From Bacteroidales bacterium (GTDB lineage: Bacteria; Bacteroidota; Bacteroidia; Bacteroidales; WCHB1-69), in assembly GCA_016285145.1 (NCBI GenBank), contig JAEEQE010000034.1, positions 1-34,315 on the forward strand: DNA of 34,315 nucleotides. The letters run 5' to 3'. This document shows positions 1-34,315 of the stretch, piece by piece (positions within the stretch are counted from its first letter, which is position 1; each line of letters opens with the position of its first letter). The position numbers and the translations under genes were made by a program. The notes under the pieces are model-generated. The model saw nothing but the letters and a program-made list of their open reading frames with translations. It did no database searches and was not told the origin of the DNA.

Positions 1-72
1 TTCCATCACACAGAAAGGATTGACGTTGACGCATTCAAAAAGTTCTATGCGGATTATAAGAACTCGCAATAG
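1..72 (+). CDS. 3' end of an unidentified gene (partial)
   Basis: Frame 1 is open from the first base to a TAG at 70-72 and gives a hydrophilic C-terminal tail of 23 residues ending in FKKFYADYKNSQ. The start and nearly all of the protein lie outside the window, so I cannot name it. It runs convergently with cas2, whose stop lies 103 bases away. The tail does not resemble anything that would identify it as Cas9. It could be a chance open end, but the codons look ordinary and the frame closes cleanly. Confidence 0.45.
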   Translation, partial: FHHTERIDVDAFKKFYADYKNSQ

Positions 73-106
73 TAACCACCAGACCCCATCTGTTTTAAAA
101 TAATCG

Positions 107-114
107 TATTTTTG
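107..114 (+). promoter_or_regulatory. Orphan -7 promoter box between convergent genes
   Basis: TATTTTTG is a perfect match to the Bacteroidetes -7 box TAnnTTTG. It points rightward, into the end of cas2 on the opposite strand. No coding gene on the plus strand follows it, so a transcript would be non-coding or antisense to cas2. No convincing -33 TTG is seen about 20 bases upstream, so this may be chance. Confidence 0.3.
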
Positions 115-175
115 CACTATAAAAACTGGAAGATCGTATCGCTTTGTAAATCAAATAGATTGGTGCTGTTTTTCG

Positions 176-493
176 TTAAAAAAATTCAATTTGATCGGGT
201 GCTTTCAGTAATTCTTCAGCATTTTTTCTTTTCCTATAGCCCAGCTGGTGGAAGGCATATTCGCCTTGCTTGTCACCAACAAGCAATATGCTGATTTGAC
301 TTCGTCGAACCACCCATTCCATAACCCGTTTTTTGTGTTTAATGGCATTGCGTATGGTGCTCGAATGTCGGACATATAGGTTCTTGTGCATTTTCACAAA
401 CCCATCCTTCCCCAATCTGGTGCAGAATGTCTTTTTGTCTGTACGCCCTGTTTTTGTGTGTTCAGGGAAATCCATTATTACATATATCCACAT
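176..493 (-). CDS. cas2: CRISPR-associated protein Cas2 (type II-like)
   Basis: This 105-residue protein has the Cas2 ferredoxin-like pattern. It opens with a beta strand MWIYVIMDFPEHTK carrying the conserved Asp at residue 8, followed by a basic helix, then KDGFVKMHKNLYVRH, which matches the type II Cas2 region around residue 30-43. Cas2 forms the dimer that bridges two Cas1 dimers in the complex that inserts new spacers into CRISPR arrays. The ATG at 493 lies 6 bases after the cas1 stop, so the two are one transcript. Length is normal for the family (about 100 residues). Nothing appears disrupted. No CRISPR repeats follow the gene inside the window. Confidence 0.9.
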   Translation of the reverse strand: MWIYVIMDFPEHTKTGRTDKKTFCTRLGKDGFVKMHKNLYVRHSSTIRNAIKHKKRVMEWVVRRSQISILLVGDKQGEYAFHQLGYRKRKNAEELLKAPDQIEFF

Positions 494-499
494 GATGAG

Positions 500-1360
500 C
501 TATTTTAAAGTCGGATAATACATCACGTTGCCTTCTTTCTCAAATATGCGCACTAAAGAATGCGCAGTGTCAGATATTTGATCTTGAGACAACTCCTGGT
601 AGAACGTTTCTAGGATTTCCCTTTTCACACTCAAATCAATGTCCATAATTCCACGACGGTATAGCCCCAAAACCTTCTCGTCTATAAACGGCCTGTAAGG
701 CTCCATCAAGTCGTCCGCCAAAGGGAAAGCATCGTAATAGTTGCGATGAAATACTCCTACCATGGGCAACAAGCCCGCATCCATAATGGCACGTGCTACA
801 AAAGACCTTAATATTGCGTAACCATAGTTGAGCAGATTGTTCGGCGGGATTCCAATTCTGTCTCGTATGAATTGCCTCCCGAATAATAGTTGCCAATATG
901 CCTTGGCTGCAACCCCCTCCCTGTTTGAACTGTCGCCACTTTTCACCTGCGTGTGGTATCGATGCAAAGGATCTATGCCATAACCCAGTTTTTCCAAGAG
1001 TGCCGATTGATTCCGGATCTTATACTCCACAATTTGCTTCCATATCTGTTTGCACATAGGTCTCCCTGCTTCCAATTGCGCGCGCGTGTGCTTGGCTTGC
1101 ATACAGTGGGATTCCAAATCCATTAGCATAGAGGTGGGCATGTGTGTTTCATTGCAGAATACCACCGCAACGTTTTGCTCGGACAAACGGTTGAGCAAAG
1201 GCACGGTCAAATGCGCTGAATGATGGTCGATGATGAGGGTCCCCAAGTCCTCGATGGATCTTTGGAAGGATGTCCCCCGATCGGGAAAAGATATTTGCAA
1301 CTGGCTGTTCTTGACAGATAAGTCTGCTGCAGAAGTGATGTAGATGGTTTGCTTAGGCAT
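500..1360 (-). CDS. cas1: CRISPR-associated integrase Cas1 (type II-like)
   Basis: This 286-residue protein is a type II Cas1, the metal-dependent integrase of spacer acquisition. The three metal ligands are present in their family contexts: Glu148 in NREGVAAKAYW, His205 in VGVFHRNYYDAF and Glu220 in LADDLMEPYRP. The N-terminal beta domain carries the LIIDHHSAHLT and NVAVVFCNETHMPT segments typical of the type II-C/II-A branch. In type II loci cas1 normally follows cas9 on the same strand. Here the region upstream is a 216-base gap and then the divergent DPP5 gene, so cas1 is the first gene of its transcript and no effector is visible. The enzyme looks intact, which suggests selection for function, perhaps with an array or Cas9 elsewhere. 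Confidence 0.92.
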   Translation of the reverse strand: MPKQTIYITSAADLSVKNSQLQISFPDRGTSFQRSIEDLGTLIIDHHSAHLTVPLLNRLSEQNVAVVFCNETHMPTSMLMDLESHCMQAKHTRAQLEAGRPMCKQIWKQIVEYKIRNQSALLEKLGYGIDPLHRYHTQVKSGDSSNREGVAAKAYWQLLFGRQFIRDRIGIPPNNLLNYGYAILRSFVARAIMDAGLLPMVGVFHRNYYDAFPLADDLMEPYRPFIDEKVLGLYRRGIMDIDLSVKREILETFYQELSQDQISDTAHSLVRIFEKEGNVMYYPTLK

Positions 1361-1454
1361 ACAATCGATATTTGATAATTATTTGTATGATATACTCCTG
1401 AAATGTTCTTTTTGTTTCCTCTAAAATTTGAACTTATCTCCTAATTTATATACA

Positions 1455-1484
1455 AAAACCACGTCTATGTCCAAAACCACGTCT
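1455..1484. repeat. 12-bp direct repeat, 18-bp period
   Basis: AAAACCACGTCT occurs exactly at 1455-1466 and again at 1473-1484, in the gap between the divergent cas1 and DPP5 genes. Two copies with an 18-base period could be a tandem operator or a vestige of a longer repeat. It is too short to be called a CRISPR repeat. Confidence 0.5.
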
Positions 1485-1534
1485 TTTGGCGGGACTTTTT
1501 TGTTGTCATAAGATATATGAAACCATTTTTTCTT

Positions 1535-1542
1535 ACCTTTGC
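1535..1542 (+). promoter_or_regulatory. -7 promoter box of the DPP5 gene
   Basis: TACCTTTG fits TAnnTTTG and lies 34 bases before the ATG at 1577, preceded by a T-rich tract. The -33 element is not clear. Confidence 0.6.
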
Positions 1543-1576
1543 ACATTCCTTTCGAGAATTATAAATTTATATACTT

Positions 1577-3685
1577 ATGAAGAAAATTTTTATCGCAATT
1601 TCCTTATTGGCAATGATTTGCACCTGCTGTAAAAAACAGGAGAGCTCCGATGCGAAGATCATCGGAAAACCCGAAGTGAAAGTGGAAAACGGACGTTTCA
1701 CCCCCGAGGTGATGTGGGCCTTAGGCAAGATGGGCGAAAAGGCCGTCTCGCCTGACGGCAAGCAGATTGCCTACACGGTCACCTATTACGACATGGAACA
1801 GAACAAGGGCAATGCGGACATTTATCTGATGAACTCGGACGGCAGTCATGTGGCGCGCATCACGACCACGGAGGCCAGCGAGTTCAACTTGGTGTGGAAG
1901 GATGACAACACGCTGCTCTTCTGCCGCGACAACGACATCATCTCCATGGAGATCAAGAACGGCAAGGAGCAGGTGCTCGCCACATACGAGCGCGGCTTCG
2001 AGGGCTTCAAGCTCGCCCCTGACGGCCAATCCGTCGTTTATATCACCACCAAACCGGTGGTGCGTCCTGCACACCTTGACAAGCTCTATGCGGGCCTTGA
2101 CAAGACTACCGGTCGCATCAACGAAGACTTGATGTACCGCCATTGGGACAACTGGGTGGACGAATACCCGCAAATCTTCCTCGCTGAATATGACGGCAAG
2201 AAAGTGGATGTGGACAACGCCATCTGCCTTATCGACAGCACCTTCGAGTGTCCGATGCGTCCGTGGGGCGGGGTAGAGCAGTACAACTACAGCCCCGACA
2301 GCAAGACCATCGCCTACACGTGCCGCAAGAAAACCGGCTCCGACTACGCACACTCCACCAATAGCGACATCTTCCTCTATGACATCGCGAAGAAGACCAC
2401 GAAAAACGTCAGCGAGGGCATCATGGGCTACGACCAGAACCCGGTGTTCAGCCACGACGGCAAGTACCTCGCCTGGGAAAGCATGGAGCGCGACGGCTAC
2501 GAGAGCGACAAACTGCGCCTCATGGTGCTGGACCTCGCCAACGGCACACGCACCGACATGTCGGAGAACTTCGACTATAACTTCACCAACATCAGCTGGA
2601 CGGACGACGACAAGGAGATTGTGGGGGTGGTGAACTATCGCGGCATGGACGAGATTTTCGCCTGTAATTGCGCAACAAAGCAGTTCCGCCAGATCTCGCA
2701 TGGCTACCACGATGTGCACGGCTTCGAACTGGTGAACGGGAAACTCTACGCCGACCAGGTCTCCATGCAGTATCCCGCCGAAATTTTCGTCTATAACCTG
2801 ACCGACGACAAGGCCGACGGCAAGAAATTATCCTCCATCAACGATGATGTGCTCTCGCAGGTGCGCATGGGCAAGGTGGAGGAGCATTGGATTAAAACCG
2901 TGGACGGCAAGGAGATGCTCACGTGGCTCATCTATCCGTATGATTACGACAGCACGAAGATCTATCCTGCCTTGCTCTATTGTGAGGGCGGGCCGCAATC
3001 GATGGTGAGCCAGTTCTGGAGCACCCGCTGGAACTTCATGGTGATGAGCGGGGGCGGTTATTTCATCATCGCACCCAACCGCCGCGGTACGATCGGCTTC
3101 GGTACGGAGTGGTGCGAGGAAATCAGCGGCGACTACGGCGGCCTCTGTATGCAGGACTATATGGCTGCCGCCGACTATTTCACGGACAACGTGAAACAGA
3201 TTGACAAAGAACGTCTTGGCGCGTGCGGGGCCAGCTTCGGCGGCTACAGCGTCTATTGGCTCGCAGGCCATAACCACGATGTGAAAGGCTATAATGAAGG
3301 CCGTCGTTTCAAGGCGTTGCTGGCCCATAACGGCATGTTCAATTTCGAGCAGCAGTATTTGGAGACCGAAGAACTCTGGTTCGACAATTGGGACATCGGC
3401 GGTCCGTACTGGGATTGGAACAACCCGCAGATCAAGAAGAGCTACGCTTGTTCCCCGCACCTGTTTGTGGACAAGTGGAACACGCCCATCTGCGTCATCC
3501 ACAGCGAGTTCGACTTCCGCATTGTGGCCTCTGAGGGCATGGCCGCCTACAACGCCGCCAAGATGCGCGGTCTGGAGGCCCGCTACCTCTACTTCCCCGA
3601 CGAGACCCACTGGGTGCTGAAACCGCAGAACAGCCTGCTCTGGCACCGCAACTTCCTCGACTGGTTCGACGCACATCTGAAGTAG
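1577..3685 (+). CDS. dpp5: S9 family dipeptidyl-peptidase, DPP5-like
   Basis: This 702-residue secreted serine peptidase has the architecture of Porphyromonas DPP5: a signal sequence, a seven-bladed beta-propeller (about 45-430) and an alpha/beta-hydrolase domain (about 440-702). The catalytic triad is visible as Ser553 in GASFGGYS, Asp646 in HSEFDFRI and His678 in DETHWVL. Stretches such as MERDGYES and GGPQSMVSQFWS match, as I recall it, the Porphyromonas gingivalis enzyme closely. DPP5 removes dipeptides with a hydrophobic residue at the second position, feeding an asaccharolytic amino-acid diet. The N-terminus has three cysteines at 15, 17 and 18 followed by Lys-Lys, so it may be lipid-anchored in the periplasm; the lipobox is not ideal. 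It is a single-gene unit with its own promoter. Confidence 0.88.
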   Translation: MKKIFIAISLLAMICTCCKKQESSDAKIIGKPEVKVENGRFTPEVMWALGKMGEKAVSPDGKQIAYTVTYYDMEQNKGNADIYLMNSDGSHVARITTTEASEFNLVWKDDNTLLFCRDNDIISMEIKNGKEQVLATYERGFEGFKLAPDGQSVVYITTKPVVRPAHLDKLYAGLDKTTGRINEDLMYRHWDNWVDEYPQIFLAEYDGKKVDVDNAICLIDSTFECPMRPWGGVEQYNYSPDSKTIAYTCRKKTGSDYAHSTNSDIFLYDIAKKTTKNVSEGIMGYDQNPVFSHDGKYLAWESMERDGYESDKLRLMVLDLANGTRTDMSENFDYNFTNISWTDDDKEIVGVVNYRGMDEIFACNCATKQFRQISHGYHDVHGFELVNGKLYADQVSMQYPAEIFVYNLTDDKADGKKLSSINDDVLSQVRMGKVEEHWIKTVDGKEMLTWLIYPYDYDSTKIYPALLYCEGGPQSMVSQFWSTRWNFMVMSGGGYFIIAPNRRGTIGFGTEWCEEISGDYGGLCMQDYMAAADYFTDNVKQIDKERLGACGASFGGYSVYWLAGHNHDVKGYNEGRRFKALLAHNGMFNFEQQYLETEELWFDNWDIGGPYWDWNNPQIKKSYACSPHLFVDKWNTPICVIHSEFDFRIVASEGMAAYNAAKMRGLEARYLYFPDETHWVLKPQNSLLWHRNFLDWFDAHLK

Positions 3686-3829
3686 GTGTATTAGTGCTTT
3701 TGTGTAGTTGGTAAAATGTATTGGGTGTTCGGTGCCCTTGTTAACCGCGCCAACTTTGCCCACAATGCAAGTAATTGGCATGCAGATGGTGTTTTTCTAA
3801 ATCCCGATGACCAGATTCCGAAAAAAATG

Positions 3830-3837
3830 TACTTTTG
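3830..3837 (+). promoter_or_regulatory. -7 promoter box of the glycine-rich FISUMP gene
   Basis: TACTTTTG fits TAnnTTTG and lies 35 bases before the ATG at 3873, the spacing seen at other genes here. Confidence 0.6.
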
Positions 3838-3872
3838 CTACCTGAAAATTGGAATTGATAAAAAATAACAAT

Positions 3873-6458
3873 ATGACAAAAAAGCATTTATTTCTGAATA
3901 GACTGGCAACTTTTGCGTGCCTTTTCCTGTTTGCGGGCATGTCGTCCGCACAGACCACCACGAGCTTTCTGGTGACCAAAGACTCCACTTGGACGATACC
4001 GACGACATTGGATGACGGCATCACGCCGATGACAGTCACTTCTGTGACCTTCGAGGCTATCGGTGGCGGCGGTGCCGGCGGCTACATGACCATGGGTGTT
4101 TCCCGTCGTGGTGCTGGTGGCGGCGGCGGCGGCGCCTACGCCACTGTCACCGTGGCGAATCCTACCGGCTCTTTCCAGATCATTCCCGGAGCAGGCGGCA
4201 CCAATCCTCTTGACGGTCCCACCATTTCAGGCACTGCCTCCATCGTAAAGCAAGGCAGTACGAATATTTTGGTTGCCGCAGGTGGTACATCTTCCCCATT
4301 CACAAATCGTGAGGGAGGAACAGGAGCCCTTGGCGGCCAGGCTTCCGCTTGTACCCCCACGGCTGGCGCACATAGCGGTGGTAACGGCGCTGATCCATAC
4401 GGCACTTTGGTGGGCTGGCTGTACACCTACAGCGGTGGTGGCGGTGGCGCGGCCAACACCGGAGGGGATGGGAACTATGCCCGTTCTACTAATGAAGTGA
4501 TTGGTGGTACACCCGGCACGGGCACCATGCCTGCGGGCAAAGGTGGCAACGGCATACAAAGCGAATCAGCAGATGGCCATGCTGGCGAAAATTATGGCGC
4601 TGGCGGTTCCGGTGCAACAGCCTATCTCATGGGAATCGGTAAGGCCGGGGGCGCCGGCGCCCCCGGCGTGGTGCGCGTCACCTACACCTATATCGGCGAA
4701 AGTGTCTCGATGAACGATGCCGAAACCTCCATCTGTTCCGGTGCCACGTATGATGTGGCCCTTGACATCACCCCTGAAGGATTCACCCTTAACCAGCTTA
4801 CCAGCACCAAATTCAGGATTATAATGACAGATGTGAGTGGACTCAGCATCAGTTCCAACGACCCCACCTATAATAACCTTGACCGCAAATGGCACCTCAT
4901 CGGCTCCGTGACCAACACCACGAGCAACACCCTCTCCTTCAACCTCAACGTCACCGTTTCCACACCGAATAGTATGGCCAACGCTACTGCCACGGTCACG
5001 GTCAATGTCTATAGCCAACTCAACGGCGGTGTCATCGCTGAAAATCAATTGGTTTGTCCGGGCCAGACCATCCAACCCCTCACAAACGTTACAGATGCCA
5101 CTGGCGGATTCGGTAGCGGTAGTTATCAATGGTGGCAACGGGTGATTCTCGATGAAAATGGCAATTCGGGAAGTGGAGATTGGGAACAAATTTCAGGTGC
5201 CAATGGTTCTACCTATACTCCAATGTTGGGTGGACTGCGGTATTTTAAAAGAGAATATAAGGATAACGTGTGTGGAAGCATTTATGCCACTGACGGTGCC
5301 GGCTCTCAATATTTGAATGTCACAACAGTGGATCCCTATACATTTGAGGGCAGCTGGTCGGCCAACGATACCATTAGCTCAACGGTTTCTTCCTACACTA
5401 AAACGTTAGATTGGGGTGTGACCACCCCTGCCTATATGGCTTCTTATGGCCAGTATTGGCAAAAATCAACGGACAAAGGAGCCTCTTGGACGAATTTAGC
5501 TCCTGGATTTGTCAGCGGTTATTCTCCCTATTCGTTGACACTCACTTCCTCTGATCTTACCGCCGGAACCGATCTCTGGTATCGCGCAGCAGTGAAGTAT
5601 AATGACTGCGACTCCATCCCCAGCAATGAAATCTACAAAATCCACGTGAGAGAAGTCGCAGACTACACCAACCAGTTCCCCGATGTGAATATCACGCTGT
5701 GGTACGGTGCATGCGATACGAGCACCGCCGCCCTGCCCACCCCCACGCTTACCCCCGCTCCGGTCTCCATCGTCCGTGTTGACGGTCTTGACAGAGTCCC
5801 CGCCGGCGAACACAATATTCTCTGGAAGGTGAACGTCGGCAGCTCCGATTCCACGTTCACCCAAAAAGTGACGGTGACCTATCCCGCTTGCGGCACGACA
5901 GTCACCGATGCTGACGGCAGGGAGTATCAGACCGTACGCGTCGGCTGCGACTGCTGGATTGCCGAGAACCTCAAGACCAGTGCTGACGGCGCCGCCTACT
6001 ACATGGAAGACAACGCCAACGAAGCCTTCGGAAAACTCTACGACTGGAATGCCGCCGTGGGCAGCAACAACATCGAAAAAACCTGCAAGACAGGCACATA
6101 CATCCAAGGTGTTTGTCCCGACGGCTGGGCCCTCCCTACCGCTGCGAAGTTCAACAACATGCTGGCCGAAGTTGTCGATATGGAAGCACTCAAGTCTGAT
6201 GACGAGAGCACTTGGCTGCCCGGCAAGGCCGGCACCAACACCTCCGGTTTCGGTGCCAAGGGCGCTGGTTTCTATGAATCCATGCGGTACCAGAGTCAAC
6301 TCGGTTACACCTACTTTTGGACTTGCGAGCTCAACCCGAGCGAATCCCTCCTGGCCAGAACTGTGGAACTCCGCTGCGGTTGCGGCGAGTTCACCGTCTT
6401 CGACAAGATCAAGGATTGCAAATTCAGTGTGCGCTGCGTGAAAGTCGAAACCAATTAA
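3873..6458 (+). CDS. Secreted glycine-rich protein with C-terminal FISUMP domain
   Basis: Read from the ATG at 3873 the product has 861 residues. An in-frame TTG at 3849 would add eight polar residues before the signal peptide and is less likely. A signal peptide ends near residue 26 (GMSSAQ). Residues about 55-260 are a glycine/alanine/serine-rich domain of the sort found in cell-surface adhesin-like proteins. Next come immunoglobulin/PKD-like beta repeats to about 665. The last 190 residues are a Fibrobacter succinogenes major paralogous domain, with the hallmarks VTDADGREYQTVRVG, CWIAENLKT, CPDGWALPT and a final KFSVRCVKV. Function of FISUMP is unknown. No separate type IX sorting domain follows it. 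It is followed 3 bases later by the TonB-C protein, so they share a transcript. Probably exported; role unknown. Confidence 0.8.
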   Translation: MTKKHLFLNRLATFACLFLFAGMSSAQTTTSFLVTKDSTWTIPTTLDDGITPMTVTSVTFEAIGGGGAGGYMTMGVSRRGAGGGGGGAYATVTVANPTGSFQIIPGAGGTNPLDGPTISGTASIVKQGSTNILVAAGGTSSPFTNREGGTGALGGQASACTPTAGAHSGGNGADPYGTLVGWLYTYSGGGGGAANTGGDGNYARSTNEVIGGTPGTGTMPAGKGGNGIQSESADGHAGENYGAGGSGATAYLMGIGKAGGAGAPGVVRVTYTYIGESVSMNDAETSICSGATYDVALDITPEGFTLNQLTSTKFRIIMTDVSGLSISSNDPTYNNLDRKWHLIGSVTNTTSNTLSFNLNVTVSTPNSMANATATVTVNVYSQLNGGVIAENQLVCPGQTIQPLTNVTDATGGFGSGSYQWWQRVILDENGNSGSGDWEQISGANGSTYTPMLGGLRYFKREYKDNVCGSIYATDGAGSQYLNVTTVDPYTFEGSWSANDTISSTVSSYTKTLDWGVTTPAYMASYGQYWQKSTDKGASWTNLAPGFVSGYSPYSLTLTSSDLTAGTDLWYRAAVKYNDCDSIPSNEIYKIHVREVADYTNQFPDVNITLWYGACDTSTAALPTPTLTPAPVSIVRVDGLDRVPAGEHNILWKVNVGSSDSTFTQKVTVTYPACGTTVTDADGREYQTVRVGCDCWIAENLKTSADGAAYYMEDNANEAFGKLYDWNAAVGSNNIEKTCKTGTYIQGVCPDGWALPTAAKFNNMLAEVVDMEALKSDDESTWLPGKAGTNTSGFGAKGAGFYESMRYQSQLGYTYFWTCELNPSESLLARTVELRCGCGEFTVFDKIKDCKFSVRCVKVETN
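4644..4667. repeat. 24-bp perfect GC-only palindrome inside the glycine-rich coding region
   Basis: Bases 4644-4667 form a perfect palindrome centred between 4655 and 4656 and made only of G and C. In the gene it encodes glycine/alanine/proline codons. It could fold as a strong cruciform or RNA hairpin in the middle of the reading frame. Confidence 0.7.
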
Positions 6459-6461
6459 GAA

Positions 6462-6911
6462 ATGTCAATGGAAGAGAAAGATAAGAAGAAAAAAAAGCAT
6501 TTTCTGGAAAAGCCCCAGTATCCTGGCGGGCAGAAAGCCCTGCGCGACTTTGTGAACGCGCATTTGCAATACCCGGAAGACGCTATGCAGCAGCGTATTG
6601 AAGGCGTGGTGACTGTGGCTTACATGGTCAGCGACGATGGCGAGATTGTGAACCCCACCATCGTCAAGGGACTGTGCCCGTCGTGCAACGCGGAGGCCAT
6701 CCGCATTGTGAACCTGCTGAAATACGGGAAGGCCTTCAACCGAGGCGTGCGACTGAAGGTGAACAACAAAATCAACATCCATTTCAAGCTCGCCCCGGCC
6801 CCCACACAGTCCACCATTTCCTACACCGTACAGCCGGCCAAGCCCAAAGGCAACGCTCCGAGATCCCAACCCTCCTCGTCCGGCTATCAATACAGTATCG
6901 ACATATCATAA
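6462..6911 (+). CDS. TonB C-terminal-domain protein without a membrane anchor
   Basis: This 149-residue protein contains a TonB carboxy-terminal domain at about 18-112: KPQYPGGQKALRDFVNAHL, then YPEDAMQQRIEGVVTV and VSDDGEIVNPTIVKG. In Bacteroidota this domain normally sits behind an N-terminal transmembrane helix or in a periplasmic protein. Here the N-terminus is only a short lysine-rich stretch and there is no membrane segment or signal peptide. A Pro/Ser/Gln-rich tail ends the protein. The ATG at 6462 (with a second at 6468) lies 3 bases after the FISUMP gene stop. Either it acts in the cytoplasm, or it is a degenerate or regulatory relative of TonB. Confidence 0.75.
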   Translation: MSMEEKDKKKKKHFLEKPQYPGGQKALRDFVNAHLQYPEDAMQQRIEGVVTVAYMVSDDGEIVNPTIVKGLCPSCNAEAIRIVNLLKYGKAFNRGVRLKVNNKINIHFKLAPAPTQSTISYTVQPAKPKGNAPRSQPSSSGYQYSIDIS

Positions 6912-6992
6912 GGGACTGATACAGCTACAGACCTGCAGGGCAGGGGAGTGAAACAGGGGGCAGTGGTCAGTATGTTTTTCATAGATAAAAAT

Positions 6993-7023
6993 AAAAAGCA
7001 CTCACAAATGTGAGTGCTTTTTT
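6993..7023. terminator. Bidirectional intrinsic terminator
   Basis: A 13-bp perfect stem with arms 6993-7005 and 7010-7022 and a 4-base AAAT loop has A residues on one side and T residues on the other. It can stop both the rightward FISUMP/TonB-C transcript and the leftward tRNA-Val transcript. Confidence 0.88.
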
Positions 7024-7028
7024 CTATG

Positions 7029-7103
7029 TGGGAACTACTAGATTCGAACTAGTGACCCTCTGCTTGTAAGGCAGATGCTCTAAACCAACTGAGCTAAGCT
7101 CCC
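7029..7103 (-). tRNA. tRNA-Val (anticodon UAC)
   Basis: The reverse strand folds as a complete cloverleaf. The acceptor GGGAGCT pairs with AGTTCCC (one G-U), the D stem is GCTC/GAGC, the anticodon stem TCTGC/GCAGA holds loop CTTACAA, and the T stem ACTAG/CTAGT encloses TTCGAAT. Bases 34-36 are TAC, so it reads valine codons. The discriminator is A at 7029; CCA is not encoded. It has its own promoter box at 7121-7128 and is followed by the terminator at 6993-7023. Confidence 0.96.
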
Positions 7104-7120
7104 CTGCCATTAAGGCGCTG

Positions 7121-7128
7121 CAAAGATA
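7121..7128 (-). promoter_or_regulatory. -7 promoter box of tRNA-Val
   Basis: On the minus strand this reads TATCTTTG (TAnnTTTG), 17 bases before the first tRNA base. The tRNA is therefore transcribed independently of the operon upstream. Confidence 0.6.
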
Positions 7129-7189
7129 GAATTTTTTTCAAAACCCCAATCTTTACAGTTGATATTTTTTCTTATTGATTATTAACATA

Positions 7190-7786
7190 TTAGAATTGGA
7201 ATCCAACACAAACGTTGACAAATTGCGGCTTTTTTCCTTCCTTGCTTGCGAAAAAAGTGTTCAACCCGTACTTGTAACTGGCTCCGATGACGATAGGGCC
7301 GAATTTGAAGTCCAAGCCTGCATTGGCAAACAACATGTTCTGCTCCAGCGTCTTTTTCGAGAAATCGATAGAGTTGTTGCTGATGCTGATCAGCGGCTGG
7401 TAGATGACGCCGACATATGGTTCTATGGCCACCACTTTGCCTAACGGAATGTATCCCATCAATTTGATGGGTATCATCAAACTGTGCAGCTTCACAGTCT
7501 CGTTTTGGAAAGCATACGTGATGCCGTCGGGATTCAACCGGCTGAAGTCGCCCTTGAAGAAATTGTAACCGAAACCTATTTCCCCGTAGATAAACTTGCC
7601 GCCACGAAAGAATAAGTAGGCGTCCGGATTGACAAGACCGTCCAGTGTGGTTCCGTCATTCGCATAATTACGTTCCAAAGTGAAGTTGGTTTCGATTTTG
7701 AGGCCAAATTGACGCCATTTCTGTTTCTGTGCAAAGGTAGTGGAACATACTGCTGTTAACAGAATAACAATTAGGATTTTTTTCAT
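7190..7786 (-). CDS. Outer-membrane beta-barrel (porin-family) protein
   Basis: This 198-residue protein starts with a clear signal peptide (MKKILIVILLTAVCSTTFAQ) and continues as alternating polar/hydrophobic strands with aromatic girdles, such as GGKFIYGEIGFGYNFFKGDF, and ends in a strand terminating in Phe (VNVCVGFQF), the BAM-recognition pattern. It fits a small 8-strand barrel of the OmpA/PorT-like type common in Bacteroidota. Substrate or partner is not recognisable. Its ATG overlaps the pth stop (ATGA), so it is translationally coupled as the last gene of the rsmD-pth operon. No terminator hairpin was found between it and the tRNA promoter. Confidence 0.75.
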   Translation of the reverse strand: MKKILIVILLTAVCSTTFAQKQKWRQFGLKIETNFTLERNYANDGTTLDGLVNPDAYLFFRGGKFIYGEIGFGYNFFKGDFSRLNPDGITYAFQNETVKLHSLMIPIKLMGYIPLGKVVAIEPYVGVIYQPLISISNNSIDFSKKTLEQNMLFANAGLDFKFGPIVIGASYKYGLNTFFASKEGKKPQFVNVCVGFQF

Positions 7787-8403
7787 AATGTGTTTGTGTT
7801 TAAATTATGATTATGTGATGTTTCGTTTTTTTCAATCGTATTAAACTGGTTCATGGTGCGTTGCAGTCCGGCGGTAGTAAACGACTTTATGGCTTCCACC
7901 GCCTGGTTGATGCAGGGTTCGATGCGTTTCAACTCCTCGGAGGAGAAGCGTCCCAGCACGTAGTCCACTTGGTAGCCTTGGGCAAAATCCTTTCCGATGC
8001 CGCAACGCAAGCGCGGGAAGTTGCTATGCCCCAACTGCTCGATGATGTTGAGCAATCCGTTGTGCGACCCTCCGCCTCCCTTGGGTTTGATCTTGAACGT
8101 TCCCACGGGCAGGTCCAGATCATCGCACACCACCATGCAATGGTCAGGCTCAATCTCCTCAGTAGCAAGCCAATATTTGACCGCCTTGCCGCTCAGGTTC
8201 ATATAGGTGGTGGGCATAATCATCACCAAGGTGCGGCCTTTGTAGTTGGCGCGTGCCACATAGGCCAAGCGGTCTGTCTTGAACTCGGCCCGCAGTGCCT
8301 GCGCCAAAGCATTCACAACTTCAAAACCGTAGTTGTGCCGCGTGCCGGCATACTGCTGCTCGGCATTGCCCAAGCCCACTATGAGATATTTCTTGTCATT
8401 CAT
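7783..8403 (-). CDS. pth: Peptidyl-tRNA hydrolase
   Basis: This 206-residue Pth-family enzyme cleaves peptidyl-tRNAs that drop off ribosomes. Family motifs are present: LIVGLGNAEQQYAGTRHNYG with Asn13 and catalytic His23, TTYMNLSGKAV with Asn69, and VVCDDLDLPVG. The fold is complete by about residue 185; the remaining hydrophilic, Asn/His-rich tail is an extension not seen in E. coli Pth. Its start overlaps the rsmD end by 8 bases and its stop overlaps the next ATG, so it sits in a tightly packed translation-maintenance operon. Confidence 0.95.
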   Translation of the reverse strand: MNDKKYLIVGLGNAEQQYAGTRHNYGFEVVNALAQALRAEFKTDRLAYVARANYKGRTLVMIMPTTYMNLSGKAVKYWLATEEIEPDHCMVVCDDLDLPVGTFKIKPKGGGGSHNGLLNIIEQLGHSNFPRLRCGIGKDFAQGYQVDYVLGRFSSEELKRIEPCINQAVEAIKSFTTAGLQRTMNQFNTIEKNETSHNHNLNTNTL

Positions 8404-8968
8404 TGTCCGTCTCCTCTGTTTGGTTTTCGTCCGTCATATTGACTAAAAAGGAAAAGTTCAGCTTCCCGTAGATCCGGTGCTGGAAGAAATGCGGATTGTC
8501 GGAAAAGTCACGTTCCTTGGGATGTTCCAGCACTAACCACCCGTCCGGATTCAGCAGCTGGTTCTCAAACACCAGCTCCGCCACCTTCTCGATGCCCTCC
8601 ATCTGGTAGGGTGGGTCGGCGAAGATGATGTCGAACTTCTGCCGGCAGGCTTTCAGATAGGCGAACGCATCCTGCCGGATAACCGACAGCTGGCTGTACT
8701 GCAGTTTCTCCGCTGTTTTGCGTATAAAATTGGTGCAACGCTGGTCCGAGTCCACGGCAATCACCGACAAGGCCCCGCGCGAGGCGAACTCGTAACTGAG
8801 GTTGCCCGTGCCGGAGAACAGATCCAGCACGCGAACCCGGTCAAAGTAGAAATAGTTGTTCAGGATGTTGAACAGGCTCTCCTTGCCCAAGTCTGTCGTG
8901 GGACGCACCGGCAGGTTGTCGGGCGCCACGATGTGTCTTCCTCTGTTTTTTCCGCTGATGATCCGCAT
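8396..8968 (-). CDS. rsmD: 16S rRNA (guanine966-N2)-methyltransferase
   Basis: This 190-residue protein is an RsmD-type Rossmann methyltransferase. It opens MRIISGKNRGRHI and has the RPTTDLGKESLFNIL segment that follows in the family. The SAM-binding motif is LDLFSGTGNLSYEFASRG, and the target-base motif is FADPPYQ (DPPY, N6/N2-methyltransferase type). It methylates G966 of 16S rRNA in the small subunit. It lies between DUF3822 (5-base gap) and pth (overlap), an arrangement I recall from other Bacteroidales. Confidence 0.94.
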   Translation of the reverse strand: MRIISGKNRGRHIVAPDNLPVRPTTDLGKESLFNILNNYFYFDRVRVLDLFSGTGNLSYEFASRGALSVIAVDSDQRCTNFIRKTAEKLQYSQLSVIRQDAFAYLKACRQKFDIIFADPPYQMEGIEKVAELVFENQLLNPDGWLVLEHPKERDFSDNPHFFQHRIYGKLNFSFLVNMTDENQTEETDNE

Positions 8969-8973
8969 ATCGG

Positions 8974-9672
8974 TTAAAGAACAACTACGTGATTATGATA
9001 TTTTTGCAGCAGATCGTTCAGCTTGCGGTTCGGCTTGCTGAAATATTGGACAAAGAGAGTCGGGGCATCCAATCCGAACTGCATGACACAATTTAGCGTG
9101 TAGTACAGCAGGTCCACATTTTCCATGCGGGTGGTCCGGTTGATGAGGGAAGGTTCATTCTGGCGCATCACCAGCACATCGGCAAAGGTTTCGTCGATGG
9201 AGAGCATCACAGCATCCGGGCAGCCCTGCTCGGAAAGGAAACGGTACAGGATGGAGAGCTCGCTGACAAAATGCGGCACGCAGGCCATGCTGTTGATAGT
9301 ATCGTATTCGTTCTGATTGAGGAAGTACAAAGCCCTGTAATGGCGGATCGGATCGCTGAAATGCTGGCCGATCTGGGTGATGTCATACTGCATTCTAAGA
9401 TAATCGCGGGCCTTGGCCTCATCATATATCTCGTCCGGCAGCAGCATGGGTGGTGTGGTAGCCACCACCACGTCCACGGGCTGCGGGGCGTCATCCTCGA
9501 AATGGAAGAAGGCGGGTGCCTGCTTCGTCAACAGCACATTCTGCGTGTTGGGGTGGTCCTCACGGAGGATTTTCCCGTTATCGGCAGAAAAAAGCGAAAA
9601 TCCATCCGGTGTGAGCCGAATGGATTTCGTGTAATATTTGGAAAGCAATGCATTCATGTCGATTACTCCCAT
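8974..9672 (-). CDS. DUF3822 family protein
   Basis: This 232-residue protein matches the DUF3822 family of Bacteroidota, which I recall as having an actin-like (ASKHA) ATPase fold without known activity. The central AMLSIDETFADVLVMRQNE-like stretch (LSIDETFADVLVM) and the end QKYHNHVVVL are typical. Two starts are possible: ATG 9672, which overlaps the upstream gene by 10 bases, or ATG 9657, which has GGAG at a good spacing. The consistent position next to rsmD suggests a role linked to ribosome or RNA maintenance, but that is inference only. Confidence 0.75.
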   Translation of the reverse strand: MGVIDMNALLSKYYTKSIRLTPDGFSLFSADNGKILREDHPNTQNVLLTKQAPAFFHFEDDAPQPVDVVVATTPPMLLPDEIYDEAKARDYLRMQYDITQIGQHFSDPIRHYRALYFLNQNEYDTINSMACVPHFVSELSILYRFLSEQGCPDAVMLSIDETFADVLVMRQNEPSLINRTTRMENVDLLYYTLNCVMQFGLDAPTLFVQYFSKPNRKLNDLLQKYHNHVVVL

Positions 9673-10340
9673 GAACCAGCGGTGCTGGCCTCCGTAAGGG
9701 AACCCATGTACATGTCTTCGTACTGGTCCCGATACTGTTTCTCATCCGCCAGGTTATTGTAGAAAATCTTGTTCCAGAGACGTTTCAGCAAGCCGGCGTT
9801 CTCGGGCGTGATGCTCTTGTCCATGTTGACGAGCACATCATCCAACGGCACGTCAATCCTGTAAACCGGGACCTCATACGTCTTGCTGGCGATGGAACCG
9901 ACCTGCACCTCGTACTGTTTCTTGTCGCTGAACGGGATGTATTGGAAATTCTTGAAACTCTCCTTGGTGAGGTTCTTGTCCAATTCGAGCATCTTGTTGA
10001 GGGCGGGCACCTTGACAACCTCCTTGTGGATGAGGCCCAGCTTGAAGGCTTCGGCCTCGCTCATGGAATCGGGGAAGTTACCCACGTTTTTCTCAATCTC
10101 CACCATGCCGTTGTTCACGAAATCCACCAGACTGTCCATCGTGGAGGCGTACTTCTTATGCACGTTCTTGTAGATGGCCTGGGCGCTTCGGATAGTCAGC
10201 AGGTTGTTCACATTGGCAGTCTTGCGCGCTTCATACACGTTCTTGAATTTCTCAGGGCGCATGATGCTTCTGGCGGCGAAGATGGCCAAAAAGACGACTG
10301 CAATAACTAACAGGATACTGGTTAATGTTCTGGCTTTCAT
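9663..10340 (-). CDS. Single-TM hypothetical protein, pseudopilin-like N-terminus
   Basis: This 225-residue protein has one N-terminal membrane helix (about 8-25) and then a hydrophilic periplasmic or extracytoplasmic region. I do not recognise a named family. Residues 26-65 (ending NLLTIRSAQAIYKNVHKKY) resemble, in rhythm, the helix that follows the membrane segment in type II pseudopilins, where small samples of R...A..TIR.AQ..Y precede the globular domain. There is no prepilin-peptidase site (G/A-FTLIE), so it is not a classical pilin. It is the first gene of the five-gene operon behind the promoter at 10390 and overlaps DUF3822. Confidence 0.6.
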   Translation of the reverse strand: MKARTLTSILLVIAVVFLAIFAARSIMRPEKFKNVYEARKTANVNNLLTIRSAQAIYKNVHKKYASTMDSLVDFVNNGMVEIEKNVGNFPDSMSEAEAFKLGLIHKEVVKVPALNKMLELDKNLTKESFKNFQYIPFSDKKQYEVQVGSIASKTYEVPVYRIDVPLDDVLVNMDKSITPENAGLLKRLWNKIFYNNLADEKQYRDQYEDMYMGSLTEASTAGSWE

Positions 10341-10389
10341 AACTTTATTGTAATTTTATTTCTAATATTGCATTTTTATAAAAAGTAGG

Positions 10390-10397
10390 CAAAAGTA
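10390..10397 (-). promoter_or_regulatory. -7 promoter box of the rsmD-pth operon
   Basis: The minus strand reads TACTTTTG, a TAnnTTTG match, 49 bases upstream of the ATG at 10340. It is the only good box upstream of five overlapping or abutting genes running to 7190. Confidence 0.6.
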
Positions 10398-10451
10398 GTA
10401 AAAAAACGGCCACACTCCGCCTGATAGAGAAAAATATTTCACCCCTGGATG

Positions 10452-11537
10452 TTAAAAAGTGATTCGATGGATGCCGGCGGGGTATTTGCGTCCGACAAGC
10501 TGTCGAAGCCGCTGGTAGTCGGAGGGGTTCTGCACGAAGTCTATTCGCGTGGCATCCACCAGCAGCACCGGCATGTTGGCATGCTGCCGGAAGTAGGTCA
10601 GGTAGCTGTCCTGAATGCCGGCGAGATACTCGGCGGTGATGTCCTTTTCGTACTCGCGCCCGCGCTTGGCGATGTTCTGCAGCAGATGATCCGTGTCGTT
10701 GTACAAGTACAGGATCAGGTCGGGCTTGGGCAGGAAAGAGGAGATGGTTTCGAAGACCTTGGCGTAGAGGTTGTACTCGTCGTCAAGCAGATTGTTCTTG
10801 GAGAAGATGATACACTTGTCGATGAAATAGTCGCCAATGACGCAGTCCTTGAAGAGGTCGCGCGCCGAGAGCAGGTTCTTAAGCTGCTGGTAGCGGTCCA
10901 TGAGGAAGGTCATCTCCACCGGGAACGCATAGTGCACGGGATCCTTGTAGAATTTGGGCAGGAATGGGTTGTCGGCGAAGCGCTCCAGCACGAGCTCCGC
11001 ATTGCAGTCGGCGGCCAGCATCTTGGAGAAGGTGGTCTTGCCAGCCCCAATGCAGCCCTCCACGACAATGTAATTGTAGGGAATGTCGCCCATACGCTGG
11101 TCCGCGGCAGTCGCCGGAATACGGATGCCCAGCTCGTCCAATGAGCGCAACACGAAATCGCGTTCGGAGATACGGGGGTGGGGGAGCGTCAGGCGTTCGT
11201 CCTGATAGACCAGCCCGTCATAGTCGAGGATGTCCAGGTCAATGGTCCTGTCGTGATAACGTGGCACCCCGTCCGTATAGGTTGTCTTCTCCGTGCGCCC
11301 GAGGTCCCGTTCGATGCGCTGCAGCGCGTCCAACAGCGGCAAGGGCTCCAACGGCGTGCGCACCACCACCACCTGGTTGAGGAACGGCGGCGCATCGAAA
11401 CCCCATGCCTCCGTCTCAATCACGGAGGAGGCACGCACAATCCCGCCGATCCGCCCACCAATCAGGAGGCGCGCCTGCGACAGGTTCGCGGCACGGTCCC
11501 CCATATTGCTGCCTAATGCTATGACTGCTTCTTTCAT
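10452..11537 (-). CDS. folK: Bifunctional HPPK / deoxynucleoside kinase fusion
   Basis: One 361-residue frame joins two enzymes. Residues 1-145 are 6-hydroxymethyl-7,8-dihydropterin pyrophosphokinase of folate synthesis: IALGSNMGDR, PPFLNQVV and RYHDRTIDLDIL carry the substrate- and Mg-binding residues. Residues about 150-361 are a deoxynucleoside kinase of the salvage pathway, with P-loop EGCIGAGKTT at 160-169, ERFADNPFLPKFY and the RGREYE lid-like region. The join (IPATAADQRMGDIPYNYI) has no stop or frameshift. I chose ATG 11537 because the longer frame from 11579 only adds residues encoded by the upstream terminator. The promoter box lies 7 bases before this ATG. I recall the two genes being adjacent or fused in other Bacteroidota. 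Confidence 0.9.
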   Translation of the reverse strand: MKEAVIALGSNMGDRAANLSQARLLIGGRIGGIVRASSVIETEAWGFDAPPFLNQVVVVRTPLEPLPLLDALQRIERDLGRTEKTTYTDGVPRYHDRTIDLDILDYDGLVYQDERLTLPHPRISERDFVLRSLDELGIRIPATAADQRMGDIPYNYIVVEGCIGAGKTTFSKMLAADCNAELVLERFADNPFLPKFYKDPVHYAFPVEMTFLMDRYQQLKNLLSARDLFKDCVIGDYFIDKCIIFSKNNLLDDEYNLYAKVFETISSFLPKPDLILYLYNDTDHLLQNIAKRGREYEKDITAEYLAGIQDSYLTYFRQHANMPVLLVDATRIDFVQNPSDYQRLRQLVGRKYPAGIHRITF

Positions 11538-11544
11538 ACGGCGG

Positions 11545-11552
11545 CAAAGATA
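11545..11552 (-). promoter_or_regulatory. -7 promoter box, 7 bases from the folK ATG
   Basis: The minus strand reads TATCTTTG, then 7 bases, then the ATG at 11537. Using the SRP RNA here as a ruler (box to RNA 5' end about 6 bases), the mRNA would start at or next to the ATG. The T-tract of the upstream terminator runs directly into this box. Confidence 0.6.
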
Positions 11553-11587
11553 AAAAAAAGATGCCTGCAAAGCAAGCATCTTTTTTT
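11552..11587. terminator. Intrinsic terminator after the 51-residue gene
   Basis: Arms near 11561-11568 and 11572-11580 (GATGC/GCATC closing, one internal mismatch) with an AAA loop are flanked by A on the left and T on the right. It is symmetric but its useful direction is leftward, 1 base after the small gene's stop. Confidence 0.75.
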
Positions 11588-11588
11588 G

Positions 11589-11744
11589 TTAGTTGTTAAC
11601 AAGCAGCAAGGTCCGCTCACATACCGCCGTGACCGCCATCAGCGACTTCGAATACTCCAGCAGATTGCGGATGATACGGCGGGAGGGCTTTTGCATTTTG
11701 ACGGATTTGGGTTCCGAAGAGGTAAATTTATTCGCCATAGACAT
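11589..11744 (-). CDS. Small basic protein, 51 residues
   Basis: An ATG at 11744 opens 51 codons ending TAA at 11589, directly before a terminator. The product has a polar N-terminus (MSMANKFTSSEPKSVKMQ) and a core KPSRRIIRNLLEYSKSLMAV. This pattern, proline then a short amphipathic helix with YSKSL/YAKSL, recalls very short proteins of unknown function common in Bacteroidales genomes. There is no signal peptide or long hydrophobic helix. The unit is complete: own start, ordinary codons, own terminator. The promoter is not clear; TAATTG near 11771 is weak. Function unknown. Confidence 0.65.
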   Translation of the reverse strand: MSMANKFTSSEPKSVKMQKPSRRIIRNLLEYSKSLMAVTAVCERTLLLVNN

Positions 11745-11819
11745 GATGATTAGTGTGACATTGGGCAATTACATTTTTCATAACGGCAGAACACACACTT
11801 TATTTTATCCGGCGAAAAT

Positions 11820-12188
11820 TTATTTTTTGAAAAGGAAATAAACAGCCAGCACCAATAGCGCGAAGCCAATCAGATGGTTGACCCGGAGAGGCTGGTCTTT
11901 GAAGAATATTAGCATGAAGACAGTGAATACCGTCAGCGAGACCGCTTCCTGGATCACCTTCAACTGCCAGATGTTGAATGGACCGCCATTCCCGCTGAAA
12001 CCGATCCTGTTCGCTGGCACCTGACAACAATACTCAAACAAAGCAATGCCCCAACTGAACAAAATCACCAAGGGTATTGACAGTTTTGAAAACCACGACA
12101 CACTCTGCAGTTTAAGATGACTATACCACGCCAAGGTCATGAATACATTGCTGCACAATAATAATAATATAGTATAAAATCCCTTCAT
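11820..12188 (-). CDS. DUF486 small membrane protein (DMT superfamily)
   Basis: Read from ATG 12188 the product has 122 residues, the usual size of DUF486 proteins. The 13 residues added by a start at 12227 are not membrane-like. Four hydrophobic helices are visible: TILLLLCSNVFMTLAWYSHL, SIPLVILFSWGIALFEYC, VSLTVFTVFMLIFF and LIGFALLVLAVYFLF. The family marker FNIWQLKVIQEAVSL-type loop (QLKVIQE) and the AxxFEYxxQVPANR segment after helix two fit. DUF486 belongs to the drug/metabolite transporter superfamily; substrate unknown. It stands alone, with the small gene downstream on the same strand. Confidence 0.85.
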   Translation of the reverse strand: MKGFYTILLLLCSNVFMTLAWYSHLKLQSVSWFSKLSIPLVILFSWGIALFEYCCQVPANRIGFSGNGGPFNIWQLKVIQEAVSLTVFTVFMLIFFKDQPLRVNHLIGFALLVLAVYFLFKK

Positions 12189-12308
12189 CTTATATGACAA
12201 TATTAGTAGGTGAATTTGCGACGGCAAAAGTATAAAAATAAATAAGTCGCTGAGAATCGAATTTTCAAAAACGTTTTCACGTCGGGTAGGGGATATGCGA
12301 ATTTCAAT

Positions 12309-12324
12309 ATTTCGGAAACGAAAT
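12309..12324. repeat. 16-bp inverted repeat (6-4-6)
   Basis: ATTTCG GAAA CGAAAT has perfect 6-base arms around a 4-base spacer. The geometry is that of a dimeric regulator site. It starts 47 bases before a second repeat of identical layout. Confidence 0.55.
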
Positions 12325-12355
12325 AAAACAAACCATCTTTTGTAAAATGATGCAA

Positions 12356-12371
12356 TGTTACAAGTGTAACA
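12356..12371. repeat. 16-bp inverted repeat (6-4-6), operator-like
   Basis: TGTTAC AAGT GTAACA has perfect 6-base arms and a 4-base spacer, the dimensions of a CRP/FNR-family operator. It lies 41 bases upstream of the tiny membrane-peptide frame at 12413. Confidence 0.55.
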
Positions 12372-12412
12372 ATAGCGACTGGTGTATGGTTTATTATTGT
12401 AAATAAAAATAT

Positions 12413-12487
12413 ATGGTAGCGATTGTTGTTTTTACAATTGTGATAATTACTGTTGTTGGTGTGGCGCTTGGATTGTTACTTATGTAA
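12413..12487 (+). CDS. Possible 24-residue single-helix membrane peptide
   Basis: ATG at 12413 opens 24 codons to TAA at 12485-12487. Nearly every residue is hydrophobic (MVAIVVFTIVIITVVGVALG then LLLM), so the whole product would be one membrane helix. A TATTATTG box, one mismatch from TAnnTTTG, lies about 20 bases upstream, and an operator-like repeat just before that. Tiny one-helix proteins of this kind occur as subunits or regulators of membrane complexes. A chance hydrophobic frame in AT-rich DNA is a real alternative. Confidence 0.35.
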   Translation: MVAIVVFTIVIITVVGVALGLLLM

Positions 12488-12659
12488 TAATAGATACATC
12501 GGTGTATTTCGGAATAACTTCGAATTCGACTTACCCTAACAGATTTTTGATGATGCTTGGTGTCTTTTAAAAGTACTTGTTTATAATAAAGACTAAATAC
12601 CTTATTTCCAATATAAATATAATAACTATATAAAGAAGTACAATAAGTAGAATGCAGAT

Positions 12660-12677
12660 TTAACTAACAATAGTTAA
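12660..12677. repeat. 18-bp inverted repeat (7-4-7)
   Basis: TTAACTA ACAA TAGTTAA has perfect 7-base arms. In such AT-rich DNA a single example could be chance; it matters because others lie close by. Confidence 0.4.
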
Positions 12678-12697
12678 TTTTACATAATACATTATAG

Positions 12698-12722
12698 TAA
12701 AATACTTAATTGTAGTATTTTA
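12698..12722. repeat. 25-bp inverted repeat (9-7-9)
   Basis: Arms TAAAATACT (12698-12706) and AGTATTTTA (12714-12722) are perfect complements around a 7-base loop. There is no T-run, so it is not an obvious terminator; it lies 43 bases upstream of the HTH gene promoter. Confidence 0.5.
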
Positions 12723-12764
12723 TATAAATTATATAAAGTTGAAAAAATAGAAATTATCAACAAA

Positions 12765-12795
12765 TTGAAACGTATGATAATTTTATGTATTTTTG
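12765..12795 (+). promoter_or_regulatory. Complete -33/-7 promoter of the HTH gene
   Basis: TTG at 12765-12767 and TATTTTTG at 12788-12795 are separated by 20 bases, matching the Bacteroidetes sigma-ABfr promoter. Transcription would start near 12801, giving a leader of about 90 bases. Confidence 0.7.
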
Positions 12796-12822
12796 TCACC
12801 GTGAATAAATTATTACAATCCA

Positions 12823-12860
12823 TTTGTAAAACATATTGTTCGTGACACTTGTTTTACAAA
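12823..12860. repeat. 11-bp inverted repeat in the HTH gene leader
   Basis: TTTGTAAAACA (12823-12833) and TGTTTTACAAA (12850-12860) are perfect 11-base complements with a 16-base spacer. A third related word, TTTACAAAACA, follows near 12868. Placed between the promoter and the HTH start codon, it is either the regulator's own operator or an mRNA hairpin. Confidence 0.65.
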
Positions 12861-12889
12861 GTTTAATTTACAAAACACATATACATATT

Positions 12890-13435
12890 ATGGTTGACAG
12901 AATTAGAAAAGTAATGGAGTATTACCAATTGTCTCCGACAAATTTTGCAGATACAATTGACATCAATCGTTCCAGTTTGACACATATATTCTCGGGGCGT
13001 AACCAGCCGAGTTTGGATGTGGCAAAGAAAATTCTGAAAGCGTTTCCAGATGTGAATACCGAATGGCTGGTCATGGGAATGGGGCCGATGCTGAAAAACG
13101 AGACCACAACGGAGCCGACTGTTACCACGGTTGACAATATGCCGCAAACGGATCTCTTTGGCAATTATGAAATGGATACCACTCCGAAAACAACGGATGA
13201 GCCTGCCATCTCCCAAGAAGAATACGTTGTTTCTGAACCGGTTTCTGAAACCGCCGAGGAGTCACCTGTGCGCAAGCCCACAACCCCTGCACGGAATCGT
13301 CGCAGCGCGGATTCCAATATTTCAACCCGAGAATCGAAACGCGATCGAATATCCGATTCTCAGGGCGATAAGAAAATCGTTAAAATTGTCTTTTTCTACG
13401 ACGACCACAGCTTCGAGGAGTACCGGCCGAGATAG
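12890..13435 (+). CDS. XRE-family helix-turn-helix regulator
   Basis: The product from ATG 12890 has 181 residues; an upstream TTG at 12836 would place the start inside the inverted repeat and is rejected. Residues 1-67 are a Cro/CI-type helix-turn-helix: RIRKVMEYYQLSPTNFADTI, then recognition helix RSSLTHIFSGRNQPSLDVAKK and TEWLVMGMGPML, the classic Bacteroidetes form. A long Thr/Pro/Glu-rich linker (70-160) leads to a conserved short end KIVKIVFFYDDHSFEEYRP. The C-terminal domain is too short for a phage-repressor peptidase domain. A perfect 11-bp inverted repeat in its leader suggests autoregulation. Targets unknown. Confidence 0.82.
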   Translation: MVDRIRKVMEYYQLSPTNFADTIDINRSSLTHIFSGRNQPSLDVAKKILKAFPDVNTEWLVMGMGPMLKNETTTEPTVTTVDNMPQTDLFGNYEMDTTPKTTDEPAISQEEYVVSEPVSETAEESPVRKPTTPARNRRSADSNISTRESKRDRISDSQGDKKIVKIVFFYDDHSFEEYRPR

Positions 13436-13476
13436 CGATCCTCCCAGATGCATTTCTTTTGGGATGACAGAATTTG

Positions 13477-15555
13477 CTACGCTCCGTGTTCCATCAGGAA
13501 TCGCGACGCCTCAATACCGGCCATGGCTCCGGACGCAGCAGCTATGATAGCCTGCCGGTAGTTGGGATCTTGAACGTCGCCGGCAGCGAACACACCCTCC
13601 ACATTCGTGAACGGTGTGCCGGGCCGGGTAATGATATACCCATTCCCGGTCATCTCCAACTGGCCCTGGAACAGTTCCGACACTGGTGTGACACCGATGG
13701 CCTCGAACACACCGTCCACTTCGATGGTCTGTTCCGCCTGCGTGACGACATCACGCACCTGCAGGCCTGTAACCTTCTTTATGAAGCCTTTCTGTTCGCC
13801 AATCACATCCACGGGTACGGTGTTCCAAAGGACTTCTATGTTGGATGTGGACAACACCGCATTCTGCAAAGCCTTGGTGCCCCGGAATTGGTCGCGGCGA
13901 TGCACGATATAGACCTTGGTACAGAGTTGTGCGAGGTAGAGGGCATCTTCCAAGGCGGTGTCACCGCCTCCTATGACCACCGTGGTCTTGTTGCGGAAAA
14001 AGTTACCGTCGCAGGTAGCGCAGGTTGACACTCCAAAACCTCTGAATTTCTGCTCATTAGGCATTCCAAGCCAGCGGGCAGTGGCACCTGTGGACACAAT
14101 CACTGTATCGGCTACAATCTCCCCCTGCCCGTCCAGAACGCAATGGAAGGGGCGGCTGGAGAAATCCACTGCGGTGATTCTGCCGGAACGCATCTCCGTG
14201 CCCACACGCAGGGCCTGCGCCCGAATGTCATCCATGATGACAGGCCCAGACGACCCTTGGGGATAACCAGGGAAATTCTCCACCTCATTCGTGATCGTAA
14301 GCTGGCCACCGGGCTGCATTCCTTCAATCAGCAGCGGTTTCAAATCGGCCCTGGCCGCATAGATGCCGGCGGTATAACCCGCTGGTCCAGAACCGATTAT
14401 AAGGCATTTCACGTGCTCTGACATATAATCCCGCATATCCAGACTCATAATCCGATCATACGCCTGAATATTCTTGGTCTCTGTCCGCAAAAATACGGTG
14501 GCGGCTACGCCGGACGTCTTGTCGGGTACGCGACGCACATCAATCACGCCGGGGAAGTCGGCGCTGAATTTGGCCTCGTTGAAAACCATATTCTCACAAC
14601 CTGAAGGCAAATCAAGCACAGTGAAAGCGTATGTCAAGTCCTCTTTTCCACGCCACATCTCCTCCTTCGTCACACGCCGTCCCTTCAAGTACGACAGCAT
14701 AGGATGATGACCGCTAATGAAAACCTGCAACTCATTCAGGCAGAAGCCCGTGAACCGTAACGGGTTGATCTCTATCGGCACCGCTTTCCGACCGTCATAG
14801 CGAAATTCAATGTGCATGGGGAAATTCCGCAGATGCAGCGTATTATTGAGATTCGTAAGAAACTTGGTGAACGTTTCCTCATACTGATCGAAAAGGCCTT
14901 TGTTGGTCATGTACAAGCGGTCGGATGTGTCAGACTCGTCCATGAACTTATGATGGAAGATATTCAATATCACAGGACACTCGTTTTCATCGTAGTAGGC
15001 ATCCACTGCATACTCTTCACCGCCGATGTATTCCTCTATCAGGAAGCGGCTCTTTCCGACCACAAACTCCGGAAAATCGGCGCCAGCCTTCGCAAAATCA
15101 TGTTGTAAAGATTCCACGGCCTTCTTGTATTCTTCAGGATTGTGTACCACGAACACCCCCTTACTCAGAAATCCTACCGATGGCTTGATGACACAAGGAA
15201 AGACTATACTGTTTGTGTCAAGTTGTTCCATCTCGTTGATATTAACCTCTTTGAAGAAGAAATCAGGGTAAATGTCGCGACAGATCTTCCGGAATGCGGC
15301 CTTGTCCTTCACAATGGAGATGCCATCCAGAAAGCGCTTGTCTTGGATGTGGTCATAAATCCATCCAAGGGCATTTTCAGAAACGGTATAGAGTTTACCT
15401 ATATTATTATATTCATCACAAAATTCTTCGTCAGACATGATCTTGCCATCCGGCACACGTTGCCCGGACATTTCATTCTTTAATACAGGGATATCGTTTT
15501 CCACCAGGGTTTTCACCATCAGGTCAGATACAAAAGGACGCTCTAAAATTACCAT
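13477..15555 (-). CDS. trxB: ATP-grasp / thioredoxin reductase fusion protein
   Basis: A single uninterrupted frame of 692 residues carries two complete enzymes. Residues 1-377 are an ATP-grasp ligase-type protein: CVIKPSVGFLSKGVFVV with Lys124, FLIEEYIGGEEYAVDAYY, and the Mg site MHIEFRYDG...VPIEINPLRF (Glu250, Glu262, Asn264). Residues 378-692 are a full-length thioredoxin reductase: FAD motif IIGSGPAGYTAGIYAAR, redox CATC at 512-515, NADPH motif GGGDTALEDA and AAGDVQDPNYRQAIIAA. Met378 (ATG at 14424) is where a normal TrxB would begin (MSEHVKCLIIG), so internal initiation could also yield free TrxR. The ATP-grasp substrate is unknown. This fusion is not one I know. Own promoter box at 15623. 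Confidence 0.85.
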   Translation of the reverse strand: MVILERPFVSDLMVKTLVENDIPVLKNEMSGQRVPDGKIMSDEEFCDEYNNIGKLYTVSENALGWIYDHIQDKRFLDGISIVKDKAAFRKICRDIYPDFFFKEVNINEMEQLDTNSIVFPCVIKPSVGFLSKGVFVVHNPEEYKKAVESLQHDFAKAGADFPEFVVGKSRFLIEEYIGGEEYAVDAYYDENECPVILNIFHHKFMDESDTSDRLYMTNKGLFDQYEETFTKFLTNLNNTLHLRNFPMHIEFRYDGRKAVPIEINPLRFTGFCLNELQVFISGHHPMLSYLKGRRVTKEEMWRGKEDLTYAFTVLDLPSGCENMVFNEAKFSADFPGVIDVRRVPDKTSGVAATVFLRTETKNIQAYDRIMSLDMRDYMSEHVKCLIIGSGPAGYTAGIYAARADLKPLLIEGMQPGGQLTITNEVENFPGYPQGSSGPVIMDDIRAQALRVGTEMRSGRITAVDFSSRPFHCVLDGQGEIVADTVIVSTGATARWLGMPNEQKFRGFGVSTCATCDGNFFRNKTTVVIGGGDTALEDALYLAQLCTKVYIVHRRDQFRGTKALQNAVLSTSNIEVLWNTVPVDVIGEQKGFIKKVTGLQVRDVVTQAEQTIEVDGVFEAIGVTPVSELFQGQLEMTGNGYIITRPGTPFTNVEGVFAAGDVQDPNYRQAIIAAASGAMAGIEASRFLMEHGA

Positions 15556-15622
15556 AGCTATCTGATTATTTATTTTAAAATCAATTACATAAACAAGTTC
15601 GTATGAAACAACTTCAATGTGG

Positions 15623-15630
15623 CAAAAATA
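15623..15630 (-). promoter_or_regulatory. -7 promoter box of the ATP-grasp/TrxR gene
   Basis: The minus strand reads TATTTTTG, 67 bases before the ATG at 15555. The AT-rich leader contains no obvious hairpin. Confidence 0.6.
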
Positions 15631-15654
15631 CGGAAAATTTGAAAGCCATTGCTT

Positions 15655-17052
15655 TTATCCTTTACGGAAAACAATCCAATTGGTGGTGAAATCGTGCGTG
15701 CGCGGGAACAGTTCCTGCACATGGTTATGGTTGTCGCGATACCATGAGTGGTTCCAGCCGGGCCCCATGTCCATGTAGAGGGCCTCTTGCATCCCGTATT
15801 CCTCTAACTGTTTGACGAACTGTGCGTACGGGATCTTTTCCTGCGAGTCGGCGATGCACACCTTGCCGTCTTTGAGGCATAACGCACGGTAGTAGTTGTC
15901 GTTCTTGCGCCACAAGGGCCGTGTTTTGCCCTTGTGGATGATGCAGACCTGGCAGAAGCCCATGCCGCCGCGCCGCGCGGCCAGCTGCAAGGCGTTGTCT
16001 ATATGAGTGGTCAGGAACTGCGGCTGATGGTCATACCAGACGAAGCATCCTGTGTTCTTGTCGCATACATATCCTTTGTAAAATGTGCCGCCCGCCACAT
16101 GGTCGCCGGCGATGTTCTGGTGCCGGAACCTGCGAAGTTCCTCGCCCGTGAACGCAGCCTCTGCACAGAAGATGACATCGGAATCCTCGGCGGTGGGCAT
16201 TGTGCCGCACATGAGGTCAATGCAGTCGTATTGCGGATAGAAGACGTTAAGGCCGTTCGCCGTATCGCAAAGGATGTTGAGGGTGCGCCGCAAGGCCGTG
16301 TCGGAGTTCCTCGACTGCACCATGACGGTCAAGAAGGCCAGCATCTGTTCCGTGCCGTGGAAGGTGTTCAGATCCACATCGCCCTTGGCCCAAGAGAAAC
16401 GTGCATTGTGCTGGTACTGCCAGAAAAGGTAAGGCTGCCCTATGTTCGGTTGTCCATTCAAAGAGCAAATCCATAGAGGATTTTTGGGAAATCTATTCTG
16501 AATGTATTTTTTGTAACCATCCAAGTTGGTGTATATCATCACTTTGTTTTGGCTGATGGCTTCAAATCGTTGGATGAAGTCTTCAATCACCTGGATGCGC
16601 TGCTGGGTGCTCTTGTCGGATGGGTTGCTCCAATCCTCCACATCCACAACGGGCATAAGGTCGTAGGATTTGCTGCGTATGACTTCGTAGAAATGGTCGG
16701 CCTGCCGGCTGCCATCCTCGTTGAAGCGCAAGAAATGGTAGAACCCGACAGGCAGGTCGGTCTGCAGTGTGACCGCCCGATGGTGACGCGGCATGAGCGT
16801 GTCGATGCCGTCCATCCCCATGGTGGCCCGCATATACACGAAACGGATGCTGTCTTGCGATGCCCGGCGAAAATCCACCGTCCCCGTGTAGGAGGAGATG
16901 TCAATACCCGTCATGGGGTGCTCGAAAACAACATCCCCTTTGAGGTTCTGGTGGAAATGTTTTCGGATAAAATAATAAGACACCCCGGCTATCAGAAGGA
17001 GAACGATGAGGGAGAATAAGAATTGCAGGAATCGCCGGTGTGTTTTTTTCAT
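15655..17052 (-). CDS. Membrane-anchored GH25 muramidase-like protein with extra C-terminal domain
   Basis: This 465-residue protein has a short basic N-terminus, one membrane helix (about 9-29) and a GH25 domain (about 45-240). GH25 enzymes cleave the N-acetylmuramyl bond of peptidoglycan; the signature GIDISSYTGTVDF (Asp51), the FVYMRATMG strand and the DxE pair Asp137/Glu139 in MPVVDVED are present. Residues about 285-465 form a second domain: GGTFYKGYVCDK, the charged middle RALCLKDGKVCIADSQ and EEYGMQEALYMDMGPGWN. This order resembles the phosphodiester-glycosidase (NAGPA/DUF2233) fold, where a final conserved acidic-glycine motif is usual; that reading is inference. It starts 6 bases after asd, so the two are co-transcribed. 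Confidence 0.75.
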   Translation of the reverse strand: MKKTHRRFLQFLFSLIVLLLIAGVSYYFIRKHFHQNLKGDVVFEHPMTGIDISSYTGTVDFRRASQDSIRFVYMRATMGMDGIDTLMPRHHRAVTLQTDLPVGFYHFLRFNEDGSRQADHFYEVIRSKSYDLMPVVDVEDWSNPSDKSTQQRIQVIEDFIQRFEAISQNKVMIYTNLDGYKKYIQNRFPKNPLWICSLNGQPNIGQPYLFWQYQHNARFSWAKGDVDLNTFHGTEQMLAFLTVMVQSRNSDTALRRTLNILCDTANGLNVFYPQYDCIDLMCGTMPTAEDSDVIFCAEAAFTGEELRRFRHQNIAGDHVAGGTFYKGYVCDKNTGCFVWYDHQPQFLTTHIDNALQLAARRGGMGFCQVCIIHKGKTRPLWRKNDNYYRALCLKDGKVCIADSQEKIPYAQFVKQLEEYGMQEALYMDMGPGWNHSWYRDNHNHVQELFPRTHDFTTNWIVFRKG

Positions 17053-17058
17053 GCGGGG

Positions 17059-18048
17059 CTATTGCATAAATTTCGTTTGTATCAGTTGGGCAATCTGAAT
17101 GGCGTTGGTGGCGGCGCCCTTGCGAAGATTATCGCCCACCACCCAGAGGTTCAGTGTCTTAGGCTGGGTATAATCCCGACGAATGCGGCCCACGAACACG
17201 TCATCCTTATCTTCGGAGAAGAGCGGCATGGGATAGATGTTGTTGGCCGGGTCATCTTGCACGACCACTCCGGGCATGTCGTTGAGGAGTTGATATACCT
17301 CGTTGATTTCAAATTCGTTGTAAAACTCCACATTCACCGCTTCAGAATGGCCGCCCGTCACCGGCACGCGAACCACAGTGGCCGTGACCTGGATGTTCGG
17401 GTCGCCCAGAATCTTGCGGGTTTCGTTCAACAGTTTGGTCTCCTCCGTCGTATAACCATTGGCCTCGAATGTGCCGCCGTGCGGGAAGAGGTTCATGTCG
17501 ATGGGATATGGATAGGCCTTCTCGCACGGCTCACCCGCGCGCTCCTTGGCCAGCTGGTTGACAGCCTTCATACCCGTGCCCGTGATGGACTGGTAGGTGG
17601 AGACAACGACACGTTTGATCTTGTATTTCCAGTGGAGCGGAGCCAATGCCATCACCATCGCGATGGTCGAACAGTTGGGATTGGCTATGATCCTGTCCTC
17701 TTTCTTGATAATATCACCGTTGATCTCCGGCACCACCAACGGGATGCCGGGGTCACTGCGCCAGGCGGAAGAGTTGTCTATGACGTAGGTGCCGTTTTGG
17801 GCGAACAACGGCGCGTATTGCAGCGACGGACCGCTGCCAGCTGAGAATATTGCGATGTCCGGAACCGCCGCAATGGCGTCTTCCACTGAGACCACATTAC
17901 ACTCTTTCCCCGCAAAGGTCACCTTTTTGCCCACCGACTTGGCAGAGGCTGCAGGCAGAAACTCACATTGACCGAATCCTCTTTCCTCTAATACTTTACG
18001 CATTTTACCGCCCACCAAACCGGTGGCACCAACTAAAGCGATTTTCAT
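17059..18048 (-). CDS. asd: Aspartate-semialdehyde dehydrogenase
   Basis: This 329-residue enzyme reduces aspartyl phosphate to aspartate semialdehyde, the branch point to lysine/diaminopimelate, threonine and methionine. The NADP-binding start MKIALVGATGLVGGKM, the catalytic Cys126 in IANPNCSTIAMV, the substrate-binding STYQSITGTGMKAV and His234 in TGGHSEAVNVEF are all present. Length is standard. It is followed by the GH25 gene after 6 bases, linking diaminopimelate supply with a wall-active protein in one transcript. Its promoter box lies back to back with that of the divergent lamin-tail gene. Confidence 0.95.
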   Translation of the reverse strand: MKIALVGATGLVGGKMRKVLEERGFGQCEFLPAASAKSVGKKVTFAGKECNVVSVEDAIAAVPDIAIFSAGSGPSLQYAPLFAQNGTYVIDNSSAWRSDPGIPLVVPEINGDIIKKEDRIIANPNCSTIAMVMALAPLHWKYKIKRVVVSTYQSITGTGMKAVNQLAKERAGEPCEKAYPYPIDMNLFPHGGTFEANGYTTEETKLLNETRKILGDPNIQVTATVVRVPVTGGHSEAVNVEFYNEFEINEVYQLLNDMPGVVVQDDPANNIYPMPLFSEDKDDVFVGRIRRDYTQPKTLNLWVVGDNLRKGAATNAIQIAQLIQTKFMQ

Positions 18049-18100
18049 AATGTTTTAGATTATTGTTGAAAAATATTAACAGTATAACATTGTTACCATG

Positions 18101-18108
18101 CAAAAGTA
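18101..18108 (-). promoter_or_regulatory. -7 promoter box of asd
   Basis: The minus strand reads TACTTTTG. The ATG lies 52 bases downstream. The next base but one begins the opposing TATTTTTG box. Confidence 0.55.
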
Positions 18109-18109
18109 G

Positions 18110-18117
18110 TATTTTTG
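18110..18117 (+). promoter_or_regulatory. -7 promoter box of the lamin-tail gene
   Basis: TATTTTTG, with TTG at 18090-18092 as a possible -33 element (17-base gap). The ATG at 18140 is 22 bases downstream. Confidence 0.55.
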
Positions 18118-18139
18118 TTTTCTGAAAAACAGAGGGAAA

Positions 18140-19876
18140 ATGAAAGAAATTAACAAAAGAAATTGGATTACGTGTATGCTGTGTGGGTTGTTTCTTTTAA
18201 TGGGATATGCGGGAAAGGCCCAGGAGGAGATGAAACGATATGATGTGGTGATCAGCGAGGTGATGGCTGATCCGACGCCCGGGGTGGGCCTGCCTGCAGT
18301 GGAATATTTGGAATTGTACAACCGGACTTCACGCCCGTGCCAATTGCGGGGATGGTCGTTGCAGATCGGCACAACCATAAAAGAATTGCCTGACTTTTTG
18401 CTGGATAGCATGAGCTTTGTCAGCATTATTGCCAACAAAAACGAATCGATCTGGATGCCCATCTGTCCACATCATATAGTATTGTCATCATTGAGCATCA
18501 CAGATGGTGGACAGCAGATCATATTATATGATGATCATAAACGAATAATTCATGCTGTTTTTTTTCAAAAAGAATGGCATTCCGAACCCATAAAGCGGGA
18601 CGGAGGATGGTCGTTGGAGATGAAAGACACGGATTTGCCCTGCTGGGGAGAGAACAACTGGGACTCATCGGTGGATGAATCCGGAGGAACGCCAGGGCGC
18701 GCCAATTCGATTCGACAATCCCTGGAAGATGCCAGTCCGCCGGAGATGGAACGCATCACTTTGTTAGACAGCCAGACCATACGGGTGTTCTTTTCCGAGC
18801 CGGTTTGTGTTCCCGATGGAGATGGTGATGCACTGTTTCACATCCGGCCGGAGCTTCCCATTGCGCAAATGCGGGAAGTGCCGCCGTTTTTTTCAGCCTT
18901 GGATGTTTCCGTGACATCAACGCCGCACCCGACCATCCAATATCGTTTGGATGGCAGTTGCCGGATTCGCGATTGCGCAGGAAACAGGTTTCCAGAGGGC
19001 AACGGATTGCCGTTCGGACGTCCAACACAACCCTTGCCTGGAGACCTGATAATCAACGAGGTGCTTTCCCATCCGTTTGACGGAGAGGATGCCGACTTTG
19101 TGGAATTATTCAATAATTCATCCTTTATTATAGATTTAAAAGATGTTAGAATAGGTTCGGGTGGCGACACGATGCCTCTGAGATCGGTGGGGGCATCCAA
19201 TGGTTTCCAACTGATGCCGGGTGCCTATTGTGCGTTGTGCAAAAAACGCAAGCTCACGCAACGACAGTATTACTGTCGCAATCCGGACGCACTCCATTCG
19301 TGCGATTCGATGCCGGCATTCGCCAATGCCAACGGAGTGGTATTCCTGACCACTCGGTCGTTGCGTGTTCTTGACCGTTTTGCCTACGATGAAAAGATGC
19401 ACTTCCCAGGACTGACATCAACGGAAGGGGTTAGTCTGGAGCGCATTCACTCTGACCGGCCCACACAAGATCCGGGCAATTGGCATTCGGCATCTTCAAC
19501 AGTTGGATTCGCCACTCCGGGATACAAAAACTCGCAGGATGGTTCAGATGCAGACTTTGATGCACTTGTTATTAGTCCGGAGGTGATTTCTCCCGATAAT
19601 GACGGTTTTGAGGATTTTGCAGAAATACAGCTGACATTCGAGGACATGGAGAACCAGGTTTCCATCCAAATCTTTAACCATAAAGGTTTTCTAATCAAGC
19701 AGTTGCTCAACAACGTCCCTTGTGGCCGGGAAGTGACGTGCCGATGGGACGGAGAGGATGGGGTGGGGAATCCCGTGCCGACGGGCATGTATGCCGTAGT
19801 CGTGCGATGGTGGAACGCCCAAAGCCGACGCACACACTCTATCCGGAAGGTTGTTTCCGTATATCGACCGCACTGA
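18140..19876 (+). CDS. Secreted protein with two lamin-tail domains and a FlgD/CHU_C-like C-terminus
   Basis: This 578-residue protein has a signal peptide (ending near GYAGKAQ). Two lamin-tail domains are visible. The first starts near residue 35 (VVISEVMADPTPG, VEYLELYNRT, CQLRGWSLQIG), the second near 303 (DLIINEVLSHPFDGEDADFVELFNNSS). Between them is an Ig-like segment. The last 90 residues (VISPDNDGFEDFAEIQL, WDGEDGVGNPVPTGMYAVVV) match the FlgD-Ig/gliding-type C-terminal fold that in Bacteroidota can act as a type IX secretion signal. Lamin-tail domains in bacteria occur on surface proteins and nucleases, but no nuclease domain is present here. Role unknown; likely exported to the cell surface. 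Confidence 0.8.
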   Translation: MKEINKRNWITCMLCGLFLLMGYAGKAQEEMKRYDVVISEVMADPTPGVGLPAVEYLELYNRTSRPCQLRGWSLQIGTTIKELPDFLLDSMSFVSIIANKNESIWMPICPHHIVLSSLSITDGGQQIILYDDHKRIIHAVFFQKEWHSEPIKRDGGWSLEMKDTDLPCWGENNWDSSVDESGGTPGRANSIRQSLEDASPPEMERITLLDSQTIRVFFSEPVCVPDGDGDALFHIRPELPIAQMREVPPFFSALDVSVTSTPHPTIQYRLDGSCRIRDCAGNRFPEGNGLPFGRPTQPLPGDLIINEVLSHPFDGEDADFVELFNNSSFIIDLKDVRIGSGGDTMPLRSVGASNGFQLMPGAYCALCKKRKLTQRQYYCRNPDALHSCDSMPAFANANGVVFLTTRSLRVLDRFAYDEKMHFPGLTSTEGVSLERIHSDRPTQDPGNWHSASSTVGFATPGYKNSQDGSDADFDALVISPEVISPDNDGFEDFAEIQLTFEDMENQVSIQIFNHKGFLIKQLLNNVPCGREVTCRWDGEDGVGNPVPTGMYAVVVRWWNAQSRRTHSIRKVVSVYRPH

Positions 19877-19896
19877 TCAGGCCCGTGACACTTTTC

Positions 19897-20592
19897 CTAT
19901 GCGCTCCGTTTCATGGCGGCGATGGAAAGGAACAGGCCAAGGATCACGCTGCACAAGGCGGCGAAGAGCACTTGCATGTCCTGCGGCAGGCAGAAGGTGA
20001 GCGTATGAGCCGGAATCCAGAACAAAGGAATGGTTTTCTTGAAAACAAAACCCCACTGCACGCCCCAGTCCATCTGGGTTATATACTGTTTAACAGGCAT
20101 GGGTTTCACCAATGCGGATACTCGTCCATCGTGGGCGGCGATATGCATGTCGCAAATCTTATGCACGGTCATGAAAACAGGTGCGAATGCAGTGTTCATC
20201 ATCACGCTGACGCAGAAGGCTCCTAACAGTTTCAGCCCGGAGAACGAACTGTTCATGGCCTCACTGATGCCGCTGAATGCCAAATAGCGTTCCATAAACC
20301 CAGGCACCCCTATACGGAACACGCTCATAGCCAACGCAATCCACATACCCAGAAGGCCCCAGACTATGAATTTGGGCAGCAAACCGAACCCTTTGTGGTA
20401 ATAGTGTCCGTTTTTGATACGGGTGCCGAGCATCTCCCCGAAAGTGGCCAGAATACCGAATTTCAGGAATGCCATCCACAACGGGAAGTTTTTGTTGCCG
20501 GCACAATAGGCATCATAAACGGCGTCAAACAGGAAAAAAGGAGCAAGGAACACCACCACAATGGCGATGACGATAAAATCACTTTTTTTCAT
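19897..20592 (-). CDS. Multi-pass membrane protein, unknown function
   Basis: This 231-residue protein has about six hydrophobic helices: FIVIAIVVVFLAPFFLF, FLKFGILATFGEML, FIVWGLLGMWIALAMSVF, LLGAFCVSVMMNTAFAPVF, TIPLFWIPAHTLTFCLP and VLFAALCSVILGLFLSIAA. The middle loop motif RIKNGHYYHKGFGLLPK and the FWIPAHTLTF segment look conserved-family-like, but I cannot name a family with confidence. It lies 39 bases after cysS and is probably co-transcribed, though the gap leaves room for its own promoter. No terminator is visible between it and the convergent lamin-tail gene. Confidence 0.7.
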   Translation of the reverse strand: MKKSDFIVIAIVVVFLAPFFLFDAVYDAYCAGNKNFPLWMAFLKFGILATFGEMLGTRIKNGHYYHKGFGLLPKFIVWGLLGMWIALAMSVFRIGVPGFMERYLAFSGISEAMNSSFSGLKLLGAFCVSVMMNTAFAPVFMTVHKICDMHIAAHDGRVSALVKPMPVKQYITQMDWGVQWGFVFKKTIPLFWIPAHTLTFCLPQDMQVLFAALCSVILGLFLSIAAMKRSA

Positions 20593-20631
20593 AAAGCGTT
20601 ATATGTCTGATAGTTTTACAATACTGGAATC

Positions 20632-22119
20632 TTACAAGCTCCATTCGGCTCCGTCTTTCGTATCTTTGACGGTGATGCCTGCCTCTTTGAGTTCATCCCG
20701 GATTTTATCGGAGATGGCCCAGTTCTTGTTGGCCTTGGCATCCTGACGGATAGAGAGCACGAGGTCCATCACCTTGTTCATGGCCTCGCTGTACTTGTCG
20801 GCCACGTTGGCGGTTTCCGGCTTCATACCCAAGATGTCAAAGAAGAAGGTGCGGTAGGTCTGGGCCAGGAGGGCTATATCCTCGGCCGTCAGCGCCATGT
20901 GACCGTCCTTGACGGCATTGATGATACGGGCCGCTTCGAAGAGTTCGGCGATGACCTTTGGCGTATTGAAATCGTCGTTCATGGCATCATAACAACGCTC
21001 AACCCATTCGGCAATATTCTCGTCGGATTTGTCGGAGGTTTTGAGCTTATCGAGGTGCCGTTCGGCGGCATACAGCTTCTCCATGCCCTTTTCGGCGGAT
21101 TGGAGAGCCTCATTGCTGAAGTCAACCGTGCCGCGGTAATGGGCCTGGAGGACAAAATAACGGATGGTCATTGGAGAGTAAGCCTGCGTGAGCATCGGAT
21201 GCGAGCCCGTGAAGAACTCGTTGAGGGTGATGAAATTACCCAGCGACTTGCCCATCTTCTGACCGTTGATGGTAATCATATTGTTGTGCATCCAGTAGCG
21301 CACAGAACTCTTGCCGTTAGCCACGGTACTCTGACACACTTCGGATTCGTGGTGCGGGAACAACAGATCCATGCCGCCGCCGTGGATATCGAATTGTTCG
21401 CCTAAGTATTTGGTGCTCATAGCTGTACATTCGATATGCCAGCCAGGGAAGCCCACGCTCCATGGCGAATTCCAGCGCATAATGTGCTCGGGTGCGGCCT
21501 TTTTCCAAAGGGCGAAGTCGGCGGGATTGCGCTTCTCGCTCTGGCCGTCCAACTCGCGGGTGTTGGCAATCAGCTCGCTCAGCACGCGACCCGAGAGCTT
21601 GCCGTAGCCGAAAGCCTTGTCGAATTTCTCCACATCAAAATAGACGGAACCTTCCGACACATAGGCATAGCCTTTGTCAAGGATTTTTTGCACCATCTCA
21701 ATCTGTTCGATGATGTGACCGGAAGCACGCGGCTCGATGGAGGGCCCCTTCACGTTGAGGGCCTCCATGGCATGGTGGTAGCTGTCCATATAGTATTGGG
21801 CCACCTCCATAGGCTCAAGCTCTTCCAGGCGTGCTTTCTTGGCGATCTTGTCCTCACCATCGTCGGCATCGTGCTCCAGATGGCCCACGTCGGTGATGTT
21901 TCGCACATAACGTACCTTATAGCCAATGTGGGTGAGATAGCGGAAAACGATGTCAAAGGTCACCGCCGGGCGCGCGTGGCCCAGATGGGGCTCACCATAC
22001 ACCGTGGGGCCGCACACATATAAGCCCACATGGTCGGGAACAATGGGTTTCAGAAGCTCTTTACGCTTTGATAAAGTATTGAACAATAAAACTTTGCCTT
22101 TGTTGTCAGTTGGATTCAT
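20632..22119 (-). CDS. cysS: Cysteinyl-tRNA synthetase
   Basis: This 495-residue class I synthetase charges tRNA-Cys. The zinc/cysteine site begins [19 protein letters not shown], including the HIGH-equivalent HLGH. The second zinc ligands follow in [10 protein letters not shown] and PHHESEVCQ. The KMSKS loop is KMGKSLGNF, with Gly for the usual Ser. The DALR-type helical end ([13 protein letters not shown]) and the C-terminal [21 protein letters not shown] are normal. Length is right for the family. Its promoter is the box at 22153, opposite the aldehyde dehydrogenase promoter. Confidence 0.96.
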
Positions 22120-22152
22120 ATAATTGTATTGTTTAATTCAAGAAATCGGGTG

Positions 22153-22160
22153 CAAAGGTA
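22153..22160 (-). promoter_or_regulatory. -7 promoter box of cysS
   Basis: The minus strand reads TACCTTTG, 33 bases before the ATG at 22119. Confidence 0.6.
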
Positions 22161-22182
22161 CGGAAAAATGTTGAGAATTGAT

Positions 22183-22190
22183 TATTTTTG
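22183..22190 (+). promoter_or_regulatory. -7 promoter box of the aldehyde dehydrogenase gene
   Basis: TATTTTTG lies 58 bases before the ATG at 22249. Its existence supports the downstream ATG over an in-frame TTG at 22129, which lies upstream of the promoter. Confidence 0.6.
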
Positions 22191-22248
22191 CAGCCAGAAT
22201 AAACATTTGTTATTAAATATAAATTATTGTCTCGAAAATTCGAAAAAG

Positions 22249-23667
22249 ATGCCCTATAATGAAACCGAAATCCGACAAATCGTCGCCACCCAACGCAAAT
22301 TCTTCCGCACGGGCGCAACACTGCCTGTCAAGTGGCGGATACAACAACTGAAGAGACTGAAAGCGGCGGTCATCGCACACGCCAACGAGTTCGAGGACGC
22401 CTTAGTTGCTGACCTCGGTCGGAGCAGGGTGGAGGCCTACCTTTGCGATGTAGGCCCTATCATTGTGGAAATCAACGAAATGCTGCGAGGACTGCGCCGC
22501 TGGTCACGACCGGAGTGCCACTTCAGCGGACTGATGTGCTTCCCGAGCACCGTCACTAAGGTCTATAAGATGCCCTACGGTGTCTCCTTGGTAATCAGTC
22601 CGTTCAACTTCCCGATTCTGCTGACCATCGGGGTGGTGGCGGCGGCGATGTGCGGCGGCAACACCGTGGTGATCAAGTCCAGCAGCAAGTCGGCGGCCTG
22701 CACCGAAATCCTCAAACGTTTCTTCGCGGAGGTCTTCCCGCCTGAATATGTCACCCTTATCGACGGCGGTCACGACGTGGCGGATATGTGCCTGGCGCAA
22801 CGCTTCGACAAAATCTTCTACACGGGCTCGCCTGCCGTGGGCAAGCATGTGATGGCCGAGGCGGCCAAGAACCTAACCCCCGTGGCGCTGGAGCTGGGCG
22901 GCGAGACCGGCAACTGGTGCGTGGTGCGCAAGGATGCCGACCTCAAGGACGCGGCCCGCAAGATCGCTTTCTTCAAGCTTTGCAACGCGGGACAGATCTG
23001 CATCAACATCAACCAGATAGCCGTGGCCGAAGAAGTCGCAGAACCCTTTCTGGCAGAACTCAAGAAAGCCTTCACGGCACAGATCGGCGAGCATCCGGTG
23101 ACCAATCCCGAGTACCCGAAACTCATCACAACGGCTGCCTATGACAAGTGTGCGGCGTTGGCAGACGAGTACCACGACCGCATCGTCTATGGCGGCACTG
23201 GCGACAGAGAGAGTGGCAAGTACGCCCCCACCATCATCTATCCGGTTGATAAGGACGAGCATATTGTACAGCACGAGCTGTTTTGTCCTTTGCTGCCCGT
23301 GGTGCCCTTCAAGGACGCTGAGGTGGATGCGCTGATGGAGACCATCTCCGACCGAGAGCATCCTTTAGCCATGTATTTGTTCACGAAGAATATAACATGG
23401 GCAAAACGTGTAATGCAAACACAACAATTCGGTGGCGGTTGCATCAACGAGGTATGCATCCACATGATGGTGAAGGGTGTGCCGTTCAACGGTGTTGGTC
23501 ATTCCGGTATGGGGGCCTATCACGGCGAGTGGGGCTTCCGCGAGTTCACGCACCCGCAAACGGTCCTCAAGGGCCGCACCCGCTTCAACTTGCCCCTGCG
23601 CGAGCACCCATACACAGGAAAGGCGGGCGAGTGGAAAATGAAACTGCTGCGGTGGTTTGAACGGTGA
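22249..23667 (+). CDS. Aldehyde dehydrogenase, ALDH3-like
   Basis: Starting at ATG 22249 the protein has 472 residues, right for the short class-3/YwdH branch of the aldehyde dehydrogenase family. Cofactor and catalytic motifs are visible: VSLVISPFNFPILLTIG, GNTVVIKSSSKSAA, FYTGSPAVGKHVM, Glu215 in PVALELGGETGNW and the catalytic Cys251 in NAGQICININQ. The C-terminal VKGVPFNGVGHSGMGAYHG and FREFTHPQTVL match the family's end. It oxidises aldehydes to acids with NAD(P)+; the physiological substrate, probably fatty or aromatic aldehyde, cannot be told. Codon 220 is Glu where many relatives have Lys-Ser-Pro, a common variation. Single gene. Confidence 0.92.
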   Translation: MPYNETEIRQIVATQRKFFRTGATLPVKWRIQQLKRLKAAVIAHANEFEDALVADLGRSRVEAYLCDVGPIIVEINEMLRGLRRWSRPECHFSGLMCFPSTVTKVYKMPYGVSLVISPFNFPILLTIGVVAAAMCGGNTVVIKSSSKSAACTEILKRFFAEVFPPEYVTLIDGGHDVADMCLAQRFDKIFYTGSPAVGKHVMAEAAKNLTPVALELGGETGNWCVVRKDADLKDAARKIAFFKLCNAGQICININQIAVAEEVAEPFLAELKKAFTAQIGEHPVTNPEYPKLITTAAYDKCAALADEYHDRIVYGGTGDRESGKYAPTIIYPVDKDEHIVQHELFCPLLPVVPFKDAEVDALMETISDREHPLAMYLFTKNITWAKRVMQTQQFGGGCINEVCIHMMVKGVPFNGVGHSGMGAYHGEWGFREFTHPQTVLKGRTRFNLPLREHPYTGKAGEWKMKLLRWFER

Positions 23668-23784
23668 TAATGGTTATGGAAGCTGGGGGAGATTCGCTTC
23701 CCTGCTTATATCCTGCAACTGAAATTCGGGAACAAAACACAAAATCTATGGCAATGGTCTGACGTGTTCCCATTTTCTTTTCGT

Positions 23785-23792
23785 ATTTTTGC
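23785..23792 (+). promoter_or_regulatory. -7 promoter box of the GH20 gene
   Basis: TATTTTTG lies 18 bases before the ATG at 23811. Confidence 0.6.
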
Positions 23793-23810
23793 ATTTCTTA
23801 AATATGGATT

Positions 23811-26363
23811 ATGAAACAGACATTTGCACTGATCTTTTTGCTTTTTGTGTTTCTGACAATCGCCTCGACGAACCTCTATGCGCAGCAGGTGGGCGTGATC
23901 CCAACCCCGCAACACGTTGAGATACAGGAGGGTTATTACACCGTGCCTATGGGACCGTATTGTCTGGAAACGCATGAACTCATTTCCTCGTTTCCTGTGG
24001 ACACCAATGCCGACCAAGGCTATATTCTCGAAGTGCGGGAAGACGGCATTATGGTCCAGGCAATTACTGAGTTAGGTCTCTTTTATGGACATCAGAGCGT
24101 TAAGCAGCTGATCCGACATTATCAAGATGAGCAGGGGAAAATACGGATTCCCTGTATGCGCATCGTGGACTATCCCAAGTTAAAATACCGGGGCTGGATG
24201 GACGACATCAGCCGCGGCCCGATTGTGAACATGGACTTCCTCAAACGGATGATAGTCATCATGTCGGAATATAAGATGAACTTCTTCAATCTCTATACCG
24301 AACACGTCTTTAAACTGCCCGAGTACCCCGACATTGCCCCCACAGACGGTCTGACAGCATCGCAAGTGTTTGAATTGGAGGAGTTTGCAAAACAATACCA
24401 TATTGAAATATTCGGTAACCAACAATGCCTGGCCCATGCGGAGAAAACATTGCGTATTCCCTATTATCTGGATATGGCGGACACGAAGGCAAATTGGAAT
24501 CCCGGCACGGAGCAAACATACAAATTCCTCAAATACCAGTTGGAAACGGTGGCAAATGCCTATTCTTCCCCATTCTTTAATATCAATTGTGATGAGACCG
24601 AAGCATTAGGTACAGGCAAGGCCGCTCATTATGTGGACTCGGCGGGCGGCGCCGCGCAGGTGTATGCGAATCATATCCTACGGGTGTACGATATTCTGAA
24701 ACCGCTTGGCAAACGGGTGATGATGTGGGGCGACATCGCGGCCAAGGACTCTGCCATCACCGCCCAGCTGCCTCAGGATATGCTGATGCTGGTGTGGAGC
24801 TACGCCCCATCCGACAGTTATTCGGACATGATGGAACCATTCTCGCACAGGGGGCTGTCGTTCATGGTGGCACCCGGCATGAGCATGTGGGGCTCTGTTT
24901 TCCCAAGCTATGAGACTTACACAAAGAACATTGCCAACCTTGTGCGCGATGGACACCAACACGGTGCGTTAGGCATGATGAACACAGCCTGGGACGATTC
25001 GGGCGAATCGCTCATCAACAGCGCATGGCACGGCATGTGCTGGGCCGCCGAGATGGCATGGAAGCCGATTCTTCAGACCGACCCGCCCGCCGCCGACCGT
25101 GAACGCGAGGAGCGTCTGGCACAGTTCAACCCTTTGTTCGAGCAGCGCTTCCACGCACCGGAAGACCATTTCCAGCTGATGCGAGACTTGGAACACACCG
25201 ATATCCCGAACTTCTTCAACAGCGGCGCATTGCACGAAAGTGTCTGGGATTTCTACTCTTCCAAGGTTTCGGACGAGGCCTTCAGGAAAAACCGCGAAGT
25301 ATTTGACAAAATAGAGTCGGCACTTCCATTGTACCGCGCCGCTGACACGATGGAACCGTCGCCGTATAGCGCGCCGTTCCGCATCGCCTATTACGTGGCA
25401 TTGCATCAACAGGCTGTGGCAAAGCAGAATATGATTCGTTGCATGTTGTATGATTATAATTTGAATAATAATCGTTTTTCCCGCGATGATATCGAAAAAA
25501 GCATACAAGAGGAGCTGACTTTATTGCACCGCGTGAAGCGAATGTACATGCAGTTGTGGGACGAGGAGAATCGTCCTTACAGCCGTCATATTGTGGAACA
25601 ACGCTACGACGCGCTGGCCCGCGAACTGCTTGACGTGCCGAACCATGTGTTCATCTCCTCGGTGATGGACGGTCAGGGACGGGCGAAGGTTGCGTTGCAC
25701 ACGCTGTTCGGCGACCGTAAGATTTACTACACGGTGGATGGACGGGAACCGAGAGCCGGGGAGATGCTGTATGACAGCCCTTTTGTGCTGGACAGAACCG
25801 CCACAGTGCGGGCCATGACCATCAATGCGATGTCGGACCCGGTGCTAACGGAAAAATACGTTTTGTTGCACGACGGCATGGGGAGAATATCGAAGTTGAA
25901 CACGAAATACTCCACCTATCGTCCGCAGTATGCCGCCGCCGGCACGATGGCCTTAGCCGACGGCCAGGTGGGCGGAGATTCCTATCTGGACGGCCGCTGG
26001 CAAGGATACTGGGGCGAGAATGCGGATGTGGAGTTCGACTTTGGTCGCAAAATCAAGGTCGGCAGCCTAAAAACCCGTTTTTTGCAGAATGTGCATGACT
26101 GGATCAAGTCCCCGCAGACCGTCGAGTTGTTTTTTTCCAAGGACGGACACAATTATTTCCCATACACCACGTTAACTGTACCGGATGTGAATTACCGCAC
26201 AGGGGAGAACCGGATTTACACGCTTTCGGCGGACAATCTAACGTTGAAGACACGCTATCTGCGTGTGGTGGTGCGGAATGGCGGCCCTCTGCCCGAATGG
26301 CATCAAGCCAAAGGACAGCCTTCGTACATTTTTTGCGATGAGATTATTATAAACGAGAGATAA
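23811..26363 (+). CDS. GH20 beta-N-acetylhexosaminidase-like glycosidase
   Basis: This 850-residue secreted enzyme has a signal peptide (end near NLYAQ) and an N-terminal GH20b-like domain (VGVIPTPQHVEIQEG). A (beta/alpha)8 GH20 barrel follows, from KYRGWMDDISRGP to about residue 430. The catalytic Asp-Glu pair is Asp261-Glu262 in FFNINCDETEA; in GH20 the Asp positions the substrate acetamido group and the Glu is the acid. The C-terminal part has a chitobiase/hexosaminidase-type module (YYTVDGREP near 640) and an F5/8 discoidin-like domain at the end (DVEFDFGRKIKVGSLKTR). It probably trims N-acetylglucosamine/galactosamine from host or wall glycans in the periplasm or at the surface. Followed 23 bases later by a FISUMP gene. 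Confidence 0.85.
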   Translation: MKQTFALIFLLFVFLTIASTNLYAQQVGVIPTPQHVEIQEGYYTVPMGPYCLETHELISSFPVDTNADQGYILEVREDGIMVQAITELGLFYGHQSVKQLIRHYQDEQGKIRIPCMRIVDYPKLKYRGWMDDISRGPIVNMDFLKRMIVIMSEYKMNFFNLYTEHVFKLPEYPDIAPTDGLTASQVFELEEFAKQYHIEIFGNQQCLAHAEKTLRIPYYLDMADTKANWNPGTEQTYKFLKYQLETVANAYSSPFFNINCDETEALGTGKAAHYVDSAGGAAQVYANHILRVYDILKPLGKRVMMWGDIAAKDSAITAQLPQDMLMLVWSYAPSDSYSDMMEPFSHRGLSFMVAPGMSMWGSVFPSYETYTKNIANLVRDGHQHGALGMMNTAWDDSGESLINSAWHGMCWAAEMAWKPILQTDPPAADREREERLAQFNPLFEQRFHAPEDHFQLMRDLEHTDIPNFFNSGALHESVWDFYSSKVSDEAFRKNREVFDKIESALPLYRAADTMEPSPYSAPFRIAYYVALHQQAVAKQNMIRCMLYDYNLNNNRFSRDDIEKSIQEELTLLHRVKRMYMQLWDEENRPYSRHIVEQRYDALARELLDVPNHVFISSVMDGQGRAKVALHTLFGDRKIYYTVDGREPRAGEMLYDSPFVLDRTATVRAMTINAMSDPVLTEKYVLLHDGMGRISKLNTKYSTYRPQYAAAGTMALADGQVGGDSYLDGRWQGYWGENADVEFDFGRKIKVGSLKTRFLQNVHDWIKSPQTVELFFSKDGHNYFPYTTLTVPDVNYRTGENRIYTLSADNLTLKTRYLRVVVRNGGPLPEWHQAKGQPSYIFCDEIIINER

Positions 26364-26386
26364 ATGATTTTTGTTGAATTGTTGAA

Positions 26387-27121
26387 ATGAAAAGATTATA
26401 CGTTATTATTTTGTTGATTGGAGCAATGTCGGGGTTGTGGGCGCAAAATTCCTGCGGCACACTGACCGACTATGACGGGAATGAATATGCTACCGTTCAA
26501 ATCGGCAGCCAGTGCTGGATGGCGCAGAACCTGCGTGTAACGCACTATGCCGATGGGCGAGCATTGACGTTGGGCGCGCAGACGTCGGCGGCCGGACGTT
26601 TTTACTATTACCCTGATAATAAAGCCGAAAATGCGGTCGCTTATGGCCTGCTGTACTCCTGGTACACGGTCATGGACGGTCATGCCACGTCGGAGGAGGT
26701 GCCGAGCGGCGTGCAGGGAATCTGTCCGGCGGGATGGCATCTGCCCTCCAACTTCGAGTGGATGGGCTTGGAGGATTTTCTCGGTTACAAGGAGGAATTC
26801 CGCTGTGGCACGGACGTGAACAACGTGGCCCGCTGCATGGCTTCGAAGACGGGCTGGCACTCGGACTTCATGACGCAGGGACAGCCGTGCTGTATTGTGG
26901 AGAACATGTCTGCCAACAACGCCTCCGGCATGAACGTGCTGCCGGCGGGCAGTTTTTTCCACACCATTGACGGTTTCGGCGTGGATGCCGGCTTCTGGAC
27001 CGCCTCTGAAGGGAGCGATGTAAGTGCCCCGATACATCATTTTTATTATACCAACGCAGTGGTGGAAATCAACTGCACGCCCAAAGAAGCTGCTTATTCC
27101 GTGCGTTGCCTTAAGAACTAA
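26387..27121 (+). CDS. Secreted FISUMP-domain protein
   Basis: This 244-residue protein is a signal peptide (ending GLWAQ) followed by a single Fibrobacter succinogenes major paralogous domain filling the rest. Motifs: LTDYDGNEYATVQIGSQCW, AQNLRVTHYADG, AYGLLYSWYTVM, GICPAGWHLPS and the end AYSVRCLKN. Ten cysteines suggest disulfides. The other FISUMP copy at 3873 carries it as a C-terminal domain; here it is free-standing. Domain function is not established. It follows the GH20 gene by 23 bases, so may be co-expressed with it. Confidence 0.85.
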   Translation: MKRLYVIILLIGAMSGLWAQNSCGTLTDYDGNEYATVQIGSQCWMAQNLRVTHYADGRALTLGAQTSAAGRFYYYPDNKAENAVAYGLLYSWYTVMDGHATSEEVPSGVQGICPAGWHLPSNFEWMGLEDFLGYKEEFRCGTDVNNVARCMASKTGWHSDFMTQGQPCCIVENMSANNASGMNVLPAGSFFHTIDGFGVDAGFWTASEGSDVSAPIHHFYYTNAVVEINCTPKEAAYSVRCLKN

Positions 27122-27139
27122 ACCAAACCAATTAAATTG

Positions 27140-27147
27140 TATCTTTG
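27140..27147 (+). promoter_or_regulatory. -7 promoter box of the S41 protease gene
   Basis: TATCTTTG lies 16 bases before the ATG at 27164; it argues against an in-frame TTG at 27137, which precedes it. Confidence 0.6.
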
Positions 27148-27163
27148 CCGCCCTAAATTGAGC

Positions 27164-28810
27164 ATGATGAAAAAAGTATTCCGAATATGGCTTCTGACAC
27201 TCCCAATGTGGCTGTTGTCGCCTGTTTTTGCACAGAATGATTTTGAAATTGCCAAGAATGTCAATATCTTTGTTTCCATTCTGAAAGACTTGAATGAAAA
27301 ATACGCCGATGAGATATCGCCTGCCGCACTGACGCAGACCGCCATCGATGCCATGCTGAAAAGTCTGGACCCCTATACCGTCTATTATCCCGAGTCGCAG
27401 ATTGAGGATTATAGAATGATGACCACCGGCCAGTACGGTGGGGTGGGTGCTCTGATTCAGCAACATGGCTCCGACGTGGTGATCTCGGAACCCTACGAGG
27501 GGTCTCCGTCGGCAAAGGCGGGCCTGCGAGCCGGCGATATCGTGCGCAAGGTGAACGGACAGAACCTTGACGGCAAGAATTCCAACGATGTGAGTACCGC
27601 CATGAAAGGCCAGCCAGGCTCCACTTTAGTGCTGGAAGTGTTCCGCCCATCAGAGAACAAAACATTGACATTTAACATAATACGCGAAGAGATAAAACTG
27701 CCCAACATTCCATATTCGGGCATCATCGGCGACAACGTAGGGTACATCAAGCTGGACCAGTTCACGGAAAAGGCCGGCTCGGAAGTGCTGGAAGCCTTCC
27801 AAAAACTCAAAGAACAGGGGATGAAATATCTTATCCTTGACTTGCGCAACAACGGCGGCGGACTTCTGGGTGAGGCCGTCCGCATCATGAACATATTCGT
27901 GGAACAAGGGGTAAAGATTGTGGAGACCAAAGGTAAGATCCCCGAGATGCAGAAAGTGTATAAAACGCCGGCGCCCGCCACTGACAAGGACATTCCCGTG
28001 GTGGTGTTGGTGAACGACTACAGCGCCTCGGCTTCCGAAATTGTCTCCGGCGCTTTCCAAGACCTTGACCGCGGCGTGATTGTGGGCAAGAAAACCTTTG
28101 GCAAGGGTTTGGTGCAGAATGTGTTACCACTTGACTACAACACCTCGCTGAAGATTACGGTGGCCAAATACTACATTCCCTCAGGCCGCTGTGTGCAGAA
28201 TATCGAGTACTTTGAGAAAGACACGACCAAGGGTGCTTTCAAAATCCCCGATTCGCTTGCTGTGCCTTTCAAGACCAAAAACGGCAGAACCGTCTATGAC
28301 AAGGGCGGCGTGGAACCGGATGTGCTCACCAAGGACAGCCTTGTGAGCGAGATTCTGGCTTCGCTGATCACCCACAACCTCGTGTTCGACTTCGCCAACG
28401 AATATCGAGCCAAGCACGAAACCATCGCACCCGCCGACCAATTCAGGGTGGACGACAAGCTCTATGCCGAATTTGTGGAGTTCCTGAAAGACAAGGATTA
28501 CAGCTATAAGACCGAAGCCGAGGAGGCCTTGGCGGATTTCAAGAAGACCGCTGAGGAGACAAATTCTTTCAAGGCGGTGGAACCGATTTACAACCAGCTG
28601 AAAGAGAAACTCGAACAGGCCAAATCCCAGGATTTGCAAACCTATAAGAAAGAAATCTGCAGCTATCTGGCATCTGAGATCGCGGTCCGCTATTATTATC
28701 AGAAGGGCCGGATTATGAACATCCTGAGCGACGATCCGGATATTACGGTAGCCAAGTCCATCCTGTTGGACACCCCGCGTTATCGTTCCATTCTTTCGCC
28801 TAAAAAATAA
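27164..28810 (+). CDS. S41 family C-terminal processing protease
   Basis: The product (548 residues from ATG 27164; ATG 27167 is equally possible) has a signal peptide (MWLLSPVFAQ) and a helical region. A PDZ domain follows at about 88-175 (YGGVGALIQ, SAKAGLRAGDIVRKVNG), then the S41 peptidase core. The catalytic Ser291 lies in SASASEIVSGA and Lys314 in KTFGKGLV; LILDLRNNGGG is the family signature. Such proteases cut C-terminal tails of periplasmic or exported proteins. The C-terminal 150 residues (FADEYRAKHET, DKDYSYKTEAEEAL) are the Bacteroidota extension. The O-antigen-ligase-like gene follows after 6 bases, so they are one transcript. Confidence 0.92.
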   Translation: MMKKVFRIWLLTLPMWLLSPVFAQNDFEIAKNVNIFVSILKDLNEKYADEISPAALTQTAIDAMLKSLDPYTVYYPESQIEDYRMMTTGQYGGVGALIQQHGSDVVISEPYEGSPSAKAGLRAGDIVRKVNGQNLDGKNSNDVSTAMKGQPGSTLVLEVFRPSENKTLTFNIIREEIKLPNIPYSGIIGDNVGYIKLDQFTEKAGSEVLEAFQKLKEQGMKYLILDLRNNGGGLLGEAVRIMNIFVEQGVKIVETKGKIPEMQKVYKTPAPATDKDIPVVVLVNDYSASASEIVSGAFQDLDRGVIVGKKTFGKGLVQNVLPLDYNTSLKITVAKYYIPSGRCVQNIEYFEKDTTKGAFKIPDSLAVPFKTKNGRTVYDKGGVEPDVLTKDSLVSEILASLITHNLVFDFANEYRAKHETIAPADQFRVDDKLYAEFVEFLKDKDYSYKTEAEEALADFKKTAEETNSFKAVEPIYNQLKEKLEQAKSQDLQTYKKEICSYLASEIAVRYYYQKGRIMNILSDDPDITVAKSILLDTPRYRSILSPKK

Positions 28811-28816
28811 ATCCGA

Positions 28817-30373
28817 TTGACACGAAGTAGGATTCACCGCACGTTTTATCTGCTTGGAATTGTCCTGATGATGATTTCCTTGCCCGTTTCGCATTTCCTC
28901 ATGGGATTATCCACGTTTCTGCTTCTGCTGAACTGGATCGCCGAGTGGGACTGGCGTGACAAATGGGCGCGGTTGAAACGACATCAGGGATTTTGGGTGT
29001 TATCTCTTCTGTTTGTGTTTCTCCTGCTTGGCCTCGTCCGGGCCGATGATCCGGCGGGGATGCTGCACAAGCTGACCGCCAAGCTGGTCCTCTTCTTCGC
29101 GCCGCTGATTGTGGCCACCACCGAGCCGCTGACACGGAAGGAGCGCACTTGGACGTTTGCCGCTTTTGTGTTCTCCACGTTTTTCGGATGCCTGTATTCG
29201 CTGTGGTTCTGGCACGCCCATCCCGTGCAGAACGTACGCGAAATCTCCACCTTCATCGACCATATACGGTTCAGCCTCTGCGTAGTGATGTCCGTGGTAT
29301 TCTGCGTGCATTATTTTCTGAAGATTGCGGACACATCCTGGAAGAAGATTTGTTCCGCACTGTTGGCAGTACTGTTTGTCCTGTATCTGTTTCTGGCCCA
29401 AACGCTGACAGGAATTCTGATTCTATTTGCAATTGTATTGGCTTACAGCGTGTTTTTGATGTTCACCATGCGTCGTGTCCCGGCTCGTAGGGCGATGTTA
29501 TGGACAACGGTGGCAGTTGTGCTGGCAGCGGGAGCCTATATAGCCTATATCACGTATGATTATTTTCACGATCAGGATGTTACAATAACGGAAACAACTA
29601 CCGCGTCAGGCAATCCCTATACATTCGATGAACAGTCGATGGTAGAGAACGGCCACCGAATCGGGTACTACGTGTGTTCTTCCGAGTTGCAAAGCGCCTG
29701 GGCCGCCCGTTCCGATTCCGCACTCACCCCTTGGATGGAGAGTACGCTGATCCGCTATCTTAATTCTAAAGGACTGCACAAGGATTCCGCCGCCGTGATG
29801 AGCCTTTCGCCCCAGGACATCCGCAATGTGGAAAACGATGTGGCCAATTACGACTACACGCGGGTGTTCGGCATGCGGCGGGCCCTGTATCCCACCTATT
29901 TCTGCATCTCCCTGTATCAGAAGAACCGCTATTTCGACAATTCCTCCCTGCTTCAGCGGGTGGAACTTTGGCGCGTGTCGTGGCTGGTAATCCGTGAAAA
30001 CTGGCTCTTTGGTGTCGGGTTGGACAATGTGAAAAATGCGCTGAACGACCAACTGCGGCAGTGCAATTCGCCGGTGGTCGCACGCAAAAAGCAGGGCTGC
30101 CACAACCAGTACCTGACCTTCTGGCTCGGTGCCGGCATCCTGTCTCTGCTTTATTTCATCTTCGTGCTCGTCTATCCATTTGTCCGGATGCGCAACCGCA
30201 TCACCTTTGTGTATGTGGCCTTCGCCATCCTGATGATCATGTCGTTTTTTATGGAAGACACACTCGAGACCCAGACCGGCTGCATCATGTTCGCCGTGAT
30301 GAACCCGCTGCTGCTGATGGAAGGGTGGACGGAACACGAAACGGCGACCTCAACGATTGCTGGGGAAGAATAA
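28817..30373 (+). CDS. O-antigen ligase-like membrane protein
   Basis: This 518-residue polytopic protein has about ten membrane helices and one large periplasmic loop (about 255-425), the plan of WaaL/Wzy-type O-antigen ligases that join glycans to lipid A or link polymer repeats. The conserved tail of the loop CHNQYLTFWLGAGILSLLYF matches the family's H..YL...GI signature. The start is uncertain: no ATG precedes the first helix. TTG at 28817 gives the basic leader MTRSRIHRTFYLLG needed for the first helix. The next ATG, 17 codons on, falls within that helix and would cut into it. It is coupled to the S41 protease gene (6-base gap). Confidence 0.75.
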   Translation: MTRSRIHRTFYLLGIVLMMISLPVSHFLMGLSTFLLLLNWIAEWDWRDKWARLKRHQGFWVLSLLFVFLLLGLVRADDPAGMLHKLTAKLVLFFAPLIVATTEPLTRKERTWTFAAFVFSTFFGCLYSLWFWHAHPVQNVREISTFIDHIRFSLCVVMSVVFCVHYFLKIADTSWKKICSALLAVLFVLYLFLAQTLTGILILFAIVLAYSVFLMFTMRRVPARRAMLWTTVAVVLAAGAYIAYITYDYFHDQDVTITETTTASGNPYTFDEQSMVENGHRIGYYVCSSELQSAWAARSDSALTPWMESTLIRYLNSKGLHKDSAAVMSLSPQDIRNVENDVANYDYTRVFGMRRALYPTYFCISLYQKNRYFDNSSLLQRVELWRVSWLVIRENWLFGVGLDNVKNALNDQLRQCNSPVVARKKQGCHNQYLTFWLGAGILSLLYFIFVLVYPFVRMRNRITFVYVAFAILMIMSFFMEDTLETQTGCIMFAVMNPLLLMEGWTEHETATSTIAGEE

Positions 30374-30393
30374 AAGGTTATTTCAATGGAAAA

Positions 30394-31011
30394 TCACAAG
30401 AGGGAAAGATCTCCTTTGCCTTCCCGGAGGATTTCTATCTTGTCAGAGGTGCAATCCAGCACGGTGGACGGCATATTGTCGCCGTACCCTCCATCGATGA
30501 CAATGTCCACTAAGTCACCGTATTTCTCATGGATAAGTTCGGGATCTGTGGTGTATTCCACCACCTCGTCATCGTCCTTTACGGAAGTGGACAGGATGGG
30601 ATGCCCTAATTGACGCACGATTTCAAGGATGATGTTATTGTCGGGCACGCGTATGCCGACGGTCTTCTTGTTGCTTTGCAACAGTTTGGGAACGTTGTTG
30701 TTGGCTTCCAGGATGAAGGTGAACGGTCCGGGAAGGGTTTTCTTCATGGTTTTGAAAATGGTGTTGGAAATCGGTTTAGTGAAATCGGAAAGATGACTGA
30801 GATCGGAGCAGATGAAGGTCATGGCACTCTTCTTTTTGCGGTCACCCAAAATTTCCGTGATGCGCTCGATGCTCTTGGGTTTGAAAATGTCGCACCCCAT
30901 GCCGTAAATGGTGTCGGTAGGGTAGATGATGATCCCCCCATCGTTCAGACATTCCACCACGCGGTTGATGGCCCGCTGGTTCGGATTCTCCGGATAAATT
31001 TTCAACAACAT
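30394..31011 (-). CDS. tsaC: L-threonylcarbamoyladenylate synthase (YrdC/Sua5 family)
   Basis: This 205-residue enzyme makes threonylcarbamoyl-AMP from threonine, bicarbonate and ATP, the first step of t6A37 modification in tRNAs that read ANN codons. The family motifs are IIIYPTDTIYGMGCD, RKKKSAMTFIC, LPGPFTFILEA, TVGIRVPDN and PILSTSVKDDDE. Length corresponds to the YrdC domain plus a short tail, not the long Sua5 form. Its promoter box is 7 bases before the ATG. SRP RNA lies just upstream on the same strand. Confidence 0.92.
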   Translation of the reverse strand: MLLKIYPENPNQRAINRVVECLNDGGIIIYPTDTIYGMGCDIFKPKSIERITEILGDRKKKSAMTFICSDLSHLSDFTKPISNTIFKTMKKTLPGPFTFILEANNNVPKLLQSNKKTVGIRVPDNNIILEIVRQLGHPILSTSVKDDDEVVEYTTDPELIHEKYGDLVDIVIDGGYGDNMPSTVLDCTSDKIEILREGKGDLSLL

Positions 31012-31018
31012 GGTCCAA

Positions 31019-31026
31019 CAAAATTA
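31019..31026 (-). promoter_or_regulatory. -7 promoter box, 7 bases from the tsaC ATG
   Basis: The minus strand reads TAATTTTG, then 7 bases, then the ATG at 31011. Same spacing as at folK; the mRNA would have almost no leader. Confidence 0.55.
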
Positions 31027-31082
31027 TATTTATGGTAAACACTCATTCCCAATACCCAAATCACTAATCAGTAATAAAAAAA

Positions 31083-31180
31083 GGGTAAGCTACTTGCATC
31101 GCATCGCTACAACCGACGTACCCTTGCTGTATTCCTACCCTGGGGGAGTTAGAAGGGAGCAGATCGTACAAGACTTACCC
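31083..31180 (-). ncRNA. ffs: Signal recognition particle RNA (small bacterial type)
   Basis: The minus strand gives a 98-base RNA starting GGGTAAGTC and ending GCTTACCC, whose ends pair (7 bp) and are followed by a T-run (31082-31076), as at an intrinsic terminator. The centre holds the SRP domain IV signature CCCAGGGTAGGAATACAGCA, equal to the Ffh-binding loop (CAGG, GGAA tetraloop, AGCA). Flanks TTGTACGATC and GATGCGATGCAA form the long stem. It is the RNA scaffold of Ffh for co-translational targeting of membrane proteins. It has its own promoter box 5 bases upstream. It is 98 bases, shorter than E. coli 4.5S (114). Confidence 0.93.
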
Positions 31181-31185
31181 GGCGG

Positions 31186-31193
31186 CAAAAGTA
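31186..31193 (-). promoter_or_regulatory. -7 promoter box of SRP RNA
   Basis: The minus strand reads TACTTTTG preceded by a T-tract. The RNA's terminal stem begins 5 bases downstream, which fixes the box-to-start distance at about 6. Confidence 0.65.
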
Positions 31194-31214
31194 TAAAAAA
31201 ATTCGATGTGCGGG

Positions 31215-32633
31215 TTAATAACCCAAAATTTTCAGCATCGACTTGTAACTCTGTTCTTTAGCAAATAATTTGGTGCAAATCTCGCCCTCTTCATCGCGAT
31301 AGATGATGATGTGTTTCGGAGCGGGGGTCATGCAATGCTGTATTCCACCATAGCCGCCGAGGGCATCTTGGTAGGCGCCGGTGTTGAACAGGCCGATGTA
31401 CTGGATGTCCTCCGGACTATCGCCCAGCGGATAGTTCTCCGCATTGATTTGCGGAAGGAACACGGCGTTCAGGTGCGACTCGGAGTTGTAATAGTCGTGG
31501 CTGTCGCACGTGAGCCCGCCCAAGAAAACACGCTCGTATGCTTTGTCCCAATTGTTGATGGCCAGGATGATGAACTGCTGGTTGATGGCCCAGGTGTCGG
31601 GCAAGGTGGTCATGAAGGAACTGTCGATCATGTTCCACAACTCGCGGTCGTTCTGGCGCTTCTGCTGCAATATGGAAAAGAGGACGGCGCTGGCCTCGCC
31701 CACGGTATAGGATCCGAACTCGGTGAAGATGTCCGGTTCCTCCACACCCTCGCGGTTGCATATTGTCTTGATCTGCGACACAATCTCCTCTGCCATGTAT
31801 TCGTAGTCGTAGTCGAAAGAGAGCGAATTCTTGATGGGGAAGCCGCCGCCAATGTTCAAGGAATCCAACTCGGGCGATATCTTTTTGAGCTCGCAATAGA
31901 TGTTGACGCACTTGGTTAACTCATTCCAATAGTATGCCGTGTCTTGGATGCCGGTATTGATGAAGAAGTGCAACATCTTCAATTCAAACTTCGGGTTGTT
32001 TTTGATTTTCTCTTGATAAAAAGGAATAATGTCGTTGTAACGGATGCCCAAGCGCGAGGTGTAGAACTCGAAGCGCGGTTCCTCTTCGGAGGCGATGCGG
32101 ATGCCGACTTTGCATTTATTGTTAATGTTGCGGTCAAGAAGATCAAACTCTTTCTTGCTGTCCAAAACAGGTATAGTGTTGATAAATCCCTTCTCCAACA
32201 TAATGGATATATTGTCAATGTAGGGCTGTTTCTTGAATCCATTACACAATATGTAATTGTCCTTCTGGAACTGTCCGTTCTCGTAAAGCGTCTCAATCAG
32301 GTTCAGGTCAAACGCCGACGAGGTTTCCAAATGCACATCGTTCTTGAGCACTTCGTTCAACACAAACTCAAAATGGTTGCTTTTTGTGCAGTAGCAATAG
32401 TGGTATGAGCTCTTGTAGTCGGATTTCGCGATGGCCACGTTGAACCAACGCTTCGCCTTTTGTATGTTCTCCGAAATCTTGGGCAAGTAGGTTATCTTCA
32501 ACGGAGTCCCATATTGCTTAATGATGTCCATAAGCGGTACGTCATTGAATAACAATTCGTTGTCTTCCACATTAAACTCTTCCTGCGGAAATTCGTAGGT
32601 CTGTTGGATCAGATCGATGTACTTGGTCTTCAT
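31215..32633 (-). CDS. speA: Fold-III PLP-dependent decarboxylase, probably arginine decarboxylase
   Basis: Read from ATG 32633 the protein has 472 residues. The frame upstream to 32693 lies beyond the promoter box. It is an alanine-racemase-fold (type III) decarboxylase: PLP lysine Lys84 in YHYCYCTKSNHFEF, the beta-barrel ETSSAFDLNLI, the GGGFPIKN phosphate loop, the FTEFGSYTVGEASA segment and the dimer-partner Cys376 in GGLTCDSHDYY, the diagnostic CDSxD motif of this group. Size and end (SMLKILGY) match the short arginine-decarboxylase-like form I recall in Bacteroidota. Ornithine, lysine or carboxynorspermidine substrates remain possible. Product would be agmatine, a polyamine precursor. 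Confidence 0.8.
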   Translation of the reverse strand: MKTKYIDLIQQTYEFPQEEFNVEDNELLFNDVPLMDIIKQYGTPLKITYLPKISENIQKAKRWFNVAIAKSDYKSSYHYCYCTKSNHFEFVLNEVLKNDVHLETSSAFDLNLIETLYENGQFQKDNYILCNGFKKQPYIDNISIMLEKGFINTIPVLDSKKEFDLLDRNINNKCKVGIRIASEEEPRFEFYTSRLGIRYNDIIPFYQEKIKNNPKFELKMLHFFINTGIQDTAYYWNELTKCVNIYCELKKISPELDSLNIGGGFPIKNSLSFDYDYEYMAEEIVSQIKTICNREGVEEPDIFTEFGSYTVGEASAVLFSILQQKRQNDRELWNMIDSSFMTTLPDTWAINQQFIILAINNWDKAYERVFLGGLTCDSHDYYNSESHLNAVFLPQINAENYPLGDSPEDIQYIGLFNTGAYQDALGGYGGIQHCMTPAPKHIIIYRDEEGEICTKLFAKEQSYKSMLKILGY

Positions 32634-32661
32634 CTTTAAAGCGATTAAATTAAAAACGCCG

Positions 32662-32669
32662 CAAATGTA
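32662..32669 (-). promoter_or_regulatory. -7 promoter box of the decarboxylase gene
   Basis: The minus strand reads TACATTTG, 28 bases before the ATG at 32633. Confidence 0.6.
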
Positions 32670-32671
32670 TA

Positions 32672-32712
32672 AAAAAAGTAAATCGGATGGCACATAAAAA
32701 TGCTATCCGATT
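32672..32712 (-). terminator. Terminator of the beta-galactosidase/LRR transcript
   Basis: A 12-bp stem (arms 32681-32692 and 32701-32712, one G-U) with an 8-base loop is followed on the minus strand by a T-rich tract. The tract ends at the next gene's promoter box. Confidence 0.75.
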
Positions 32713-32744
32713 CACTTGGATTGCATTTTTATTTTCAATCCGAA

Positions 32745-33374
32745 TCAATCGTGCTCGCGTCGGTTTTCACACTCGCAAATATCGGTAAACAAAATATTGG
32801 TATTAGGCAGGAGCTGTTGCATGGCTTCATATTCCGATTTTGTGAGCGGTATTTGGCGCAAATCCAATGTTTGCAATGTGTTCTTCAAGCATGAAATACT
32901 TTCAGGAAGCACATATAGGGGATTATTCCAAGCATCAATGGCGTTTAGCATTTTCAGATTTCCGATGGATTCAGGGAAGGTTTCCAGCAGATTCCGGCTG
33001 ACATTGAGAAACCGTAATTCGGAAAGTTTTCCTATGCTTTCCGGCAGTCGCACCAGTTTGTTTTTGTCCAAATTCAAATACTGGAGGTGGGTCAACTTGT
33101 CGATTTGGGCATTGAGTGTCCAAAGTTTACAACCTTTCACGGTGAGTTCCCGAAGTTCTGTAAGCAGGAAGAGCTCTGCGGGCAGCGAATCGCGTGCGGG
33201 CAGTTTGGTCAGCTTTAGCCGATATACGTTCTGCGGCTCTGTCAGAGCCTCCTCCAATGAGGTGTAGGTTCGGCCATTGTCGTTGGGACCGTACAGTAAT
33301 GTGGCGGATTTCTGTGCGTATGTGGCAAGGCTAAAAGCCACAAGCAAAAACAATATGGTCAATTTGTGTTTCAT
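32745..33374 (-). CDS. Secreted leucine-rich-repeat protein
   Basis: This 209-residue protein has a signal peptide (ending ATYAQ) followed by leucine-rich repeats. At least four are visible: LTELRELTVKGCKLWTL, LTHLQYLNLDKNKLVRLP, LSELRFLNVSRNLLETFP and LKMLNAIDAWNNPLYVLP, in the 23-residue LxxLxxLxxLxxNxLxxLP spacing of bacterial/Ran-GAP type repeats. Such repeats bind proteins; partner unknown. It lacks a C-terminal anchor or sorting domain. The start codon overlaps the beta-galactosidase stop (ATGA), so it is translated together with the glycosidase, an unusual pairing. Terminated by the hairpin at 32672. Confidence 0.85.
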   Translation of the reverse strand: MKHKLTILFLLVAFSLATYAQKSATLLYGPNDNGRTYTSLEEALTEPQNVYRLKLTKLPARDSLPAELFLLTELRELTVKGCKLWTLNAQIDKLTHLQYLNLDKNKLVRLPESIGKLSELRFLNVSRNLLETFPESIGNLKMLNAIDAWNNPLYVLPESISCLKNTLQTLDLRQIPLTKSEYEAMQQLLPNTNILFTDICECENRREHD

Positions 33375-34315
33375 CGGTTTCCTATTTTTATCTCATCAAT
33401 CATAATCCATGTTTTTTCCCCCGCCGCGGCGTGCCATGCGGGTAATTTCTCCACCGGCTCGGCCTCGATGCGGATGTATTTCACCCCATCGCTCGGGATT
33501 TTGTGGCGCAGGATGCAGACCCGTGGTTTGTCGTTCTCCTTTAACGTTGGATCAAACGGCAGCGCAACTTCCTCAGGTTGACTGTACTTCTTGCCGTTCT
33601 TGGAGTACGACACCAACACCCTCTGCGGCATAAAGACCCACTGTGAAGGGTGGTGCGCGAAACTCAGGGTAACAGTAAGAGAATCGGGGGTACAGTCCTG
33701 TCCGTTACAAATCCATCGTCTATATTCATAGTTGACGATCATCGGTTTTCCAAAGAAGCCAAACCATCCGTTATGAAAGTCGGCGGGGTTGCCGATTTTC
33801 TCGTCCACAAGGATCGTGTCGGCATCTTTGTCGTAAGGCGCTGTGGGCTTGGTGAGAAGCGTGATGGGATCCCAAGAACCTCTTCTTACGGGAAAATTGA
33901 TGCATCGGGCAAACAAAGGATCCATATTCTTGGACTGATCCACGAAGAAATCTTCAAAGAACACATTCTCGCCGAGTTGCAAATGCAATTCCATAGAAAC
34001 AACACGGTCTTCTATCAAATCTCTTTCGGCGACACCCGGACCGCAGGTGGCGGTGCCTAAGCCCGATTGGTCATAATCTACATTTAAAGTATAAGACCCT
34101 GCCCTTTTGAGCCCGTTGGTATGTTTGGCTTGTTCTATATTCTCATCATCGTAAGGATAAATGCTGAATTGAAAATCCTTCAAATGCCAACCCGAAAGTC
34201 GGGCGGAGAGCATCCGCTGGTGTTCTTTGTTGAAAAGCGATACATACCTCGTCCCCATTCGGTTGCCCGCCGCCTGCGGACGCACGTAATGGTGGAACAG
34301 GTCGTCCGTTGGCGC
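33371..34315 (-). CDS. GH2 beta-galactosidase, C-terminal part (partial)
   Basis: The frame is open to the right edge, so the catalytic domain and N-terminus lie outside the window. The visible 314 residues are the beta-galactosidase small-chain/domain 5 type: YVRPQAAGNRMGTRYVSL, SGWHLKDFQFSIYPYDDENIE, then NVDYDQSGLGTATCGPG, which form part of the substrate pocket in LacZ-like enzymes. The last 130 residues (CTPDSLTVTLSFAHHPSQ to WIMIDEIKIGNR) look like an added discoidin/carbohydrate-binding domain, similar in type to the end of the GH20 protein. Likely secreted and active on galactosides of host or dietary glycans. Stop at 33371-33373 overlaps the LRR gene start. Confidence 0.85.
   Translation of the reverse strand, partial: APTDDLFHHYVRPQAAGNRMGTRYVSLFNKEHQRMLSARLSGWHLKDFQFSIYPYDDENIEQAKHTNGLKRAGSYTLNVDYDQSGLGTATCGPGVAERDLIEDRVVSMELHLQLGENVFFEDFFVDQSKNMDPLFARCINFPVRRGSWDPITLLTKPTAPYDKDADTILVDEKIGNPADFHNGWFGFFGKPMIVNYEYRRWICNGQDCTPDSLTVTLSFAHHPSQWVFMPQRVLVSYSKNGKKYSQPEEVALPFDPTLKENDKPRVCILRHKIPSDGVKYIRIEAEPVEKLPAWHAAAGEKTWIMIDEIKIGNR

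Follow-up and report, generated by a model that had tools for sequence, protein, structure and literature searches.

The window, by which we mean the whole 34,315-nucleotide stretch of Bacteroidales DNA analysed here, carries on its minus strand an open frame of 692 codons that runs from an ATG at 15555 to 13477. A first-pass annotation had described such a frame, with a complete ATP-grasp ligase in residues 1-377 and a complete thioredoxin reductase (TrxR) in residues 378-692, and had left its strand unstated. The frame is real and both domains were confirmed by Pfam and TIGR01292 matches; ORF translation places it on the minus strand, the plus strand having stops in the same frame (13477..15555). 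The features of the locus are:

13477..15555, minus strand: fused ATP-grasp/thioredoxin reductase gene, 692 aa (ORF and translation, Pfam, NCBIfam, same fusion in L032/G041)
14425..15555, minus strand: ATP-grasp half, residues 1-377, PF13535 (Pfam, alignment, stand-alone relatives)
13477..14424, minus strand: TrxR half, residues 378-692 plus stop, with the CATC cysteines at TrxB positions 135 and 138 (TIGR01292 above cut-off, alignment A2)
14415..14433, minus strand: junction, where the codon for the penultimate Met of most stand-alone type I ligases is the trxB start and the last ligase codon and stop are gone
15623..15630, minus strand: putative Bacteroidales -7 box, TATTTTTG, 75 nt upstream of the fused-gene start
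15655..17052, minus strand: glycosyl hydrolase family 25 protein, the upstream neighbour, context only (Pfam)

The ATP-grasp_4 family (PF13535) matched residues 118-274 with 184.2 bits against a cut-off of 27, covering model positions 2-159 of 160, and the thioredoxin-disulfide reductase model TIGR01292 matched residues 383-687 with 358.7 bits against 343.45, covering profile positions 2-300 of 300. The halves abut with zero linker (377/378), and the second opens at a native-like TrxB start, as had been claimed: Met378 aligns with the starts of native TrxB proteins (MSEHVK...). K124, E250, E262 and N264 of the ligase half, which we take to be the conserved lysine and metal-binding Glu/Asn of ATP-grasp enzymes, are invariant in a 17-row alignment that includes stand-alone relatives. 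The TrxR half is invariant (alignment A2, 16 rows) at C135 and C138, presumably the CxxC redox pair, and at G11-x-G13-P-A-G16 and G152-G-G-D155, presumably the FAD and NADPH sites. No thioredoxin domain was found among the Pfam matches of the fused protein (E<=0.001), and the TrxR domain forms the end of the protein.

When compared with known systems, the fused protein shares with TrxB (TIGR01292) the full domain, the CATC, FAD and NADPH motifs and an above-cut-off score, and differs in the 377-residue ATP-grasp enzyme at its N-terminus. The TrxR half matched 44 distinct solved sequences at E<=1e-30, a few of them AhpF. AhpF (TIGR03140) likewise has an N-terminal domain on a TrxR-like core, and solved AhpF chains align to the TrxR half with their residues 215-516; by analogy, it is a precedent for N-terminal fusion to a TrxR core, although its N-terminal part is thioredoxin-like and not a ligase, and the fused protein scores 203.6 bits against the TIGR03140 cut-off of 502.9. 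Unlike NTRC, a TrxR-thioredoxin fusion, the protein has no C-terminal thioredoxin domain. On the ligase side, stand-alone Bacteroidales ATP-grasp_4 proteins keep the same conserved residues but stop a few codons from the fusion point. The closest solved relative of this half is the L-amino-acid ligase BL00235 (PDB 3vot; profile E 4.6e-11), which aligns to ligase residues 105-255 only, and its substrates are not transferable. GshF and glutathione synthetase are likewise ATP-grasp ligases, the former in a fusion; the ligase half differs from them in that none of its 22 NCBIfam matches at E<=1 is a glutathione-synthetase or GshF model. No fusion of an ATP-grasp ligase to TrxR is described in the titles and opening abstract text of the literature searched.

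A role in defence or phage biology was also considered and rejected: at E<=0.01 neither PADLOC nor PHROG gave a match, no phage record was found, the one plasmid match was weak and partial, and no relative was confirmed in viral contigs. Elsewhere in the window, a Cas1-like protein (PF01867) is encoded at 500-1360 on the minus strand with a 105-aa frame alongside at 176-493; positions 1-1800 contain no direct repeats of at least 20 nt, so any CRISPR-type array would lie elsewhere. The window also encodes an HPPK (FolK) fused to a deoxynucleoside kinase domain (10452-11579, minus strand), which is present in G041 as well (96%). G004 encodes a fusion of riboflavin kinase and GNAT acetyltransferase domains (L057, 10571-11434), of which the G000 counterpart is only 134 aa long.

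Distribution of the fusion and constraint on its halves

The same fusion was found in a second genome (L032 = G041 = G056), a Bacteroidales metagenome-assembled genome from sheep rumen, with the junction ...LDMRDY/MSEHVK... in both and with flanking genes common to the two. The fused genes of the window and of this genome are 90.3% identical in DNA and 96.2% identical in protein; 169 of their 201 differences lie at third codon positions, and pairwise dN/dS is 0.03-0.05 in each half. The shared junction and flanking genes in a second species indicate that the join is older than the split of the two lineages, and the dN/dS values indicate that both halves are under selection. The earlier suggestion that the fusion might be an error or a single-strain accident thus fails, as a second species has the same junction. 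That the second genome is metagenome-assembled and the window's own lies in 71 contigs could raise the suspicion of an assembly or binning artefact, or of a sequencing error joining two genes, but two assemblies about 10% apart in gene DNA share the junction, the flanks and the absence of trxB next to sufB described below, which makes an artefact so improbable as to be practically negligible.

Within the genus (40 genomes), the fusion occurs in two genomes, while 18 have matches to both genes, unfused and always on different contigs (one gene being partial in G002, G007 and G016), 13 have trxB without a ligase match, three have the ligase alone, and four, which are 51-87% complete, have neither gene at E<=1e-40. 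In the remaining genus genomes of this set, no trxB match runs into a ligase frame. With the exception of the window's own genome, the fusion was absent from 295 sampled genomes of the order and 395 of the phylum, in searches that took the top two to three candidates per genome at E limits of 1e-125 and 1e-122, respectively, and that a very divergent fusion could escape. A search of the genome collection for relatives of the ligase half returned 19 loci, namely the fused L032 and 18 others without trxB, and none of 72,556 plasmid records covers 80% of the fused query. As far as the genome sequences go, the fusion is real and lineage-specific, and it is known from two genomes.

Relocation of trxB and formation of the junction

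A simple origin put forward in the first-pass annotation was the fusion of two adjacent genes by loss of a stop. This origin is contradicted by the relatives, since the genes lie on different contigs in all 18 unfused genus genomes that have both, and trxB is usually near sufB. Among 30 non-fusion genomes matching both trxB and sufB, trxB lies directly upstream of sufB (<300 nt) in 15; in eight more the two share a strand and are no more than 7 kb apart, and in one they are 28 kb apart; in the other six, the genes are on different contigs (sufB being partial in two of these). At the sufB site of both fusion genomes, which is contiguous, no trxB and no remnant of it was found, the only matches being short and at chance level. 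In G004 and G047, trxB adjoins sufB and there is no ligase match, this absence being less sure in G047, which is 84% complete.

The ends of the unfused genes bear on how the junction arose. Stand-alone ligases end in Tyr-Met-X-stop in 14 of 18 loci, with Val in place of Met in the other four, one of which extends a few codons further. Native TrxB begins MSEHVK in G004, G022 and G023, and the fusion reads ..LDMRDYMSEHVK... Together, these ends and starts indicate that the penultimate Met codon of the ligase coincides with the ATG of trxB. The end of the ligase gene has about five bases (ATATG) in common with the beginning of trxB in G004 or G022, and from this short match we infer illegitimate recombination. 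Flanks carried along with either half were also sought: the downstream DNA gave no blastn match in 11 loci, and the upstream DNA gave short, chance-level matches only.

In the reading that we favour, the move took place in an ancestor shared by the two Bacteroidales species: the sole detected trxB would have departed from its customary position next to sufB and become attached, in frame, at the 3' end of a gene for an ATP-grasp ligase. Its ATG would have replaced the ligase's penultimate Met codon, with the loss of the last ligase codon and the stop, and trxB would have lost its own promoter on joining.

A separate observation concerns the sufB site itself. In both fusion genomes, sufB is preceded at -40/-41 by a TATTTTTG box (L083 around 6400-6540; L084), where relatives have trxB. 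No such box was found in the 150 nt before sufB in G004 and G047, and several other genomes also have boxes before sufB. These boxes may be the former promoter of trxB, left in place and now driving sufB.

History of the ligase gene

In the SufB tree, the fusion genomes group with G004 and G047 (98/98) inside clade B, and the TrxR tree places them in the same way, less firmly (84/89, G022 included). The ligase does not follow this pattern: the SufB tree includes 16 clade B genomes, of which seven have type II ligases, seven have no match, and the two fusion genomes alone have type I. Stand-alone type I relatives are 78-86% identical to the ligase half and near-equal in length. The type II ATP-grasp subfamily, about 55% identical, is seen in relatives from clade B as well as in a further family (L074, L075, L076, L022, L145-L147), and type II loci share neighbours only among a few close relatives.

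Identity comparisons show the same discordance. The fusion ligase is 86% identical to those of the clade A genomes G050 and G020, while the TrxR proteins between them are 75% identical. Mean ligase identity is nearly flat, at 82% among clade A genomes, again 82% when these are compared with the fusion and 80% when they are compared with a further group C (six of a ten-genome set), whereas TrxR identity, taken from four of seven clade A genomes, falls from 95% to 75% and 63% over the same comparisons; SufB is 98% identical within clade A and 88% between clade A and the fusion. Flat ligase identities set against falling TrxR identities indicate that the ligase gene has a separate history, and judging from the sequences it was probably acquired horizontally, from another Bacteroidales lineage.

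In an AU test, holding seven clade A ligase rows together was rejected (p-AU 2.5e-58, other clade A rows omitted). When G003, G007 and L047 were added (ten clade A rows, without the fusion), the constraint was not rejected (p-AU 0.165); G003 and G007 belong to clade A by SufB, CysS or TrxB identity, and the clade of L047, whose genome gave no TrxR match, was assumed from the ligase tree. Since the ten-row test was not rejected, the ligase tree by itself does not rule out vertical descent; the tree test being indecisive, we base the claim of horizontal transfer on the identity comparison and the gene distribution.

A side observation is that cysS of the window (20632-22119, minus strand) is 99% and 98% identical to its counterparts in G018 and G044 and about 87% identical to those of the closest relatives, G004 and G047, and was likely transferred or exchanged. 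G044 carries two cysS copies.

A probable single chain and its predicted activities

The fused genes have a TATTTTTG box in common at -75 (window) and -76 (G041), and the stand-alone ligase of G050 has it at -75; a box occurs anywhere in the 150 nt upstream in six of the 24 ligase upstream regions listed. We take TAnnTTTG to be the consensus of the Bacteroidales -7 box. A stand-alone TrxR might be made beside the full protein, starting from Met370, Met374 or Met378, whether by internal initiation, from a cryptic promoter in the ligase gene or by proteolysis: in-frame ATGs are present at all three positions, the TrxR half retains its native start, and the sole box in the window's ligase sequence (TATTTTTG) lies 71 nt before Met378. 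That box, however, is not conserved in G041, which has TATTCTTG there, and Met codons at these positions are normal for the C-terminal end of the ligase. In clade B, a TAnnTTTG box precedes the start by 26-29 nt in 11 of 12 native trxB genes, and neither fusion has one at -26 to -29 of Met378, although in clade A none of ten native genes has a box within 100 nt and the box is thus not a universal mark. The A content before Met378 is low (0.20), yet within the native range (0.15-0.75). Predicted mRNA folding is less accommodating: the energies around Met378 are -11.5 and -9.8 kcal/mol in the two fusions, close to the gene-body background (-13.7) and more folded than all 27 native trxB start windows (mean -3.9, range -6.7 to -0.6 kcal/mol). 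Met378 is thus not predicted to sit in open mRNA as native trxB starts do, which makes a single fused product most likely on sequence grounds and two products unlikely.

Neither fusion genome gave a further TrxR match at E<=0.001, other than one of 24% identity in each that falls within a frame of 759 aa; with completeness at 94.8% and 91%, a second trxB could be missing from the assemblies. The window's genome has six thioredoxin-domain matches, of which two are strong (97 and 88 bits). Given that no second TrxR was found and that this genome encodes thioredoxin-domain proteins, the fused protein probably is the working TrxR and supplies the cell's TrxR activity. Its C-terminal half would function as a homodimeric FAD/NADPH thioredoxin reductase of the ordinary kind. 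As for the N-terminal half, retention of the conserved Lys, Glu and Asn makes it probably an active carboxylate ligase, which would activate a carboxylate as an acyl phosphate and join it to a nucleophile, probably an amine.

Whether the two activities serve each other is a separate matter. The first-pass annotation had offered, as an attractive hypothesis, a ligase making a small thiol, or thiol carrier, coupled to its own reductase, and the GshF fusion is indeed a known thiol-making ligase (PMC7278568). A covalent join kept across species divergence, with both halves constrained, would also suit a coupled enzyme, in which the TrxR half would reduce the ligase half or its product, or control either through redox state, making a new bifunctional ligase that may serve a small thiol not recognised so far. 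However, the thiol-pathway reading gained no support from either of the approaches by which it was sought, ligase family models and neighbour conservation: no GshF or glutathione-synthetase model was matched, and around the ligase, in the genus and in other Bacteroidales families, no gene family besides the ligase occurs in more than four of 31 clustered loci. Moreover, the two genes lie apart wherever they are unfused in the genus (18/18), G004 and G047, the closest relatives, have an ordinary trxB but gave no ligase match, the TrxR half is itself ordinary and above its family cut-off, and the histories of ligase and trxB are discordant. We accordingly regard functional coupling as distinctly unlikely. 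An opposite suggestion is that the ligase half is a passenger that gives trxB a promoter, a start site and perhaps solubility; trxB has lost its own promoter and now sits behind the ligase's, and 13 of the 40 genus genomes have trxB without a ligase match. The ligase half is, however, under constraint equal to that on the TrxR half and has retained K124, E250, E262 and N264, so this suggestion is highly improbable.

Taken together, the best explanation, to which we assign a probability of about 70%, is relocation of trxB and its fusion to the ligase gene, the product being most likely a single polypeptide in which two enzymes work independently. What the assembled DNA shows is the junction, the move of trxB, the constraint on each half and the absence of a further TrxR match in the two genomes; translation as a single product, dimer formation and both activities are inferred.

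The locus offers a clean and recent case in which an accessory enzyme, probably acquired horizontally, has become covalently linked to a housekeeping enzyme of which the assembly shows no second copy, and in which one genus still displays stand-alone ligases, trxB beside sufB and the emptied sufB site. It also serves as a warning that gene fusion need not mean a shared pathway. If the coupling were functional, the protein would represent a new redox-linked ligase.
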